DNA of 64,000 nt, from assembly GCF_003383615.1 (NCBI RefSeq), contig NZ_QNUL01000008.1:62001-126000 (forward strand), read 5' to 3'. Below the pieces are notes generated by a model, which worked only from the letters and a program-made list of their open reading frames with translations, was not told the origin of the DNA and searched no databases. Source of the DNA: Dyadobacter luteus. GTDB taxonomy: Bacteria > Bacteroidota > Bacteroidia > Cytophagales > Spirosomataceae. Position numbers and translations under genes: made by a program. Below, in pieces: positions 1 to 64,000 of the stretch (positions are counted from its first letter, which is position 1; each line of letters begins with the position of its first letter).

Positions 1-241
1 AGCAGAGGTAAGGATAAGATCTAGGAATGTTCAGAATTAAACAGCTTTGTTCGGATATGAACAGATTTAAAATCAGCAAAAAAACTTACAAAATACACAA
101 ATCAACACAATAACAACTGAATAGCAGCAAGTTACAAAAGGATGTAATCAGATAATCGTTTGGCAAATGATTTCTGGCACATCCTTTTTTTAATAGCTAT
201 TGACCGGACATCTGGTCATAAACTATAAAACTTACATAGCC
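1..241. other. Left-edge intergenic stretch
   Basis: AT-rich non-coding sequence with no credible open frame. It contains a small inverted repeat TGTTC-N6-GAACA at 48-63 and another TGTTC at 28-32, which could be a protein binding site but has no supporting context. No clear TAnnTTTG promoter element precedes the gene at 242. Confidence 0.4.
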
Positions 242-640
242 ATGAAAATTATCATCTCAAAAATCGTTTTAGTTGCCACTCTGATTTGCTCTCTGTCCTC
301 ATTTACCACTGACAAAAAAGCAGATGCGATGGCTAAAGCTGAAGCTGCAAAGCTTGCCGGGTTTGGTGCTTCTCTCTTCCAGTTGAATAACACGTATAAA
401 GTGAAGCTTTCAGTAGATAAGAAAGAAGACTCCTATCTGCGGATTATTTTGAAAGATCAGCTTGGGCGTACGTATTACAACGAACTTTATGGCAAGAAGG
501 AAAGCCAGTATCGCCGTACTTTTGACTTCACCGACATGGCCGATGGCACTTACCAGTTTGAGCTTGTTTATAAGGATCACAAGCTTACGAAAGAAGTACA
601 ATTGGAAACAAACCAGGATCGCGTTTTCATTCTTCAATAA
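242..640 (+). CDS. Small secreted protein of unknown function
   Basis: A 132-residue protein when started at the ATG at 242. I chose this start because it places a typical signal peptide (MKIIISK followed by a hydrophobic stretch ending near SSFTTD) at the N-terminus; the frame runs upstream to 200 only from a non-ATG codon and would bury the signal. The remainder has alternating hydrophobic/charged strands (RIILKDQLGR, GTYQFELVYKDHK), suggesting a small beta-sandwich periplasmic or surface domain. Such short proteins, with a bound-peptide-like DG-x-Y-x-F strand near the end, are common in Bacteroidota, but I do not recognise a named family. It is monocistronic, ending in a strong hairpin terminator. 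Confidence 0.75.
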   Translation: MKIIISKIVLVATLICSLSSFTTDKKADAMAKAEAAKLAGFGASLFQLNNTYKVKLSVDKKEDSYLRIILKDQLGRTYYNELYGKKESQYRRTFDFTDMADGTYQFELVYKDHKLTKEVQLETNQDRVFILQ

Positions 641-646
641 AACAAA

Positions 647-680
647 TGGGGTCGGACTGTAAAATCCGACCCCATTTTCT
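647..680. terminator. Bidirectional terminator
   Basis: Perfect 10-bp stem TGGGGTCGGA / TCCGACCCCA (647-656 with 665-674) followed by TTTTCTT on the plus strand. It lies between convergent genes ending at 640 (+) and 680 (-), so it probably serves both. Confidence 0.8.
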
Positions 681-1042
681 TATGTAAGCTCCTTTTCAGG
701 ATCCCAGAAATATTTGTCCCAATTTTGAATCTGGTCATCCTTTACCTCCACTCCCTCCTTTTCCAGACGTTCCCGCATTGTATCAGGCGTTTCAAACAAC
801 AACCTGGCCGTCAGCACACCTTCCTTATTTACGACCCTGTGCGCCGGCAGTCCCGGCATTGTATAACTACTTCCCATGGCCCAGCCTACAATACGAGCCC
901 CACGTTTATTTCCAAGATAAGCTGCAATAGCTCCATAAGATGTAGCACGTCCTTCAGGAATCAATCTCACCACATCATATACATTCCGGAAAAAGTCTTC
1001 GTTTTTACTTTTTCTCTTGTCGTCTTGCTTCTTGTCGCTCAT
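680..1042 (-). CDS. Alkyltransferase-like protein (MGMT family, no acceptor cysteine)
   Basis: A 120-residue protein of the O6-alkylguanine-DNA alkyltransferase C-terminal family. The helix-turn-helix and recognition region is clear at about residues 29-56 (PEGRATSYGAIA, then NKRGARIVGWAM). The active-site loop, which in true methyltransferases reads PCHRV, reads P-A-H-R-V-V here (residues 66-71), so the alkyl-accepting cysteine is alanine. This matches alkyltransferase-like (ATL) proteins, which bind alkylated guanine and hand the lesion to nucleotide excision repair rather than repairing it. ATG at 1042 is preferred over a TTG one codon upstream. The start lies inside the 3' end of the DUF3109 gene (38-bp overlap), indicating translational coupling. 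Confidence 0.9.
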   Translation of the reverse strand: MSDKKQDDKRKSKNEDFFRNVYDVVRLIPEGRATSYGAIAAYLGNKRGARIVGWAMGSSYTMPGLPAHRVVNKEGVLTARLLFETPDTMRERLEKEGVEVKDDQIQNWDKYFWDPEKELT

Positions 1043-1595
1043 CAATTTCGTCTTCTAATTGGGTATACCAGCCAGGACCATAAGCTCTGATCAAAGGTTC
1101 TTTCAGAAACTTATAAACAGGAACTCCAAGCTCCTTACCAAAATCGCATGCCGGACTGCAAATATCCCACCTGTCATAATTCAGAGCATGATACTGATCG
1201 TATTTCGTAATCCTGATGGGGTATAAATGACACGAAATAGGTTTTTTAAAGCTTATTTTACCATCATTATAGGCGTCTTCAATTGCGCATTTCAGCATAC
1301 CCTTTTCATTATAGACTGCATACACGCACTCACGATTGTCTATCACCGGCGTTACATAGTCTCCTTCGAAGTCGGTTGTATACGTTCCTTCTTTGGCAAT
1401 AACAGCTTTTGCTGCTTCTGTAAGATAGGGTTCTACAATCGGGTAAATCTCATCCATAATAGCGAGCTCGTCTTCTTCCAGAGGAGCACCGGAATCTCCT
1501 TCCACGCAGCATGCGCCCTTACACTTGTCCAGGTTGCAAACAAACAACTGGTCCTCTATATCATCACTGATGCACGTATTATCGATGAGTATCAT
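1005..1595 (-). CDS. DUF3109 family cysteine-rich protein
   Basis: A 196-residue cytoplasmic protein with no signal or membrane segment. Nine cysteines are arranged in clusters: C20, C25, C29, C30 (FVCNLDKCKGACC), then C90, C103, C122 (SCHLYP) and C146, C150 (CSPAC). This pattern is that of DUF3109, related to the YkgJ-type putative metal (zinc or iron-sulfur) binding proteins; no reaction has been assigned to the family that I know of. It sits 13 bp after the lytic transglycosylase gene and overlaps the alkyltransferase-like gene, so all three are probably on one transcript. Family membership is confident; function is open. Confidence 0.85.
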   Translation of the reverse strand: MILIDNTCISDDIEDQLFVCNLDKCKGACCVEGDSGAPLEEDELAIMDEIYPIVEPYLTEAAKAVIAKEGTYTTDFEGDYVTPVIDNRECVYAVYNEKGMLKCAIEDAYNDGKISFKKPISCHLYPIRITKYDQYHALNYDRWDICSPACDFGKELGVPVYKFLKEPLIRAYGPGWYTQLEDEIDERQEARRQEKK

Positions 1596-1608
1596 TATCT
1601 TATCACTA

Positions 1609-4059
1609 CTATTTTTGTGGAATTTTCAGCTTCTGCCCTACAGAAACATTATTTCCTGATATATTGTTCAATCTCTTAATTTCTTCAATCTCAACACCAT
1701 AATTCACCGAGATGCGGAAGAGTGTTTCACCGCTGGCTACTGTATGTGTTCTGAATCCCTGAGGAGTATTACTACGAACCGCGTTACGGCCTGCACCTGT
1801 TCCCACCTTCAATTGCTGACCCGAAATCAGTTTATTCGGAGAGGTCATGTTGTTTAGCGCCATCAGCTCATTCAAACTGATGCCGTAGGTCCTTGAAATA
1901 CTGTAATACGTTTCGCCCGGCTGCACGGTATGATACTTGGCGCCCACATCTGTTTTCTCAGCCACTATTCTTTCAGCTTCTCTCTCAATTCTTGTTGGCC
2001 CGGTTGGAGTTGTAACTGGCGTAGCAGGTATTTCGGCCTCAACTACTGAACCGGACGAATCTTTTATCCGCAACCTCTGCCCTACCATCAGTCCTTTTCT
2101 TCCCCCTGAACTGTTCATATCCGTCAACTCTGAAACGTTCATTCCATACTTTCTCGCAATACTATAATAGGTTTCACCGGATTTCACGATATGTATACCT
2201 TCTCTGGCTTCTGCATTCGCCGGAGTTACAGGCTCAGTCTTCACAACCTTTTCAGCAGCTGCTTTTTCTGCCGCATTTCTTTCGGCTATTTCCCGTTGCT
2301 TTCTTGCGTAAACAGAATTAGAAGCATTGTTCCCGGCATTAGACGTATTGTTCGTGGCTGGTTCCGATTTTACCTCAGTGCTTACCGGACGTTCCGCCTT
2401 TTTCCCATCAGCCGTATTTCCATTACCTGATTTAAAGGTATTATCATCTCCCTGTGTGATAATCACCACTCTATCATTAGGATCAGAAGCTGTCACGGCT
2501 GGCTTTACAACCGGTACAGTCACAGTTGGTGTCACTGCCGGCTCAAATTGCTGCTGCTCTTTTGCTATACTGCTCTCGCTTTTCTCAACCAACACTGGGG
2601 TATACTTTTTCCTGCCTGCTGCATTAACCGGAATATCCTGAGTAGCGGTTGTGCTTGTCTTTTCAGGCGTACTTGTGTTCTCCGCTATTACTGGAACCAC
2701 TACATCTTTCGACGTTGGTGTTTCTGGTTTGATAATTTCTATTGGTTGTTTTTTCGGGCGTTTTTTGGTCAGCCACAAAACCTGTCCTGTCTGTACAGGA
2801 TAATTCCGGCTGATTGTTCTGTTATAATTAAGCAAACTTACCAGTCGCACACCGTATTGCTGGGAAACGCTGTGCCAGGTATCTCCTGGTCTTGCTGTAT
2901 GGAATGGCGTAGCGGCCTTCTTATTCTTTTTTGCCAGGTAATAAACATTTCCAGGAATAAGAGGCATATCTCTCACCATATCGTTATTACGCATAAATCT
3001 GGTCATTCTCAGATTTCCTGCTTTCGCTATGGTTTTTGGCTTGTCTCCCGGCAATGCTTCTATACCAGGTAACCCGTTTATTTCGTAAAAGTTATGTCCG
3101 CTTTTACTTGACTGTACATTCGATTTCTTAAGAATAGGGAAACCTGTTTCATCATAGGCAGACGCTGCTGCAACCGCCTGAGCAGGTAATGACAATTTCT
3201 CACGAACAACCGCTACCTGATCCAGTGGAACGGGAACAGCAATCAAATACTCGCGGTCTGTTGGTATACGTCCTGTGTTAACCCATTTGTTGTACGATTC
3301 AAGTTCTTTCGAATTGATTCCCAAATCCTTACCGATCTCATCAAACGATTGTCCTTTACCATACTCCGATTCAAGCAATACGATTTTATTCGTACTTCTG
3401 TGTTTTTCAATGCCTGCTTCCAGAGCAATTTTATGCGCAAAAAAACGCAACATATAGCGGTCTGTTTTCCCGTTCAGCGTTACTTCTCTTGCATAAGCCC
3501 AATTGGCAGGAACCACTTTCTTGACACCTCCCGCTCCTAGATAATAGGAGTACAGAGAGGATACCCAGTTATTAAACTGCTGATTATTTTTTTTGAGATA
3601 CCATGCTGCAGCGTGTGTAGATGAGCTGATATTTTTTCTTTCGTCAACTTCCTTATCAACTCTAAGATTGAGTTCAACTGCAGTTTCCGGCTTAAACTGC
3701 CAATAACCTACAGCATTGGAACTGGAAACTACGTCAGGTCTGAAAGAACTCTCCTGAACTGCAAGATACTTGAAGTCAATAGGCACCTCTTCATCCATCA
3801 GGATACTTTCAACAATAGGAAAATGCAGAATAGCACGCTCCATTTTTTCTTCCCAGAACTTCTTATTCGACATCAGGTTCTTGATATCTTCCTGAATCAG
3901 GTTCTGAGCTGACCTGTCAAACTTTACTGTTATTCCCCCAAATGAAACGCTGGCAGGGATGTCTGGCGTTTGAGCTCTTGCTATACTGAAAGTCAGAGCC
4001 ATTACAACTGCCCAACAAGAAAATGCTATCTTATATTTTGCGATGAAAATTCTGGTCAT
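1609..4059 (-). CDS. LysM-domain membrane-bound/secreted lytic transglycosylase (MltD-like)
   Basis: An 816-residue exported peptidoglycan-cleaving enzyme. Residues 1-30 form a signal peptide ending ARAQ. The SLT (goose-lysozyme-like family 1) domain spans about 75-200, with catalytic Glu at E103 (VQESSFRPD), the GYWQFKPETA motif at 118-127 and the Y-x-G-A-G-G segment at 173-178. Clear LysM repeats that bind peptidoglycan lie at about 386-431, 622-666, 709-753 and 770-814 (each with GET/GDT and a conserved YG), plus a degenerate one near 225-275. Between residues 432 and 620 is a low-complexity Thr/Pro/Lys/Glu/Asn linker. Longer than E. coli MltD (about 450) because of the linker and extra LysM domains. 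It follows the O-methyltransferase by 32 bp in the same direction. Confidence 0.93.
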   Translation of the reverse strand: MTRIFIAKYKIAFSCWAVVMALTFSIARAQTPDIPASVSFGGITVKFDRSAQNLIQEDIKNLMSNKKFWEEKMERAILHFPIVESILMDEEVPIDFKYLAVQESSFRPDVVSSSNAVGYWQFKPETAVELNLRVDKEVDERKNISSSTHAAAWYLKKNNQQFNNWVSSLYSYYLGAGGVKKVVPANWAYAREVTLNGKTDRYMLRFFAHKIALEAGIEKHRSTNKIVLLESEYGKGQSFDEIGKDLGINSKELESYNKWVNTGRIPTDREYLIAVPVPLDQVAVVREKLSLPAQAVAAASAYDETGFPILKKSNVQSSKSGHNFYEINGLPGIEALPGDKPKTIAKAGNLRMTRFMRNNDMVRDMPLIPGNVYYLAKKNKKAATPFHTARPGDTWHSVSQQYGVRLVSLLNYNRTISRNYPVQTGQVLWLTKKRPKKQPIEIIKPETPTSKDVVVPVIAENTSTPEKTSTTATQDIPVNAAGRKKYTPVLVEKSESSIAKEQQQFEPAVTPTVTVPVVKPAVTASDPNDRVVIITQGDDNTFKSGNGNTADGKKAERPVSTEVKSEPATNNTSNAGNNASNSVYARKQREIAERNAAEKAAAEKVVKTEPVTPANAEAREGIHIVKSGETYYSIARKYGMNVSELTDMNSSGGRKGLMVGQRLRIKDSSGSVVEAEIPATPVTTPTGPTRIEREAERIVAEKTDVGAKYHTVQPGETYYSISRTYGISLNELMALNNMTSPNKLISGQQLKVGTGAGRNAVRSNTPQGFRTHTVASGETLFRISVNYGVEIEEIKRLNNISGNNVSVGQKLKIPQK

Positions 4060-4091
4060 ATCCGTTTTTGCTGATACTACTAAGTTGGCGA

Positions 4092-4736
4092 TTATAATTT
4101 TTGAAGAATCATTAATCCATCCCGAATCGGAAGCAACAGGTTTGAGACTCTCTCATCCTCATGTACCATCCGGTTAAATTCAATTAATAGTTGAGTATCC
4201 TTGTCCGATTTTTTAAGCTCTGAATGAGTTACTTTTCCACTCCACAATACATTATCTGCGATAATGAAACCTCCTTTTCTTACCTTTTCAAGACAGAGGT
4301 GGAAATACGCAATATAATTCTTTTTATCAGCATCAATAAAAGCGATATCAAAGTCACCCGTCAGGGTCGGGATAATATCGACTGCATTACCGATACGATA
4401 ATCTATTTGCTGAGAGTAAGGGGAATTATCAAAAAAAGCGCGGGTCATTGTTTCCAGCTCTTCATTGATATCTATAGTGACCAATTTGCCCCGGTCTGTA
4501 AGGCCTTCACAGAGGCATAATGCCGAATAACCTGTGTACGTCCCGACTTCTAAAATATGGTCGGGACGTATCATTCTTGAAATCATTGACAGAAACCTAC
4601 CTTGCACATGACCCGAAAGCATCCGTGGATTAAGCACTTTCGCATGGGTCTCCCGGTTCAGCTTTCGAAGCAGATCACTTTCCTCTTCCGTATGTTGGGC
4701 GGAATACTCCTCAATTTCTTCTGCCAGAAACTTCAT
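4092..4736 (-). CDS. Class I SAM-dependent O-methyltransferase (methyltransferase family 3)
   Basis: A 214-residue soluble enzyme of the caffeoyl-CoA/catechol O-methyltransferase-like family. The SAM-binding motif I is EVGTYTGYSALCL, followed by the acidic loop LVTIDINEELE, the metal-binding region DIAFIDADKKNY and ADNVLWSGKV; the two aspartates and the Asn of the DAD...DN pattern that chelates the divalent metal are present. It transfers a methyl group to a catechol-like hydroxyl, but the substrate cannot be read from sequence. It lies 48 bp downstream of rfbA on the same strand; proximity to the sugar genes could be coincidental, since this family usually acts on small phenolics. Confidence 0.9.
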   Translation of the reverse strand: MKFLAEEIEEYSAQHTEEESDLLRKLNRETHAKVLNPRMLSGHVQGRFLSMISRMIRPDHILEVGTYTGYSALCLCEGLTDRGKLVTIDINEELETMTRAFFDNSPYSQQIDYRIGNAVDIIPTLTGDFDIAFIDADKKNYIAYFHLCLEKVRKGGFIIADNVLWSGKVTHSELKKSDKDTQLLIEFNRMVHEDERVSNLLLPIRDGLMILQKL

Positions 4737-4784
4737 TCAATATCAATAATGTGGTATAATATATTCTTAGTAACCAATCACCTG

Positions 4785-5651
4785 TTAAAGATGAGCAACC
4801 AATTGTTCCAGATAAGTACCATACCCGCTTTTCACCAACGGTTTGGCTATTTCGCGAAGTTGATCTACTCCAATAAAGCCCATCCGGTACGCGATTTCCT
4901 CTATACAGCCGATTTTTAATCCCTGACGTTCCTCGATTACCTGTACATATTGGCCAGCCTGCATCAGCGATTGTATTGTTCCTGTATCCAGCCATGCCGT
5001 TCCACGGTTCAAAACACCTACTTTCAGTTTTCCACGTTCCAGATAGATTCTGTTCACATCTGTGATTTCCAACTCTCCACGAGGTGATGGAGGTATTGTT
5101 TTAGCTATTTCGACTACATCATTGTCATAAAAATACAAACCAGGAACCGCGTAATTGGACTTTGGCTTCTTCGGTTTTTCTTCGATCGAAATTGCTTTCT
5201 TATCTTCATCGAACTCTACTACACCATAGCGTTCAGGATCCTGTACCTGATAAGCAAAAATAACTCCGCCGTCAGGATCATTATTAGATTGCAATAATTG
5301 GGAAAGGCCTGAGCCATAAAAAATATTATCGCCCAGAATCAATGCTACTTTATCGTTACCGATAAATTCCTCACCAATAATAAAAGCCTGAGCCAGCCCA
5401 TCCGGACTTGGTTGAACTGCGTAGCTGAATTTACATCCCAATCGGGTTCCATCTCCCAGCAGCTTCTCGAAATGAGGCAGATCATGCGGTGTGGAAATAA
5501 TCAGAATTTCTCTGATGCCGGCAAGCATCAATATAGAAAGTGGATAATAGATCATCGGCTTGTCATATACAGGCATGAGTTGCTTGCTGACTGCCAAAGT
5601 AAGTGGGTGTAAACGTGTGCCAGAACCGCCGGCGAGAATAATTCCTTTCAT
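4785..5651 (-). CDS. rfbA: Glucose-1-phosphate thymidylyltransferase RfbA
   Basis: A 288-residue cytoplasmic nucleotidyltransferase, the usual length for RmlA. It condenses dTTP with glucose-1-phosphate to dTDP-glucose, the first step to dTDP-rhamnose and other dTDP-deoxysugars. The signature GGSGTRL is at residues 8-14, followed by [12 protein letters not shown]; the metal-binding LGDNIFYG motif (residues 107-114) and the [17 protein letters not shown] region are intact. It follows rfbB on the same strand, but a 15-bp perfect hairpin lies between them, so the two may not be equally expressed. rfbC is 52 kb away in the window and rfbD is not seen. Confidence 0.96.
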
Positions 5652-5778
5652 ATGTATAGCAATCGGCTGTCAGCTGTCTGCTGTCAGCTATTTTTGAATA
5701 TTTGTTTAAAAACGAATACTGTTGAAGGGCTTTTTGACCCTTCAACAGTATTTAAAAACTTGTACAATCAGCCAATAA
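5652..5778 (-). other. rfbB-rfbA spacer with tandem heptamers
   Basis: Non-coding spacer between two genes of one pathway. At 5666-5686 three tandem heptamers GCTGTC(A/T) occur, part of a GTCAGCT-rich tract. Upstream of it on the minus strand is the hairpin described separately. A 60-codon open frame across this region on the minus strand is not credible. Confidence 0.6.
5715..5752 (-). terminator. Strong hairpin between rfbB and rfbA (terminator or attenuator)
   Basis: Perfect 15-bp stem, AATACTGTTGAAGGG (5715-5729) with its complement at 5738-5752, 8-nt loop. On the minus strand it is followed by CGTTTTTAAA, so it resembles an intrinsic terminator after rfbB. Because rfbA lies downstream in the same direction, it may partly uncouple the two genes. 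Confidence 0.7.
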
Positions 5779-6834
5779 TTATCTGGCTGCGTACATATCA
5801 GCATAGTACTTCTGGTAGTTACCCGAAGTAACATTTTCTAACCATTCTTTATTGTTAAGGTACCAGTCAACTGTGCGTTCCAGCCCTTCTTCAAATTGCA
5901 GGGATGGTTTCCATCCCAACTCTTCTGAAAGTTTGGTTGCATCAATCGCATAACGGAGATCGTGTCCTGCTCTGTCTGTTACGTAAGTGATCAGCTTTTC
6001 AGTTTCACCTTCTTCACGGCCCAGCTTCTTATCCATCGTTCTGCACAACAGCAATACCAGATCGAGATTTTTCCACTCGTTATGACCACCGATATTGTAG
6101 GTTTCCCCATTTTTTCCATCGTGGAAAATCACATCAATAGCGATCGCATGATCCTCTACGAAAAGCCAGTCTCTCACGTTTTCACCTTTCCCGTATACAG
6201 GAAGTGGTTTACCAGCCAATATGTTATTAATCATCAACGGAATCAGCTTCTCGGGGAAGTGATTAGGTCCGTAGTTGTTTGAACAGTTGGAGATGACAAC
6301 CGGCAAATTGTAAGTATTCTGGTAAGCACGTACGAAATGATCAGACGAAGCTTTCGACGCAGAATACGGTGAACGGGGGTCATACTTTGTATCTTCTGTA
6401 AAGAACGTACCCGGATCGTGAAGCTCTCCGTATACCTCATCAGTAGAAACGTGATAGAAGCGACGGCCAGTAAAGTCATCCTTCCATGCTTTTTTTGCCG
6501 CATTTAGCAAATTAACGGTTCCTACCACATTGGTCATTACAAATGACATCGGATCGGAAATAGACCTGTCAACATGACTTTCTGCAGCAAGGTGAACGAT
6601 TCCATGAAAATCTCCTTCACCAATCAGCTTATCTATAAAAGCAGCATCAACAATATCTCCTTTTACAAAGGTATAGTTAGGTGCATTTTCAATATCACGC
6701 AGGTTTTCAAGGTTCCCTGCGTAAGTCAGTGCATCAAGATTGTAAATATGATATTCAGGGTGATTCGTTACGAAACGTCTTACAACGTGCGATCCGATAA
6801 AACCCGCCCCTCCTGTAATTAAAATCTTCTTCAT
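5779..6834 (-). CDS. rfbB: dTDP-glucose 4,6-dehydratase RfbB
   Basis: A 351-residue extended short-chain dehydrogenase/reductase; converts dTDP-glucose to dTDP-4-keto-6-deoxyglucose. Rossmann motif GGAGFIGSH at residues 8-16, the THVDRS-equivalent AESHVDRSI, the STDEVYGEL segment with catalytic Asp-Glu, the YSASKASSD catalytic Tyr-Lys, and NCSNNYGP all match. The ATG at 6834 is preferred because it overlaps the galE stop codon as ATGA; the frame extends 11 codons upstream only from within galE. Length is that of E. coli RfbB (about 360). Co-transcription with galE is strongly implied by the overlap. Confidence 0.96.
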   Translation of the reverse strand: MKKILITGGAGFIGSHVVRRFVTNHPEYHIYNLDALTYAGNLENLRDIENAPNYTFVKGDIVDAAFIDKLIGEGDFHGIVHLAAESHVDRSISDPMSFVMTNVVGTVNLLNAAKKAWKDDFTGRRFYHVSTDEVYGELHDPGTFFTEDTKYDPRSPYSASKASSDHFVRAYQNTYNLPVVISNCSNNYGPNHFPEKLIPLMINNILAGKPLPVYGKGENVRDWLFVEDHAIAIDVIFHDGKNGETYNIGGHNEWKNLDLVLLLCRTMDKKLGREEGETEKLITYVTDRAGHDLRYAIDATKLSEELGWKPSLQFEEGLERTVDWYLNNKEWLENVTSGNYQKYYADMYAAR

Positions 6835-7850
6835 TTTTTTGGTGTGATTTTTAGTTGCCAGTTCCACGCATCTCTCAATGCGTCAGCCATCGTTTTTTCG
6901 GCTTTCCACTTCATTACATTGTTGACCTTATCTGACTGGGCATATATTTTTTCAACATCCCCTTCTCTTCTCGGTCCGATTGTATAGTTAAGCCTAACGC
7001 CATTTACCTCTTCAAAAGTATTGATCAGTTCGAGAACGGTATAACCTTCACCTGTTCCGACGTTAAAAACATCATAGTAGTTATCTTTTTCTTCTTCATT
7101 CAACCGCTCCAATGCTTTCACGTGCGCTTTTGCAAGATCCACAACATGAATAAAATCCCGTATACAGGTTCCATCTTCAGTATCATAATCATTTCCGAAA
7201 ACCGTCAGAGAGGCACGAAGTCCCGCTGCTGTCTGCGTAATAAACGGTACCAGATTACTTGGAACTCCATTTGGCAATTCACCTATTAATGAAGATTCAT
7301 GTGCGCCGATCGGATTGAAATATCTCAGACTGATGGCCTTAATATCCGGACGCGAATAAACATGATCTCTGATGATATCTTCCGCAATCGCTTTCGTATT
7401 GCCGTAAGGAGAAGTGGCTGGCTGACGTGGAGTCAGTTCTGTAACAGGTAGTTGCTCTGGCTGACCGTACACGGTGCAGGAAGAAGAGAACACAAAATTT
7501 TTCACATTAAACTCCTTCATAGTCCGAAGAAGCACCAGCAATGAAATAAGATTGTTTTCGTAATAATTCAGAGGCTTATCTACCGACTCCCCTACTGCTT
7601 TATATGCCGCAAAGTGGATTACTCCGTCAAATTTTTCCTTCTCGAACAGCTCTCTTACCTTTTCAGTGTCGTTACAATCAATATTGTAAAAAGGGAAATC
7701 TTTGCCGGTGATTTCTCTAATACCCTTTAATACATCCAGATTGGAGTTATAGAGATTATCGACAATAACTGGTTGATAACCAGCCCTATCTAGTTCTACC
7801 ACTGTATGGGAGCCTATAAAACCCACACCGCCAGTAACAAGAATTTTCAT
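6831..7850 (-). CDS. galE: UDP-glucose 4-epimerase GalE
   Basis: A 339-residue SDR enzyme interconverting UDP-glucose and UDP-galactose with a bound NAD+. The N-terminus carries TGGVGFIGSHT (residues 6-16), with HFAAYKAVGESV, the SSSCTVYG catalytic Ser/Thr region, YGNTKAIAE Tyr-x3-Lys, and the RYFNPIGAH segment typical of GalE. Length matches the bacterial enzyme (338 in E. coli). It is the first gene of the galE-rfbB unit; the stop codon overlaps the rfbB start by 4 bp. It provides galactose donors for surface polysaccharides alongside the dTDP-sugar enzymes. Confidence 0.96.
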   Translation of the reverse strand: MKILVTGGVGFIGSHTVVELDRAGYQPVIVDNLYNSNLDVLKGIREITGKDFPFYNIDCNDTEKVRELFEKEKFDGVIHFAAYKAVGESVDKPLNYYENNLISLLVLLRTMKEFNVKNFVFSSSCTVYGQPEQLPVTELTPRQPATSPYGNTKAIAEDIIRDHVYSRPDIKAISLRYFNPIGAHESSLIGELPNGVPSNLVPFITQTAAGLRASLTVFGNDYDTEDGTCIRDFIHVVDLAKAHVKALERLNEEEKDNYYDVFNVGTGEGYTVLELINTFEEVNGVRLNYTIGPRREGDVEKIYAQSDKVNNVMKWKAEKTMADALRDAWNWQLKITPKK

Positions 7851-8063
7851 AGTAATGTGCTGTTGTTTTCAGATTTCGTGGAACGTTATTTTTAGCCGAG
7901 TCAGTTTTCTTTAAACAAAAAGAAGAATTTCCCCCTGTTAATCTGATCAACAAGAAACGGCAAAAAAGCCATTTTTTTGCGGGCAAAAGTAGAAAATTTG
8001 ACGTCCATAAAAAAAAATTGTTTTTATTTAACCCGTTGATTGAACAAAGCTGAACTGAGGAAA

Positions 8064-8912
8064 ATGAACCAGAGAGAAATAAAAGCGCTGATATCCCTGC
8101 TTGATGACGAGGATCATGAAGTAAGTCAACATGTTGAAGATAAAATATTGTCTTTAGGCGGAAATGTGATTCCATTTCTTGAAACGGAATGGGAGGAAAG
8201 TTTCGATCCGATCATACAAAGAAAGATCGAAGAGCTCATTCATGAGTTGCAACTCAGCATCATGATTGAAAGACTCCAGACCTGGAAAAATGGTGGGGGG
8301 CTGGATCTGATGGAAGGAATGTGGATTCTTGCCACCTACCTGTATCCCGATTTATCTCTGGACAAACTCAAAGCATCGGTTGAACAGCTGTATTATGATA
8401 TCTGGATTCAATTTCAGGAAGAAATGAATGCTGTGGATCAAATCAAGCGGATCAACAGTATTTTCTTTGGTTCCATGAACTTTGCTGCCAATACCAAAAA
8501 CTTTCATTCTCCATCCAATTCTATGGTGAATGTGGTTCTGGAAAGCAAAAGAGGGAATCCTATTACATTATGTGTGATTTATCTTCTGATCGCACGCAAG
8601 CTGGGCATGCCTGTGTATGGAGTTAACTTACCCAATCTGTTTGTCCTGACCTATAAAAACGAGGCAACTCAATTTTATATTAATGTATTCAATCGGGGAA
8701 TAATCTTTTCAAAGACAGATATAGATCATTATATAGCCCAGCTGAATATCAAATCAAAAGATATTTTCTACCAGCCATGTACTAATCTGGAGATTATTCA
8801 GAGGGTACTTCGTAATCTGATTCTGTCCTATGAAAAGACGAGTGATCAGGAAAAAAGTAAAGAAGTTGAGAAAATACTGAAGTCGACGCTGGACGATCAA
8901 AATGAAGAGTAA
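8064..8912 (+). CDS. SirB1-like transglutaminase-fold protein
   Basis: A 282-residue protein of the Transglut_core2 (SirB1) family, from the ATG at 8064 preceded by CTGAGGAAA; a TTG eight codons earlier is possible. The N-terminal 80 residues form a helical region (LISLLDDEDHEVSQHVEDKI resembles a HEAT-like repeat). The core, around residues 165-205, has the family pattern KRGNPITLCVIYLLIARKLG then PVYGVNLPNLFVL, where classic papain-like transglutaminases would have the Cys and His. The biochemical role of SirB1 proteins is not established; some members have TPR tails, which this one lacks. Divergent from galE. Confidence 0.8.
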   Translation: MNQREIKALISLLDDEDHEVSQHVEDKILSLGGNVIPFLETEWEESFDPIIQRKIEELIHELQLSIMIERLQTWKNGGGLDLMEGMWILATYLYPDLSLDKLKASVEQLYYDIWIQFQEEMNAVDQIKRINSIFFGSMNFAANTKNFHSPSNSMVNVVLESKRGNPITLCVIYLLIARKLGMPVYGVNLPNLFVLTYKNEATQFYINVFNRGIIFSKTDIDHYIAQLNIKSKDIFYQPCTNLEIIQRVLRNLILSYEKTSDQEKSKEVEKILKSTLDDQNEE

Positions 8913-8915
8913 ATC

Positions 8916-9545
8916 TCACAATGAGATGGCAAGACAATGATCTTCAATCCAAAATAACTGAATCGGTGAACTGACTATCTTTTCATCGTCTGTGAGTGTG
9001 CCGGAAATTACCAATTGATCGGACTCGAATGGATGGATTAATATGTCGTGTTTAAAACTAATCTTTTTCTTGCCATACAGCTTGTAAAGCGCTTCTTTGG
9101 CGCACCAGTAAATACAAAGCCTGGTTATGTCGTTGCCGGAATGTTCAAATTCTGCTTCCGAAAGAAACTTTCTGGCTGTGCGAATGAGCTTTTCACTTCT
9201 TTTCTCCATATCAATTCCTACGGAAGATTCGAGATTCAATACTGCGGCGACGTAATCTGCTGTATGAGTAAGAGAAATATGCGAGCCATTGTTCACAAGG
9301 AATGCTTTACCATGTTCATCCTTGTGCAGTCCTTCGTATAGGATACCGAACTCTTCAACCAGTTTTTTGATCAACAACCTGCTGGCCAGCCATTCTCTGA
9401 TTTTCTGCGGATGGCTGATAGAAGCCAGCTCATCCATATTATTCACCTGACCCAGCATTTCTCTGAGCACAGATTCGTCTTCCGTTAGGTTCCACAAAAG
9501 CAGCGTGGTATTCGCATCAATCTTTTCAGAATGAACGAGGGGCAT
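8916..9545 (-). CDS. 4'-phosphopantetheinyl transferase superfamily protein
   Basis: A 209-residue Sfp/AcpT-type enzyme that transfers phosphopantetheine from CoA to a carrier-protein serine. Diagnostic motifs are present: SLTHTADYVAA (residues 91-101), the Mg-binding GIDMEKR (110-116, D112) and WCAKEALYKLYGKK (147-160, E151 and K155). The length lies between AcpS (about 125) and Sfp (about 225). Its partner carrier protein is not in the window; the likely roles are activation of the fatty acid synthase ACP or of secondary-metabolite carriers. Stops convergently 3 bp from the SirB1-like gene, with no room for a separate terminator. Confidence 0.92.
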   Translation of the reverse strand: MPLVHSEKIDANTTLLLWNLTEDESVLREMLGQVNNMDELASISHPQKIREWLASRLLIKKLVEEFGILYEGLHKDEHGKAFLVNNGSHISLTHTADYVAAVLNLESSVGIDMEKRSEKLIRTARKFLSEAEFEHSGNDITRLCIYWCAKEALYKLYGKKKISFKHDILIHPFESDQLVISGTLTDDEKIVSSPIQLFWIEDHCLAISL

Positions 9546-9594
9546 AATAATTCTGTTTAAAATTCCTGCAAGGGTCGTACTTTAGCCGTTGGCA

Positions 9595-10542
9595 ATGCCG
9601 GCTAAACATAACAAAGCATTGCTGAATCAGTTACTCACCATGAATGTTCGCAAAATTGATACTTTTTCCGGTCACAGAGACAGTGTTTACACAATTATTT
9701 CTGATGGCAGCACCAGTGGATTTTACTCAGCCGGTGCTGATGGATTCGTAATCCAGTGGGATTTAAAGAAGCCAGACATGGGAAAACTCGTTGCCAGAGC
9801 TGGTTCGTCAGTTTATGCCCTATGTTTTGATCCTGAAAACAATCAGCTTTGGATCGGTCAGAATTTTGAAGGCATTCAACTTCTGGATGTAAGCAGCGGC
9901 CAGATTTCCAAGAGTATTAAAATAACAACCGCTGCGATTTTTGATATAAGAATATATAAAGGAAAAGCCATTGTTGCGTTAGGAGACGGAGTGATCGTAA
10001 TTATTGATATTGAGTCTTTTGCAGTCCAAAAGCATATCAAGGTTTCGGAGAAAAGTATCCGTACGCTTGCAGTCAATCCTGAAACCAATGAATTGGCTGT
10101 AGGAGATAGCAGCCACAACGTTCATATTTTCAGCCTTGCTGATTTCAATCTGAAACAGACTATTCAGTCTCATACCAATTCTGTCTTTTCTGTACGATAT
10201 TCGCCGGATCACCGTTATCTTCTCACCATGGGACGCGATGCACATGTAAAGGTTTGGGATGTTGCGAATGGATATGAGCTGATTCACAATATAGCTGCTC
10301 ATATGTATGCCATTAATCATATTGAATACAGTCCGGATGGCGAATTTTTCGCTACCTGCAGCATGGATAAATCTATCAAAGTTTGGGATAGCAGGACATT
10401 TAAACTACGGAAAGTCATTGACCGGTCCCGGCATGCAGGGCATGGTACTTCGGTTAATAAATTGCTATGGAGCAGCTATCAGGATCAGTTGATATCGTGC
10501 AGTGATGACCGCACTATTTCGGTTTGGGAAATCCAGGACTAG
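9595..10542 (+). CDS. WD40 repeat protein
   Basis: A 315-residue protein made of about seven WD40 blades forming one beta-propeller, with no signal peptide, so cytoplasmic. Recognisable repeats include FSGHRDSVYTII...DGFVIQWDLKK, the central degenerate blades, then SHTNSVFSVRYSPDHRYLLTMGRDAHVKVWD, AHMYAINHIEYSPDGEFFATC...KSIKVWD and the last DDRTISVWEIQ. ATG at 9595 is chosen over a TTG two codons earlier. WD40 proteins serve as interaction scaffolds; no catalytic domain is attached here. It lies 105 bp before the DivIVA-domain gene in the same direction, with a palindrome between them. Confidence 0.88.
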   Translation: MPAKHNKALLNQLLTMNVRKIDTFSGHRDSVYTIISDGSTSGFYSAGADGFVIQWDLKKPDMGKLVARAGSSVYALCFDPENNQLWIGQNFEGIQLLDVSSGQISKSIKITTAAIFDIRIYKGKAIVALGDGVIVIIDIESFAVQKHIKVSEKSIRTLAVNPETNELAVGDSSHNVHIFSLADFNLKQTIQSHTNSVFSVRYSPDHRYLLTMGRDAHVKVWDVANGYELIHNIAAHMYAINHIEYSPDGEFFATCSMDKSIKVWDSRTFKLRKVIDRSRHAGHGTSVNKLLWSSYQDQLISCSDDRTISVWEIQD

Positions 10543-10577
10543 AATACTTTTAAAATGGTAAAATTGGTAAATACTTT

Positions 10578-10596
10578 GATATATGATTCATATATC
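10578..10596. promoter_or_regulatory. 19-bp palindrome upstream of the DivIVA-domain gene
   Basis: GATATATGA-T-TCATATATC is a perfect inverted repeat 51 bp upstream of the start at 10647; the half CATATATC recurs at 10634-10641, just before the ATG. It could be a regulator site or part of an AT-rich promoter; no T-tract follows, so it does not look like a terminator. Confidence 0.45.
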
Positions 10597-10646
10597 TTTA
10601 ACTTACGCAGCCGTTATTTAACACATTAAAAAGCATATATCGAATC

Positions 10647-11585
10647 ATGAAAATTTCAGCAATAGACATACGTAAACATACGTTTGAAAAGATTTTCAGA
10701 GGTTACGACCCTGACGAGGTAGATGCTTTTCTCAACTCTCTTTCTCAGGAATGGGAACGTTTCAGCAGCGAAAATAATCTGTTAAAAATGCAACTTGAAT
10801 ATGCTGAAAAAGAATTAAGTAAGCTTAAGGATATTGAGTCTACACTGTTTCGCACCTTGAAAACGGCCGAAGATGCGAGCAAGCAGATAGAAAAAGAAGC
10901 CAATGAAAATGCTGAGAGAAGAATTCAGGAAGCGGAAAAAGCAGCGAATGAACTGGTAGCGGAAGCTGAAAACCGCACTTCTCAGGTGATCCGGGAAACC
11001 GAAGACAAACTGGAGCAATTCAAAAAAGATTTCGCATCTGAAGTAAAACTTCAGGAAAGGGATTTTCGGGCTATAGAAAACTTCCGTGATAATCTGATCG
11101 TGCAGCTTGCTTCCCTCGCTAACAGCACCATTGAGACTGTAGAACGTTTCGAACAGAAATATGATAAAGAATCTGTTTTGAATAAAATGGATGAAATCAA
11201 ACAGCATATTTCTATTATTGAGATTCCTAATAAGCCTGTTGCTCATGAAGATACGCTGCCTGAGTCTGCGGAAGAAGAGATCAATATCGTTCTAGACGAC
11301 GAAAAGCCTGAGGTACTGTTTGAAATTCCGGCGGAGGAAGAGATAGACGAACAGGTTAAAGAGCCGGAAGCAATTCCTGAGCCGGTAGCCGTTGTTCAGG
11401 AGCCGATTATTGAGGAAGTAAAGGAACCTGTCAGAAGCGCAGCCGATGAGGCCAATGAAGCACTTGCTGAATTACAAAAGACAAATGAGAAAAACCGGGA
11501 AGAAGCCGCTCCTCTCAACAGACCTCGTGTACACGAAAGCAGTCAGTCAAGAGGCGGAGGCGGTTCATTCTTTGACCAAATTTAA
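10647..11585 (+). CDS. DivIVA domain-containing coiled-coil protein
   Basis: A 312-residue protein. Residues 1-45 match the DivIVA N-terminal membrane-curvature module (ISAIDIRKHTFEK then RGYDPDEVDAFLNSL). Residues 45-190 are a long heptad-rich coiled coil (Lys/Glu/Ala/Gln rich), and 195-312 is an acidic, proline-rich tail ending in a Gly-rich stretch (RGGGGSFFDQI). DivIVA proteins localise to curved membranes at poles or septa and recruit division or growth factors; in Bacteroidota their role is not well defined. It is followed only 5 bp later by folB, so the two are co-transcribed. The C-terminal tail has no recognisable domain and is likely disordered. Confidence 0.88.
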   Translation: MKISAIDIRKHTFEKIFRGYDPDEVDAFLNSLSQEWERFSSENNLLKMQLEYAEKELSKLKDIESTLFRTLKTAEDASKQIEKEANENAERRIQEAEKAANELVAEAENRTSQVIRETEDKLEQFKKDFASEVKLQERDFRAIENFRDNLIVQLASLANSTIETVERFEQKYDKESVLNKMDEIKQHISIIEIPNKPVAHEDTLPESAEEEINIVLDDEKPEVLFEIPAEEEIDEQVKEPEAIPEPVAVVQEPIIEEVKEPVRSAADEANEALAELQKTNEKNREEAAPLNRPRVHESSQSRGGGGSFFDQI

Positions 11586-11590
11586 TAACA

Positions 11591-11941
11591 TTGGGAACTA
11601 TCGCGCTTGAAGGGCTGGAGTTTTTTGCCTATCACGGTTACTATCCGGAAGAACAACTCATCGGAAACAAATATTCACTGGACATTATCGTTCAAACTGA
11701 TTTCCAGGAAGCAGCAGTACATGACAGACTGAGTGAAACGGTCAACTACGCCACGTTGTATCAAATTGCAGCAAAGGTGATGAAAGAACCTGCTAAATTA
11801 CTGGAACATATTGCATTCAAAGTAATTGCCAGCACACGTGAACATTATCCGCATATAGCGGGTGTCACGGTGAAAGTTTCAAAATTTAATCCGCCGGTGG
11901 GCGGTGTCTGTGCAAGGTCAGTAATTACCATGCAGGGCTAA
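11591..11941 (+). CDS. folB: Dihydroneopterin aldolase FolB
   Basis: A 116-residue enzyme that splits dihydroneopterin to 6-hydroxymethyl-dihydropterin and glycolaldehyde in folate synthesis. The N-terminal IALEGLEFFAYHGYYPEEQ contains the conserved Tyr-His-Gly and Glu, and the C-terminal region has TVKVSKFNPPVGG with the catalytic lysine (VSKFNPP). Length is normal for FolB (about 120). The start is the TTG at 11591; no ATG is available before the YHG motif, so a non-ATG start is required if the N-terminal strand is included. It lies 5 bp after the DivIVA-domain gene. Confidence 0.92.
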   Translation: MGTIALEGLEFFAYHGYYPEEQLIGNKYSLDIIVQTDFQEAAVHDRLSETVNYATLYQIAAKVMKEPAKLLEHIAFKVIASTREHYPHIAGVTVKVSKFNPPVGGVCARSVITMQG

Positions 11942-11945
11942 AACA

Positions 11946-11975
11946 AAAGGCGGAGTTGAAGCTCCGCCTTTTTAC
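11946..11975. terminator. Bidirectional terminator folB/rhodanese
   Basis: Stem AAAGGCGGAG / CTCCGCCTTT (11946-11955 with 11962-11971) with T-runs on both flanks, between convergent folB and the rhodanese gene. Confidence 0.8.
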
Positions 11976-11987
11976 ATTCAATTCCTT

Positions 11988-12293
11988 CTATTCCTGCTCT
12001 TCCAGATCGCGGTAAGCCAGGATACCTCCTAATACATTTCGGGCATTTGTAAAGCCACGGGACTGAAGAAATGCAGTCGCTTTGCCACTTCTTGCACCTG
12101 AGCGGCAGTGAATAATAATTTCCTCATCTTTCAGACTTTCCAATTCGTCCAGATGATCAGGCAATTCTGCAAGTGGAATCAGAGTTGCTCCCAGATTGTC
12201 CTCTTCATATTCATGCTCTTCACGTACATCGTAAAAGTGAAGTTTCTCGCCCTTCTCTAAACGTTCCTTTAATTCTTCAACTGTAATATCCAT
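11988..12293 (-). CDS. Single-domain rhodanese-like protein
   Basis: A 101-residue cytoplasmic rhodanese domain. The conserved YDVREEHEYEED motif is at 21-32, and the active-site loop HCRSGARSGKA carries C63, the persulfide-forming cysteine, with a CRSGAR loop typical of small GlpE/PspE-like sulfurtransferases. The domain is complete (LGGILAY near the end). It begins 23 bp after the stop of the T9SS-cargo gene, suggesting the three genes PASTA protein, T9SS cargo and rhodanese form one unit. Substrate unknown; sulfur relay or thiol handling is the usual role. Confidence 0.93.
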   Translation of the reverse strand: MDITVEELKERLEKGEKLHFYDVREEHEYEEDNLGATLIPLAELPDHLDELESLKDEEIIIHCRSGARSGKATAFLQSRGFTNARNVLGGILAYRDLEEQE

Positions 12294-12316
12294 AACTCCT
12301 ATTTATTTAAAACTTG

Positions 12317-14182
12317 TCATTTAACAACTATAATCTTTTGAACAAAGGTTCGCTTACCATCAGACGATTTCAGAACGTACATACCATCAGCAATATCGAG
12401 AGTGGCAGATCGCTGTTCTGGTTCCGGCAGGATCGTCTTGATTAAACGTCCTTCAATTGTATAAACATCAATCCTTTTAACTCCATTACTTTTCCAGTTC
12501 ACCACTCCGGTTCCAGGATTTGGGAAAAACCGAGCACTTAAATCTTCGCCGGGCTCTACGCCAACCGGAACTCCAACTCCCTGAGTTCCCAAAAACGGAC
12601 GTATCATAATGTTTCCTCTCAGATTGTTTGAGACCGCCCATGTGGTTCCAATATTAGAATAGATTCGCTCAGTAGCAAAAGAATTTCTGTCAAAACCCAA
12701 AGTAACAGGCAACTCACCTACCTGCAACCACCCCACATAAAACGTAGCGGGAACTGCAACCGGATTTGTGAACTTACAAGTTATAAAGCCATTACGATCC
12801 TGAGTATACCGTGCCGCAATGGGTTGCTGTGTTAAAAGCTGATCGGGCAACCCGTCTTTATCACTATAAATCTGCACTAAAAAACTCTGGCCGGAAACGT
12901 CAGTATCAAAAGGGAGAACGGAAAGATATACACCACCAAGTGTATCCGCATTTATCATCGTGTAACGTACTGCAGCCCTTCCCCTTCGTTGAGTTATCTG
13001 TACTCCATATTCCGCGCTTCCATCATCATAAGCATAAAAATTATCGAGATGTGTCACTGCAGATATGCTGTCATTACTACGTAAATCACCAATAGAATTC
13101 TGATCATCTGTTGTCGACATCGCAAATTTATACCGAAGATTGGTCTTCTTATATGTTGCCGGAATAACAAGCGTGCCGACAGGAATAGTTAACCTTCTTT
13201 CCTGACTTCCCAGCAAATCAACCGAGCCAGATGCAGGAGCCCTGTAATATTCAACACCGGTTGAATCATCCTTGATGGTAAATGAATACCCTACGATTTT
13301 GTTAATACTATTGCTTCGGTTAAGCACGTCTGTCGACACAGACGACGCCTTATAGCTGCCCGCAGCCTTTCGATAGTGACTTAGAGGCATGGCTGTAAAT
13401 CCATTCAACAGACTGGTTAACGGATTCCGAACCGTCAAATCTGGTGTAAATCTATCGCGGAATGTTCTGTTTGCATTCAAATACACATAGTCCAGATGCC
13501 ACATGTCATAAGATCCTGAACTACGTCCGAATGAACGAAAACGGAACTGAAATGCAGAATGAAAGAAGGTAGCGGCATCGATCTTAACAAAGGAATGTGT
13601 AAAAACAGTATCCAGCTCGTATCCCTGCTGTTGCCAGGCTTGCACCCAATTTCCCGTTGAGGACAGAAATTCCAGTCGGAAAAAATCACTCGAATCCGGC
13701 ATTTCACCCAAACCTCTACCCAACCAAAAGAAACTGATATATACAGAGTCTTTCACAGCTTTTCCTGATAAATCGATAACCTGAGAAGTCAACGTATCCG
13801 TAAAACCCTGAGCCAACGGACTGGTGAAATTGTAGGGCCTTCCGGCAACATTGAGTCCGTCAAATGTAGCCACGTTGATGGAGGGATGGTTTCTGGTCAT
13901 TGTATTATTCACAAATACACCACTGCCTGTCATCCACCGATTATTATCAGGACTTCCGCCTTTTGCAGTAGAAAAATCATCAAAAAAGGGCAACGTCAGC
14001 CCTGCTGTAACTCTCGCATTATGCTGATTCTCTATGCCATCATACATTTCCGCCCGAAATGTATACGGCACCAGTTTCAGCTGGGCATAACCTGCAGTAA
14101 CCGCGCCCAATGTCAGTAAAAGCAGAAAGCAACATCGCAGTAAGAGGCTTTTATTCAAGTTATTCCTGTTGTGTGTTGTCAT
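12317..14182 (-). CDS. Secreted protein with T9SS type A sorting domain
   Basis: A 621-residue protein. An N-terminal signal peptide (leucine-rich, ending VTAGYAQ at 34) is followed by about 500 residues of beta-rich sequence with aromatic motifs, and a C-terminal domain from about 545 with FPNPGTGVVNW, IDVYTIEGRLI and a closing KIIVVK. This is the Por-secretion-system C-terminal sorting signal that directs export by the type IX machinery and anchoring at the cell surface. The middle is not assigned to an enzyme family; it could be a structural or adhesin-like protein. ATG at 14182 is preferred over a TTG two codons upstream. The start overlaps the PASTA gene by 23 bp. Confidence 0.9.
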   Translation of the reverse strand: MTTHNRNNLNKSLLLRCCFLLLLTLGAVTAGYAQLKLVPYTFRAEMYDGIENQHNARVTAGLTLPFFDDFSTAKGGSPDNNRWMTGSGVFVNNTMTRNHPSINVATFDGLNVAGRPYNFTSPLAQGFTDTLTSQVIDLSGKAVKDSVYISFFWLGRGLGEMPDSSDFFRLEFLSSTGNWVQAWQQQGYELDTVFTHSFVKIDAATFFHSAFQFRFRSFGRSSGSYDMWHLDYVYLNANRTFRDRFTPDLTVRNPLTSLLNGFTAMPLSHYRKAAGSYKASSVSTDVLNRSNSINKIVGYSFTIKDDSTGVEYYRAPASGSVDLLGSQERRLTIPVGTLVIPATYKKTNLRYKFAMSTTDDQNSIGDLRSNDSISAVTHLDNFYAYDDGSAEYGVQITQRRGRAAVRYTMINADTLGGVYLSVLPFDTDVSGQSFLVQIYSDKDGLPDQLLTQQPIAARYTQDRNGFITCKFTNPVAVPATFYVGWLQVGELPVTLGFDRNSFATERIYSNIGTTWAVSNNLRGNIMIRPFLGTQGVGVPVGVEPGEDLSARFFPNPGTGVVNWKSNGVKRIDVYTIEGRLIKTILPEPEQRSATLDIADGMYVLKSSDGKRTFVQKIIVVK

Positions 14183-14957
14183 TTTCAATAGGTTCGGCCG
14201 ACTGGGGAGTCACCCATAAATCTATTATATCTCCAATTCTGACACTGCTGCCACCATCCGGATTTTGCCGTACAACTGTACCAGGTGCCTGACCTTCTTC
14301 AGCTGGAATCTCCATCAACTGTCCTATTTTAAGACCTGCCCCGATAATCACAATTTTTGCTTCGTCCAACGGCATATTCAGTACCGAAGGTGCTTCAAAC
14401 TGGGCAGTTCCCAATCCTTCGCCCAGTTCAAGGTCAATTTTCGATCCTTTGGCTATAGGCTGGCCAGGTTCAATCACACGTCCGTTATACATTTGACGCA
14501 AAACTGCATTCTGTGCCATATCCGGTACGTAGGAGATGTTACCCTCTTCCAAACCTGCACTTTTAAGCAGCTGCTGAGCGCTTCGGTGCGTCATGTCTGT
14601 CAGCTTAGGCATCTTGATAAGCGGCGCTGTTCGGGAAACTACAGTAATATAAATTTTCCTACCCTCTTTCACTTTTTCGCCTGGCAAAGGATATTGAGCT
14701 AGGATAGTCAACGGAGCGACATTGGCTACAAATGTGCAATCACTGACCTCATAACGAAGATCACGGGAGTCAAGAAATTCTTCCAGCCCTTCCACACTTT
14801 TTTTCTTCAGGTCCGGAACGGTTATAGACTCGCCATGATTGGTCGTGAACGGCAAATAGACAAAGAAAAAACCCAGGAAAAACACAAGAATAAGTGAAAT
14901 AACTATTCCGATGTGAATAAGAAGATCACTCCGCGATTGCGTACTAATTTTTGCCAT
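14160..14957 (-). CDS. PASTA domain membrane protein
   Basis: A 265-residue bitopic inner-membrane protein: a short cytoplasmic tail, one membrane segment at about 14-35, then three PASTA domains at about 45-107, 113-179 and 187-250 (each with a VP-D/PxL start and a G-x2-I/V-x-L-x-V/L end). PASTA domains bind muropeptides or beta-lactam-like ligands and are usually attached to Ser/Thr kinases or penicillin-binding proteins; here there is no kinase or transpeptidase domain, so it is a free-standing periplasmic PASTA protein. Such free forms are common in Bacteroidota. Its gene overlaps the T9SS-cargo gene, suggesting coupled expression. Confidence 0.92.
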   Translation of the reverse strand: MAKISTQSRSDLLIHIGIVISLILVFFLGFFFVYLPFTTNHGESITVPDLKKKSVEGLEEFLDSRDLRYEVSDCTFVANVAPLTILAQYPLPGEKVKEGRKIYITVVSRTAPLIKMPKLTDMTHRSAQQLLKSAGLEEGNISYVPDMAQNAVLRQMYNGRVIEPGQPIAKGSKIDLELGEGLGTAQFEAPSVLNMPLDEAKIVIIGAGLKIGQLMEIPAEEGQAPGTVVRQNPDGGSSVRIGDIIDLWVTPQSAEPIENDNTQQE

Positions 14958-15030
14958 GTAAGTGGGTAAGACAATGTTTTAATAAATTGGCTTAAAAATA
15001 GAAGTAAAATTTAAGTCTGCCAACAGTCGG

Positions 15031-15621
15031 TTACTGATAGCCTCCCATTATACGCTTGATATACTTACCCAGAATATCAAATTCCAGATTAACAGCACTA
15101 CCTTCGGTCAGCTGATGAAAATTAGTATTTGCATATGTATACGGAATAATTGCCACCCGGAAAGTGTCCTGTTCTGAGTTAAATACCGTAAGACTCACCC
15201 CGTTGATACAAATTGAACCTTTTTCCACTGTAATATTACCAATGGAAGAATCATATTTAAAATCAAAAAGCCAGCTTCCGCCGCGCTCTTCTTTTTTGAT
15301 ACAAACTGCAGTCTGATCAACATGCCCCTGTACAATATGGCCGTCGAAACGTCCGTTAGCAGGCATACATCTTTCAAGATTGACGCTTGCCCCCTGCTTC
15401 AGCTCTCCAAGATTCGTTTTGAGCAATGTCTCTTCAATGGCAGTAACCTTATAAACATTCCCATTCACCTCGGTCACTGTCAGACAAACTCCATTGTGAC
15501 TTATACTCTGATCTATCTTAAACTCTGCCGCTATCTCCGACTGCAAAGTAAAAGTTTTGTTGGTACCTTCTGTCTCTATCCCGGTCACATCTGCAAGTGA
15601 CTCGACAATTCCTGTAAACAT
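15031..15621 (-). CDS. ribE: Riboflavin synthase alpha chain
   Basis: A 196-residue enzyme that dismutates two 6,7-dimethyl-8-ribityllumazine molecules to riboflavin plus a pyrimidine. It begins with the invariant MFTGIVE and consists of two lumazine-binding repeats (about 1-95 and 96-190); SISHNGVCLTV in repeat one and GSICINGVSLTV in repeat two are the paired ligand sites, and GHIVQGHVD joins them. Length equals that of typical alpha chains (about 200-215). It stands alone on its strand, outside a rib operon. No FMN riboswitch is seen upstream (15622-15700). Confidence 0.95.
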   Translation of the reverse strand: MFTGIVESLADVTGIETEGTNKTFTLQSEIAAEFKIDQSISHNGVCLTVTEVNGNVYKVTAIEETLLKTNLGELKQGASVNLERCMPANGRFDGHIVQGHVDQTAVCIKKEERGGSWLFDFKYDSSIGNITVEKGSICINGVSLTVFNSEQDTFRVAIIPYTYANTNFHQLTEGSAVNLEFDILGKYIKRIMGGYQ

Positions 15622-15800
15622 CCTATTTCCTGGTTAAAACAATTCGTTTGTAAAGTTACAACAACTTTAAAACCTTTTTATTACAAGAACGGTGAATGCG
15701 ATTTAGTTTCCGTTTGATTTCTCAATTTCAGATAGTTTACGAACTTTGCGACAAATTGTGGTTTTACTACCTGCCTGAGTTTCAAATTCCATTCTATTCA

Positions 15801-16925
15801 ATGAAAAAAGTACTATTTATAGACCGTGACGGAACCATTATCGTCGAACCTCCTATCGATTTCCAGGTAGATTCTCTGGAGAAACTTGAATTCCTGCCGA
15901 AGGCGATCTCCAATTTACGCCGTATTGCGGAAGAAACCGATTTTGAGTTTGCGATGGTGACTAACCAGGACGGATTGGGAACAGATTCCTTCCCCGAAGA
16001 CACTTTCTGGCCTGCACAGAATAAAATGGTACAAATATTGGCCGGAGAAAATATACATTTTGCCAATACACATATAGACCGCAGCTTCCCGGAAGAAAAC
16101 CTGCCTACCAGAAAACCGGGGATAGGAATGCTTGGAGCTTACTTTTCAGAAGAATACGATCTGGCAAACAGTTATGTGATCGGAGACAGGCTGACGGATG
16201 TCCAGCTTGCGGTCAATCTTGGAGCGAAGGCAATCTTTATTGCCGAATCTATTCCCTCTGAAGGAGTTTCACCCGAAATGAATAATGCGATATCATTTGT
16301 CTCTACAGATTGGGATGCCATATATGAACATTTGAAACTGCCTTCCCGTACTGCTTTCGTTGAACGCAATACAAAAGAAACCAAAATTAAGATCGAGCTC
16401 AACCTTGACGGAAGCGGCCGTTCTGACATTCATACTGGTTTGGGTTTTTACGATCATATGCTTGATCAGCTGGCTCGTCATTCAGGCGCTGACCTGACGA
16501 TTCATGTGGACGGAGATCTGCATATAGACGAACATCACACCATTGAGGACACCGCTCTTGCGTTGGGAGATGCCTACCGCCAGGCGCTGGGTGACAAACG
16601 CGGTATCAGCAGATACGGTTTCCTGCTTCCTATGGACGAGGCTCTGGCTCAGGTTGCTATTGATTTTTCAGGCAGGCCATGGCTGGTTTGGGATGCTGAA
16701 TTCAAACGAGAAAAAATCGGGGAAATGCCAACTGAAATGTTCTACCATTTCTTTAAGTCGTTTTCTGATACCTCATTGTGTAATCTGAATATTAAATCAG
16801 AGGGGCAAAATGAGCACCATAAAATTGAGTCGATATTTAAAGGCTTTGCCAAAGCTATCAAAATGGCTGTACGCAGAGATTTGAAAGCATTGGATTTTAT
16901 GCCATCGACAAAAGGAGTGCTATAA
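15801..16925 (+). CDS. hisB: Bifunctional histidinol-phosphatase/imidazoleglycerol-phosphate dehydratase HisB
   Basis: A 374-residue fusion catalysing two steps of histidine synthesis. Residues 1-165 are a HAD-type phosphatase with DRDGT (D8, D10) and [10 protein letters not shown]; residues 180-374 are the dehydratase, with [17 protein letters not shown] and the metal-binding [16 protein letters not shown], and the later [10 protein letters not shown]. The ATG at 15801 is used because it starts immediately before the HAD strand [11 protein letters not shown]; the open frame runs 35 codons further upstream without family similarity. The E. coli enzyme has the same fusion order. Other his genes are not in the window, so it is separated from the pathway. 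Confidence 0.95.
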
Positions 16926-16961
16926 ATTTCATTTCAGCCTTCCGGTGTAAGATTTTTTTCC

Positions 16962-16969
16962 TATTTTTG
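16962..16969 (+). promoter_or_regulatory. Bacteroidota -7 promoter element for the 37-residue protein
   Basis: TATTTTTG matches TAnnTTTG exactly and lies 35 bp upstream of the ATG at 17004, placing a transcript start near 16976. No TTTG -33 element is visible at the right spacing. Confidence 0.5.
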
Positions 16970-17003
16970 TTCATCATATTTTCGAAGAAAAACAAATAGT
17001 AAT

Positions 17004-17117
17004 ATGGGTTCTACAGGAATGACAATCGTCATGATCGCTTTTTACATTGTCTTGCTTAGCTCAGCTTTCATCGTTGGACGCTGGCTGGAAAACCACGAAA
17101 AAGGGTGGAGACCGTAA
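17004..17117 (+). CDS. 37-residue single-span membrane protein
   Basis: A short frame that looks real: ATG at 17004, 37 codons, TAA at 17115-17117. One hydrophobic helix covers about residues 6-25 (MTIVMIAFYIVLLSSAFIVG), followed by a basic/aromatic tail GRWLENHEKGWRP. It has its own TAnnTTTG promoter upstream and a strong terminator 21 bp downstream, so it is an independent transcript. The helix followed by W-L-E-N-H is loosely reminiscent of CydX-type small oxidase subunits, but cydAB is not nearby and I cannot assign it. Family unknown. Confidence 0.7.
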   Translation: MGSTGMTIVMIAFYIVLLSSAFIVGRWLENHEKGWRP

Positions 17118-17137
17118 TAAGATCTTAAATAATCTGA

Positions 17138-17167
17138 AGGGGGATGTAATTTACATCCCCTTTTTTT
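17138..17167 (+). terminator. Terminator of the 37-residue protein gene
   Basis: GGGGATGTAA-T-TTACATCCCC perfect 10-bp stem (17140-17160) followed by seven T. Confidence 0.9.
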
Positions 17168-17273
17168 GTGCCCATCAGTAGTATGTAATAACAACGTAGA
17201 AAGTTGAAACCATCTAAATTCTTATCGTATTTTAATAATTATTAATATAACATTAGAATAAGCAAAACGTTTT

Positions 17274-17281
17274 TACCTTTG
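17274..17281 (+). promoter_or_regulatory. Bacteroidota -7 promoter element
   Basis: TACCTTTG matches TAnnTTTG; 28 bp upstream of the TTG start at 17310. A transcript start near 17288 would give a leader of about 22 nt. No clear -33 TTTG. Confidence 0.45.
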
Positions 17282-17309
17282 TATACAGCGATCAAACCAA
17301 ACTGATACT

Positions 17310-17603
17310 TTGAAAAGCCTTTGCCTCATATTGCTCACCGTCTTTTTCTTCTGCAAGTCAGCAGATGTGGCGAGTTTTCTGTTGGCTAAGAATAAAGTTT
17401 CATCAGTATGCAAAACTGAAAATTGCGAAAGCGAAAAGAGTGAAGTAGAAAAAGGAGTTGATGATCAGCAACTTATTCACACCACATTAGCTTTCACTTA
17501 TCCTTCCAGCACAGTACCAGTTAAAACTGTGTTTTCCTACTCCGTACAATTCGAGAATGAGATTTTCAAAAATCTCTTTTCTCCGCCTCCCGAGCAGGCC
17601 TGA
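17310..17603 (+). CDS. Small secreted protein of unknown function
   Basis: A 97-residue protein starting at TTG 17310. Residues 1-20 are a signal peptide or membrane anchor (MKSLCLILLTVFFFCKS). The mature part is Lys/Glu/Ser rich with three cysteines (C16, C34, C39) and ends in FENEIFKNLFSPPPEQA. Short proteins with this layout (signal, hydrophilic middle, hydrophobic strand and a C-terminal F-x-PP-like tail) are frequent in Bacteroidota, often at the head of transport operons; no function is known to me. It precedes a carbonic anhydrase and a SulP transporter and could be co-transcribed with them. Confidence 0.6.
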   Translation: MKSLCLILLTVFFFCKSADVASFLLAKNKVSSVCKTENCESEKSEVEKGVDDQQLIHTTLAFTYPSSTVPVKTVFSYSVQFENEIFKNLFSPPPEQA

Positions 17604-17735
17604 TTTCCATCTTCATTTATTTTAAAGTTTCCGGACAGATGCTTCATCTGATTCTTGTCTATTCTGATATGAATCTTTTTGAATTGCACATATCCAACAT
17701 TATTTATTCCATTTAAAATACTAATCTGTAAAAAG

Positions 17736-18386
17736 ATGATCAGGTCATATAAAAAACTTTTTGACAACAATAAGAACTGGGTACTGGATAGAAACACAAG
17801 CGATCCTGAATTCTTCACTTCACTGGCACATGGCCAGAGTCCGGAATTTCTCTGGATCGGATGTTCGGATAGCAGAGTACCTGCGAATGAAGTAACCGGA
17901 ACTGCTCCGGGAGATATTTTCGTAACGCGCAACATTGCCAACATGGTGGTTCATACCGACATGAGTATGCTGAGCGTGCTCGATTATTCTATCAATGTAT
18001 TGGGCGTGAAGCATGTGATGGTGGTGGGTCACTATGGTTGTGGTGGTGTGAAGGCCGCTATGGGAACTAAGCAAGTAGGGCTGATAGATAACTGGTTGCG
18101 GAACATTAAAGACGTCTACCGACTTCATGAAAAAGAACTGGATGCCATAGACAATGACCATGATCGCTTCAACAGACTGGTAGAATTAAATGTGCGTGAA
18201 CAGGTTCTCAATCTTACCAAAACCTCTATCGTTCAGAATGCATGGGCCAATGGTCAGGACCTTCTTGTACACGGACTCATTTATGATGTGCACACCGGGC
18301 TTCTGAAAGACCTTGATATATCAATAGGCGACATCAGTAAAGTCAAATCTGTTTACAAGTTTGATGTTGATTACAGCCTGCAATAG
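17736..18386 (+). CDS. Beta-class carbonic anhydrase
   Basis: A 216-residue cytoplasmic zinc enzyme hydrating CO2 to bicarbonate. All class signatures are present: C43-S-D45-S-R47 (IGCSDSRVPANE), then H99-x2-C102 (VGHYGCGG) as zinc ligands with the D-R dyad. Length matches E. coli Can (220). The ATG at 17736 is preceded by GTAAAAAG; the open frame extends 19 codons upstream without similarity. The SulP transporter follows 52 bp downstream in the same direction; the anhydrase could supply or trap bicarbonate at the transporter, as seen for other SulP/CA neighbours. Confidence 0.95.
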   Translation: MIRSYKKLFDNNKNWVLDRNTSDPEFFTSLAHGQSPEFLWIGCSDSRVPANEVTGTAPGDIFVTRNIANMVVHTDMSMLSVLDYSINVLGVKHVMVVGHYGCGGVKAAMGTKQVGLIDNWLRNIKDVYRLHEKELDAIDNDHDRFNRLVELNVREQVLNLTKTSIVQNAWANGQDLLVHGLIYDVHTGLLKDLDISIGDISKVKSVYKFDVDYSLQ

Positions 18387-18438
18387 TTCTCTTTAACACT
18401 CCTGTCCTCATATCGTTTCATTTATTAATATCGACACA

Positions 18439-20016
18439 ATGTCAGCTAGTAAAAATAATTTGTTTACAAACCTCAAATATGATTTTCCTTCGGGGCTGGT
18501 TGTCTACCTTGTAGCACTTCCATTATGTCTTGGTGTTGCACTTGCTTCTACCGGAAGATCCGATTTACTTTTTTCCGGCATCATTGCAGGAGTTGTCGGA
18601 GGAATTGTAGTAGGTTTTGCAAGTGGTTCTGCATTGGGGGTTTCGGGGCCAGCTGCCGGTTTAGTGGTGATTGTTCTCAACGCACTCGACACTTTAGGAA
18701 GCTTCGAAGCATTTCTGCTCGCTGTGGTAATTGCTGGTCTGCTGCAGATTATAGCAGGTCTGCTCAAAGCAGGAATCATTGGATATTACTTTCCTTCGGC
18801 CGTCATCAAAGGAATGCTCGCCGCCATTGGTATAACGCTTGTTCTCAAAGAAATCCCTCACGCATTCGGATATGACGCTGATTTTATGGGAGACGAGGCA
18901 TTCATCCAAAAAGATGGCCAGAATACTTTTTCGGAGTTATTGAACATGATAAAGTATTGCAGCGTAGGTGCAATTATTATCTCGGCAGTGTCACTAGGAC
19001 TGTTGATTCTCTTCGATAAACCTTTTATGAAGAAAATTCAGCTTTTCAAATTTCTTCCGGGTGCGTTGTTTGTAGTGATCATCGGAACAATGTTGAACCT
19101 GCTTTTTGGTACAATTGTACCGGAGTGGGTACTAACAGGCGAACATTTGGTACAGCTCCCGGTAGCCTCGAACGCAAACGAATTTTTCAGCTTTTTCAAG
19201 TCACCTGACTTTTCAGCATTCCAGCGTGTAGAAGTCTATACTATTGCAGTCACTATTGCAATAGTAGCCAGTCTGGAATCGCTGCTTTCCGTAGAAGCAA
19301 CTGATAAATTAGACCCTTACAAGAGAGACACTCCCACCAATCGCGAGCTTATAGCGCAGGGATTGGGCAACATGACTTCCGGCTTGCTGGGAGGATTGCC
19401 GGTTACACAGGTTATTGTTCGTAGCTCTGCGAATATAGAATCCGGGGCAAGATCAAAAATGGCGACCGTCATACATGGTACAATCCTGTTATTGTCAGCG
19501 ATTTTCATCCCTAAATACCTCAACTACATACCTTTGTCATGTCTGGCGGCGGTATTGCTGATGGTTGGTTATAAGCTTTCTAAATTCTCATTGTACCTGG
19601 GAATGTACAAGCTGGGTAAGGATCAGTTTATACCATTTTTTGTAACTGTGATTGCGATTTTGAGTACGGATCTGCTGAAAGGTATTGCGATTGGTATGGT
19701 GGTTGCTATTTATTTTATATTGAGAAAGAATTACAAACATTCTTACCATTACAAAAAAGAGGAGCACCATCATGGAGAAGTGATTACGTTGCAACTTTCG
19801 GAAGAAGTAACTTTCCTCAACAAAGGAAGCATCGGACTAACGCTGGATCATCTGCCTGATAACTCTACGGTTATTATCGACGGAAGTAAGTCCATCCATA
19901 TTGACTACGATGTACTCGAAATCATTCAGGATTTCAAAGCACATCGTGCACCTCAACGTAATATCACTGTAGAAACGAAAGGAATCAAAGATGTGGCCGC
20001 CGTGGGTGGCCACTGA
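18439..20016 (+). CDS. SulP family anion transporter (putative bicarbonate transporter)
   Basis: A 525-residue inner-membrane transporter. A sulfate_transp domain with 10-14 predicted helices covers about 10-415, with the early DFPSGLVVYLVALPLCLGVALAS region and the TM helix LGVSGPAAGLVVIVLNAL matching SulP, and the ATDKLDPYKRDTPTNRELIAQGLGN motif in the middle. A C-terminal STAS domain spans about 445-525, with the DGSKSIHIDYDVLE core. Members move sulfate, bicarbonate or chloride. The carbonic anhydrase next door favours bicarbonate, but this is inference. The STAS domain is somewhat short; the reading frame is intact to its stop. Confidence 0.92.
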   Translation: MSASKNNLFTNLKYDFPSGLVVYLVALPLCLGVALASTGRSDLLFSGIIAGVVGGIVVGFASGSALGVSGPAAGLVVIVLNALDTLGSFEAFLLAVVIAGLLQIIAGLLKAGIIGYYFPSAVIKGMLAAIGITLVLKEIPHAFGYDADFMGDEAFIQKDGQNTFSELLNMIKYCSVGAIIISAVSLGLLILFDKPFMKKIQLFKFLPGALFVVIIGTMLNLLFGTIVPEWVLTGEHLVQLPVASNANEFFSFFKSPDFSAFQRVEVYTIAVTIAIVASLESLLSVEATDKLDPYKRDTPTNRELIAQGLGNMTSGLLGGLPVTQVIVRSSANIESGARSKMATVIHGTILLLSAIFIPKYLNYIPLSCLAAVLLMVGYKLSKFSLYLGMYKLGKDQFIPFFVTVIAILSTDLLKGIAIGMVVAIYFILRKNYKHSYHYKKEEHHHGEVITLQLSEEVTFLNKGSIGLTLDHLPDNSTVIIDGSKSIHIDYDVLEIIQDFKAHRAPQRNITVETKGIKDVAAVGGH

Positions 20017-20046
20017 TAGATCTGAACAGGATTTGAAATACATATA

Positions 20047-20083
20047 AAACAGGCTGGACTTTTAGAATTTCCGGCCTGTTTTT
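20047..20083 (+). terminator. Terminator after the SulP gene
   Basis: AAACAGGC (20047-20054) pairs with GCCTGTTT (20074-20081), extended inward by TGG/CC, and followed by TTT. Confidence 0.6.
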
Positions 20084-20168
20084 GTACAAAAAAATCCCGC
20101 AAAGAAATGAATTTCAAATGCGGGACCAGATCAAGGGTAATAAGTCGATTTTGCCGGTTAGAATACGC

Positions 20169-20615
20169 TTATTGTTTAAGTCTTTGCAGCAACATATCAT
20201 TAAACGTTTTTTCAGCTTTATAGAGCTCAATAACCTGCCCTGCCGTAATCACCTTCAGGAACCGGTTCTGATATTCTTTTTCAAGATCAAGCTCCTTCTG
20301 TTTTAATTCCTGAACTTCTTTCAGATTGTTAAGAACCTGTTCGTCAGCTTTACCTTCCGCTTTTTTCTCGTTAATAATGCGGCGTTGAGCGCGGTGAATT
20401 TCACGACGTTTCTGACTATACTCATTATATATCGGCCAGAATCCCGTTGACTGCTCTGATGTGAGATTCAAACGATTTGTAATAATGGCCACTTTTGCAT
20501 CCTGAATCTTCTTCATTTCCTCTTCCGAACGACGCTGAGCGGATGCCGTGGAAAGAGACAGAAGCAAAAGAAGTACAGGAAATATTCCGAATTTTTTCAA
20601 TAATCGTAAGTTCAT
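20169..20615 (-). CDS. Spy/CpxP-like periplasmic protein
   Basis: A 148-residue exported protein. The ATG at 20615 gives a signal peptide (MNLRLLKKFGIF through STASAQ). The mature part is almost all helix and charged: LNLTSEQSTGFWPIYNEYSQKRREIHRAQ followed by KEVQELKQKELDLEKEYQ. The LTSEQ...FWPIY pattern is shared with Spy/CpxP-type chaperone or stress-sensing proteins in Bacteroidota (the LT..Q box). It is the last of a three-gene set behind an ECF sigma factor and a membrane protein, so it is likely an output or sensor of that envelope-stress circuit. An upstream in-frame extension is not used. Confidence 0.8.
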   Translation of the reverse strand: MNLRLLKKFGIFPVLLLLLSLSTASAQRRSEEEMKKIQDAKVAIITNRLNLTSEQSTGFWPIYNEYSQKRREIHRAQRRIINEKKAEGKADEQVLNNLKEVQELKQKELDLEKEYQNRFLKVITAGQVIELYKAEKTFNDMLLQRLKQ

Positions 20616-20634
20616 ATTTTCTTCACTGTTAGGG

Positions 20635-21072
20635 TCAAATGGTTTCTCCAACTGTAGATTCGATAATCTGCTGACGGATAAACTCGCTATCCATTCCGTC
20701 CAGATAGTGCAAAATGGTAGTATCATTGTCAAAAGCGTGCTGAACTACCTTATGCTCACTCAGGTCATAATAGCTCATATCTTCCTCTTCTAAATAACTA
20801 ATGATAGAAGCATCACTGATATCAGCCAGCGGCGCCTGTCCAAGCGCTCCCTGCTTTTCAGGTACTGTTATCCATACCAAAAGAAAAACAAGGGACATAG
20901 CAGAGACCAAAGCTACCGAACGCTGCCACGACCAGCCCACCAGTGGTTTTCTGACCGGTTCTGACGTAATCTTTGCTTGTATAATCTGTGGCAACTCGTC
21001 AAAATAACCATCCGGCACTGAAAAAGGCGTTTCCTTTTTCAAATCATCCAACCGTATGCGTTTGTTGTCCAT
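20635..21072 (-). CDS. Single-span membrane protein, probable anti-sigma regulator
   Basis: A 145-residue protein. The N-terminal cytoplasmic part holds the Bacteroidota hallmark TPFSVPDGYFDELPQII (residues 15-31), then one membrane helix near 53-69 (VALVSAMSLVFLLVWIT), and a periplasmic acidic tail with short helices (SIISYLEEEDMSYYDLSEHK). Proteins of this layout follow ECF sigma genes in this phylum and are thought to be anti-sigma-like regulators, although they lack the ZAS zinc motif. It lies between the sigma gene (55 bp upstream) and the Spy-like gene (19 bp downstream). Function inferred from position. Confidence 0.65.
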   Translation of the reverse strand: MDNKRIRLDDLKKETPFSVPDGYFDELPQIIQAKITSEPVRKPLVGWSWQRSVALVSAMSLVFLLVWITVPEKQGALGQAPLADISDASIISYLEEEDMSYYDLSEHKVVQHAFDNDTTILHYLDGMDSEFIRQQIIESTVGETI

Positions 21073-21127
21073 GACTTTTTAAATTTCTTTATTAACAATT
21101 CGTTTGACTTATTAATATGATAATGGT

Positions 21128-21670
21128 TTAATCAGTGCCATTTAAAAAATCTTCAATTTTTTTTGTCGCCCAGTGATAGGACGCCTTAAGTGCCCCTACT
21201 GAAGTACCTGTTATTTCGGAGATCTCTTCGTATGGCAGCTCTTCGTAGTACTTCAAATTAAACACTAAACGCTGTTTTTCAGGCAGTTTCAATAAAGCCT
21301 TTTGTAATTTAAGCTGTATGGCATCTCCGCTTAATTCGGGATCAGCTTCCAGCTTTTCATTCAATTCATTCTCAACATCATGTATGGGAATAAAAAATCG
21401 CTTCCGTTTTTTATTGAGAAAATTGATGGCCTCATTACTTGCAATCCGGTACAGCCAGGTATAAAGTTTGGCATCGCCCCTGAAATTTTCAAGCGCTGTC
21501 CAAGCCTTTACGAATACATCCTGGGTGATATCGTTCGCATCGTCGTGATCCACCACCATTTTACGCACCAGCCAATACACCTTCTGCTGGTACTTTCGTA
21601 CCATTTGATTGAAAGCATTTCGGCGCGTTTCAGGATTTTGAAAAAGAGCTAATAATTCTTCGTCGGACAT
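21128..21670 (-). CDS. ECF-type RNA polymerase sigma factor
   Basis: A 180-residue sigma-70 family group 4 protein. Region 2 is clear (YQQKVYWLVRKMVVDHDDANDITQDVFVKAW, then LYTWLYRIASNEAINFL) and region 4 has LPEKQRLVFNLKYYEELPYEEISEITGTSVGALKASYHWA, the HTH that reads the -35 element. Length is normal for ECF factors (about 180-190). Downstream in the same direction come a membrane regulator and a Spy-like protein, forming an apparent envelope-stress operon. Its own promoter (TTTG-N18-TATATTTG at 21785-21814) overlaps the terminator of the transketolase genes. Confidence 0.95.
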   Translation of the reverse strand: MSDEELLALFQNPETRRNAFNQMVRKYQQKVYWLVRKMVVDHDDANDITQDVFVKAWTALENFRGDAKLYTWLYRIASNEAINFLNKKRKRFFIPIHDVENELNEKLEADPELSGDAIQLKLQKALLKLPEKQRLVFNLKYYEELPYEEISEITGTSVGALKASYHWATKKIEDFLNGTD

Positions 21671-21784
21671 TTATAAAAATAAACCTGTCTGTTGATTGCA
21701 GGTTAGAAAAGTAGACATTATTTCAATTCTTAACGCTTGCCCGTTTCCGAATCCTTCAATAATACGTTGTTTTACTAACAGGGA

Positions 21785-21814
21785 CAAATATAACAGAGTC
21801 TTGCAAAAAGCAAA
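21785..21814 (-). promoter_or_regulatory. Promoter of the ECF sigma factor operon
   Basis: Minus-strand TTTG (21811-21814), 18-nt spacer, then TATATTTG (21785-21792), matching the Bacteroidota -33/-7 pattern. Transcript start about 21778, leader about 108 nt. Confidence 0.6.
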
Positions 21815-21836
21815 AGATGTGCTTTCTGCAAGACTC
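21796..21836 (-). terminator. Terminator of the transketolase pair
   Basis: 10-bp perfect outer stem (21796-21805 with 21827-21836) plus an inner AAGC/GCTT pair, with TCTTTTGC loop region. Located 42 bp after the transketolase C-terminal gene on the minus strand. It overlaps the -33 element of the next promoter. Confidence 0.65.
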
Positions 21837-21878
21837 CGAAATTACTGCCAATTACCTTCCGGTAACTGCTATCTTAAA

Positions 21879-22832
21879 TTATTTACGGCTTATAGCACGT
21901 TTCGCTGCTGCAACGATATCTTTTGCAGTCAGACCATATTTCTCCATTAATTGAGCAGGCGTTCCGCTTTCTCCGAAGCTGTCATCAACAGCTACATATT
22001 CCTGTGGAACCAGTTTGTTCTTGATCAAAACCTGTGCAACGCTGTCACCCAACCCGCCCAAACGGTTATGCTCTTCAGCAGTCACTGCGCAACCTGTTTT
22101 CTCTACTGATTTCAGGATTGCTTCTTCATCAAGAGGTTTGATCGTGTGGATATTGATAATTTCGGCATTGATACCTTCTGCTTCCAGAAGTTCACCAGCC
22201 TGAATTGCTTCCCATACCATGTGACCTGTAGCGAAGATACTTACGTCAGTTCCTTCGTTTACCATCCATGCTTTACCGATCTCGAACTTCTGGTCAGCAT
22301 CTGTGAACACAGGAATAACCGGACGACCAAAACGCAGGTAAACAGGACCTTCGTAGTCAGCAATTGCAATGGTAGCTGCTTTTGTCTGGTTGTAGTCACA
22401 TGGGTTGATGACAGTCATGCCTGGAAGCATTTTCATCATTCCCAAATCTTCAAGGATCTGGTGTGTTGCACCATCTTCTCCCAAAGTAAGACCTGCGTGA
22501 GAAGCACAAATTTTTACGTTTTTATTTGAATAAGCTACGCTCTGACGGATCTGGTCATATACACGACCGGTTGCAAAGTTGGCGAAAGTAGTAGCAAAAG
22601 GAATTTTACCACCAATTGTCAAACCGGCAGAAACTCCGATCATATTAGCTTCAGAAATACCGCACTGTACAAATCTGTCCGGATTTTCTTTGATGAACGG
22701 CTCCAGTTTCAAAGAACCAACAAGGTCAGCACAAAGTGCAACTACATTAGGGTTTTGCTGTCCGAGAACATGCATACCAGCTCCAAATCCGGAACGGGTG
22801 TCTTTCTTTTCAGTGAAAGTGTATTTTTTCAT
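21879..22832 (-). CDS. Transketolase, C-terminal (pyrimidine-binding) subunit
   Basis: A 317-residue protein carrying the Pyr and C-terminal domains of transketolase. Diagnostic segments are GISEANMIGVSAGLTIGGK, HAGLTLGEDGATHQILEDLGMMKMLPGMTVINPCD, and the C-terminal domain ending GESGTPAQLMEKYGLTAKDI. It works with the separate N-terminal half encoded just upstream (45 bp gap) to transfer two-carbon units in the pentose phosphate pathway using ThDP. Split transketolases of this kind (about 280 plus 320 residues) are common in Bacteroidota, archaea and some Firmicutes. ATG start followed by KKYTFTEKKDTR. Confidence 0.93.
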   Translation of the reverse strand: MKKYTFTEKKDTRSGFGAGMHVLGQQNPNVVALCADLVGSLKLEPFIKENPDRFVQCGISEANMIGVSAGLTIGGKIPFATTFANFATGRVYDQIRQSVAYSNKNVKICASHAGLTLGEDGATHQILEDLGMMKMLPGMTVINPCDYNQTKAATIAIADYEGPVYLRFGRPVIPVFTDADQKFEIGKAWMVNEGTDVSIFATGHMVWEAIQAGELLEAEGINAEIINIHTIKPLDEEAILKSVEKTGCAVTAEEHNRLGGLGDSVAQVLIKNKLVPQEYVAVDDSFGESGTPAQLMEKYGLTAKDIVAAAKRAISRK

Positions 22833-22877
22833 TATTAATTAATGTCTAGATCGGTTAACCAAAAAGGATGTCTGTTT

Positions 22878-23735
22878 TTAATAATCTCCCAAAGTCTCTT
22901 CCAGCTGTGCAAGCGCTACAGCAAGTTGATCGTCATTAGGAGCAGTTCCATGCCATTTGTGCGTACCCATCATGTAATCAACACCATAACCCATTCCGGT
23001 ATGAAGAAGAATCAGAATAGGACGACCATGACCCAGTCTTCCTTTTGCTTCATATAGTCCTTTAACTACTGCAGTCATATCATTACCTTCCTCAACAGAA
23101 ATAACTTCCCAACCGAAAGCTTCATATTTCTTACCAAGGTCGCGGTTGTTCATTACTTTTAATGTAGGTCCGTCGATCTGCTGACCGTTCAGGTCAATGA
23201 TAGCGATCAGGTTGTCTACTTCGTGATGCGGTGCAAACATTGCTGCTTCCCAAACCTGTCCTTCCTGCTGCTCTCCGTCACCCATCAATACAAATACTGT
23301 AAGATCGTCTTTATTCAGTTTCTTAGCTAGTGCCGATCCTATTGCAGCCGACATACCCTGACCAAGAGATCCCGACGCAATACGAATACCTTCAAGGTGT
23401 TCATGCGTAGTAGGGTGTCCCTGCAAACGTGAATCCAGCTTTCTGAAAGTAGCAAGCTCAGATTTCTCAAAATATCCTCTGTGTGCCAACACACTATACC
23501 AAACCGGAGAAATGTGCCCGTTAGACAAGAAGAACAAATCTTCTCCCTGACCATTCATGTCGAAAACAGGTTTTCCGTTTTCTTCATTAAGCTTCATTTG
23601 CTCAAAATACAAAGCCACAAGAATCTCGGTACAGCCCAAAGATCCTCCCGGATGGCCTGACTGACAGCCATGAACCATGCGGACAATATCCCTGCGAACC
23701 TGGGATGCTACTTTTTCTAATTGTTCAATTTCCAT
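22878..23735 (-). CDS. Transketolase, N-terminal (ThDP-binding) subunit
   Basis: A 285-residue protein equal to the PP domain of transketolase. It contains GCQSGHPGGSLGCTEILVALYF, the GHISPVWYSVLAHRGYF region, GSLGQGMSAAIGSALA and the thiamine-diphosphate motif GDGEQQEGQVWEAAMFAPHH followed by NLIAIIDLNGQQIDGPT. A conserved MGYGVDYMMGTHKWHG lies near the end. It pairs with the C-terminal subunit gene downstream to form the active enzyme of the non-oxidative pentose phosphate path. First gene of the pair. Confidence 0.94.
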   Translation of the reverse strand: MEIEQLEKVASQVRRDIVRMVHGCQSGHPGGSLGCTEILVALYFEQMKLNEENGKPVFDMNGQGEDLFFLSNGHISPVWYSVLAHRGYFEKSELATFRKLDSRLQGHPTTHEHLEGIRIASGSLGQGMSAAIGSALAKKLNKDDLTVFVLMGDGEQQEGQVWEAAMFAPHHEVDNLIAIIDLNGQQIDGPTLKVMNNRDLGKKYEAFGWEVISVEEGNDMTAVVKGLYEAKGRLGHGRPILILLHTGMGYGVDYMMGTHKWHGTAPNDDQLAVALAQLEETLGDY

Positions 23736-23816
23736 TTCTATTGTTTTTCTTACGGATTGGATCCTTTTTAGAGATTGTAAATTTGGTATTAATCAAGCTT
23801 AGAATATGACTATTAA

Positions 23817-24275
23817 TTATTCAGTTTTACCGAGAATTTGATCAGTGTGGTTTTTGGTATCCACTTTCCCGATAATTTCTTCTATCACACCGTTTTCATT
23901 AATGACGAAAGTAGTCCTTGCTATCCCCATGAAGGTACGGCCATACATACTTTTTTCTACCCAAACGCCATACGATTCCACGATTGCATGATCGGTATCA
24001 GCCAGTAACGGAAAAGGAAGATCGAATTTTTTGATGAACTTCTGATGCGACTTTTCATCGTCAACACTTACTCCCAGTACAATATATCCTTTACTGAGCA
24101 GTACTTCATAATTATCTCTCAGATTACATGCCTGTGCTGTACAGCCAGGGGTATTATCCTTGGGATAAAAATATAAGATCACTTTTTTACCTTTAAAGTC
24201 AGCAAGTTTTACTTCTGCTCCATTCTGATCCTTAGCTGCGAACTCAGGTGCCGCGTCCCCTGCCTGAAGTGTCAT
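23817..24275 (-). CDS. bcp: Thioredoxin-dependent thiol peroxidase (Bcp-type peroxiredoxin)
   Basis: A 152-residue cytoplasmic peroxiredoxin reducing hydroperoxides with electrons from thioredoxin. The DNTPGCTAQACNLRD motif carries the peroxidatic C45 and the resolving C50 in the C-x4-C spacing typical of the BCP/PrxQ group; ILYFYPKD and GVSVDDEKSHQKFI are also family signatures. The length equals E. coli Bcp (156). The gene lies 4 bp after the M23 peptidase gene, so the two are probably co-transcribed although they have no obvious shared job. Confidence 0.95.
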   Translation of the reverse strand: MTLQAGDAAPEFAAKDQNGAEVKLADFKGKKVILYFYPKDNTPGCTAQACNLRDNYEVLLSKGYIVLGVSVDDEKSHQKFIKKFDLPFPLLADTDHAIVESYGVWVEKSMYGRTFMGIARTTFVINENGVIEEIIGKVDTKNHTDQILGKTE

Positions 24276-24279
24276 ACGT

Positions 24280-26229
24280 TTACTTTTTTCGTTTCACCGA
24301 CTTAACAGCCGGCTCTTTAAGTTCGGTTTGCAAGATAGTACTATTTCCCGCCCCGTCAGTAACTTCGAGTGTTAGTTCACCTTCGAATGGCATAGTATCA
24401 TCTAGTTTTTCAGACCAGATATATCCTCTTTTGCTATCAAAATTCAGCAAAACCCATTCATCACCTACCTTAGCTCTGTAGTGTGAAATACCTGAAAACG
24501 AATCCCAGATATAGCCTCTTATTCTGGTTTTGCTATGTTCAAGTAGTTTTATTCCCGGCGGGATTGTATCTGTCCTGACCACAAAAGTACCCAGTTCCTT
24601 GGTTTGAAAACGAATCTGATCGCCATCCCATTCACCACCAACAAACCGGTAATCACCGTCGAGATAGCGATACACTTTCGCCCTATCCTTATTTTCAGGA
24701 AGTTTATCCGGAACAAAAGAAACAGATACGTAATCTCTGAGCGCCGTTCCTCTGGTATTGAGCGTCAGGTAATTCATGTTCCGCTGGGCTGTCACATATA
24801 ATGTATCAAAAAGGCTGGTCGGCTTAAATTCTACGGTCCAGTCTTTACCTGTATAAAGAGACGAAATCCCGGGAAATACTTTGGTGCGCAGATAGGTCCT
24901 TGCTATAGAATTACCAATTTTAACCGAGTCGGGCATATATGCACGCAAATCAGTTAAAAAAACCGCTGATTCCTTATCGTAGAAATCCGGTTCTTTTTTT
25001 ATCTCTTTACCTTCTGCATAGAAAGTTGCTAATGGCAGACTACTGCGATAGTTTTTAGCTTTGACGATCAGCGTATTATTTTGAACGTCGGTTTGAATCC
25101 ACTCAGGATTTACTTCTGTATCGGACACAGGCAACTCAGCTTTTCCCTTTTCACCTTTTATCGTGAAAACCAGCTCAGAAAAATTTTCGTAGGAATCAGA
25201 AATGCGAATCTTCACTTCATGCGCAAGTGTATCGGTAATGTTTAGCTTTCCTTTCAGCAAATTTGTTTTGTATAGATTGAAGGTGTTTCCATCAGGAACA
25301 TAACATCTCAGGTAGCGCTGGCCTGTTTCCTGTTCCGTTTCATAGTCAATCAGGTTGTTATAATCACGGGTAGAGGAATTAGGAAATATCTCCATATTGT
25401 AGGAGAACACCTCTTCTCCATCCATTCTGATCTCTACACATTGCAAACCATATCGAAAACCAGTCCCAGTCATTTGGTCATGAGCTACCAGATCTATACC
25501 TATAATTCCGGTAGCTGTAACCGGATAGGCGAGGCGATAAGATCCATCCTTTTGTTTAACCGGACTATATACCCGTCTGTCAAACTGCCCATTCACCCTT
25601 CCGTTGATATCCAAAGGCCTGATCGCCAGATTCACAAACTTGGGTGGTGTTACATCCCTGATTTCTTTAAAACCGAAATAAAGGGGATTCAGGTAATTGT
25701 CCTTCGAATCACGGATTTCAAAATGAAGATGCGGTCCCGCTGATCCTCCCGTATTACCTGATAAAGCAATTACCTCTCCCTTTCGGAAAGAAAATTGATT
25801 AGGCTCAGGAAATAAGTCAATTTCAAAACTCTGCTTTTTATACTGTTCAGCACGAACCCAGTCAGCCAATTTATCACTGAACTTCAACAAATGCCCGTAT
25901 ACGGTCGTCTGTCCGTTGGGATGGCGCAGAAAGATTACGTTACCATAGCCACTCCGCTGAACTGCCACTTTATACACATAGCCTTCAGCTGCTGCATGTA
26001 CCGCAAGCCCTTCTCTCTGCTGGGTGCGGATATCAAGTCCGGCATGGAAATGATTGGTTCGCAAATCGCCCAGGCCACCTGCCAGCGTATTGGGCTGGCC
26101 AGGCATAATAGGAAACTGATAATATCCCTTGGGATAAGATTCTTTCTGAGCGAACGAAGGTGAAATAAGACTGACGATACCAAGACAAAGAAAACAGTAT
26201 CGAGCCAGTGCTGACATTTTTTTTAACAT
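24280..26229 (-). CDS. M23 family metallopeptidase (LytM-type), large
   Basis: A 649-residue exported protein. A signal peptide covers about 1-27 (ending SPSFAQ). The M23 domain lies at about 55-190: H62-x3-D66 (NHFHAGLDI), the VYGHL segment at 110-114 and H167-L-H169 (GPHLHFEIRD), giving the full zinc set of a lysostaphin-type endopeptidase that cuts peptidoglycan cross-links. The 450 residues after it are beta-rich and are not a named domain to me; they may form a cell-surface or substrate-binding module. Catalytic residues are intact, so it is probably active. It is adjacent to bcp in the same direction. Confidence 0.9.
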   Translation of the reverse strand: MLKKMSALARYCFLCLGIVSLISPSFAQKESYPKGYYQFPIMPGQPNTLAGGLGDLRTNHFHAGLDIRTQQREGLAVHAAAEGYVYKVAVQRSGYGNVIFLRHPNGQTTVYGHLLKFSDKLADWVRAEQYKKQSFEIDLFPEPNQFSFRKGEVIALSGNTGGSAGPHLHFEIRDSKDNYLNPLYFGFKEIRDVTPPKFVNLAIRPLDINGRVNGQFDRRVYSPVKQKDGSYRLAYPVTATGIIGIDLVAHDQMTGTGFRYGLQCVEIRMDGEEVFSYNMEIFPNSSTRDYNNLIDYETEQETGQRYLRCYVPDGNTFNLYKTNLLKGKLNITDTLAHEVKIRISDSYENFSELVFTIKGEKGKAELPVSDTEVNPEWIQTDVQNNTLIVKAKNYRSSLPLATFYAEGKEIKKEPDFYDKESAVFLTDLRAYMPDSVKIGNSIARTYLRTKVFPGISSLYTGKDWTVEFKPTSLFDTLYVTAQRNMNYLTLNTRGTALRDYVSVSFVPDKLPENKDRAKVYRYLDGDYRFVGGEWDGDQIRFQTKELGTFVVRTDTIPPGIKLLEHSKTRIRGYIWDSFSGISHYRAKVGDEWVLLNFDSKRGYIWSEKLDDTMPFEGELTLEVTDGAGNSTILQTELKEPAVKSVKRKK

Positions 26230-26272
26230 GCAAAGAAACGGATGAATGATGGGTGCAAATTTTAGATTTTAC

Positions 26273-26884
26273 TTATCTAACGAACAACTCCAGCATCTTC
26301 TTTCCCTCAATGGAAGCCGTAAGCTTGTCACCTATCTGCACTGGTGAAACTCCTTTTGGTGTTCCTGTAAAAATCAGATCTCCTTTTTTGAGCATAAAAT
26401 ACTTTGAAACGAATGAGATCAGGTAATCAATCCGGTACAACATCATAGAGGAATTACCATTCTGACGCGTTTCTCCATTTACATCCAGACTGAAATTCAG
26501 GTTTTGTATATCTTCAAAATCGGAAACCGGAACAAAATCCGAAACAGGTGCAGATCCATTAAACGCCTTTGCAAGCTCCCAGGGCAAACCTTTGCTTTTC
26601 AGTTCTGATTGCAGATCGCGTGCGGTAAAATCAATCCCGATACCAATTTCATCGTAATACTTATGCGCAAAACGTTCTTCAATATTTTTCCCCACCTTAT
26701 TAATCTTTACAACCAGCTCTACCTCATGGTGAACATCTTTTGAAAAATCAGGGTAAAAAAAGGGCTCTCCCAATCGGACCTGTGCCGTTTCAGGCTTTAG
26801 AAATATAACCGGTGCATCAGGACGTTCGTTGTTCAGCTCCGCAATATGATCGGCGTAATTACGCCCTACACAAATAATTTTCAT
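26273..26884 (-). CDS. Fumarylacetoacetate hydrolase (FAH) family protein
   Basis: A 203-residue cytoplasmic enzyme of the small FAH/YcgM-type group. It has the N-terminal MKIICVGRNYADHIAELNN, the metal ligands in HHEVELVVKINK (H-x-E-x-E-like HHEVEL), and GFTARDLQSELK plus KGLPWELAKAFNG (catalytic KG-Pro-Trp). The group includes acylpyruvases and oxaloacetate decarboxylases; which substrate is used cannot be told from sequence. Length is typical (about 200-220). It is monocistronic, 43 bp upstream of the M23 start in the same orientation. Confidence 0.9.
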   Translation of the reverse strand: MKIICVGRNYADHIAELNNERPDAPVIFLKPETAQVRLGEPFFYPDFSKDVHHEVELVVKINKVGKNIEERFAHKYYDEIGIGIDFTARDLQSELKSKGLPWELAKAFNGSAPVSDFVPVSDFEDIQNLNFSLDVNGETRQNGNSSMMLYRIDYLISFVSKYFMLKKGDLIFTGTPKGVSPVQIGDKLTASIEGKKMLELFVR

Positions 26885-27110
26885 TCAGAATCGGCACTTA
26901 TGTTAAAATAATGAACTGTTAATCATCAGTCCAACACCAAAATTACTGACAAACCATACAGAGACATAATATTTATTCTGATTTTTCAGCGCTTATCGTT
27001 TTTGACTCACTGCAAATGACCGTTTTATATCTTTTAACCTTTTGTTTTGACAATTTTTGGCAGAAGTGTCGTTATTTGTAAAAGAAACTTCGCAGGCAAA
27101 AACATTGCGC
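26885..27110. other. Divergent promoter region FAH / NlpC-P60
   Basis: 226 bp of AT-rich sequence between two divergent genes. It must hold both promoters but I do not see an exact TAnnTTTG with a good -33. TTTTGTTTTGAC occurs near 27040. No hairpin or repeat stands out. Confidence 0.4.
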
Positions 27111-27746
27111 ATGACCAGGCACATTACACTTTACCTTTCCATTTTATTCATTTTCACGCTTATTTTATCCTCCTGTGATACCCTCAGGAAAACACCTTCC
27201 AATGCGTCTGCGGCGCGTCCGGGAAGCAATTCGTCCCGCAATAATCCACGCTCAACAGCAGGTAGAACACCGGCGAGAAAGCCTGCCAATACATCCAGAA
27301 CCACCACTCCTGCAGCCAGACCTACCTACAGCCGTCCCTCAGGTTCTTACAGCACTGAAGTTCCAAAGGTCGTAGAAGTAGCCCGTACCTACTGGGGAAC
27401 ACCGTACCGCTCAGGAGGTAATGACAAAAGTGGTATTGATTGCTCAGGACTAATTTGCTCGGTTTATTCAGAAATAGGAGTTAAAGTACCGAGAATTTCA
27501 TGGCAACAATCTGAATTCGGATCAGAAGTGGGGAGTATCAAAGAACTCAAACCCGGCGATTGGGTTTTCTTTGTTCCGGAAGCAGGTAAAGAAGGTTATG
27601 TATCACATGCGGGTATCGTAACCGATGTGCGGAACGGCGATGAAATCATGTTCATTCATGCTTCAACTTCAAAAGGTGTACGTGAAGACAATCTTTTTTC
27701 AAATTACTTCAAAGGAAGATTTGTAAAGGCGATGCGTCCTTTCTAA
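27111..27746 (+). CDS. NlpC/P60 family cysteine peptidase lipoprotein (C40)
   Basis: A 211-residue lipoprotein. ATG at 27111 gives a lipoprotein signal with lipobox LSSC (cysteine at residue 21), so the mature protein is membrane-anchored. A 60-residue Arg/Pro/Ser/Thr-rich linker follows (about 30-75). The NlpC/P60 domain covers about 90-211, with the catalytic Cys in IDCSGLICSVYS, the His in YVSHAGIVTD and a third polar residue in MFIHAST. Enzymes of this class cut peptide stems in peptidoglycan. An upstream in-frame TTG would bury the lipobox, so the ATG is preferred. Confidence 0.92.
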   Translation: MTRHITLYLSILFIFTLILSSCDTLRKTPSNASAARPGSNSSRNNPRSTAGRTPARKPANTSRTTTPAARPTYSRPSGSYSTEVPKVVEVARTYWGTPYRSGGNDKSGIDCSGLICSVYSEIGVKVPRISWQQSEFGSEVGSIKELKPGDWVFFVPEAGKEGYVSHAGIVTDVRNGDEIMFIHASTSKGVREDNLFSNYFKGRFVKAMRPF

Positions 27747-27869
27747 TTTAAAGGTTATTTTACACAAAGATATATTCTTGAAAATCTGATAGTTCGATGG
27801 GGGATACTTCACCTTGAATTGTCTGATGGATAATATTATCACGCTCAACCCGACCCTTTCAATAACTTC

Positions 27870-29066
27870 ATGGAAACTACTCTACCATCATTGTCTCCGG
27901 GCCAGACGTATGCTTTGAATAAAAAGGCCAGTATTCCGGTTTACATTCTTGCGACGGTTTTTTCCTCCTTTTGCGTGATCACCGGACTGATCTGGGACAT
28001 TTGCTGGCATATTTCCATTGGCCGTGACGGACTGCTATCTCCTCCTCACCTGATCATTTATCTGGGAGCTGTGGTAGCTGGACTATTTTCTGGTTATGAA
28101 ATTCTGCGAAAAACCTTTTGGGGATCAGCTGACGAAAAGGCTGGAAGCGTAAAAATATGGGGATTTTTTTACAGCTCACTTGGTGCTTTGTTTTGTGTCT
28201 GGGGTGCCATTGCTATGCTCACTTCGGCTCCCTTCGACGACTGGTGGCACAATACCTACGGACTGGATGTAACCATACTTTCTCCACCACACACCGTACT
28301 GCTATTAGGCATGATCGGCATACAATTCGGAGCAATGATCAGTGTGATCGCCATCAGTAACCAGTTTAAGACCTCACACAATCGGACAACTACCAATAAG
28401 CTGTTCACACTCTTTGCACTGTCCGCAGGCTTTTTACTTACCATCTGGTTCACATTACTGTCAGAAGAATTGGGCAGAATGGAGTCGCATCGCTCCAGCT
28501 ACTATATCTACGCAGCATTTGCCTTTCCTCTATTACTTTTTGCCACAGGCAGAGCAGTCCGTCATAAATGGACGATCACTGCTGTTACCACTGTTTACAC
28601 GGTGATGATGCTGGGTACACTTTGGATCATTCCATTATTCCCTGCTGAACCAAAACTAGGACCGGTTCTTAATCACATCGATCATTATCAGGCTTTTCAA
28701 TTTCCGCTACTACTTATTATTCCGGCTATTGTTTTGGATTTAATAAGGGCGAAACTCACTCACCTGAACGACTGGACACTTTCGCTTATACTGGGCATCA
28801 CATTCATAGCCGTTTTCTTTATCGTACAATGGTTTATGGGTGGCTTCCTGATGGAATCTCCTTATGCCCGTAACTGGTTCTTCGGATCCGATTCCTGGTA
28901 CTTTGGCAACAATCCTGACTTTGAATTCCGCTACAAATTTGCTCCATGGATGCTGGAGAGTAACTCAGAACTCATCCAGGGCCTGGGCATTGCACTGGCA
29001 GGCAGCGTAATTTCTACCCGCATCGGACTTTCATGGGGAAACTGGATGCATAAAATTCAAAGATGA
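27870..29066 (+). CDS. Polytopic membrane protein with duplicated WH...SPPH motif
   Basis: A 398-residue inner-membrane protein with about nine hydrophobic helices (near 24-42, 62-82, 97-117, 141-161, 178-197, 211-230, 238-256, 279-294, 302-323). Two copies of the motif D-x2-W-H-x3-G-x-D-x(3,4)-S-P-P-H occur at residues 43-60 and 123-141, each following the start of a helix; the paired histidines, aspartates and tryptophans suggest metal, heme or proton chemistry. A third pair is NHIDHYQ at 269-275. I do not recognise a named family. The stop codon overlaps the start of the next gene (ATGA), so it is co-translated with a secreted His-rich protein. Function unknown. Confidence 0.75.
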   Translation: METTLPSLSPGQTYALNKKASIPVYILATVFSSFCVITGLIWDICWHISIGRDGLLSPPHLIIYLGAVVAGLFSGYEILRKTFWGSADEKAGSVKIWGFFYSSLGALFCVWGAIAMLTSAPFDDWWHNTYGLDVTILSPPHTVLLLGMIGIQFGAMISVIAISNQFKTSHNRTTTNKLFTLFALSAGFLLTIWFTLLSEELGRMESHRSSYYIYAAFAFPLLLFATGRAVRHKWTITAVTTVYTVMMLGTLWIIPLFPAEPKLGPVLNHIDHYQAFQFPLLLIIPAIVLDLIRAKLTHLNDWTLSLILGITFIAVFFIVQWFMGGFLMESPYARNWFFGSDSWYFGNNPDFEFRYKFAPWMLESNSELIQGLGIALAGSVISTRIGLSWGNWMHKIQR

Positions 29067-30709
29067 AAAAGCTTCTCAACCTCCTTTTCCTGACTGTATT
29101 GGGTCACTTGGCTCATGCACACGTCGGTAGCACTGGTGTTCAAATGCAGGGACAAGCCGGTCCTTACAAAATTCTGGTGAACATACAACCGCCGGATGTC
29201 ATTCCCGGAACAGCCCGCGTAACCGTATTCGTAGAAAACGGTAATGTCACTTCTGTAGAAGCCCGACCCATCTATTTCAGATCCGGCGACAAAGGCGCTC
29301 CTTCAGCTGATAAACTGATAGCAAGCCAGCAAAGTCAGTTTGAAGGTGACATATGGCTGATGGAGCCTGGCTCATCCAGCGCCCAGATTCTTGTGGATGG
29401 AGATAAAGGCAAAGGCGAACTTATTGTACCTGTCATGGCCATTTCTACAGCACAAAGGGATATGCCGGAAGGTTTGGGAATTATGCTGAGTGTGTTGGGA
29501 ATTATATTGTTTACACTGATGATCACCACCATTGGTGCCAGTGTTAGCGACGGACTTTTACCTAAAGGCGAAACATTGAGTCAGCCTAAAAGACGAAAAA
29601 AATACATCAACATGGGCATTGCCAGTGTGGTGTGCGCGTTGATTCTCTACGGCGGCAGCAGCTGGTGGAACGCCTGGGCAGCTCAATACAAAAAGCACCT
29701 TTATCAACCCATTAAAGGTAGTGCGTCTGTATTGGATCAGGGCGATGAACGGACGTTCAGGGTAAGTATTGATACAGCCGACTGGCAATCTCAAAACAGA
29801 GGTAATATGCTCAGCACGCTCATACCCGATCATGGCAAACTGATGCATGCATTTTTAATCCGAGTTCCTGGCTTGGATGCCTTTGCCCATATCCATCCTG
29901 AGCGGCAAGACAGCACTACTTTTCAAACTTCATTACCCAATTTACCAGGAGGTAAATATGTAGTTTATGCTGATATTGTTCGTTATTCAGGATTTTCAGA
30001 AACCATTACAGATACAATTGTCATTGCTGAGCATTCCAGAAAAGCACCGGAAAGTCCGAAGTTTTCCGAAGATACCTACATCATAACAGATCCGATTAAC
30101 GCGCCGGGAAATGTGGCCATGGATGCAGACGTGGTCATCTGTGGTAAACCCGGAACAAAAACTGTTTTCCAGGATGGTTCCTATGCCATTTGGGAAGGTA
30201 AACCGGATCAGGCATTGGAAGCAGGAAAAGCGTATCAGCTCAACTTTGAAATTTTTAACCCTGACAATAGCCCTTGTCTTCCCGAACCTTACCTGGGCAT
30301 GATGGGCCATGCAGTGGTAATGCGAAGCGACGGATCTGTGTATGTGCATCTGCATCCTTCAGGATCATTTCCTATGGCGGCAGAACAAATTTTCAAGAAC
30401 CGACTGGCAGATACGACCAAACTCATCAAAAGACCAACTTCAGTCGTATTTAAAGACAGCGTTGATAGTTATCTGACGAAACTGAAAGCCATGTCAGTAC
30501 TCGAACGGGAAGAATTTCTGATGACCGAAATGGGCATGTATGAACCGAATGAGAGCGGTATGGTAGGGATGGATCATGGAAGCAGAATTTCATTTCCTTA
30601 TTCCTTCCCCAAGGAAGGGCGCTACCGGATTTTCCTGCAAGTGAAGCGTAATGAAAGAGTTCTTACGGGAGCTTTCGATGTAAAAGTAAAGGGGCCTTCT
30701 GTTATGTAG
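29063..30709 (+). CDS. Membrane-anchored protein with duplicated HxHP domains, possible copper binding
   Basis: A 548-residue protein. The signal peptide ends A-H-A at 17-19, so signal-peptidase cleavage would leave His20 as the new N-terminus (HVGSTG). Residues 20-130 are a CopC/YtkA-like beta domain; 139-158 and 184-200 are hydrophobic, probably two membrane helices. The C-terminal half carries a duplicated pattern: MHAFLI...FAHIHPE (H262, H276, H278) and MGHAVV...YVHLHPSG (H416, H429, H431), each followed by a P-x-G-x-Y-x-beta strand, and a GMDHG at 502-506. The His/Met pattern fits copper or another soft metal but no ligand is proven. It overlaps the membrane-protein gene by 4 bp. Confidence 0.75.
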   Translation: MKKLLNLLFLTVLGHLAHAHVGSTGVQMQGQAGPYKILVNIQPPDVIPGTARVTVFVENGNVTSVEARPIYFRSGDKGAPSADKLIASQQSQFEGDIWLMEPGSSSAQILVDGDKGKGELIVPVMAISTAQRDMPEGLGIMLSVLGIILFTLMITTIGASVSDGLLPKGETLSQPKRRKKYINMGIASVVCALILYGGSSWWNAWAAQYKKHLYQPIKGSASVLDQGDERTFRVSIDTADWQSQNRGNMLSTLIPDHGKLMHAFLIRVPGLDAFAHIHPERQDSTTFQTSLPNLPGGKYVVYADIVRYSGFSETITDTIVIAEHSRKAPESPKFSEDTYIITDPINAPGNVAMDADVVICGKPGTKTVFQDGSYAIWEGKPDQALEAGKAYQLNFEIFNPDNSPCLPEPYLGMMGHAVVMRSDGSVYVHLHPSGSFPMAAEQIFKNRLADTTKLIKRPTSVVFKDSVDSYLTKLKAMSVLEREEFLMTEMGMYEPNESGMVGMDHGSRISFPYSFPKEGRYRIFLQVKRNERVLTGAFDVKVKGPSVM

Positions 30710-30719
30710 CCCCTTCTTT
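30689..30719 (+). terminator. Terminator overlapping the stop codon
   Basis: AAGGGGC (30689-30695) pairs with GCCCCTT (30709-30715), followed by CTTT; the TAG stop is in the loop. Placed between convergent genes. Confidence 0.6.
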
Positions 30720-30731
30720 ACCGGCTTATAT

Positions 30732-31388
30732 TCAGAACAGGCTTATGATTTTCTCGTAAGAAAGTTCAAGATAGTTCTCTATGTATAAATTACAGGGTGG
30801 CAATTCCTCTTTGGTATGTGAACTTAGCACACCTACCACACGCATACCCGCGTTCAGCCCGGCTGTAACACCAGAAAATGAATCTTCAAAAACTACACAC
30901 TGTTCAGGTTTTACACCCAGATTGGCAGCGGATGTGAGGTACACTTCAGGATCCGGCTTGTGCTTCTTCACATTTTCACTGGCCAATATAGACCCCAGTT
31001 TTTCCCTTACCGGAACTTTGCTCATAATGAGATCGAGATTGGCTCTTGGCGCGGAAGTTGCAACCCCCAGCTTCACACCATGACTCTCAAGATCTGTCAT
31101 AAAATGGACAATCCCGAGAATTGGCTCAATATATGGCTCATAAATTTCCCTGAAAAGACTCTCTTTTTCATCTTCCAGTTGCAGCAATTCTTCACCCTCA
31201 ATTACTCTCTGTAAAAAATGGCTCATGATATAGCTATTGCTCTTCCCATACATATGCAGAGCAAATTCCTCATCAGTCGGTGAAAGATTTCTGGTAGAAA
31301 AAAATTGACGGAAAGCCATTGAATGGTAAGGATTGGTGTGGCAGATAACACCGTCCATGTCAAAAATCACTGCTATTTCATTATTCAT
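30732..31388 (-). CDS. HAD family phosphatase (beta-phosphoglucomutase-like)
   Basis: A 218-residue HAD hydrolase of subfamily IA. Motif I is D10-M-D12-G (FDMDGVICHT), motif II TSAPRAN, motif III K-x-K-P-D in KKHKPDPEVY, motif IV VFEDSFSGV. A cap domain occupies about 17-80. This architecture is shared by beta-phosphoglucomutases and sugar-phosphate phosphatases, so the substrate is probably a small phosphorylated sugar, but it cannot be fixed from sequence. Monocistronic, converging on the His-rich protein gene; its upstream region holds a perfect inverted repeat. Confidence 0.9.
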   Translation of the reverse strand: MNNEIAVIFDMDGVICHTNPYHSMAFRQFFSTRNLSPTDEEFALHMYGKSNSYIMSHFLQRVIEGEELLQLEDEKESLFREIYEPYIEPILGIVHFMTDLESHGVKLGVATSAPRANLDLIMSKVPVREKLGSILASENVKKHKPDPEVYLTSAANLGVKPEQCVVFEDSFSGVTAGLNAGMRVVGVLSSHTKEELPPCNLYIENYLELSYEKIISLF

Positions 31389-31631
31389 ATCGTAAAGTTA
31401 AGAAATCAACCTATGTTACTGCCCGAAATCTACCCATATCTTTAAAGACTCTGCCTGTAATATGGCTGATATTACAGAAATAATATTTATTTTAGCTGAT
31501 TAGTATCATTAAATTAACTGAGAGATACTCTTTTAAAAGCATTGTCAGGTATAGGTCTTATTATCCTGGTAAATCGATTTACATACTACACATTACCCTA
31601 ACACAATATCCGTTATCATTTAGCTGGCTAT
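31389..31631. other. Divergent intergenic region HAD / sigma-like gene
   Basis: 243 bp without a gene. Contains the inverted repeat at 31455-31477 (described separately). The plus-strand promoter of the sigma-like gene is not obvious; no exact TAnnTTTG is present. Confidence 0.5.
31455..31477. promoter_or_regulatory. Perfect 9-bp inverted repeat, possible operator
   Basis: CTGTAATAT-GGCTG-ATATTACAG between divergent genes, 155 bp from the sigma-like start and 67 bp from the HAD start. No T-tract follows on either strand, so an operator is more likely than a terminator. Confidence 0.5.
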
Positions 31632-32090
31632 ATGAAGGAACTAGAACGAACTAACAACGGGACTGCCGCACACCCGGTTGCTACCAGTAAGCCATTGACC
31701 TCACTGGAGATTTACGACAGATATAGCGCCATGGCTTATGGGATTATTCTTCAGATTATACCCCAGCAACATCTGGCTCAGGAAATATTGGTCAATGTTT
31801 TTGCCTCACCGCAGTTACAGGCTTGTAACAGCTACCCATTTTCCTTCGCTGCATGCGTCATAAAACTGGCAAGATCCAAGGCAATTGATATGAAAAAGAG
31901 GATTATGGAGTTGGATAATAGTTCGGCAACTTTGCCTGCAGATGACAATGATAAATCACCTCAACGTATTTTCGATCTTGCATTCAGACAGGGATTTACA
32001 CCCGATGAGGTGGCGCAAAAGCTGTTTATTTCGAAATCAGAAGTGCTGAAAGCATTTCATGATTTTTTCAAATCGTATCGTAACTCTTAA
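31632..32090 (+). CDS. Degenerate sigma-70-like protein
   Basis: A 152-residue protein that resembles an ECF sigma factor but is weak. The region-2-like stretch is TSLEIYDRYSAMAYGIILQIIP then AQEILVNVFASPQL, and the region-4-like part is LAFRQGFTPDEVAQKLFISKSEVLKAFHDFF, a helix-turn-helix. The typical aromatic and acidic residues of region 2.3/2.4 that melt the promoter are not evident, and it is about 30 residues shorter than normal. Followed 11 bp later by an anti-sigma-like gene, the layout expected of a sigma/anti-sigma pair. It may be a functional but divergent sigma, or a non-sigma HTH partner. Confidence 0.65.
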   Translation: MKELERTNNGTAAHPVATSKPLTSLEIYDRYSAMAYGIILQIIPQQHLAQEILVNVFASPQLQACNSYPFSFAACVIKLARSKAIDMKKRIMELDNSSATLPADDNDKSPQRIFDLAFRQGFTPDEVAQKLFISKSEVLKAFHDFFKSYRNS

Positions 32091-32101
32091 CATCGGCACA
32101 C

Positions 32102-32578
32102 TTGGAAACTAGAGATTTTATAGAAAGCGGAATTCTGGAATCGTATGTTCTGGGTCTTACTACAGACAAGGAGAAAGAATTTGTTCTGGAAAGAGTTCTC
32201 ACAGATCAGGATTTGACAGATTATACGCTGGAATTAGAAGCAGATATCATGTCTTACTTCAACCAGGGATCGGTTCCTCCTCCCCCGGAAGTAAGAGAGA
32301 TCATTCAATTAAGGACAACGAGACGTGATATTCAGAAGAAAAAACATGTTTATGAGAACAAGTCCTCTGAACAGCCCCCGAAGAAAGACGAATATCTTGA
32401 AATAGAGGTTAACGATACCCACATCAAAGTGCATAAATGGTGGCGACCTGCATTTATCGCTGTCTTTATTTTATCAAAAATATTTCTGATCGCAGCGCTG
32501 TATTTCTACTTTAAAGCAGCAAGTCAGGAGCAGGAAATTGAAAAACTTAGGGCACCGGGAATAGAAACTACAAAATAA
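32102..32578 (+). CDS. Anti-sigma factor-like membrane protein
   Basis: A 158-residue protein with a TTG start at 32102. The N-terminal domain reads FIESGILESYVLGLTTDKEKEFVLERVLTDQ, the hallmark of RskA-like anti-sigma domains in Bacteroidota. It lacks the HxxxCxxC zinc motif of ZAS proteins. A single membrane helix lies near 115-137 (FIAVFILSKIFLIAALYFYF), and the periplasmic end is only about 20 residues, so there is almost no sensor domain. It follows the sigma-like gene and would hold it at the membrane. The stop is followed by a strong terminator. Confidence 0.7.
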   Translation: METRDFIESGILESYVLGLTTDKEKEFVLERVLTDQDLTDYTLELEADIMSYFNQGSVPPPPEVREIIQLRTTRRDIQKKKHVYENKSSEQPPKKDEYLEIEVNDTHIKVHKWWRPAFIAVFILSKIFLIAALYFYFKAASQEQEIEKLRAPGIETTK

Positions 32579-32620
32579 AAAGAACGCCTGTTGAGGATAA
32601 TCTCAGCAGGCGTTCTTTTT
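32577..32620. terminator. Bidirectional terminator
   Basis: 14-bp arms AAAAAGAACGCCTG and CAGGCGTTCTTTTT (32577-32590 and 32607-32620), between convergent genes ending at 32578 (+) and 32622 (-). Confidence 0.85.
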
Positions 32621-32621
32621 A

Positions 32622-33758
32622 TCATCTCTTTGCATCATCCCACCAGTTTTTATCGGGATAGGCCGTATCGAGTATAATCTGCTCCCCAATCATCGGCGTG
32701 GTCAGTCTGAGCCCTATTTCTTTTGCTTTTTTTGCAATTCTTTGCGGCGATTCATTCCATGGATGTAACCCCAGCGTGAACCGACCCCAATGAACCGGCC
32801 AAACAATTTTCGCCCCTAAGTCGGCACCAGCCTGCGCCGTTTCTTCCGGCATCATATGGATGTATGGCCACATTTCGTTGTATTGCCCACATTCAAGAAT
32901 TGCAAGATCGAAGGGGCCAAACTGATCACCAATTTTTTTGAAATGACTCTCATAGCCGGAGTCTCCTCCAAGGAATATTTTGTAATCGGGTGTTTCAAAT
33001 ACGTATGAAGCCCATAAAGATTTACCTCTCGCCAAACTACGTCCTGAAAAATGCCTGGCTGGTGTAGCAGTCACGTTTGCTCCCATCACTGCATTCGTTT
33101 TTTCCCACCAATCAAGTTCTGTAATTTGAGAAGGACTAATACCCCAGTGCTCCAAATGTGCTCCTACTCCTAATGGCACCACGAACTTCGTTGACTTCCC
33201 TGCAAATTGTTTGATTGTTTCGTAATCCATGTGATCGTAGTGATCATGCGAAAGAAAAACATAATCAATTTCAGGCAGATCCTGCACTTTATATATATTC
33301 GTCCCCGGATAACTCTTTGTCCCTGCCCATTGCACCGGTGATGTCCTTTCGCTCAACACCGGATCCATCAGTATATTTTTGTTATCAATCTGCAACATAT
33401 AGCCCGAGTGTCCGAAATAGGTCAAAGTCGGCTTTTCGGAAGGCTTTATTTTCAGATCCCTTTTTACAGATGGTACCGTGAAGGCCGGATCTGTATCTTC
33501 CTTATCTTTAAAAAGAAACTGCAAGGTCAGTTTGAACATATTGGAATTCGGAGCACTCACAGGCGTATCGACAAGATTGACAAAACTGCCGTCTTTATAA
33601 TTGGGTGATTTTTTAATCCTTTCCAGCCTGGCACCTTCGGGATTTTTACCGAAAGATTCCAACTGAAAAAATAAAAATAGTGCGATGGCACAAAGTACCA
33701 GAACTGAGAGAATAATCAGCATTACTTTTTTGAAAATAGATTTTTGTTTGTTGCGCAT
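32622..33758 (-). CDS. MBL-fold metallo-hydrolase with N-terminal membrane anchor
   Basis: A 378-residue protein. A membrane helix at about 12-33 anchors it. The metallo-beta-lactamase fold follows, with the HxHxDH signature SHDHYDHMD, a later GGDSGYESHF and VHWGRF contributing the remaining ligands. This set resembles the NAPE-PLD/UlaG-type group of phosphodiesterases or lactonases, rather than beta-lactamases. Upstream on the same strand are an M56 peptidase and BlaI, but a terminator separates it from them. Substrate unknown. Confidence 0.88.
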   Translation of the reverse strand: MRNKQKSIFKKVMLIILSVLVLCAIALFLFFQLESFGKNPEGARLERIKKSPNYKDGSFVNLVDTPVSAPNSNMFKLTLQFLFKDKEDTDPAFTVPSVKRDLKIKPSEKPTLTYFGHSGYMLQIDNKNILMDPVLSERTSPVQWAGTKSYPGTNIYKVQDLPEIDYVFLSHDHYDHMDYETIKQFAGKSTKFVVPLGVGAHLEHWGISPSQITELDWWEKTNAVMGANVTATPARHFSGRSLARGKSLWASYVFETPDYKIFLGGDSGYESHFKKIGDQFGPFDLAILECGQYNEMWPYIHMMPEETAQAGADLGAKIVWPVHWGRFTLGLHPWNESPQRIAKKAKEIGLRLTTPMIGEQIILDTAYPDKNWWDDAKR

Positions 33759-33800
33759 GAATGATCAGAGCCTGTCGGATGAATACCGGTAAAATAAAAA

Positions 33801-33830
33801 TACCGGCCTCCTGAAAAGCCGGTAAAAATA
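33801..33830 (-). terminator. Terminator of the BlaI-M56 operon
   Basis: TACCGGC (33801-33807) pairs with GCCGGTA (33818-33824); on the minus strand it is followed by TTTTTATTTT. It lies between the M56 stop (33910) and the MBL start. Confidence 0.65.
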
Positions 33831-33909
33831 ACTGATAAAAGTCAGATTTCTGTTCAAATATTACCGGGAACTTGCGGTTAAACTCCTGATAGTGATTAAA
33901 TATCAAAAC

Positions 33910-35862
33910 CTATCTGCCGGCAAACGCCGGACGACCATAGACCTCGTCCACTGGTCTGGTTTCAATCCATAGTATCTTTTCACGATTCTTGTCATAGTAA
34001 CGAGCGAGCTTACCTCTGAACACTGCTATTCGCTTGATTTCAGACTTCGAAGGTTTCAGATTACTCCCAACGCCATACGTTTGCCTGAAACCATCTAAAA
34101 AATAAGCTTCACTATCCATAGAGGTAATGTCAAAAGCATCGATATCAAGCCATTCAATATCTTTCTCTTTCAAATAGGATGCAGGTGGCGCTTCAAGGTT
34201 TGTCTTATATGTGTAGTAAAAGAGCTTTTTTCGAAATCGCATTTCACTATCTCTTTCCGTGTTCAACAACGTAACACTGCTTTTCCCGACTGAGCTGTTT
34301 ACCTCATTGTATGGCACTTTTTCACCATCCAGATAAAACTCTGTAACTCCTTCCCATCCAACAAGTTCACGTGACTGATCAAAATATCCTTTACCAAATT
34401 TTGTTATATTATGTTTCGGTTTTTTATAGGCTTGTTTAAAAGAATTTTTAAGATGGCATTCCTCCCAGAACATCTCTTGTTTCTCCAATAGCTCCTTCTT
34501 CAAAATAAGCTTGACATCACCCGTTACCTTATTTCCTGCAAAAAATTCCTTTTGATCAATCCTGTAAATACCGCCGGACAAATCTTTTTTATTTTTATCA
34601 GCTATAAAGCTTACGTTAAAAGCCCCCCAACGCGGTTCTCCGTTTTTTACAATTACCTGCAAAAACATATCCTTGTACTCATCATCTGTGATTGTTACTC
34701 TGTAAACCTGGGAAGAATCCCCCCTAACGTCCTTTTCAAACCAATAGAATCCGTTTTCATCGCTTTTTATGGTAGTGATATACTCCAATGGCGGGAACGA
34801 CGAACTTATAAAAGCCTCTCCCCCAGCACTGACTATATTCATCGATTTATTCATTTTAAAACCGGATGTTACCTTCAGCGGCATACCAGCGATTGGCTTC
34901 CCCGTCTCAGCATCCGCGACAATTCCGGCTATGAAAATTTTTCCCGAGGGAAATCCTCCTTTATTTTTAGTGAAATTATTCTCAATATTCCTGAAAGCTA
35001 CCAGCAGCACACAAAGCAGCGGCAGTACAAACAGAAATCTGATCAAATGTATTCTCGCTGTTTTCATCTTGTTCATCATCATGATACGCTGTTTAAGGGA
35101 TGAAAAATTAAACTGACTCGCAATACGGAACTCCCGCACACCCACTACTTTTAAAAGCAGATACTGGTACGCCTTTGCATCTGTACCGTTTTCCAACACG
35201 GCCCGGTCGGCGATAAATTCCAGGTTCTGACGAATGGCAGCGCGGAGCATCCAGGCAAACGGATTGTACCAATTGAGCACGCAAATCAACTCTGCCCACA
35301 AAATATCAATCGTATGTTTTTGCCGGATATGAATGTATTCATGGAGGATAATTTCTTTTAAATCATTCTCATCGTGAAGATGCCTGTTGATAAAAATGGA
35401 GCCCCCAAAAGAAAAAGGCATAATATCCTTGCTCACATCATAGAGTTTCACGCCCTGATTAGAAATCAGCCGAGCTTTCTTCTTTATTTTATAAAAAGCG
35501 TAAGCGGCTACTCCGGCACGAAACAACATCAGCAATCCACCCGCAAAAATCACAAATAGCACAATATCAGACAGATAAAAACTGGAAACAGCGGATAGTT
35601 CACGATCTGCTATAATCTCCTGTTTTGTATAATCCTGAACTAACGGCACCATACGCACCACTTTTGTCGCAACGGGATTTACTCCCTTCAGCTGACTGTC
35701 GACATTGATAAATGGGATAAAAAACGTAAGCACAGAATACCCCAACAGATACCACCGGTTCCAGTTATAGAACGTAAACTTCCGAAGGGCAATCTGGTAA
35801 AAAACGGTCATGACCATCAACCCGATTGATACTTTCAGCAAATATTCGATGTATGGAGACAT
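33910..35862 (-). CDS. BlaR1/MecR1-type M56 metallopeptidase with carboxypeptidase-regulatory-like sensor
   Basis: A 650-residue membrane sensor protease. Helices lie near 5-25, 35-53, 98-120 and 272-290. The cytoplasmic zinc site is H174-E-Y-I-H178 (HEYIH) with the third ligand at E215 (NLEFIAD), typical M56. After the last helix, instead of the penicillin-binding sensor of BlaR1, residues 309-395 look like a carboxypeptidase-regulatory (CarboxypepD_reg) beta domain (IAGIVADAETGKPIAGMPLKV then SDENGFYWF), followed by about 250 unassigned residues. It would cleave the BlaI repressor encoded 12 bp upstream on sensing a periplasmic signal. The signal is unlikely to be a beta-lactam by this domain. 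Confidence 0.9.
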   Translation of the reverse strand: MSPYIEYLLKVSIGLMVMTVFYQIALRKFTFYNWNRWYLLGYSVLTFFIPFINVDSQLKGVNPVATKVVRMVPLVQDYTKQEIIADRELSAVSSFYLSDIVLFVIFAGGLLMLFRAGVAAYAFYKIKKKARLISNQGVKLYDVSKDIMPFSFGGSIFINRHLHDENDLKEIILHEYIHIRQKHTIDILWAELICVLNWYNPFAWMLRAAIRQNLEFIADRAVLENGTDAKAYQYLLLKVVGVREFRIASQFNFSSLKQRIMMMNKMKTARIHLIRFLFVLPLLCVLLVAFRNIENNFTKNKGGFPSGKIFIAGIVADAETGKPIAGMPLKVTSGFKMNKSMNIVSAGGEAFISSSFPPLEYITTIKSDENGFYWFEKDVRGDSSQVYRVTITDDEYKDMFLQVIVKNGEPRWGAFNVSFIADKNKKDLSGGIYRIDQKEFFAGNKVTGDVKLILKKELLEKQEMFWEECHLKNSFKQAYKKPKHNITKFGKGYFDQSRELVGWEGVTEFYLDGEKVPYNEVNSSVGKSSVTLLNTERDSEMRFRKKLFYYTYKTNLEAPPASYLKEKDIEWLDIDAFDITSMDSEAYFLDGFRQTYGVGSNLKPSKSEIKRIAVFRGKLARYYDKNREKILWIETRPVDEVYGRPAFAGR

Positions 35863-35874
35863 AGCATTTCGGAG

Positions 35875-36243
35875 TTAGTTTTCCTTATCTCTTCCTTCTA
35901 TCAGTCCAATAATTTCCTTCAACTCATCGGCAGATATCTTCTTTTTCTCTACAAAAAAATTAACCAGTTCCTTATAAGAGTTTTCGAAGTAATCCTTCAC
36001 CACATTACCCATAAACTTCTGCTTGTACATTTCTTCTGTCACAGCAGGCGCATACAAATACGCATTGCCGATCAGCCTGCTTTGCACATAGCCTTTCTTT
36101 TCAAGATTCTTGATTGTCGAGGCAAGTGTTGTATAGGGCGGCCACGGTTCATCCAATGCAGCCATAAATGACTTTACATTTCCTTCTCCCACTTTCCATA
36201 CCGCCTGCATGGCCTCCTCCTCCTGTTGTGTTAGCTTTTCCAT
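35875..36243 (-). CDS. BlaI/MecI/CopY family transcriptional repressor
   Basis: A 122-residue winged-helix repressor. The N-terminal LTQQEEEAMQAVWKVGEGNVKSF and PYTTLASTIKNLEKKGYV are the classic BlaI HTH, and the C-terminal helix forms the dimer. It is the first gene of a pair with the M56 peptidase (12 bp apart). The ATG at 36243 directly abuts a 40-bp palindromic operator, so it clearly represses its own expression. Length equals that of BlaI (126) and MecI (123). Confidence 0.95.
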   Translation of the reverse strand: MEKLTQQEEEAMQAVWKVGEGNVKSFMAALDEPWPPYTTLASTIKNLEKKGYVQSRLIGNAYLYAPAVTEEMYKQKFMGNVVKDYFENSYKELVNFFVEKKKISADELKEIIGLIEGRDKEN

Positions 36244-36283
36244 ATCTACGAAGTTTTCGTAAACTTACGAAAACTTCGTAGAT
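36244..36283. promoter_or_regulatory. BlaI-type double operator
   Basis: A perfect 40-bp palindrome: 19-bp arms (36244-36262 and 36265-36283) around AC. It contains two 15-bp sites TACGAA-N3-TTCGTA (36247-36261 and 36266-36280), spaced 19 bp centre to centre. Its edge touches the blaI start codon. Confidence 0.9.
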
Positions 36284-36386
36284 AGATGCAATATATTTGA
36301 AAAATAAATTCTGAGGAAATGGAATATTTGCCATTCAGCCATACAATCGCCAACTTGCGGGAAAGGTCTCATTAAACATTTTTGAC

Positions 36387-36896
36387 ATGTTCCCGTTCCG
36401 GATCGGACAAGGTTACGACGTACACCAGCTTGAAGAAGGCCGGCCTTTCTGGCTTGGTGGTATTTTGATTTTACATACACATGGTGCAAAAGGACACTCC
36501 GATGCCGATGTAGTTTGCCATGTTATTTGCGATGCACTGCTCGGTGCTGCCAATATGCGTAATATTGGTTATCATTTTTCAGACAAAGATCCTCAGTGGA
36601 AAGGTGTGGACAGTAAATTACTGCTCAAAAGGGTGTTGGAGATGATCCGTGAGAAGGATTATGAAGTGGGGAATCTGGATGTGACCATCGTACTTCAGAA
36701 CCCTAAACTAAATCCTCATATCCCTGAAATGAAAGCTTGCCTGGCGCAGGTGATGCAAATTGACGAAGAAGATATTTCCATAAAGGCCACCACCTCGGAG
36801 CATCTGGGGTTTGTAGGGCGTGAAGAAGGAATTGCGGCGCATTGTGTGGCACTTATCTATAATAAAAAGAAACTCCCTTTTGAAATTGTTCACTAA
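36387..36896 (+). CDS. ispF: 2-C-methyl-D-erythritol 2,4-cyclodiphosphate synthase IspF
   Basis: A 169-residue enzyme of the MEP isoprenoid pathway, cyclising CDP-ME-2-phosphate and releasing CMP. The metal site D11-V-H13 (GYDVHQL), the GHSDADVVCHVICDALLGAA signature and the later IKATTSEHLGFVGREEGIAAHCVAL are all conserved. Length is typical (about 160). It is divergent from blaI, sharing the short spacer that carries the operator, so BlaI could also affect ispF if the plus-strand promoter overlaps, but I see no proof. Confidence 0.96.
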   Translation: MFPFRIGQGYDVHQLEEGRPFWLGGILILHTHGAKGHSDADVVCHVICDALLGAANMRNIGYHFSDKDPQWKGVDSKLLLKRVLEMIREKDYEVGNLDVTIVLQNPKLNPHIPEMKACLAQVMQIDEEDISIKATTSEHLGFVGREEGIAAHCVALIYNKKKLPFEIVH

Positions 36897-36941
36897 GAGA
36901 TTTTAAGTGATCCGTTTACATTCTCTCCATATCTACTTAAC

Positions 36942-38069
36942 ATGAAACTCCTAAAACTCGCTGCACTTTCCCTTTGCTTCATTAGCCCGGCTTTTGCTCA
37001 GGATTCCAATATCACACAGCCGCTTGGGTTTGAAGAATATGATCCTGTTTCGACGCTTAAAGTAGAAGAGCACCCGTTGAAACGTGCCAAATTCCCTTTC
37101 ATTGATGTACATAATCATCAGTACCAGATGCCGACGCAGGATCTGAAAGCGCTGGTAGCTCAGATGGACAGTTTGAATATGGGAATAATGGTGAACCTGA
37201 GTGGGCGCGGGTGGACACAGGAATGGGCAGAAGGAACAACAACACTGAAAGGCTCGCTGGCCAACGTTGCCAAAAATGAACCTAAGCGCATTGCTATTTT
37301 CACTAATCTTCAGTTTAAAGGTTTCGGAGAAAAAGACTGGACAATCCGTGCTGTAAAACAACTGGAAGAAGATGTAAAATCGGGAGCTAAAGGATTGAAA
37401 ATATACAAAAGCCTGGGTTTTGCGGGAATCAAAGATGACAAAGGAAACCGCGTACCAGTAAGCGATTCCCGATTGCAGCCTGTATGGCAGAAATGCGGTG
37501 AGCTGGGCATTCCGGTTATTATTCACACCGCAGACGTACCTTCTTTCTGGGATCCTATGGATAGATATAACGAACGCTGGCTCGAACTAAAAACGCATCC
37601 CGGCCGCCGTCGCGGACCGAATGATCCAGTGCCCTTTGATTCATTGATTGCTGAGCAGCATTTCATTTTCAGGAATAATCCTAAAACCACTTTTATCAAT
37701 GCCCACATGGGTTGGTATCCCAATAATCTGAAAAAGCTGGACAGTCTGATGCAGGTGTTTCCAAATATGTATGTGGAAATCGGCGCTGTGATTGCAGAAC
37801 TGGGCCGTCAGCCACGTACAGCCAAAAAGTTTTTTGATAAATACCAGGACCGCGTGCTATTCGGAAAAGATAGCTGGGTTCCTGCTGAGTATGCTACTTA
37901 TTTCCGCGTGCTGGAAACGGAAGATGAATATTTCCCCTATCATAAAAAGTACCACGCGTTCTGGCGGATGTATGGTTTGGGCTTATCTGATGAGGTATTG
38001 AAAAAGCTTTATTACAAAAATGCTTTGCGTATTATTCCGGGGTTGGATAAAAGTCTGTTCCCTAAATAA
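36942..38069 (+). CDS. Exported amidohydrolase family protein
   Basis: A 375-residue protein with a signal peptide (MKLLKLAALSLCFISPAFAQ). The amidohydrolase-2 (TIM barrel) domain has VHNHQYQ (HxH metal pair, about 56-58), VIIHTADVPSF, INAHMGWYP and LFGKDSW, giving the expected metal-binding residues. This group hydrolyses or decarboxylates ring compounds, but the periplasmic location and substrate are open. It starts 45 bp after ispF, in the same direction, without obvious functional link. Confidence 0.88.
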   Translation: MKLLKLAALSLCFISPAFAQDSNITQPLGFEEYDPVSTLKVEEHPLKRAKFPFIDVHNHQYQMPTQDLKALVAQMDSLNMGIMVNLSGRGWTQEWAEGTTTLKGSLANVAKNEPKRIAIFTNLQFKGFGEKDWTIRAVKQLEEDVKSGAKGLKIYKSLGFAGIKDDKGNRVPVSDSRLQPVWQKCGELGIPVIIHTADVPSFWDPMDRYNERWLELKTHPGRRRGPNDPVPFDSLIAEQHFIFRNNPKTTFINAHMGWYPNNLKKLDSLMQVFPNMYVEIGAVIAELGRQPRTAKKFFDKYQDRVLFGKDSWVPAEYATYFRVLETEDEYFPYHKKYHAFWRMYGLGLSDEVLKKLYYKNALRIIPGLDKSLFPK

Positions 38070-38091
38070 AAAATTCTTCATTCCTCCTTTT

Positions 38092-38118
38092 TTCACCCCC
38101 ATTTGAAGTCGGGGTGAA
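38092..38118. terminator. Hairpin between convergent genes
   Basis: TTCACCCC (38092-38099) pairs with GGGGTGAA (38111-38118), 11-nt loop. No strong T-tract, so a terminator role is tentative. Confidence 0.4.
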
Positions 38119-38160
38119 CAGAAGGGCATAAGCATCCCGGCTGCAAATCAGGACTAACGA

Positions 38161-39279
38161 TTACTTAAAAGCCTTCGCTTCTTTCATCAAAATCCTGTAC
38201 TCCGCTTTTTCAAGACACTTTTTATAATACTCCTTCGCTTTCGGTTTGTTTCCTGCCCTGCTGGATATACGAGCCAGACCGGCATAGGCCATGGCGTGGT
38301 ATTCCTTTGTATACTGATCGTCATGCGGAATTTTGAGAGCAGCTAAATACTCCTTTTGAGCAGCTGCATCGCTTTTGGTATTCTTTTCGTAATTGATTCC
38401 CTGGAAAGTATGCTGTGCGATCGGATAAAATCCGGTAGTATACTTCCTTAAAGCAGTTATTTGCTTCGCCGCATCATCATAATCTCCGGCTAACAAAAGA
38501 GCCTCCGCGTTTTTCATGATAAATAACGGATTTCGCGGATACCAATCCGTAAGCTTATCCAGATAAATCGCTGCTTTCTCCGGCCTCATTTCATACTTGA
38601 TATACAAATGCGCCAAATAGAAACATGCCTCAGCACGCGTAATCACACCCGAGCGTGTCGCAACATCCACTTGTTTCAATCCCAAAGCTTTATCTCCGTT
38701 TTTAAAGAAAACCAGCAGAGGTTTCACCATCGGATGCACCTCGGGATATACCTCCACATAGTAGTTGTACATACCTGAAGTGAAATAGAATTCCGGATTT
38801 TTATCCATCAGCTTCATCCCGTCGATAAAAGCATTGTAAGCCTTTTTTCCTTCACCGGCAGCATTCAGCATTTCGCCGCGATAGTTGTACATCATCGCCA
38901 TATAACCTCTGGCTACCATCACATAAAACATCCCCTCCGGATCTTTGGTATCCTTTCCATATTTTTTCTCGGTAGCACTTAATGCCAGATTCAATTTTTG
39001 GATGTATTCCTTCGACTTCGTTGGATTATCCTTAATCGGCAAATGTTTCCAATACAACACGAAAGAGTCGAGAATGTAAGTCACTGGGTGATTGGGGTAC
39101 TTTTTCTCAATGGCATCTATCACATGACCCGCCTCATCGAACTCGTAATTGTAGATATGATCCAGGCTTTTTTGAACTGTTTTAATTGCTGCCGGATCGT
39201 TGAGCAGCTGAGCGTGAGACAAAAACGGAAAGCAGAATAAGACAAAAACTATATATTGAACGCGCAAAGTAAATTTCAT
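38161..39279 (-). CDS. Exported TPR-repeat protein
   Basis: A 372-residue protein with a signal peptide ending SHAQ (near 24). The rest is helical and repetitive, with tetratricopeptide-like units such as EGKKAYNAFIDGMKLMDKN, AYLYIKYEMRPEKAAIYLDKL, AYAGLARISSRAGNKPKAKEYYKKCLEKA. Such proteins are periplasmic scaffolds. No catalytic domain is visible. It is alone on the strand and divergent from the M16 peptidase gene. Confidence 0.8.
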   Translation of the reverse strand: MKFTLRVQYIVFVLFCFPFLSHAQLLNDPAAIKTVQKSLDHIYNYEFDEAGHVIDAIEKKYPNHPVTYILDSFVLYWKHLPIKDNPTKSKEYIQKLNLALSATEKKYGKDTKDPEGMFYVMVARGYMAMMYNYRGEMLNAAGEGKKAYNAFIDGMKLMDKNPEFYFTSGMYNYYVEVYPEVHPMVKPLLVFFKNGDKALGLKQVDVATRSGVITRAEACFYLAHLYIKYEMRPEKAAIYLDKLTDWYPRNPLFIMKNAEALLLAGDYDDAAKQITALRKYTTGFYPIAQHTFQGINYEKNTKSDAAAQKEYLAALKIPHDDQYTKEYHAMAYAGLARISSRAGNKPKAKEYYKKCLEKAEYRILMKEAKAFK

Positions 39280-39379
39280 GGCTTTTAGTATATTGACGAA
39301 TTGGTTTGGTGGATTCCCACCAGGTCAGTAGCTTTGTTTATAACCCCAAAATATACAACGTGGTTTCTATCCATCTTTA

Positions 39380-39387
39380 TATTTTTG
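39380..39387 (+). promoter_or_regulatory. Bacteroidota -7 promoter element for the M16 gene
   Basis: TATTTTTG matches TAnnTTTG, 38 bp before the ATG at 39426. This supports that ATG rather than the 40-codon upstream extension. Confidence 0.5.
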
Positions 39388-39425
39388 GTGCTTTGGTTTT
39401 CACAATAATTTTCAGTCAAGTCGCT

Positions 39426-40667
39426 ATGATTCGCTACGAACAGTTTACATTGGATAACGGTCTTAAAGTTTTCGTTCATGAAGATTTTTCAACGCCTATG
39501 GCTGCGGTCAATATCCTCTATAATGTAGGCTCGCGCGACGAAGATGAAGAACGTACCGGATTTGCGCATTTGTTCGAGCACCTGATGTTTGGTGGCTCCA
39601 AAAATATTCCGAGCTACGACATTCCTGTCCAGAATGTAGGCGGAGAAAACAATGCCTTCACATCTCCTGATATTACCAATTACTATATCACCCTGCCGGC
39701 TGAAAATGTAGAAACTGCTTTCTGGCTGGAATCTGATCGGATGATGAGCTTGTCATTTGACCCCAATGTGCTGGAAGTGCAGCGTAAGGTTGTGATAGAG
39801 GAGTTTAAGCAAAGATACCTGAACCAACCTTATGGCGATATGTGGCTCAAACTGCGGCCACTGACTTATCAAACACACCCTTATCGCTGGGCGACCATCG
39901 GCAAGGATATAGAACACATAGAAAGGGCAACCATGGAGGATGTTCAAAATTTCTTTTTCAAATTCTACAGGCCGAATAATGCGGTGATGGTGGTAGCTGG
40001 CGCTGTGAAATTTGAACAGGTAAAAGAACTTGCTGAAAAGTGGTTTGGAGAAATCCCTGCCGGTGAGCCTTATGTTAGAAATCTGCCTAAGGAGCCTGTA
40101 CAGACCGAAGCGAGATTTATGGAAACTTCAGCTGCTGTTCCTTTGAATTCGCTGATCAAAGTATTCCATACACCGGGTCGTTATGAAGAAGGATATTATG
40201 CTACTGATCTGGTCAGTGATATTCTGGGGCGCGGAAAATCATCACGTTTGTACCAGGCATTATTGAAAGACCGGCCTGTTTTCAACAGCATTACTGCCAG
40301 CGTTACGTCCTCTCTGGATCCGGGATTGTTGCTCATTAAAGGAAACCTGAACCCCGGCATCACACTGGAAGAAGCCGATGCTGCTGTAACGGAACTGATT
40401 CTTGATCTGGTTAAAAACGGAACTACGGAAGATGAACTGGCTAAAATTAAAAATCAGACAGAAGCCACACTTGCTTTCTCTGAAGTGGAGCTGCTCAACC
40501 GCGCTATGAATCTTGCCTTTGCGGCCAACGCTGGCAATCCTGACTGGGCAAATGACGATGCAGAAATTATCCGTAATCTGACTATTGAAGACATCAATGA
40601 AGCTGCTGCGAAGGTGTTGCGTGTTGAGAATAGCTCTACGTTGTATTACAGGGCTGAAAATAATTGA
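39426..40667 (+). CDS. M16 family metallopeptidase
   Basis: A 413-residue single-unit M16B peptidase. The inverted zinc motif H48-L-F-E51-H52 (AHLFEHLMFGG) is intact, with the downstream glutamate in VVIEEFKQRY. ATG at 39426 is used: a TAnnTTTG element sits 38 bp upstream, while the longer frame has no family match. No signal peptide is evident, so it is cytoplasmic or weakly exported. Length equals one half of a pitrilysin, as for mitochondrial-processing-peptidase-like proteins. Confidence 0.92.
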   Translation: MIRYEQFTLDNGLKVFVHEDFSTPMAAVNILYNVGSRDEDEERTGFAHLFEHLMFGGSKNIPSYDIPVQNVGGENNAFTSPDITNYYITLPAENVETAFWLESDRMMSLSFDPNVLEVQRKVVIEEFKQRYLNQPYGDMWLKLRPLTYQTHPYRWATIGKDIEHIERATMEDVQNFFFKFYRPNNAVMVVAGAVKFEQVKELAEKWFGEIPAGEPYVRNLPKEPVQTEARFMETSAAVPLNSLIKVFHTPGRYEEGYYATDLVSDILGRGKSSRLYQALLKDRPVFNSITASVTSSLDPGLLLIKGNLNPGITLEEADAAVTELILDLVKNGTTEDELAKIKNQTEATLAFSEVELLNRAMNLAFAANAGNPDWANDDAEIIRNLTIEDINEAAAKVLRVENSSTLYYRAENN

Positions 40668-40701
40668 TATATATTCAGAGGTGTATAATACAAATCACCT
40701 G

Positions 40702-40804
40702 ATTATCAGAAGTTCCGTAGGATCCAAACGTGGCATGCCTACGGCATTTTGAATATGTTATGTTTCTTTCCGGGACTACCAAAATTGCATCCCTGACGGG
40801 ATTG
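40702..40804. repeat. 103-bp intergenic repeat, copy 1
   Basis: Contains palindromes ATGCC-TAC-GGCAT and ATCCC-TGAC-GGGAT and ends in GGGATTG. Second copy is at 40883-40985, exactly 181 bp on, differing at about a dozen positions. Looks like a dispersed, palindrome-bearing intergenic element. Confidence 0.85.
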
Positions 40805-40882
40805 TTTTTTTGTTCGCAAAAGATCCCAGTATCAGCAAATCCCGAATCGATGGAACATTGGTAGAAAAGGACAAAATCCCCA

Positions 40883-40985
40883 ATTATCCGAAGTACAGGA
40901 GGTACCAAACGTGACATGCCTACGGCATTTTGAATATGCTATATTTCTTTCCGGGACTACAGAAATTGCATCCCTGACGGGATTG
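40883..40985. repeat. 103-bp intergenic repeat, copy 2
   Basis: Second copy of the element at 40702-40804, with the same two small palindromes and the same order. Confidence 0.85.
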
Positions 40986-41013
40986 GCATTTTTATTCACA
41001 ACCGGATTTATAA

Positions 41014-41934
41014 CTATTTGCCTGGCAAATACGCCCGCACTTCAGGATGCATAGTATAGAGCCTGAATTTGTCTCCATCCGGCACCACAATTCCACTGGA
41101 TGTATTGTCTCCCAAAATCGGATTCCTTTTGTATTTTTCCCAATGGATCAGATCACTGGAAACGGCAATATTCGTCGACCATTCACGCCAGTCTTTGTAA
41201 GCTGATGCATGGTAGTAAGCGTAGTACAAACCCTTGTACTTAATGATCTGATTCATTGCCACTGCGAATTTATCATAAGCTTCCGGCCCACAGTTCAACA
41301 CCGGTTCATCCTGAATATTTGTCCACACTTTCAGATCTTTTGATGTCGCAAGCCATACCGCTGCATCATTTCTTTCATAAAACAGATACCATGTCCCGTT
41401 CTCTTTCCAAACCGCAGGTGTACCGTAAGGTCCTGCTTCAATGGCTTCACCGTTCTTTCTCCTGATATCCAAGGCACCCTGATCCAGCCAGTTGATCTTA
41501 TCTTTCGAAGTAAGCAAATGGGCAGAATCGCCTCTGCTTTCAGCAAACATGTAATAGGTACTGTCTTCTTTTAACACAAATACATCTTCCACCCACAACC
41601 CGCGATGGACCGGATTAGATGGATGGCGTGTCCAGTTGAAACCATCCGGTGAAGTGGCAAGTCCTAGATACTTGATTTGCTTCCCTGTTACCCTGTTATA
41701 GCCTGTATACCAAAGGTAATAGGTACTATCCTCTTTCAGCATAAAACCTCTTTCCCTGATTTTTTCATCCCAAAACGTAGAGTCTTTCAAACCTTCAAAA
41801 ACAGGATTGCCATTATAGGGCTTAAAACTGATCAGCTCCCCGGGAAACTTTTCAGTTTCTTGTTGTTTCGAAGATATCCCACAGGCTACTGCAAGCCATC
41901 CCAGCATCAGTAAGCATCCGTATTTTTTGATCAT
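41014..41934 (-). CDS. Glycosidase-like lipoprotein (five-bladed propeller type)
   Basis: A 306-residue lipoprotein: the signal ends in LAVAC with cysteine near 18. The body has several repeated blades with LKEDSTYYLWYTGYN, KYLGLATSPDGFNWTRHPSNP, LKEDSTYYMFAES and NGTWYLFYERND, a pattern typical of GH43/GH32/GH117-related five-bladed propellers that cleave arabinosides, fructosides or galactosides. Catalytic acids cannot be assigned confidently. It lies 15 bp downstream of the purple-acid-phosphatase gene on the same strand, suggesting co-transcription and a scavenging role at the cell surface. Confidence 0.8.
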   Translation of the reverse strand: MIKKYGCLLMLGWLAVACGISSKQQETEKFPGELISFKPYNGNPVFEGLKDSTFWDEKIRERGFMLKEDSTYYLWYTGYNRVTGKQIKYLGLATSPDGFNWTRHPSNPVHRGLWVEDVFVLKEDSTYYMFAESRGDSAHLLTSKDKINWLDQGALDIRRKNGEAIEAGPYGTPAVWKENGTWYLFYERNDAAVWLATSKDLKVWTNIQDEPVLNCGPEAYDKFAVAMNQIIKYKGLYYAYYHASAYKDWREWSTNIAVSSDLIHWEKYKRNPILGDNTSSGIVVPDGDKFRLYTMHPEVRAYLPGK

Positions 41935-41949
41935 GATTAAAAAAGCAGA

Positions 41950-43260
41950 TTAGCGGTTTTCGGGGAGATTACGAGGTGTTTTATCAATCACTTTATTGAT
42001 CTTTCCTTTTTGCTTTACCAGCTCAAAAGCATCATACAATTCCCCCGTAGCTGTATACGCTTTAAAATCAAGCACATCCTTATCTACGGTAACAACGTGG
42101 TAAAGCTGCGTGTACAAAGCTGAACGGTCCATCCAGCCAGCCTTTTCCACATTAGAGCCCGTCATTTTCGGCCCGCTAACTGATACTACGTACATCGTAC
42201 CTGACACTGCACCCTTTTCCTGCATAGGAATCTTCGCCATGCCTCTCGCATACGTATGGTCATGCCCCTGCAAAACAATATCAACCTTATATTTATCAAA
42301 CAACGGCTTAAAAGTTTCCCGCATCCGTTTGTTGTCTCTTGTCGATTTCGGTGAATAAATCGGGTGATGGAAAGTCACACAAGTCCATTTATTTGGATTG
42401 TTGCTTAATACCTTTTCCATCCATACCCTTTGTTTTTCCAGATACTCATCCGATTCTTCTGCCTGATCAGAATTCAGCGAAATGAAACGCATACCCTGTA
42501 TATCGGAATAGTAGCATGTTTCTTCCAGACCTTCCGGACCATTTTCGGGCAGTGTGAATTGTGGCCTCCAAAAAACTGAAGTTACATTTTTCCCATCCGG
42601 ACCATCATAATGATCATGGTTGCCGGGTGTGGGAAAGCCTGGAATCATACTATGAATAAAACCTCCGGCAGCAAACCAGTCGCCCCACTCCACATCACGG
42701 TTGGCTTTGTTGATCAGGTCACCGGCATACATCATCAGTACAGACTCGGGCGCCTTCGCATAGGCATCACGCGCCACCCGCGACCACAGCGATCTGATGT
42801 TCGTCTGCACATCGCCATAATAGATAAAAGAGAACTTATCACCTGTTTTCCCGGCCGTGTTAAAATGAATCCATTCGCTCCAATGATCGCCCTGCCCCAC
42901 TCTGTAAGCATACTTCGTACCAGGTGTAAGCCCTTCAAAGATCTGCGAATGATAGTTTGCCGGAGCAGTATCTTCCCATTTGAGCAATTCTGATTTGGCT
43001 TTTAACCGGGTCACTTTATCTGTAAAGCGCGGGTCTGCACTGGCAATAGCAATCTCGGCAAAACTCTCTGTTACGTCCGACGACGTTCTCCAGTTAACCG
43101 CCATAGACGTAGACGGATCAACCGTTACGTTAAGGATAATCCTGTCGGGTTGGGCGGTAGGTATATAAAAATCGGTATTTTGCTGGGCAGAAGTTATGCC
43201 CGGAAGTATTGCAAAAATACCAATGATCAGGCAGGCAAAAATGCTGGAAACTGATTTCAT
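41950..43260 (-). CDS. Purple acid phosphatase-like metallophosphoesterase, exported
   Basis: A 436-residue exported enzyme. ATG at 43260 places a signal peptide (MKSVSSIFACL through ITSAQ) directly at the N-terminus. An N-terminal FN3-like domain (about 35-125) precedes a calcineurin-like core with the five metal motifs: IYYGDVQ, YAGDLI, GNHDHYD, FHHPIYS and QGHDHTYARG. These bind a Fe-Me dinuclear centre and hydrolyse phosphomonoesters or diesters. Typical purple acid phosphatase architecture. Followed by the glycosidase-like lipoprotein gene 15 bp later. Confidence 0.92.
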   Translation of the reverse strand: MKSVSSIFACLIIGIFAILPGITSAQQNTDFYIPTAQPDRIILNVTVDPSTSMAVNWRTSSDVTESFAEIAIASADPRFTDKVTRLKAKSELLKWEDTAPANYHSQIFEGLTPGTKYAYRVGQGDHWSEWIHFNTAGKTGDKFSFIYYGDVQTNIRSLWSRVARDAYAKAPESVLMMYAGDLINKANRDVEWGDWFAAGGFIHSMIPGFPTPGNHDHYDGPDGKNVTSVFWRPQFTLPENGPEGLEETCYYSDIQGMRFISLNSDQAEESDEYLEKQRVWMEKVLSNNPNKWTCVTFHHPIYSPKSTRDNKRMRETFKPLFDKYKVDIVLQGHDHTYARGMAKIPMQEKGAVSGTMYVVSVSGPKMTGSNVEKAGWMDRSALYTQLYHVVTVDKDVLDFKAYTATGELYDAFELVKQKGKINKVIDKTPRNLPENR

Positions 43261-43342
43261 TTTACTCGTAATCTTACTGTGGATACTATTCAATTTACTC
43301 AGATCTAAACTATATAGGCTATCAGAGACTATGCAAGGGCAT

Positions 43343-43373
43343 AAAAAAACCGGTCAGATTTAAAAGTGACCGG
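43343..43373 (-). terminator. Terminator of the second M16 gene
   Basis: CCGGTCA (43350-43356) pairs with TGACCGG (43367-43373); minus strand is followed by TTTTTTT. Confidence 0.75.
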
Positions 43374-43397
43374 CTAATAAAACTTTCTAAAACTATC

Positions 43398-44687
43398 TTA
43401 TTCAGGCAGAAAAGTAAGGTAACTAAAGTTCTCAGGATTAAACATTTCCTGTGCTATATCCTGCAATTGAGTCGAAGTGATCGCCTGAATTTCAGCAAAG
43501 ATTTCAGGCAGAGAATCCACTTTTCCTGTATCCAGTAAACTCTTCGCCATCATCAGCATAAAACTCATATTGCTTTCTTCCGACATCGCCAATTGACCCA
43601 TGAGTTGCACTTTGGTCTGATGCAACTGTAATGTGGTCAAAGGTACTTCCCTCACTTTTTTAAGCTCTTTATTGATCAATGCAATGCTTTTTGAAAGCTG
43701 CCGAGGTTCAGTTCCAAAGAAAATACCCATAAAACCTGTATCCAGATAGGGTGTGTAGTTACCTTCTATTGAATAGACATAACCATTTTTTTCACGCAGT
43801 GACAAGTTGAACCGTGAATTCATGCCAGGCCCTCCCAGCAAGTTCATCAACATAAAAAATGGCAATCTGCGGTCGTCGAGTAGCGCATATGCAGGCTGCC
43901 CCATCGCGCATTGTGCCTGAGAAATTGAGCGCTCTTTTTGCTGGATGATCGGAGTATACACACCTGGTGCAATACGCTGTCTGTTAGTAGTTTTTCTCTG
44001 AATACCTCCCAGATATTTTTCAGCAATACGGATCACTTTAGCAAATGGAAGCTTACTCACCGAGGAAACCACGATGCGTTCTGTATCAATATTATCGTTG
44101 ATAAATGTGCGAAGATGTTCGCGATCAAACGAATTAACGGTTTCCGTTGTACCGAGTATATTACTTCCCAACGCATGGTCTGCAAATACGAGCTGATCAA
44201 AATCATCCTGAATAGCATCTTCCGGAGAATCTACATACATGGACATTTCTTCCAGAATCACATTTTTTTCGCGTTCAATCTGCTTATCCGGAAATACAGA
44301 ATGGAATGTGATATCAGCCAACAACTCCAGCGCTTTATCAAAATGATCGTCCAGCACCGATGCATGAAAGCAAATCTTTTCTTTTGTTGTATATGCATTA
44401 AGCTCACCACCTACATTTTCGAGACGGTTAATAATATGAAAAGAACTTCTCTTTTCAGTTCCCTTAAAGGCCATGTGCTCCCAGAAGTGAGCCAGTCCCT
44501 GCTGTAGCGGCTGCTCATCGCGGCTGCCAATATCCAGCATAATCCCGCAATGCGCTATGGAAGTGTAAGGAACCTGTTTATGAGCAACACGTATTCCATT
44601 GGAAAGCGTATGTAACTGATAGTCTTCGGTAGTGGGTAATGAGGTAACTTTGGGATTTCTCTGTTTGCGAATATTATTTCTCTTCAT
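43398..44687 (-). CDS. M16 family metallopeptidase
   Basis: A 429-residue M16B peptidase. Zinc motif H67-F-W-E70-H71 (AHFWEHMAFKG) is intact and the third ligand lies in VILEEMSMY. The N-terminal 25 residues are basic with no clear signal. This is the second M16 gene in the window; the two are 3.5 kb apart on opposite strands, so they are not the usual tandem active/inactive pair. Substrates are likely short unfolded peptides. Confidence 0.92.
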   Translation of the reverse strand: MKRNNIRKQRNPKVTSLPTTEDYQLHTLSNGIRVAHKQVPYTSIAHCGIMLDIGSRDEQPLQQGLAHFWEHMAFKGTEKRSSFHIINRLENVGGELNAYTTKEKICFHASVLDDHFDKALELLADITFHSVFPDKQIEREKNVILEEMSMYVDSPEDAIQDDFDQLVFADHALGSNILGTTETVNSFDREHLRTFINDNIDTERIVVSSVSKLPFAKVIRIAEKYLGGIQRKTTNRQRIAPGVYTPIIQQKERSISQAQCAMGQPAYALLDDRRLPFFMLMNLLGGPGMNSRFNLSLREKNGYVYSIEGNYTPYLDTGFMGIFFGTEPRQLSKSIALINKELKKVREVPLTTLQLHQTKVQLMGQLAMSEESNMSFMLMMAKSLLDTGKVDSLPEIFAEIQAITSTQLQDIAQEMFNPENFSYLTFLPE

Positions 44688-44842
44688 TCCTGATTAACAC
44701 AAAATAGGCGCCAATAATTTTCGGCAGTGTCCACAAAATTACGGACTTTTGCCTGAAACACCTCACAGATAAATGAATTGCTCATCATAGGGTATGAAGT
44801 AATCGTTTAGGCTGAACGTGTTCTTTCTGAATTGGATAAAAA

Positions 44843-45841
44843 ATGGCTTTAAATAAAATTCTTGTTATTCAGACGGCCTTCATAGGTGACGTGATACTGG
44901 CAACTGCGCTGCTGGAAAACCTTCATCAGCAGTTTCCGGAAGCAAGAATTGATATTCTTGTCCGAAAAGGGAACGAAGGACTTTTTGACAATCACCCTTT
45001 TCTGAATCAGGTATTGATATGGAAAAAAAAGGAAGGGAAGTATAAAAGTTTATGGAATATGCTGAAGCAAATCCGGACTGAGCAATACGGTTGGGTGATC
45101 AATATTCAGCGTTTCGGCTCCACGGGTTTTCTTACTGGTTTTTCCAAAGCGGATATTACTACGGGATTTGATAAAAATCCACTCTCATTTCTTTTCACAA
45201 ACAAGATCCCGCACAACATCAGCGAAGGTGTGCATGAAGTGCAGCGTAATCATGAACTGATTAAAACTGAAGTAAAGACAGATATTGCCGGTAAGCCAAG
45301 ACTATATCCTACCACTCAGGATTTTGAATACATCGGTCAGTTTGAGAAAAAGCCATATGTATGCATCGCGCCTGCCTCTGTCTGGTACACCAAGCAATAT
45401 ACTGTGGATGGCTGGGTTTCACTGATCAACAAGCTCGATCCTGAATTTCAAATTTATCTCCTCGGCGGACCATCGGATGCTTATCTTGCCAAAGAGATTA
45501 CAGAAAAAGTGGTAAATCTTCAACGCATCGAAAGTCTGATCGGGAAGCTTTCATTTTTACAATCTGCTGCTTTAATGAAAGGCGCGGTCATGAACTTCGT
45601 AAACGATTCGGCACCAATGCACATTTGCTCTGCTGTGAATGCGCCCGTTACGGCTGTTTATTGCTCCACAATTCCTGGCTTTGGTTACGGACCTTTGTCT
45701 GACAATTCACATGTAGTGGAAGTAATTGAAAAGCTGTCCTGCAGGCCTTGCGGATTGCACGGGCACAAGCGTTGCCCGGAGGGGCATTTCAAATGCGCGA
45801 ATGACATCAGCACCAGTCAGCTACTGGAAGTATTAAATTAA
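44843..45841 (+). CDS. Glycosyltransferase family 9 (heptosyltransferase-like)
   Basis: A 332-residue GT9 enzyme of the WaaC/WaaF type, which adds ADP-heptose or a similar sugar to lipid A core. It begins KILVIQTAFIGDVILATALLENL, has the YKSLWNMLKQIR segment, a second domain with VCIAPASVWYTKQYTVDGWVSL, and a cysteine cluster SCRPCGLHGHKRCPEGHFKC at the end, typical of WaaF relatives. Length is normal (about 330-350). Alone on the plus strand; role in LPS or surface polysaccharide. Confidence 0.9.
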   Translation: MALNKILVIQTAFIGDVILATALLENLHQQFPEARIDILVRKGNEGLFDNHPFLNQVLIWKKKEGKYKSLWNMLKQIRTEQYGWVINIQRFGSTGFLTGFSKADITTGFDKNPLSFLFTNKIPHNISEGVHEVQRNHELIKTEVKTDIAGKPRLYPTTQDFEYIGQFEKKPYVCIAPASVWYTKQYTVDGWVSLINKLDPEFQIYLLGGPSDAYLAKEITEKVVNLQRIESLIGKLSFLQSAALMKGAVMNFVNDSAPMHICSAVNAPVTAVYCSTIPGFGYGPLSDNSHVVEVIEKLSCRPCGLHGHKRCPEGHFKCANDISTSQLLEVLN

Positions 45842-45866
45842 AAAACGCTGCATATTTCTATGCAGC
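45841..45866 (-). terminator. Terminator of the TPR gene
   Basis: GCTGCAT (45847-45853) pairs with ATGCAGC (45860-45866); on the minus strand the stem is followed by GTTTTT. Confidence 0.7.
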
Positions 45867-45894
45867 ACCTCTATTCATAGTAAAGATCTTTATG

Positions 45895-47298
45895 CTATTT
45901 CTCTCTGTATTGTTCAATGATACGGAACAATGCTTTTTGTTTTTCCAAATCAGGAAAGAAGTCAAACAACTGTACGTGCGCATCGTAATCCAGCGTAAGT
46001 GCCACTTCCAGATTAATCAGTGCTTCGCGGTAATCGCCTGAATGAATCTGATACACTGCCATGCGGTAATACAAATCTGCTTCCTCCGGCATTTCTTCAA
46101 TAGCAGCCGTCAGCAGATCGCACGCTCTCGCATAATTGCCCTGATCAAACAATACATGCGACCATTTCAGCCATATATCAGGATTAGCAGGTTCAATTTC
46201 TGCAGATTTCTCAAAAGCTTCAAAAGCCGAAACTATATTTCCTATGCGGAATTCAGTTTCAGCCAGGGCCAGCCAGTAATCAGGATTCAATTCAGTGATC
46301 TGAATGGCTTTACGCAGAAAACCAGCCGCTTCGTACCAACGTCCCAGTTCATTAAAACATATGCCAAGCCCAAACCAGCCATCATCCCATTGACTATCCA
46401 GTTTTACCGTAATTCTGTAATACTTGATCGCGGTTTCAAACTCTTCAAGCCTTTCGTAGCACGTAGCCAGGCAGCAACACGTTTCAGGCTGTTCGCCTTC
46501 CAATTCTATCGCGCGTAAATACTGCCCTTTTGCATCCTCATATTTTTCAAGATTCATGTAGGCATTTCCCAAATGGAAAAATGCGGAAGCAAAATCATCC
46601 TTCACCAGCGTAGCATATTCATATGCACGTACTGCATCTTCATGACGCTCCAATTTACTGAACGCAATTCCAAGATTATACCAGGCGTGATGTGAAAACG
46701 GATCTCTGTCTACAAGTTCATTATAATAATCCAGATGACTTTCCAGCTGACCTACCAGATCCAGGCAGTGTGCCAGCTCATACAATGCACTTTCGTTATT
46801 GAGGTTTCGGCGCAGTGAAAGCTTGTAATTTTGAATGGCTTCTTCGTACTTCCCCCAGTTCTGATAGGTTTGTCCGATCTGAAAATAAATCTCATCCTTA
46901 TCCTCTACCCTGTTCAGCAAACCTTCCAACACACCAATCGCCTCTTCAAATTCACCCATCATATTAAAGATACCTACTTGCATATAGCTGATTTCGATAT
47001 CTCCCGGATGAAAAAGTGATGCGCGTTCCAGAACCTCTATTGCCAGATCGTGTTCGCCTCGATTGGCATGCAATTGCACCTTATTTAGTAGTAAATCAAG
47101 CGAGTAAGGAAAATCACTGAGCCCTCTTTCGCAAGCCTCATAAGCCTTTTCCCAATCCCCTTTTTCGATATAATGAGCCGTTATCTTTTCGTAAGTTTCC
47201 AGATCAAAAAAGGTCGGTTCATCATTTTTAATCATTCTTTCAAACCTGAGCAGGGTTTCCTTCATGTAGTCTTTTCTTTCCCCGAAATTTTTCTCCAT
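45895..47298 (-). CDS. Tetratricopeptide repeat protein
   Basis: A 467-residue cytoplasmic protein of about twelve TPR units, very regular: for example GQTYQNWGKYEEAIQNYKLSL, YNLGIAFSKLERHEDAVRAYEYA, FHLGNAYMNLEKYEDAKGQYLRA. ATG at 47298 is chosen because the open frame 40 codons further up contains no similarity and starts among unrelated sequence. No enzyme domain; scaffold role. Monocistronic, followed by a small terminator. Confidence 0.88.
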   Translation of the reverse strand: MEKNFGERKDYMKETLLRFERMIKNDEPTFFDLETYEKITAHYIEKGDWEKAYEACERGLSDFPYSLDLLLNKVQLHANRGEHDLAIEVLERASLFHPGDIEISYMQVGIFNMMGEFEEAIGVLEGLLNRVEDKDEIYFQIGQTYQNWGKYEEAIQNYKLSLRRNLNNESALYELAHCLDLVGQLESHLDYYNELVDRDPFSHHAWYNLGIAFSKLERHEDAVRAYEYATLVKDDFASAFFHLGNAYMNLEKYEDAKGQYLRAIELEGEQPETCCCLATCYERLEEFETAIKYYRITVKLDSQWDDGWFGLGICFNELGRWYEAAGFLRKAIQITELNPDYWLALAETEFRIGNIVSAFEAFEKSAEIEPANPDIWLKWSHVLFDQGNYARACDLLTAAIEEMPEEADLYYRMAVYQIHSGDYREALINLEVALTLDYDAHVQLFDFFPDLEKQKALFRIIEQYREK

Positions 47299-47466
47299 CA
47301 CACGAACAATTAAGTTAGAGGTTGGTGCTATTGAACCAACACAATATAGCTTTCTGCCTGACAACTCCATGTAATATATCATCCTGCAACATGATATCAC
47401 GCAGTTGTCTTTCAACAAAGAACTAACATTGATAATGAAAGAAAGTTAAAAATAATTCCTTGTTTA

Positions 47467-48465
47467 TCAAATCTTACCAAGTAAACTTTCGCTGACTCTC
47501 GCCACCGTTTTCTCAATCGGTTGAAAGCTAAATCCTAAGGCATTTTTTATTTTTTCGTTGTTGTACCGGATTCGTCGCGCTGCGGACTGAGCGGTCTCCC
47601 TGGTGATCAGAGGCTTGGTCCCCAACAACAATGTACGTACTGCTTCCACGCGCCAGATTACCCCGGCCAATCCCGGCCCGACACGAAATGACGGACGCTT
47701 TTTCTTCATTGAATCTGCCATCAGATTGAACAAATCCCGATAGGAAATACTCGCTCCATTCAGAAGAAAACGCTCACCCGAAATGGATGAAAACAGCAAT
47801 TTTACAATTACTTCGGATACGTCCCGAACATCCACACAATTCGCAACGCCTTCTGTATAAAACGGTTTTTCTCTGAATACGTAACGGAACAGTTGTGTAC
47901 TGCTCTTTTCCCAGTCGCCTTCACCCAAAATGATGGTAGGATTGACAATTACAGCATTGAGCCCCTCCGCTATCCCTCTCCACACTTCCAGCTCAGCCAG
48001 GTATTTTGATTTGGCATATTCAGAATTCTCGGGAGAGTCTTCCCATCGTTGCGTCTCATCCAGCACCAGCTCCTGTCCCTGACTTACTTTTTTTGAATCA
48101 GGCCGCCCGATGGCTGCAATACTGCTCACATGGCAAAGCTTACCTATTCCATGCTTCAGACATGCATTCACAACGTTGGCAGTTCCTTCCACATTGACTT
48201 TGTACATCGTCTTCCTGTCGCGCGGCACAAAAGATACTACCGCTGCAGTGTGTACCACATAGTCTATTCCCGCTAATGCCAGATCCAGCGAAGATACGTC
48301 AAGAATATCGCCTTCTATCCATTGTACACTATCAGCCACATCCGCAAGCAGGCTTCTGTCAGAATTCTCCCTCACAAGCGCGTAAACGGTATTGTTTCCG
48401 GCAATGAGTTCACGGGCAACTGTGCTTCCCACTAATCCGGTGGCTCCGGTAATCAAAATTTTCAT
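47467..48465 (-). CDS. NAD(P)-dependent epimerase/reductase (extended SDR)
   Basis: A 332-residue extended short-chain dehydrogenase/reductase. It opens with MKILITGATGLVGSTVARELI (Rossmann GATGLVGS), has HTAAVVSF and YAKSKYLAELEVW with the catalytic Tyr-x3-Lys, and VNPTIILGEGDW. This pattern fits the dihydroflavonol/cinnamoyl-CoA reductase-like or epimerase groups, so the substrate is not clear. ATG at 48465 is used, five codons after a possible earlier start. It runs 36 bp after the outer-membrane protein gene. Confidence 0.88.
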   Translation of the reverse strand: MKILITGATGLVGSTVARELIAGNNTVYALVRENSDRSLLADVADSVQWIEGDILDVSSLDLALAGIDYVVHTAAVVSFVPRDRKTMYKVNVEGTANVVNACLKHGIGKLCHVSSIAAIGRPDSKKVSQGQELVLDETQRWEDSPENSEYAKSKYLAELEVWRGIAEGLNAVIVNPTIILGEGDWEKSSTQLFRYVFREKPFYTEGVANCVDVRDVSEVIVKLLFSSISGERFLLNGASISYRDLFNLMADSMKKKRPSFRVGPGLAGVIWRVEAVRTLLLGTKPLITRETAQSAARRIRYNNEKIKNALGFSFQPIEKTVARVSESLLGKI

Positions 48466-48500
48466 GCGGACGACGATCAATTAATCCTCAAATGTCGGGA

Positions 48501-49187
48501 TTAAAAAGTTACACCGGTAACAATTTGAAAGGTTCTTGTTTTGAAATTGTCGTAAGCGGGAGTATCGTACATCATACCTTTCGTTTCATATGTACCAAAC
48601 CCCTCGTTGAGCCGCAGACTGACAGGAATAGCCACTTTCCAAAGATGTACAGACGCACCGACACTTACAATTAAGCCGGCCCGATCCTGAGTTGCGAGTG
48701 GCTGATAGTTGTTATTGCTCAGTAATTCTGAACACCCGGCAATACCGCAAAAGGAGCTTCTACTGTTATTTGTCAGAGAAGTTCTGAATTTAAAATTAGG
48801 ACCGGCTTCAATAAATGGTCTCACAAGGCCGTGTCCAATGGTGTATCGAAGCAATATCGGTAGGTTAAAAGATTCAGTTTTCCAATAACTTTCTATACTC
48901 CAAAACCCAGACTCATCACGGTTCGAGAGATTTCGTTCTAACTGGTTATAATGCGGTTGCAACAAGACAGAAAAGCCTGTCATTCGACCTGAAAAATGGT
49001 ATTGACCACTGAGCCCTGCTATAAATCCGGATGTTTTCTCCCATTGATCAGTATCAAATAGTTTTCCCTGCGGCTGCAATCCTGCTATCACCCCGATACT
49101 CCATTTTTTAGAATAATTGCTGTCCTGGGCAAATGCGACCAAACCAGTAAAAACAAAGATGATTGAGAGTAGTGTTCTGTTATTCAT
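48501..49187 (-). CDS. Outer-membrane beta-barrel protein (PorT-like)
   Basis: A 228-residue exported protein. Signal peptide to FAQ near 21. The body is made of alternating strands ending in aromatic residues, with WSIGVIAGLQPQG, YHFSGRMTGFSVLLQPHY, SFNLPILLRYTIGHGLVRPFIEAGPNF and a C-terminal strand TFQIVTGVTF, ending in Phe as required for barrel insertion. Two cysteines (CGIAGC) may form a loop disulfide. This resembles the outer-membrane beta-barrel (OMP_b-brl_2/PorT) family; ligand unknown. Confidence 0.85.
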   Translation of the reverse strand: MNNRTLLSIIFVFTGLVAFAQDSNYSKKWSIGVIAGLQPQGKLFDTDQWEKTSGFIAGLSGQYHFSGRMTGFSVLLQPHYNQLERNLSNRDESGFWSIESYWKTESFNLPILLRYTIGHGLVRPFIEAGPNFKFRTSLTNNSRSSFCGIAGCSELLSNNNYQPLATQDRAGLIVSVGASVHLWKVAIPVSLRLNEGFGTYETKGMMYDTPAYDNFKTRTFQIVTGVTF

Positions 49188-49247
49188 ATACTTATAAAGT
49201 TAGATGTAGTTACAAAGACCCAAAATAGTCAGAATGGTTGGAAGCCG

Positions 49248-49448
49248 TCAGTCACCTTCCTCCAATTCGAATAGCTCATTTACCGTCTTCCCGAATTCCC
49301 GTGCTATCTTCATTCCTAAAGCCAGCGTCGGAGAATATTTCCCCGCTTCTATCGCATTGATCGTTTGCCTGGAAACTGCCAGCCTCTCCGCCAGATCTGC
49401 CTGTGTGATATTCAATATGGCCCGCTCTATTCTTATCCTGTTTTTCAT
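49248..49448 (-). CDS. Short Xre-type helix-turn-helix regulator
   Basis: A 66-residue HTH_3 protein (IERAILNITQADLAERLAVSRQTINAIEAGKYSP). It has no additional domain and belongs to the YozG/Cro-like group. It overlaps the upstream membrane-protein gene by 4 bp (ATGA), so the two are translated together. In such pairs the regulator usually controls the operon; three TCAAAT-type repeats lie upstream of the first gene. Confidence 0.93.
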   Translation of the reverse strand: MKNRIRIERAILNITQADLAERLAVSRQTINAIEAGKYSPTLALGMKIAREFGKTVNELFELEEGD

Positions 49449-49951
49449 ACCAAACTCCTTTCCTTTTTTGCTTCAATTGCCGGACTTACATATAACAACC
49501 AGTAAAACCTTGCAACGAAAATGAAAAGCGGGGTAAACATATTATAGATCATCACCAGAAGAAACCAGGTATCATAAACAAAAATTATACATACCACCAT
49601 TACGGTAAAGTTAACATAAATACCCCACTGCAATGATTCAAGTCTGATCAATGCGATTCTTTCATCTTCAATTTTTAATTTTGAAAAGCCAGTTATAAAC
49701 AGGCCACAGATAATCCCTATTCCTAAAATTTCATCGGTGATATTCAGAACGACCGTCCCACCTTTGCCAGTTGAGAATATATTGTCTGAAAATTGCCAAT
49801 CCGGAATATCGAAATAGCTGTAAGTATTTATCTGAGCAAGTGGAAAGTCTTCACCGCTTATCAACCAACAAATGCTGACCAGAACGGATGTTAAAGTAAG
49901 TACAATACCATAAGGACGCCAACTACCTGGCAAAAGGTACCTTGTTTTCAT
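49445..49951 (-). CDS. Integral membrane protein paired with a HTH regulator
   Basis: A 168-residue protein with four predicted helices near 10-30, 65-85, 100-122 and 128-148 (for example VLVSICWLISG, VVLNITDEILGIGIICGLFI, FTVMVVCIIFVYDTWFLLVMIYNMFTPLFIFVARF). No named family recognised. ATG at 49951 is chosen; the frame extends 27 codons further only through an AT-rich promoter-like stretch. It precedes a Xre HTH gene with a 4-bp overlap, an arrangement seen for many small membrane-protein/HTH pairs of unknown role in Bacteroidota. Confidence 0.7.
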   Translation of the reverse strand: MKTRYLLPGSWRPYGIVLTLTSVLVSICWLISGEDFPLAQINTYSYFDIPDWQFSDNIFSTGKGGTVVLNITDEILGIGIICGLFITGFSKLKIEDERIALIRLESLQWGIYVNFTVMVVCIIFVYDTWFLLVMIYNMFTPLFIFVARFYWLLYVSPAIEAKKERSLV

Positions 49952-49980
49952 TGCTGTAAAGTTTGAAGTTAAATATGAAT

Positions 49981-50037
49981 CAAATGTATAGTTTGTTTTA
50001 ATTAATGTCAAATATACTTTACATAAAATCAAATATA
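49981..50037 (-). promoter_or_regulatory. Promoter/operator region of the membrane-protein/HTH pair
   Basis: Three copies of TAnnTTTG on the minus strand (TACATTTG at 49981-49988, TATATTTG at 50009-50016 and 50030-50037). The shared TCAAATrTA direct repeats could be the operator of the HTH protein, the promoter, or both. Confidence 0.5.
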
Positions 50038-50181
50038 AATTACTTTTAGTAAAACAGATCTTCCATTTAGTTTCCTACTGACGGTCTTGTCAGGTTTGAT
50101 TCGACATGCCACACGCTCTTCTTATAAGGTTTACTGTTAAAGTTGCCTCCTTCTTCTTCATATCTCTAATCACGATTTTGC

Positions 50182-50189
50182 TAACTTTG
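50182..50189 (+). promoter_or_regulatory. Bacteroidota -7 promoter element of metG
   Basis: TAACTTTG matches TAnnTTTG, 28 bp before the metG ATG. Confidence 0.55.
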
Positions 50190-50217
50190 CTCTATTATTA
50201 AATACAGAATAAAGTAA

Positions 50218-52290
50218 ATGGCCATTACAGACCCCAAAAGATATACCGTTACCGCTGCATTGATTTACGCCAATGGACCCATTCACATTGGTCACCTTGC
50301 AGGTTGTTATGTACCCGCTGACATTTATGTGCGTTACCTTCGCTCGAAAGGAAAAGACGTGGCGTTCATCAGCGGAACAGATGAACATGGTGTACCTATT
50401 ACCATACGTGCGAAGAAGGAAGGACTTACACCTCAGCAGGTTGTGGATAAGTATTATGCTCAGATTGACGATTCGTTCAAGCAGCTGGGTATTTCTTTTG
50501 ATGTATACTCCCGCACCAGTAAGCAGATTCACCACGAGACTTCTCAGGAAATTTTCAAGGATCTGTACGATAAAGGTGTGTTTATTGAAGAAACAACAGA
50601 GCAGTATTACGATGAAACGGCGCAGCAATTTCTGGCCGACCGCTACATCGTAGGAACTTGCCCGGTTTGTGCCAATACCAATGCGTATGGAGACCAGTGT
50701 GAGCGTTGCGGTTCATCGCTAAGCCCTACGGAACTTATTGAGCCGCATTCGATGCTTTCGGGCTCCAAGCCGGTCATGAAACCTACAACCAACTGGTTTT
50801 TACCTCTTGATAAACTTCAGCCGCAAGTTGAAGACTTTGTAAACAGCCATCCCGAATGGAAAACCAATGTACTGGGTCAATGCCAGTCCTGGCTGAAAGA
50901 AGGCTTGAAACCTCGTGCAATGACACGCGACCTGGACTGGGGAATTCCGGTGCCTGTTCCCGGAACAGACGGAAAAGTGCTTTACGTATGGTTTGAGGCT
51001 CCTATCGGATATATCTCTGCAACGAAGGATTGGCTGATACAGAAAAACGGAACAGACGAGGGGTGGAAAAAATGGTGGGAGAAAAGTGACGACAGCAATG
51101 ACCAAACCAAACTGGTGCATTTCATTGGAAAAGATAACATCGTTTTCCACTGCATCATTTTCCCGGCTACGATTATCGCTGAGGGGAATCTGGTATTGCC
51201 GGATAATGTACCTGCAAACGAATTTATGAATCTGGAAGGGGATAAAATCTCTACTTCACGTAACTGGGCTGTGTGGCTGCACGAATACCTGGAAGAACTT
51301 CCCGGCAAACAGGATGTACTCCGTTACGTATTGACAGCAAGCGCTCCCGAAACCAAGGATAGTGAGTTTACCTGGAAAGATTTCCAAACCCGTAACAACA
51401 GCGAGCTCGTAGGTATTTATGGTAACTTTATCAACCGTGCTATTGTACTTACCCAAAAATTCTGCGACAGTAAAGTACCTGCACAAGGTGAACTGACAGA
51501 GGCAGACCAGGCAACGCTGGCAGAATTGGCCGCATTCCCGAACAGAATAGGTGAAGCTATTGAGAACTACCGTTTCCGTGAGGCTTTAAGCCTGATCATG
51601 GACCTTGCCCGTCTCGGAAATAAATACCTGGCAGACACACAGCCATGGCATGTGATCAAAACAGATCCTGCACGCGTGAATACGATCATGAATATTGCTC
51701 TGCAGATTTCTGCATCTCTTAGCGTTGTATCTGAGCCGATTATACCCTTTACTGCCGAAAAAATCCGTAAACAGCTTGGTATTGAAAATGCGAACTGGGA
51801 AAATGCAGGAAAAGCCGACTTACTGAAAGAGGGGCAACCAGTCAGTGAAGCCGGACTCTTGTTTGAGAAGATCGAAGACCATGTGATTGAAAAGCAGGTT
51901 CAGAAACTTCTGGATGCAAAACGTACTAATGAACTGGAAGGAAAAGTAGTAAGTCCGGTGAAGGCTGAAATACAGTATGATGATTTTGCAAAAATGGATA
52001 TTCGTGTAGCTACGATAACAGAGGCTGAAAGTGTCCCTAAAAGCAAAAAATTATTGAAGCTGAAAGTGGACATCGGAAGCGAACAGCGCATTGTACTGAG
52101 CGGTATATCTGAACACTTCAAACCGGAAGAAATTATCGGCAAAAAAGTACTTTATCTGGCTAATCTTGCTCCACGCAAGATGATGGGTATGGAAAGCCAC
52201 GGAATGATCCTGATGGCTGAAGATCGCGACGGAAGTCTGGCTTTCGTTCAACCCGGAAAAGAAGTATGGAATGGAGGAACGGTGAATTAA
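50218..52290 (+). CDS. metG: Methionyl-tRNA synthetase
   Basis: A 690-residue class I tRNA synthetase that charges tRNA-Met. It has the HIGH motif at 23-26 ([12 protein letters not shown]), the zinc-knuckle insertion with [20 protein letters not shown], and the KMSKS loop as K343-I-S-T-S ([12 protein letters not shown]), the variant usual in Bacteroidota. The C-terminal part (about 580-690) is the EMAP-II-like tRNA-binding OB-fold ([23 protein letters not shown]). Length fits enzymes with that appendage (about 680). It is followed by a terminator and stands alone. Confidence 0.97.
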
Positions 52291-52308
52291 CCGTTATACG
52301 GATAAATC

Positions 52309-52343
52309 AAAGACCTGTTTCTTTCCGAAGCAGGTCTTTTTTT
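52309..52343 (+). terminator. Terminator of metG
   Basis: AAAGACCTG (52309-52317) pairs with CAGGTCTTT (52331-52339), then TTTT. Confidence 0.8.
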
Positions 52344-52347
52344 GATA

Positions 52348-52683
52348 CTATTGAAATTCGCTTTCTACCTTTTTAAACAAGCTATTCAGTTTATCTGCCA
52401 GATTCTGGCACTCGTTCAGAGACAGGCTGTCAATTGAATTCAGAGCTGCGTTGGAGATCACATTACCTTCCTCATCAACGCGAGCGCCCTTTTGCTTTGT
52501 CAAAGACAATATCCCTTCCCATTCGGGTATGAGAGAATCTGAGAAATAACGTGGTTCGATGATGTTGAAGTAAGCTGACTGCGCTTTGAGTTTTTCTTTG
52601 AGTTTTTCTGAGGAGGTGGATTGCTTTAATTCTTCTACTAACTTGGAGAGTTCAATATATGCGAATATGTTCGACTTTTTCAT
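52348..52683 (-). CDS. Hypothetical helical protein
   Basis: A 111-residue cytoplasmic protein from the ATG at 52683. It is mostly helical and charged, with LSKLVEELKQSTSSEKLKEKL near the start and NALNSIDSLSLNECQNLADKL near the end. No signal, membrane segment, cysteine motif or known family. It converges on metG and lies alone on the strand, so context gives no clue. The longer frame to 52755 is not preferred since its extension is AT-rich and hydrophobic. Confidence 0.55.
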   Translation of the reverse strand: MKKSNIFAYIELSKLVEELKQSTSSEKLKEKLKAQSAYFNIIEPRYFSDSLIPEWEGILSLTKQKGARVDEEGNVISNAALNSIDSLSLNECQNLADKLNSLFKKVESEFQ

Positions 52684-52865
52684 AATTGTTGAGCTGGAGG
52701 TATAAGCTTGCTTTTGCTCCACTAAATTACAAATTGAAAAGCCATTTTTCAGCAAATTTTAAAGCTTTGCAATATTTTAACACAAAGTATTGGAAGGGTA
52801 TAATTTATTATAATAAAAATAGCATAACAACCACCTGAAATCGCCCTTTACAATACCTGAGGGCA

Positions 52866-52896
52866 CAAAAAAACCTGCAATTTTAAGTTTTGCAGG
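52866..52896 (-). terminator. Terminator of the Hsp20 gene
   Basis: CCTGCAA (52874-52880) pairs with TTGCAGG (52890-52896); minus-strand sequence continues in TTTTTTT. Confidence 0.8.
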
Positions 52897-52914
52897 CTCC
52901 TTTTTCGGGGTTGA

Positions 52915-53343
52915 TTACCACCGGTCTATGTCTACTTTTCTTCGGTAGTCACCCTGTTCATCTCCGTAGGGCAAATGCAGCACAAGATGTCTGTAACTAT
53001 CGTCATATCTGGCTGAGATGTTTTCAACACTAACACCTTCCGGTATTACAAATGTGTTGATAAACCGAACAGTCCTCCACTGCTCGTCTGCGGGCAGCGA
53101 TTTCTGAGAAAATATAGGTAGTAAATGAAATAATTTCAGGCTGGTAGAATTCTTTTTACCTCTGACAACTTCAAGCTGAAGATCATCCACTTCGATGCCA
53201 GGAATTTTGACAACAACCTCAAAACCATCCGACCCTCTTTCGAGCTGAATGGCTGGCTCACTCATTCCACCGTTTACTGTATTGATAAAATCTATGTTCA
53301 TCAACATCTCCTGCGGTATTTTTAGTTTGCTTTCCATGACCAT
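52915..53343 (-). CDS. Small heat-shock-like (Hsp20/alpha-crystallin) protein
   Basis: A 142-residue protein with an alpha-crystallin-like core: the first strand pair is GFEVVVKIPGIEVDDLQLEVV (about 40-59) and the end strands are FINTFVIPEGVSVENISARYDDSYRHLVLHLPYG. A longer, unusual loop (residues 60-92, with GKKNSTS) lies between. The C-terminal I-x-I/V motif is replaced by RRKVDIDRW. Small heat-shock proteins hold unfolded clients. The promoter TTTG-N18-TAAATTTG lies at 53409-53438. The first or the second ATG (53343, 53337) may be used. Confidence 0.75.
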   Translation of the reverse strand: MVMESKLKIPQEMLMNIDFINTVNGGMSEPAIQLERGSDGFEVVVKIPGIEVDDLQLEVVRGKKNSTSLKLFHLLPIFSQKSLPADEQWRTVRFINTFVIPEGVSVENISARYDDSYRHLVLHLPYGDEQGDYRRKVDIDRW

Positions 53344-53408
53344 CGTATGTTTAGGTTAACAATTTTACCCTATAAACGATAAACAATGTGCCATAGATTT
53401 ATTCTGAT

Positions 53409-53438
53409 CAAATTTATTCACATATCAGCACCACCAAA
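53409..53438 (-). promoter_or_regulatory. Promoter of the Hsp20-like gene
   Basis: Minus-strand TTTG (53435-53438), 18-nt spacer and TAAATTTG (53409-53416); transcript start about 53402, leader about 60 nt. Confidence 0.55.
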
Positions 53439-53583
53439 CAACAACCAAATAACTTATAATCAATACATTAAACACTAAACAAAGCACTTCTCAGGCTATC
53501 GATATAAAAAATCGCAACCTCTGACAAATGGGCAGTCCCATCCCATGCACAATGCCAATTTGTCTACAATGATGGTAAACACC

Positions 53584-53859
53584 TCAACGGTCGTTATGTC
53601 CCAAACCTCGGTCTGGAGCTATAATATCCCTCACTTTTTGTTTCAATTCCTTCGGTTCAGGAAAATGACCTTCTCTCTTTCTGTCCCAAATCAGAACACC
53701 GTCCAAATGAATCGTATAGCGTCCTGCTACCTCAGAAGGTACAAGAGTCACACCGTGCAGGTCATCACTAAATGTAGATAACAATTCCTGCGCCATCCAG
53801 GCTGACCGTAATAACCAGTTACATTTAGGGCAATATTCAATCGTGATTGCAGGCTTCAT
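53584..53859 (-). CDS. SelW/Rdx family selenoprotein homologue (Cys form)
   Basis: A 91-residue thioredoxin-like protein. The redox motif near the start is C-P-K-C (EYCPKCNWLL), where the vertebrate selenoprotein W has selenocysteine in the second position; here both are cysteine. The next segment, AQELLSTFSDDLHGVTLVPSEVAGRYTIHLDG, is the SelT/W/H family core, with G-x-F near the end (EGHFPEPKELKQ). A redox role is inferred for the family. Alone on its strand. Confidence 0.9.
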   Translation of the reverse strand: MKPAITIEYCPKCNWLLRSAWMAQELLSTFSDDLHGVTLVPSEVAGRYTIHLDGVLIWDRKREGHFPEPKELKQKVRDIIAPDRGLGHNDR

Positions 53860-54175
53860 ATATCAAAACAATTTTACTCAGAAACAGGAGTTTATTTTCC
53901 CCGGTTTATTTCACGGGAATCATCAGGAAAGATACTATATGAGAGCGACTTCATATCACTTAAATCAATTCACACCATGACTACCACTTAATAAGCAAAG
54001 TGTCACCCTGAATAAAATAAGCACTGAAATAAAAATCAAATATTTGATTATCAACAAGTTAATTTAATTTGCCGTTAAATCAATTTGTAGTTATATCCTT
54101 GGGTTTAAGATATCTTCCTTCTAATTTTAACCTGTTGTTAAATATTTCACTACCCATTTAATCTGCAATAACATT
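53860..54175. other. Divergent AT-rich region with palindrome
   Basis: 316 bp between divergent SelW-like and the 140-residue gene. It has a perfect 16-bp palindrome AATCAAATATTTGATT at 54034-54049. TAATTTG and TCAATTTG near 54070-54095 are near-matches to the -7 element. No coding frame. Confidence 0.55.
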
Positions 54176-54598
54176 ATGACTCAAGGGAAAGCCGTATTCA
54201 CAGGTGACGAAGGAGAAATTATCCTTGCCGCCGATGCAAAAACAATTAAAGATGGCCATAAAGGGCGCAGAAAAGAAATTGAAGAAGGAGGCAAAGACAA
54301 TTATGTGGAAGCTGAATTTTTTGGCTTAAATACTTTCAATAAACTTATTGCAAACTTTAAAGATGAATGCGTCGGATTCCGCGTTTACCATGGTAGCCGC
54401 CATGAAGATCACGCCGGTGAAGGTGTAAAGATCACCAAAGAAGGCTCGGCAAAACGAACCTCACGGGTGGTTATAGTTCCTGTCGATAAATACGGAAACG
54501 ACTTGAGATCGCCGAGAGGTCTTAAAGATGATTCAGGATCAGCTGTGGCCAATGGTCCTCTATGCCCGAACAAATGCGCACCTCCAACGAACGACTAG
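54176..54598 (+). CDS. Unknown 140-residue soluble protein
   Basis: A 140-residue hydrophilic protein, no signal or membrane segment. It starts MTQGKAVFTGDEGEIILAAD, has a middle stretch KLIANFKDECVGFRVYHGSR and ends in DDSGSAVANGPLCPNKCAPPTND, with two C-terminal cysteines (CPNKC). No family recognised. It lies 55 bp before the seven-helix membrane gene and so may be in an operon with the downstream sensor kinase system. Confidence 0.65.
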   Translation: MTQGKAVFTGDEGEIILAADAKTIKDGHKGRRKEIEEGGKDNYVEAEFFGLNTFNKLIANFKDECVGFRVYHGSRHEDHAGEGVKITKEGSAKRTSRVVIVPVDKYGNDLRSPRGLKDDSGSAVANGPLCPNKCAPPTND

Positions 54599-54653
54599 TT
54601 ACGGTTTTAGAGAAACCCTGGCTTGACTTTTACTAAAGGAACCAACAAACTAA

Positions 54654-55352
54654 ATGATTGACAAATACTTATACTACTTCAACTACGATATACTTGCCGG
54701 GACTTCAGTGGTAATAACATTATTACCACTGATTTTAATCATCTACCGAAAGGCATACATTGACCCATCCTTCCGGTTGCTTTTATTTTTTCTGATTTCG
54801 AAGTTAATCATTGATCTTGCCATGTTTCATTTGGCAGCCACGAGAGCGAATAACCTGGCATTATTCAATGCAACAATCGTGATCCGGTATGTTTTGTTGA
54901 GTGGGATGTTTTACTCTAAGTTCGAACGCGAGGCGATACGTCGTTTTATACTACCGGTTTCAGTAATTTTCAGTATTTTCACACTCTGGGATATCTGGCA
55001 ATGCAACGAAAATCTAAGCAACTTGCATCTTCACCGACTGGTACAATATTCGGCTACGGCAGAGTCAATCCTGATGATTTTATTAGTTCTTCTGTACTTT
55101 TATGAATTAATCAGATCTCTGAAAATACCTAACCTGCTGACTTTTCCATTTTTTTGGGTTTGTGCAGGCTTATTACTTTATTACTCGAGTATGGTGTTCG
55201 TAGCTCCGGCCCTGCACTATGCTGCTCAATGGGACTCTATCATGAAAATTGGATTACTGGATCGCATACCTTACATTTTCGACATAGTGAGTGTACTGCT
55301 GTTTAGCATGGGAATTTTAGTATTTTCAGCACGTCATTATGCAAGAAACTGA
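54654..55352 (+). CDS. Seven-helix membrane protein upstream of a histidine kinase
   Basis: A 232-residue protein with seven predicted membrane helices (near 13-30, 42-60, 70-88, 100-117, 130-150, 162-183, 205-226) and little loop sequence; charged residues are concentrated between helices. It resembles the short 7TM-type sensory proteins that in Bacteroidota occur as a separate gene ahead of a NarL-type kinase. Overlaps the kinase gene by 14 bp, so the two are coupled. Proposed role: signal receiver for the kinase; unproven. Confidence 0.7.
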   Translation: MIDKYLYYFNYDILAGTSVVITLLPLILIIYRKAYIDPSFRLLLFFLISKLIIDLAMFHLAATRANNLALFNATIVIRYVLLSGMFYSKFEREAIRRFILPVSVIFSIFTLWDIWQCNENLSNLHLHRLVQYSATAESILMILLVLLYFYELIRSLKIPNLLTFPFFWVCAGLLLYYSSMVFVAPALHYAAQWDSIMKIGLLDRIPYIFDIVSVLLFSMGILVFSARHYARN

Positions 55353-56202
55353 ACAAATGATATGGACCTTATTCGTAGGGACATTTGCCATGCTCATGAT
55401 GGCCTTCTTTGTTATATCATTTGTCCTCTATTATCAGAAACGCCGCTTTGCCGAAGAAAAAAAGCTAAATGAGATAGAGAAAAATTACAGCAGGCTCCTG
55501 CTTGATACCGCGCTCAATTCCGAAGAAACAGAACGCAGAAGAATCGCTCAGGATCTTCATGATGACATCGGGACCATGCTTTCTCTGACAAAACTGAGTC
55601 TCAACCAACTTTCCAAGGTGATCGGTGAGAATAGTGAGAAAGAGGAACAGATTATGAAGAAAACGCAATCTCTCGTGGAAGAAACCATTCTTCATGTGAG
55701 GCGTATCACACGCGATCTCGTCCCCACAACGCTGGAAAGGTTCGGGCTGGCGGAGGCTATAGATGAATTTATTCATAAACTGGAGCAGGTAAATACCCTC
55801 TCAATAACACTCAATGCCGGTACCGAAGAACTTCCCCGCCAGGGACAAAAAATAGAGCTGACTATTTATCGTATTATGCAGGAACTGGTCAACAATGCTA
55901 TTAAGCATGCAAATTGTTCCGAAATTGACATAAGCCTGGAAATGAATGACAAGTTTATAGGTCTACGTGTCACGGATAATGGAATCGGATTTGATCCGGA
56001 AGCTATCAAAGATGGACATTTGGCTGGTTTAGGACTGTTGGGAATCGAAAGCCGGCTTGCTATCGTAAATGGTACCGTACAGTACAGTAAAAATGGAAAC
56101 GGCGGTTCGTGCGCGTTAGCTCTGGTGCCGATTATAAGCGAGATCCCGGAAAATAAACCCGGACCGCTGCATCCCTTTCGTCGTGAAAAAGTGATTATCT
56201 AA
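55339..56202 (+). CDS. NarL-type sensor histidine kinase (HisKA_3)
   Basis: A 287-residue kinase. One N-terminal membrane helix (about 9-31), then the HisKA_3 dimerisation helix with H74 in RRRIAQDLHDDIGTM, followed by the HATPase domain with N box ELVNNAIKHAN, G1 VTDNGIGFDPE and G2 GLGLLGIESR. No PAS or other sensor domain is present; the 7TM protein upstream may supply the input. The response regulator follows 13 bp later, so all form one two-component operon. Confidence 0.94.
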   Translation: MQETEQMIWTLFVGTFAMLMMAFFVISFVLYYQKRRFAEEKKLNEIEKNYSRLLLDTALNSEETERRRIAQDLHDDIGTMLSLTKLSLNQLSKVIGENSEKEEQIMKKTQSLVEETILHVRRITRDLVPTTLERFGLAEAIDEFIHKLEQVNTLSITLNAGTEELPRQGQKIELTIYRIMQELVNNAIKHANCSEIDISLEMNDKFIGLRVTDNGIGFDPEAIKDGHLAGLGLLGIESRLAIVNGTVQYSKNGNGGSCALALVPIISEIPENKPGPLHPFRREKVII

Positions 56203-56215
56203 ACCAACCAAGCCA

Positions 56216-56872
56216 ATGTTAAAATTAGCTATCGCCGACGACCACGAACTTTTCCGGAAGGGATTTATATCCATGCTTAGTGGTATACCCGACTTTGAGT
56301 TCATGCTGGAGGCAGCCAACGGACAGGAGCTTCTGGACAAAATGGCTGCTAACACTCCCGATATCGTTTTCATGGATCTCCAAATGCCTGTTATGGACGG
56401 AATCCAGGCTACAGAAGCTACTTTTGAACGCTATCCAAATGTCAAGATCATTGTGGTATCTATGTACAATGAAGATCGGTTTGTGATCCATATGCTTGAA
56501 AAAGGCGTACAGGGCTACCTGCTGAAAGACACCAGTCCCGATGAAGTTGAAAAAGCCATACGACGTGTAGCTGATGAGGGTTTTTATTACAACGACTTTG
56601 TATCAAAGGCAATGCATCGAAAAATGGTAAACCGTCAACCCAATAAACATCCCTTTTTTCCGAATGCTGCCAATGTAGCATTATCCGCACGGGAAAAAGA
56701 AGTGTTGCAACTGATTTGTGATGGCTTGTCCACAACCGAGATCAGCGAGAAGCTTTTTATCAGTGTGCGCACCGTAGAAGGACACCGCCTGCGTGTACTT
56801 GAGAAAACGGGCACCAAAACCACCGCTGCAGCTGTTGCCTTCGCTTATAAAAATCAGCTACTCTCGGTCTGA
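56216..56872 (+). CDS. LuxR/NarL-family response regulator
   Basis: A 218-residue regulator. Receiver domain about 3-120 with the D8-D9 acidic pair, phosphoacceptor D54 (VFMDLQMPVMDG) and the conserved VSMYNE/Lys (K107 region GYLLKDTSPDE). LuxR-type HTH at about 150-215 (LSAREKEVLQLICDGLSTTEISEKLFISVRTVEGH). It is the output partner of the kinase encoded just upstream. Target genes are not evident in the window. Confidence 0.95.
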   Translation: MLKLAIADDHELFRKGFISMLSGIPDFEFMLEAANGQELLDKMAANTPDIVFMDLQMPVMDGIQATEATFERYPNVKIIVVSMYNEDRFVIHMLEKGVQGYLLKDTSPDEVEKAIRRVADEGFYYNDFVSKAMHRKMVNRQPNKHPFFPNAANVALSAREKEVLQLICDGLSTTEISEKLFISVRTVEGHRLRVLEKTGTKTTAAAVAFAYKNQLLSV

Positions 56873-56951
56873 AGTAAGTTCAGTTTCTGCTGACTGGAAT
56901 TTGCACTGATTTTATGGTATCTTTCATGCCATATCATCCTGCACAAATATC

Positions 56952-57632
56952 ATGAAAGTACTCATCGTTTGTACCAACCACGATACCTATCCTTCAAAAT
57001 CCGGTAAAACCGGCTCATGGCTGAGTGAACTGACGCATTTTTATGATGTCATGATTAGACGTCGGGTTCTTATTGATATCGTGAGCCCACAGGGAGGACA
57101 CATCCCGATTGACGAACGTAGCCTGGACCTGAAAGATGAAGTGAATCAGCAATATTGGGACGATGAGACATTTCAGCAAAAAATCACGAACTCTCTTGCC
57201 CCTGAACAGGTTCATGCAGAAGATTACCGACTTATCTATTTTTCGGGAGGCCACGGAGCTATGTGGGATCTCACGTCCAATCCGGCATTAGAAAAAATGG
57301 CCCGCACCATTTATGAGAATAATGGCATTGTAAGCGCTGTTAGTTATGGAGTTTGTGGTTTGTTAAATATCAAATTGTCTGATGGATCGTTACTGATCAA
57401 TGACAAATACCTCACAGGTCTTTCCAATGTGGAAGAAACGCTCCAGGCTTTTGTGAGTGAAGTACCTTTTTCCCTGGAAGACAAACTAAAAGAAAACGGA
57501 GCGCACTACACCAAATCGATGATCCCTTTTATGGAATTTATAGAGCTGGACGAACGCCTCATTACTGGACAGAATCCTCACTCAGCACGAAAAATCGCTT
57601 CAAAAGCTTTGGAAGAATTATTTGAAAAGTAA
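56952..57632 (+). CDS. DJ-1/PfpI-type protein with altered nucleophile elbow
   Basis: A 226-residue protein of the Hsp31/DJ-1 glutamine-amidotransferase-like family, with YFSGGHGAMWDL and KLSDGSLLINDKYLTGLSN typical of the YajL/Hsp31 subgroup. The position usually reading A-V-C-H-G-P has A-V-S-Y-G-V-C-G (VSAVSYGVCGLL), so the catalytic cysteine is serine and the histidine is tyrosine; a cysteine lies three residues further. It may lack the usual protease/glyoxalase-like chemistry. Alone on the plus strand, ending in a hairpin. Confidence 0.88.
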   Translation: MKVLIVCTNHDTYPSKSGKTGSWLSELTHFYDVMIRRRVLIDIVSPQGGHIPIDERSLDLKDEVNQQYWDDETFQQKITNSLAPEQVHAEDYRLIYFSGGHGAMWDLTSNPALEKMARTIYENNGIVSAVSYGVCGLLNIKLSDGSLLINDKYLTGLSNVEETLQAFVSEVPFSLEDKLKENGAHYTKSMIPFMEFIELDERLITGQNPHSARKIASKALEELFEK

Positions 57633-57672
57633 AACGGGAGGTTCAACAGCTATCACTATCAAACCTCCCGTT
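57633..57672. terminator. Hairpin between convergent genes
   Basis: AACGGGAGGTT (57633-57643) pairs with AACCTCCCGTT (57662-57672), 18-nt loop. On the minus strand the stem ends in TTTTA, so it best serves rfbC. Confidence 0.65.
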
Positions 57673-57694
57673 CCCAATCAACTTTGTTGATTGT

Positions 57695-58240
57695 TTATTT
57701 CCTGATCTCTCCGAAAAGTTCTTTTAAAGTAGGAAGAATCACATCTTTTTCCGACACGATAGGATCCGCCACGCCCCAGTATATACCCAGTTCAGGATCA
57801 TTCCAAAGTAGGCCTGATTCTGATTCTTTGTTATATACATTGGTACATTTGTAGCTAAAAACCGAATCTTCCAACGCCACAAAACCGTGTGCAAACCCTT
57901 CTGGTATATAAGCCATATTGTTGGTATCACTTCTCAATTCAAACACTTCGTGCTTGCCGAACGTAGGTGATTCCGGGCGGATATCCACAGCAATATCCAA
58001 TACACGGCCCGATATAACTCTGACTAATTTACCTTGTGCAAACGGAGCATTTTGAAAATGCAGCCCGCGTACAACCCCTTTTACAGAGAATGACTGATTA
58101 TCCTGAACGAAGTTGGTAGGTAAGCCAAGCTCTTTGAATACTCCCTCATTATAGGATTCAAAGAAAAAGCCACGATCATCTCTGAAAACGCGTGGTGTTA
58201 ATTCTACTAAACCCTTGATGGATGTTTCTCTGATCTGCAT
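57695..58240 (-). CDS. rfbC: dTDP-4-dehydrorhamnose 3,5-epimerase RfbC
   Basis: A 181-residue cupin-type epimerase, third step of dTDP-rhamnose synthesis. It shows RVFRDDRGFFFESYNE, NQSFSVKGVVRGLHFQ with the catalytic His (H76 region), GRVLDIAVDIRP and FAHGFVALED. Length equals E. coli RfbC (185). It stands apart from rfbA/rfbB (52 kb earlier), so the pathway is split; rfbD is not in the window. Confidence 0.96.
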   Translation of the reverse strand: MQIRETSIKGLVELTPRVFRDDRGFFFESYNEGVFKELGLPTNFVQDNQSFSVKGVVRGLHFQNAPFAQGKLVRVISGRVLDIAVDIRPESPTFGKHEVFELRSDTNNMAYIPEGFAHGFVALEDSVFSYKCTNVYNKESESGLLWNDPELGIYWGVADPIVSEKDVILPTLKELFGEIRK

Positions 58241-58347
58241 AGGTGTTGTGAATTGCTGATTGTTATGATGTTAATTACTGATATCTGTCTGCAAATTTAT
58301 GAATCTATTGTCATTGGTTGTAATTTCGGCGCAACATTTCGAAAATC

Positions 58348-59178
58348 ATGACGTATAAGAATCTTTTTGATCATATTTCCTCGAAGAAATCTTACCTCTG
58401 TGTTGGTCTGGATACTGACATACGTAAAATCCCTTCACACCTTCTGAGCGAACCGGATCCGGTATTTGCATTCAACAAGCAGATTATTGATGCCACGGTA
58501 GACTATTGCGTTTCGTACAAGCCCAACATTGCTTTTTACGAGGCCATGGGTGGAAAAGGATGGGAAAGTCTTCAGAAAACGATGGAATATATTCCGGATT
58601 CTCATTTCACTATTGCGGATGCCAAACGCGGAGATATAGGTAATACCTCAGGTTTGTATGCAAGAACATTTTTCGATCCGTCGTCATCAGGCCTCAACTT
58701 CGATGCCGTTACAGTTGCTCCTTATATGGGAAGTGACTCCGTACTGCCGTTTCTTGAGTTTGAAAATAAATGGGTGATCCTGCTGGCTCTCACTTCCAAT
58801 TCAGGCGGGGCGGATTTTCAGAGATTGGAAATAGACGGAAAACCTCTTTATGAACAAGTGCTTGCAAAATCTCAGGAATGGGCGGGTGCCGACCGTATGA
58901 TGTACGTTGTAGGTGCTACTCAGGCCAGGGATATTGCTCATATCCGGACCATTATCCCGGATCATTTCTTACTTGTTCCCGGCGTAGGTGCGCAGGGAGG
59001 AAACCTCGAAGAAGTATCACGCTTTGGTATGAACAGTCATTGCGGATTACTGATCAACGCTTCCAGAAGTATTATCTACGCAAGCAACGGAACAGATTTC
59101 GCCCAAAAAGCACAAAATGAAGCAAAGAGTATTCAGCAGGAAATGGCTGTTTACCTCGACAAATATTGTGTGCAATAA
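58348..59178 (+). CDS. pyrF: Orotidine 5'-phosphate decarboxylase PyrF
   Basis: A 276-residue type-2 (longer) OMP decarboxylase forming [17 protein letters not shown] is the first strand motif, [16 protein letters not shown] holds the D-x-K-x2-D catalytic array and VPGVGAQGG binds the phosphate. Type-2 enzymes (about 270) are usual in Bacteroidota and mycobacteria, compared with 245 in E. coli. It lies 30 bp before lysA, suggesting a shared transcript without functional relation. Confidence 0.96.
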
Positions 59179-59208
59179 AATATCTTTTAAAATTCTATAA
59201 GTGCATCC

Positions 59209-60438
59209 ATGCAACTGTCTGACCAAAACCAGTACACCATACAAGGCATAGCTCCTGCCCAACTCGTTGAACAATTCGGAAGTCCATTATATGTTTATGA
59301 CGGACAAACCATACGCCGTAAAGCTGCTGCCCTGCAGAAGGCTTTCTCTGGTGTAAATATGAAAATTAAATTTGCATGTAAATCCAATACCAACCTTGCC
59401 GTTCTTCGCCTGATGCGTGAAATCGGTGTGGAGCTGGATGTTGTTTCCCCGGGTGAGCTTGAAATGGGTAAGCTGGCAGGATACCAGGCAAATCAGATTA
59501 CTTTTACCCCAAGCGGTGTCCCTTTTTATGAAGTAAAAGAAGCGGTAGAAGCGGGTGCGATCGTCAATGTCGACAGTTTACCCTTATTGGAATGGTTCGG
59601 ACAAACATTCGGAAATACAAAACCCTGCCTGATCCGTATCAAACCTAATGTTGCGGCTGGGGGACATGCCAAAATTATGACGGCCCATGCTGATTCCAAG
59701 TTTGGCATTTCAGTGCTTCTACTGGATCAGATTCTGGAAATTGTTAAGAAATATGATATCAAAATCATCGGTTTGCATCAGCATACGGGTTCAGATATCA
59801 AAGACGCAGAGCCTTTCCTGAAAGTAGCCGATATACTTTTTGAAACTGCCAAACATTTCCCTGATCTTGAAATCGTGGATTTGGGCGGTGGCTTTAAGGT
59901 TTCCTATATGCCTGGCGATGCCATCACCGATATGGAATTACTCGGAAATAAAATCACTGCACGTTTCAAAAAATTCTGTTCTGAATATGGCCGTGAGTTG
60001 CAATTGTGGTTTGAGCCGGGCAAGTTCCTGGTGAGTGAATCGGGAAATCTGCTTGTGACAACTACCGTTGTGAAAGAAGATCCGGCACGCAACTTCGTGC
60101 ATGTGGATTCAGGTTTGAATCACCTGATCCGCCCGATGATGTATGGTTCGTACCATCACATCCTGAATACTTCCAATCCAACCGGTGAAGAGAAACCTTA
60201 TAACGTGGTAGGATATATTTGTGAGACAGATACGTTCGCCTCAGATCGTCACCTACCGGAAGTAAGACAGGGCGATATTCTTGCGTTTCTTAATGCAGGA
60301 GCCTACGGTTTTACAATGAGTTCGAATTACAACGCACGTTTCCGGCCAGCAGAAGTATTGGTAGACAACGGCGAAGCCCGTCTTGTTCGTCGCCGGGAGA
60401 CCCTTGAAGATCTTTTACTAACGCAGCAGGGATTATAA
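59209..60438 (+). CDS. lysA: Diaminopimelate decarboxylase LysA
   Basis: A 409-residue PLP enzyme making lysine from meso-DAP. The fold-III barrel begins with PLYVYDGQTIRRKA, the PLP-binding lysine is in KFACKSNTN, the glycine loop is LGGGFKVSYMP, and the substrate region GYICETDTFASDR contains the conserved Cys-Glu pair. Length fits bacterial LysA (about 415). Follows pyrF by 30 bp. Confidence 0.95.
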   Translation: MQLSDQNQYTIQGIAPAQLVEQFGSPLYVYDGQTIRRKAAALQKAFSGVNMKIKFACKSNTNLAVLRLMREIGVELDVVSPGELEMGKLAGYQANQITFTPSGVPFYEVKEAVEAGAIVNVDSLPLLEWFGQTFGNTKPCLIRIKPNVAAGGHAKIMTAHADSKFGISVLLLDQILEIVKKYDIKIIGLHQHTGSDIKDAEPFLKVADILFETAKHFPDLEIVDLGGGFKVSYMPGDAITDMELLGNKITARFKKFCSEYGRELQLWFEPGKFLVSESGNLLVTTTVVKEDPARNFVHVDSGLNHLIRPMMYGSYHHILNTSNPTGEEKPYNVVGYICETDTFASDRHLPEVRQGDILAFLNAGAYGFTMSSNYNARFRPAEVLVDNGEARLVRRRETLEDLLLTQQGL

Positions 60439-60442
60439 AAAA

Positions 60443-60506
60443 TTAGCCACGGATACACAGATTATCACAGATAAAAATTAGTGAACATTCGTGCATCCGT
60501 GGCTAA
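60443..60506. repeat. 64-bp inverted-repeat element
   Basis: TTAGCCACGGAT (60443-60454) and ATCCGTGGCTAA (60495-60506) form 12-bp perfect arms around a 40-bp core (ACACAGATTATCACAG). It fits a dispersed intergenic palindromic element seen in many bacteria and lies between convergent lysA and the glycosidase gene. Confidence 0.75.
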
Positions 60507-60519
60507 ATACCTTCAAAAA

Positions 60520-61668
60520 CTACTTCGCAGCCGTCAGACTTTTAATTAAATCTACTTCTGCCTGACGATACGGTGTTCCGTCTTTACGGAAGATATCGTG
60601 GAACCAGAGATCAGGCTCTTTGGTGTACGTTTTCTTCCAGCTGTCCCAAGGATAAATCGTCTGAGATTTACCGTCAACCAATCCCCAGTTAATCGCACCC
60701 ACGTTGTATTTCTTAGCAATAGGAAGGAACCCTTCGAAGAAACTGCCGTTTCCACGTGACATATATTCTGTACAGATCAACGGACGATCGTACTGCTGCA
60801 ATTGCTTGATACGCCTTTCGAAATCTTCAGGCTTGTCGTAGTTATGGAAACTCACCACGTCCGACTCTTCTATACTTGCTGTCTCAATAGGTTTTAAACT
60901 CTGAGGAGTAGCCCAGTCGCCAGCCCAAACCCCAGCCGTAAGTGGCTGCGACGGATTCGCTGCACGAGCCCAGGTAAACGCGTCTTTCATCAATGGCAAT
61001 ACGTAATCCACTTTGTCAGGAAGCTCTACTTTACCATACGAACTCGTATTCGGATTATCCGGCTCATTCCAGATATCCCATGCAAGTACACGGTCATCGT
61101 TAGCAAACTTCGCAACGGTACCATTTACATACCTTGCCAAACGTGGATATTGAGTACTATCTTTCAATGCTTCCAAACCGGGGCTTTGCACCCAACCTGA
61201 ATTGTGAACGCCTGGCTTCGGATCGCGCTGTTTGCCCAGTTTAGGGAATGGATCCCAGCACGAATCGAACAATACCAGCATCGGTTTGATTTTGTGCTTA
61301 TCTGCTATATCCAAAAATACATCCAGTCTTTTGAAGAAACCTGCCGAATCCTGCTCGTACAGCAAGTCGTGCAGATATACACGCATTGTATTCATACCAA
61401 TGCCTGCTGCCCAACCCAACTCTCTGTTAATTGTTGCTGTATCAAAAGAGGCTTCCTGAAACATTTCAAGCTGGTTGATAGCAGTGCTTGGAAGGAAGTC
61501 GGCACCTACAAGCCATCCCTGCTTCCCGTACCATTCTTTGGCCTGCTCCTTTGTCCATATTTCACGACTGCTTGCAGTGGCTTCTTCTTTCTTTTCTTCT
61601 TTTTTCGCACAGTTCTGAAAGGTTAACCCAATCAGTAACGCGCCCATCGTTAGTTTTAATAATTTCAT
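60520..61668 (-). CDS. GH5-like glycoside hydrolase lipoprotein
   Basis: A 382-residue lipoprotein: the signal ends LTFQNC with the lipid cysteine at 20. A TIM-barrel of the GH-A clan follows. The acid/base is E202 in WDIWNEPDNPN and the likely nucleophile E301 in LICTEYMSRGNG; GMNTMRVYLHDLL and FDSCWDPFP are typical of cellulase-like proteins in this phylum. Substrate is unknown but a polysaccharide or glycoside is likely. It begins 77 bp after the 691-residue gene. Confidence 0.88.
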   Translation of the reverse strand: MKLLKLTMGALLIGLTFQNCAKKEEKKEEATASSREIWTKEQAKEWYGKQGWLVGADFLPSTAINQLEMFQEASFDTATINRELGWAAGIGMNTMRVYLHDLLYEQDSAGFFKRLDVFLDIADKHKIKPMLVLFDSCWDPFPKLGKQRDPKPGVHNSGWVQSPGLEALKDSTQYPRLARYVNGTVAKFANDDRVLAWDIWNEPDNPNTSSYGKVELPDKVDYVLPLMKDAFTWARAANPSQPLTAGVWAGDWATPQSLKPIETASIEESDVVSFHNYDKPEDFERRIKQLQQYDRPLICTEYMSRGNGSFFEGFLPIAKKYNVGAINWGLVDGKSQTIYPWDSWKKTYTKEPDLWFHDIFRKDGTPYRQAEVDLIKSLTAAK

Positions 61669-61744
61669 CGATTAAGGTTTAAAATAGTTAGTCTGATATT
61701 TCTCCTCTATAAGACACAGCCGTCTCAATTCTATCCAAAGATTG

Positions 61745-63820
61745 CTATTCGAGCCAAACGATTTGTGTAAAGGCGCCATTCGCTGCCACATCCCAAACTT
61801 CCAGTCTCAGCCATTTTCTGTTCTTCATACTTTTGGTAAAACTGAATGACTTCTGTCCGAAAGCCTGCGTATTGTTCAGGTTGATTACGTCATGAAAAAC
61901 TTCATTTCCATCGCCCGAGATAATTTCTGCACGATTTAAAGGAAAAGTCCAGCTCGCATCCAGATGGATCGTAACATTCCCTGCTTTATCCACTTTTGTA
62001 GTTTCTCCTGATCCTACTCCATTTACTTTGAAAGATGGCAAAAGCACTTCTCCTGTCGAGACAAAGAATTTACCTTTTTCCATCACATCTAAAACCGGCT
62101 GCCATCCATCCTGAAAACGTGGAAGCTCATCCAGTTGCAGATAGTTAACATTCAGGTGACCATAAAGCTCGTAGTTTGGCTCAATACGGAACAGATCTGC
62201 TTCTGCAATCACATGCTTTTTCTGTCCCCAATTGGCCATATCGTCCATCAGATCAAGTACGCGTTTGCCCAATTTGGGTTGAGATAAGTCTGCCGGCATC
62301 GCTTTCCAGGCAGCACCCAGGAATCTGTCCGACTTGTAAAATGTTTCTTCTTTGTACTTGTCAGGATATCCGGTTGAACCTTTCGTACGTGCGTGTGCTG
62401 TCCATGCCAGACCTTTTTCGATTTCAAGCAGTTTGAGCATATCTTCCTTGTTTCCGATCCGGTATAGTTTTCCATATTCCGGATGGTTCTCTACAAACGG
62501 TTGGTCTTTCTCCCTGGACATGAGCCAGTACACCGGCTTAGGGAAAATATTCATCCAGTGTCCTCCAAAAAAATTATTGGGCTCCTCACCGGGCAGCAGA
62601 AGGAAATTCCCACCCGATAGCCGCTCGCATTCACTAAACATAGTTTTCAGTTCAGGCCATCTTTTAGCTTCCGGTCCGCGTGGACTACCCGGCCCGTGAA
62701 ACTCTCCGAGATGAACTATGTTGACTCCCGTATTACGAAATGCTTTTACGAAACCAGGCATTTCCGCCATTGGTTTTCTAGTCAAAACATCATCTGAATG
62801 TTCCTGATGAAAATGGCTCGACATCGTGTAATAACCTGGCAACGGCGCATAGGTATCATTATGCGTAAATGCTTTCACTTTCTCCAACACCTTGCCGTCC
62901 TTTTCTCCGCTCAACAGACAAAAGAAGTTGTACCGCTGCTCTGTACCCGGAGGTGCATTGAACCAGGGAACCCAGCGCCTGTCGCCGAGCAAATCGTGCC
63001 GGATACCAATTCCGAATCCGGTAATAAGTGTGCGGTAATTTTCTCCATACCAAACATGTTCCAGGTTGTAGCAATTGTCGAGAGGATAGAAATACTGGTG
63101 TGGAGCCGGAAATAGCGCCAGGCTACCCTGTTCACCTTCTCCTATAATGGTGCGGTATTTTACGGCCATCATTTCAACCGTATCCGTTTTTACAGCATTT
63201 GTACTCCTGATAAAATTCTCAGTATCCGACCAGAAAATTTTTTTCCATGGTACATCCTTTCCTACCATTGCCGCATCATAAATAACAGCCAGTGAATCTA
63301 CTTTGGTATTCATCACTGCAGCTACATTCATCAGGGGACTTCCATTATACAGCGTGACATGATAGGCTCCGGAAAAAGGCCCCGCCGTAGCACCTGAAAC
63401 TATAATTTCTGTTTGAGCGCCTGATGTGATCACCTTTACACCAGATTTCACTAATTTCACGGGATAACTTGTGTATTTCTGATAGGCTGTTTTATCGAAG
63501 AAGATATTCCATCCATTTTGAGATACGAGATCGCGCTTACCTATTGTGAGAATAACCGCCGGATCCAGCTGTTTTGCAATGGTTTTATATTTCCCCTCCA
63601 TGCCGATCTGTAGTGCCTGAAACAGGGATTCTGCTTCACGGAGATCCAATATGATTCTCCCGGTTTCTGAGTTTCCGGCAGGCCATTCAATATTCAGTGC
63701 ATTTCCTTTTTGTGAAACCTGTACACCCGACTTTTTGTCAAAGCCTTTGGTGTCAACGGGGATTTGCGCCATGCTGTCGTATACCCCGAAGAATAAAACC
63801 AAAAAGATTAGAATTCGCAT
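61745..63820 (-). CDS. Large secreted protein with PHP-like metal motifs
   Basis: A 691-residue exported protein (signal to SMAQ, 19). Residues 20-315 are beta-rich and unassigned. The middle part has a metal-like series: SSHFHQEHSDD (H336, H338, H341, D343), IVHLGEFHGPGSPR (H370, H375), PGEEPNNFFGGHWMN (E412/E413, H421) and TAHARTKG (H476), the order seen in PHP-type phosphoesterases (HxH...H...E...H). The C-terminal 150 residues contain a beta domain. I know no experimentally assigned family. Located upstream of a GH5-like lipoprotein, so it may act in glycan uptake; that link is speculative. Confidence 0.7.
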   Translation of the reverse strand: MRILIFLVLFFGVYDSMAQIPVDTKGFDKKSGVQVSQKGNALNIEWPAGNSETGRIILDLREAESLFQALQIGMEGKYKTIAKQLDPAVILTIGKRDLVSQNGWNIFFDKTAYQKYTSYPVKLVKSGVKVITSGAQTEIIVSGATAGPFSGAYHVTLYNGSPLMNVAAVMNTKVDSLAVIYDAAMVGKDVPWKKIFWSDTENFIRSTNAVKTDTVEMMAVKYRTIIGEGEQGSLALFPAPHQYFYPLDNCYNLEHVWYGENYRTLITGFGIGIRHDLLGDRRWVPWFNAPPGTEQRYNFFCLLSGEKDGKVLEKVKAFTHNDTYAPLPGYYTMSSHFHQEHSDDVLTRKPMAEMPGFVKAFRNTGVNIVHLGEFHGPGSPRGPEAKRWPELKTMFSECERLSGGNFLLLPGEEPNNFFGGHWMNIFPKPVYWLMSREKDQPFVENHPEYGKLYRIGNKEDMLKLLEIEKGLAWTAHARTKGSTGYPDKYKEETFYKSDRFLGAAWKAMPADLSQPKLGKRVLDLMDDMANWGQKKHVIAEADLFRIEPNYELYGHLNVNYLQLDELPRFQDGWQPVLDVMEKGKFFVSTGEVLLPSFKVNGVGSGETTKVDKAGNVTIHLDASWTFPLNRAEIISGDGNEVFHDVINLNNTQAFGQKSFSFTKSMKNRKWLRLEVWDVAANGAFTQIVWLE

Positions 63821-63896
63821 AGATGGTGTGGTTGTGGTTCGCCCCCATGCGGCTCACCAGATAAAACATTTTACCTGAGTTTTGTAGCAGAATGTA

Positions 63897-64000
63897 CTAT
63901 TGCCCAAAGGCCTGCTTGTAAAAAGCAAGTCCTTCACTTGCGAGTTCGTCGGCACTGTTAGCTAGTGGTCGCCATATACATGCTGCTCTTGCGAGTTCTT
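63897..64000 (-). CDS. 3' end of a gene truncated by the window edge
   Basis: A minus-strand frame is open from the right edge to a TAG at 63897-63899, giving 33 visible residues ending ADELASEGLAFYKQAFGQ. It is co-directional with the 691-residue gene, 76 bp upstream of it. The two other minus-strand frames close within 50 bases of the edge. Too short to identify, but the codons look coding and the tail is helical. Confidence 0.55.
   Translation of the reverse strand, partial: ELARAACIWRPLANSADELASEGLAFYKQAFGQ

Follow-up and report, generated by a model that had tools for sequence, protein, structure and literature searches.

A fused CA-type membrane protein and its His-rich partner in Dyadobacter luteus: a probable CuMMO relative with a possible role in copper handling

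The window, a stretch of 64,000 nucleotides from Dyadobacter luteus, carries a pair of overlapping genes for a "CA" membrane protein (protein 1) and a His-rich exoprotein (protein 2); their coordinates, both lengths and the ATGA overlap agree on the sequence with those given in an earlier sequence-only reading (Table 1). In the AF2 model, protein 1 has helices at residues 24-49, 58-84, 104-130 and 139-168 in its first half, while protein 2 runs from a predicted N-terminal His through a beta domain and two TM helices to further beta domains.

Table 1. Features of the gene pair, in window positions
Feature	Position	Strand	Remark
Protein 1, CA membrane protein (398 aa)	27870..29066	+	PmoC-like half and PmoA-fold half
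PmoC-like half, aa 24-168	27939..28373	+	two hairpins in tandem, four TM helices in all
Motif 1, CuC-type, aa 43-60	27996..28049	+	D43-x3-H47-x4-R52-x7-H60
Motif 2, CuD-type, aa 123-141	28236..28292	+	D123-x3-H127-x13-H141; Asp replaces Asn
PmoA-fold half (predicted), aa 168-398	28371..29063	+	VIA, hhalign
ATGA overlap, stop of gene 1 and start of gene 2	29063..29066	+	
Protein 2, His-rich exoprotein (548 aa)	29063..30709	+	PmoB-like layout
Predicted signal peptide, aa 1-19	29063..29119	+	AHA/H cut
First beta domain with the predicted mature N-terminus at His20, aa 20-130	29120..29452	+	
Two TM helices of protein 2, aa 136-162 and 174-211	29468..29695	+	
Ectodomain repeat 1	29705..30052	+	H257, H262, H276-x-H278-P
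Ectodomain repeat 2	30200..30697	+	H416, H429-x-H431-P

The conserved pairing that the earlier reading had asked about is found: the two genes are adjacent at 78 of 80 loci, and the two non-adjacent loci run to contig ends. Among 241 genomes of the host's order, protein 1 is present in 37, its own included, and protein 2 accompanies it in all 37 (side by side in 34, unlinked in 3), a co-occurrence which suggests that the two proteins may form a complex. The loci are those of the best 80 of 313 relatives, so that divergent forms are under-represented; the resulting alignments hold 81 sequences for protein 1 and 79 for protein 2 (window plus 78 loci), L058 and L062 being left out of the latter because the sequence available there includes no protein 2. 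Structure alignments drew on 40 of the 81 and 34 of the 79 sequences. Clustering of the neighbourhoods of the 80 loci revealed, in Bacteroidota, no third gene that recurs widely near the pair, no further cluster exceeding 7 of 51 non-Dyadobacter loci. A TonB-receptor-like candidate partner was dropped; it occurs at 7 loci in varying positions.

The duplicated motif reported earlier in the first half of protein 1 stands at the positions given, and the two repeats align with each other (E 1e-10; none of 60 column shuffles equal). PMC12576850 lists D156, H160, R165 and H173 as CuC residues and N227, H231 and H245 as CuD residues; on that numbering, motif 1 reproduces the CuC spacing, including the second-sphere Arg, and motif 2 reproduces the CuD spacing. 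D43, H47 and H60, a CuC triad of the form D-x3-H-x12-H, are kept in 81 of 81 aligned proteins, as are D123, H127 and H141, with the CuD spacing x3-H-x13-H; R52 and Y64 (an aromatic at the F177 position) are also invariant. The first CuD ligand is Asp in all 81, versus Asn in CuMMO.

Likeness to PmoC extends to the profile level. A profile of 45 CA proteins (40 Bacteroidota and 5 actinobacterial) scored 38.2 in hhalign against one of 8 PmoC/AmoC/HmoC proteins, with the CuC/CuD-type ligands aligned; no column shuffle (0 of 100) or block shuffle (0 of 100) equalled this, and the reversed profile reached 14.7. Hairpin 1 matches hairpin 1 of PmoC (E 6e-7, equalled by none of 60 shuffles), the segments having been cut round motifs whose alignment had been seen beforehand; hairpin 2 alone gave no alignment with PmoC hairpin 2, 50 of 60 shuffles being equally good. 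With a single sequence, the PmoC score (25.7) leads the best control (24.4) narrowly; of the 225 controls, just 21 contain at least 4 TM helices. PmoC chains are absent among the 50 matches listed by Foldseek and the 50 listed by VIA, for a half modelled only within protein 1. The alignments support this half as a distant PmoC homologue, through hairpin 1 by sequence and through hairpin 2 only by register.

For the second half, the argument comes from predicted structure. Residues 168-398 of the model superpose on 6cxh chain B with a VIA Z of 15.6 (196 aligned residues, 3.5 A), and VIA ranks 1-12 are all subunit A chains of pMMO or AMO (Z 10.4-15.6), identified by name (3rfr_B through a sister chain); the next chain, an unrelated one, stands at 8.2. 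Foldseek gave its ranks 1-2 a probability of 1.00, yet an E of only 0.06-0.07. By sequence, hhalign places this half on PmoA in the same register as the structural match; the signal is marginal, 3 of 200 shuffles being as good and 6 of 225 controls scoring at least equal with a single sequence. A PmoA-type fold is thus predicted for this half, on the model.

In protein 2, the AHA/H site proposed earlier lies at residues 17-20, and all 79 aligned proteins carry His at residue 20; residue 19 is A in 64, G in 8 and S in 7, all of which we take to be plausible signal-peptidase -1 residues. Cleavage as predicted would leave H20 as the mature N-terminal His, as in the CuB site of subunit B. The C-terminal duplication is likewise real (215-330 versus 380-545), with E 8e-4 on the A2 set and 2.9e-9 on a small set that includes stand-alone relatives, and no shuffle among 60 as good in either set. 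Conservation of the ectodomain His residues, on which the sequence-only reading had staked its proposal, holds for H257, H262, H276, H278, H416, H429 and H431 (invariant in 79 of 79) and fails for the His of GMDHG, H505, kept in 47 of 79. The best solved folds for the first beta domain are CBM56 (Z 9.7) and, tied with it, CrdA (Z 9.4), and Ig-like multidomain proteins are among the matches listed by Foldseek for the whole protein. No PmoB row occurs among the 50 matches listed in each of two fold searches, and sequence comparison with PmoB gave no convincing signal.

No curated model claims the pair. AmoC, PmoA and PmoB models all stayed below cut-off for both window proteins; PF04896 (AmoC) matched neither the window protein nor its own genome, and its below-cut-off matches also arise in 2 of 14 control genomes. 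CuMMO models are absent among the 25 of 28 families listed for 40 protein 1 members, and their actinobacterial matches are all below threshold (2 of 5 proteins; 3 of 6 relative-bearing records; 2 of 3 proteins). Single-sequence family and PDB searches with both window proteins, and PDB searches with profiles, returned nothing usable. Model matches that were below threshold or scattered were set aside: IcmT_TraK, NuoJ and Mitofilin, DUF6338 (best E 7e-5, in 9 of 40 members), Zip (3 of 40 members) and Acyl_transf_3 (one actinobacterial relative, under cut-off). HmoC as a probe found no match in viral contigs or phages, and the best of 50 matches listed from a viral structure library, none usable, had a probability of 0.23. 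A CA-fused or Bacteroidota CuMMO relative was not found described in the titles and abstracts searched, a scope that stops short of bioRxiv and most subscription journals; besides PMC12576850, the analysis drew on PMC12533140 and PMC6215863.

Set beside CuMMOs (pMMO, AMO and HMO; xmoCAB), the pair keeps the CuC/CuD-type spacing with its Arg, the gene order C-A-B, a predicted PmoA fold and, in protein 2, the subunit B succession of N-terminal His (predicted here), beta domain, two TM helices and beta domain. It differs in having two genes, with C and A fused, rather than three separate ones, in a PmoC part cut down to four TM helices, and in the CuD Asn replaced by Asp. HxH is absent from the first beta domain, where PmoB has it; the HxH pairs of protein 2 (276/278 and 429/431) lie behind the TM hairpin, in two repeats.

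Two further groups of relatives bear on function. Three stand-alone HxHP plasmid proteins share the seven His residues with protein 2 in register, although neither the N-terminal His domain nor the two-TM hairpin aligns in them and inspection of the three loci showed no annotated or noticeable CA gene. Two of the three lie in heavy-metal islands beside heavy-metal or copper P-type ATPases (heavy-metal ones on pMYCCH.01), and one carries an HMA domain above the Pfam cut-off (the HMA-fused protein of pTC1). The second group comprises actinobacterial plasmid proteins (Streptomyces, Leifsonia and Mycolicibacterium, several in copper loci) which, like protein 1, contain both motifs, the spacing of motif 2 being kept in 5 of 5 and that of motif 1 in 4 of 5 (two residues longer in L091). 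These are single polypeptides rather than two, with no duplicated HxHP ectodomain seen; in 4 of 5, AxA-HDPGQG and a further stretch come after the TM part, this stretch being YtkA/FixH-like in one by a weak Pfam match. Copper genes occur at 4 of 6 actinobacterial loci viewed (heavy-metal ATPases with a four-helix copper protein; a CopC gene adjoining L091; a multicopper oxidase with a cupredoxin; a cupredoxin with an ATPase), while a Rubrobacter locus has no annotated copper gene nearby and L093 has only YHS and BlaI/MecI/CopY neighbours.

We consider a relationship of the pair to CuMMO highly probable. It could instead be a generic resemblance of helical bundles and Ig domains, with the function elsewhere; middling Z values are usual for helical bundles and many Ig-like folds match protein 2, but this is very improbable given the drop from Z 15.6 to 8.2 at the next unrelated chain, the single family filling the top twelve chains and the sequence match obtained independently for the PmoC-like half of protein 1. 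Convergence on the same ligand spacing by a copper transport pair of the CopC/CopD kind, unrelated to CuMMO, is a little easier to entertain and still improbable. CopC has an N-terminal His, as predicted here; CopC, CrdA and YtkA resemble protein 2 in their Ig-like beta domain; a CopC gene adjoins L091, L092 has weak FixH/YtkA matches, and YtkA has weak matches in 3 of the 34 relatives of protein 2 (best E 9e-4). Against this, neither the CopC domain (PF04234) nor the CopD model matches the window pair, and both are absent among the families listed for relatives (25 of 28 for 40 protein 1 members, 23 of 23 for 34 protein 2 members); CbtA touches just 1 of 40 relatives (E 0.24), we know of no CuC/CuD-type partner for CopC, CrdA or YtkA, and convergence leaves the PmoA fold and the hairpin match unexplained.

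Within a CuMMO kinship, the pair may be an active oxygenase, a deep branch that hydroxylates some small substrate at the CuC/CuD pocket with electrons from quinol. The complete first-sphere CuC set, the Arg and Y64, all invariant, and the retained PmoA-type scaffold and C-A-B order speak for it; we nevertheless hold it doubtful, in view of the Asp in place of the CuD Asn, the missing HxH of the first PmoB domain and the copper context of most actinobacterial loci viewed, and no linked product pathway stands out, because no cluster besides the pair recurs in more than those 7 of 51 loci. Copper handling rather than substrate oxygenation is the role we lean towards, by analogy with the actinobacterial relatives, and the scales tip slightly towards a two-polypeptide copper membrane complex on a CuMMO scaffold. 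The sequence-only reading had proposed a metal system, most likely copper; copper is supported by the ligand sets, the invariant predicted N-terminal His, the ectodomain shared with proteins of heavy-metal islands and the actinobacterial copper genes, and the conserved ligands suggest that the pair would bind it. Its "uptake, storage or maturation" overlooked what matters most, a PmoC homology fused to a predicted PmoA fold, and it is through this fusion that a link to a characterised family appears, even though the absence of a named family uniting both proteins holds as far as curated models go. We read the so far unnamed pair as a new branch on the CuMMO scaffold, more likely to handle or oxidise copper than alkane.

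On this copper-handling reading, protein 1 would join, by natural fusion, a minimal PmoC, with two tandem TM hairpins carrying the CuC/CuD-type ligand sets, to a PmoA-fold bundle, while protein 2 would take the place of PmoB and present its N-terminal His and two HxHP clusters outside the membrane. Periplasmic copper may be captured by the ectodomain and passed to the membrane sites of protein 1, where it would be handled or oxidised with O2, for detoxification or copper loading.

Aerobic oxidation of methane and of ammonia starts with a reaction catalysed by CuMMOs, and both the identity of their active-site copper (CuB, CuC or CuD) and their evolutionary origin are still debated. A relative with CuC and CuD as a plain repeat, and with HxH outside the first B domain, lends itself naturally to testing which of the sites are important; cultivated bacteria, Dyadobacter among them, carry the pair, so that deleting the genes and purifying the proteins are feasible. 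A bolder and rather unlikely proposal makes the pair a sister lineage of the methane and ammonia monooxygenases in which CuC/CuD can still be recognised as tandem duplicates and one protein unites C and A; ordinary soil Bacteroidota that can be cultivated would then harbour an active oxygenase, and the superfamily would derive from copper-detoxification proteins like those in actinobacterial copper islands. The pair may reveal the ancestry of methane- and ammonia-oxidising copper enzymes; a role limited to copper handling would point to a copper-handling scaffold as the basis on which methane oxidation was built.

The CA protein, a 398-residue membrane protein, and its 548-residue His-rich partner had been proposed in the sequence-only reading to form a metal (most likely copper) system, on the strength of two D-x3-H motifs in the former and, in the latter, the AHA|H end of a predicted signal peptide and a duplicated HxHP ectodomain. 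All of these are present as described; the GMDHG histidine of the partner, also singled out there, proved unconserved (His in 47 of 79 aligned partners). A genome scan yielded 313 relatives of the CA protein, and in 78 of the best 80 the partner gene overlaps the CA gene or lies at most 138 bases downstream; of the two exceptions, locus L062 is on a contig that ends directly past the CA gene, and at L058 the contig end is reached past a second tandem copy. D43, H47, R52, D53, H60, Y64, D123, D124, H127, D133 and H141 are invariant in 81 of 81 aligned CA proteins (the window plus the best 80 of 313), as are H20, H257, H262, H276, H278, H416, H429 and H431 in 79 of 79 partners (the window plus 78). 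Because the best 80 are the nearest relatives, five divergent or unusual loci were also inspected: the CA motif ligands are retained, with Gly for D133 in one of the five, and the eight partner histidines persist in five of five.

Coordinates of the gene pair and of shortened partner genes
Feature	Position	Strand	Remark
CA gene, 398-residue membrane protein	27870-29066	+	window coordinates
Partner gene, 548 residues	29063-30709	+	window coordinates; ATGA overlap with CA gene
Shortened partner, genome without CA protein	L147:4740-5906
Shortened partner, genome without CA protein	L148:4884-6050

Some loci show rearranged CA genes. At L144 (G453:C10:234290-235461), where D133 is Gly, the gene comprises two overlapping frames with a break near residue 220, either a frameshift or a gene split. 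Tandem duplications occur at L145:2172-4770, where the partner gene then follows, and at L058:5001-7437; motif ligands are retained in both copies of each, E199 is missing from one L145 copy and H207 from one L058 copy.

The two proteins co-occur strictly in a sample of 241 genomes of the window's order (presumably Cytophagales, judging from Dyadobacter relatives; own genome included), and their ligand sets are conserved. The CA protein was found in 37 genomes (E 1e-5) and the partner in 39 (E 1e-30); all 37 with the former have the latter, adjacent by coordinates in 34. In three genomes of one genus the genes lie on separate contigs, so both are retained even when unlinked; other genes flank the partner in all three and the CA gene in the one stretch inspected. 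Neighbours of one unlinked partner (L150:5147-10646) we take to be heme A synthase and protoheme farnesyltransferase genes. Two genomes of the window's genus (G457 and G531), probably reflecting one event, carry the partner without the CA protein. Their version has 388 residues and can be aligned from residue 201 or 175 onward only, so that the N-terminal His domain is missing together with the first TM helix. On inspection of the sequences, three of its seven ectodomain histidines are lost as well (H257 to Q, H276 to R, H431 to R). Such a reduced form is what coupling of the two proteins predicts. Phylum-wide, a full-length partner occurs in 5 of 395 genomes (two further matches span 63 profile positions only), and the pair is therefore patchily distributed. 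Beyond the pair, neighbourhood clustering found no gene cluster in more than 7 of 51 non-Dyadobacter Bacteroidota loci; these neighbours do not help in assigning a role.

The motifs resemble copper sites of PmoC, a subunit of the copper membrane monooxygenases (CuMMO; pMMO, AMO and HMO). According to PMC12576850, the pMMO ligands are D156, H160 and H173 at CuC, with Arg165 close by; N227, H231 and H245 at CuD; and the N-terminal His33, H137 and H139 at CuB. CA motif 1 reads D43-x3-H47-x12-H60, with R52 at D+9, as R165 stands to D156; motif 2, D123-x3-H127-x13-H141, has the spacing of N227/H231/H245. At the level of sequence profiles, hairpin 1 is homologous to PmoC. Forty-five CA proteins, 40 from Bacteroidota and 5 actinobacterial, were combined in a profile that aligned with one of eight PmoC/AmoC/HmoC sequences from annotated plasmids at a score of 38.2, all CuC/CuD-type residues in register; the best column shuffle scored 23.1 and the best block shuffle 28.3 (0 of 100 of each reached 38.2), and the reversed control 14.7. 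The 40 Bacteroidota sequences alone scored 34.0 (E 8e-4, probability 24 percent). Hairpin 1 alone matched the CuC hairpin at E 6e-7, with segments cut around the motif after the alignment was known; hairpin 2 alone failed to align with its CuD counterpart, 50 of 60 shuffles being equally good. As a single sequence, the window's CA protein scored above 225 of 225 control genes (21 with four or more TM helices) against the PmoC profile, narrowly (25.7 vs 24.4). Three AmoC models match actinobacterial relatives at this motif below cut-off: PF04896 in two of five proteins (three of six records known to contain a relative), and TIGR03078 and NF041641 in two of three. The Rubrobacter PF04896 match covers both motifs (profile 125-224). 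Since PF04896 also gives sub-threshold matches in 2 of 14 control genomes, such matches alone prove little.

One pattern, D/N-x3-H-x12/13-H, describes both the CuC and the CuD hairpin of PmoC, which may have arisen by an ancient tandem duplication. The CA family shows this repeat clearly (E 1e-10); among the PmoC sequences by themselves it goes undetected, with 3 of 60 shuffles equally good.

For the second half of the CA protein a PmoA fold is predicted. With an AlphaFold2 model built from 40 sequences (pLDDT 87.9, pTM 0.88), Foldseek ranks 1 and 2 are pMMO/AMO subunit A (probability 1.00, though E is no better than 0.06-0.07), as are VIA ranks 1-12 (Z 10.4 to 15.6; next unrelated chain 8.2), the top match covering residues 168-398. 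Because helical bundles may score up to about 13, Z 15.6 with no other family near is good yet not absolute. At the profile level PmoA is matched weakly: the score of 20.9 is attained by 2 of 100 shuffles in one set and 1 of 100 in the other, and 6 of 225 control genes equal or exceed the single sequence. The profile alignment (170-322 on 18-167) shares its register with the structural match (168-398 on 15-243) and matches (F/W)P-x5-(P/A/G)AI-x-LD at equal spacing.

PmoB consists of a signal peptide, an N-terminal His, a beta domain, two TM helices and further beta domains, and the same layout is predicted for the partner. No sequence homology to PmoB was found for the whole partner or its first domain, nor does PmoB appear among its listed fold matches; the TM hairpin and following repeat (E 0.02 and 0.026, barely above 60 shuffles each) are not counted as evidence. 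Ig-like folds match the first beta domain, with CBM56 (Z 9.7) and the Helicobacter copper protein CrdA (Z 9.4) tied best. The C-terminal ectodomain is a duplication whose seven histidines are all present in three of three aligned stand-alone plasmid proteins (18 records matched). Two of these adjoin heavy-metal or copper P-type ATPases; the third, from Planococcus, has no such neighbour by annotation. One stand-alone protein has an HMA domain above the Pfam cut-off, and CopZ models match below cut-off.

Distant CA relatives were found by tblastn in seven actinobacterial plasmid records, of which six loci were inspected; the seventh, a further Streptomyces plasmid, encodes an identical protein. 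Annotated copper genes surround four of the six (L090, L091, L092 and L094). L093 has only YHS-domain and BlaI/MecI/CopY-type neighbours, and the Rubrobacter locus L089 has no copper-gene neighbour by annotation. On pMYCCH.01, a further relative has a BlaI/MecI/CopY-type regulator at a distance of about 3 kb and heavy-metal genes at about 7-11 kb. In addition to this distant CA relative, which is a single gene, the mycobacterial plasmid encodes canonical hmoCAB (the two regions are L141:7590-9059 and L103:3036-6099); the Rubrobacter marinus plasmid CA gene (L089, about 6000-7022) is frameshifted past motif 2. Motif 2 spacing is retained in five of five aligned actinobacterial proteins and motif 1 spacing in four; AxA-HDPGQG follows the TM part in four of five. 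These four look like C, A and a short B joined in one chain, and weak FixH/YtkA matches favour a beta domain in one protein.

The pair has several CuMMO features. It differs in having Asp (D123) for the Asn ligand at CuD, in lacking the HxH of the first B domain, and in comprising two genes where CuMMO have three; no curated CuMMO model matches it above cut-off. For these reasons it is filed as a diverged CuMMO relative, built alike, and not as a CuMMO member. That the pair is an active oxygenase, the main rival to a role in copper handling, seems to us possible but less likely. In the copper-handling reading, which we consider the more likely one, the two proteins would form a complex, the membrane sites of the CA protein would carry copper, and the His-rich ectodomain of the partner would pass copper to them, so that the pair would handle or oxidise copper.
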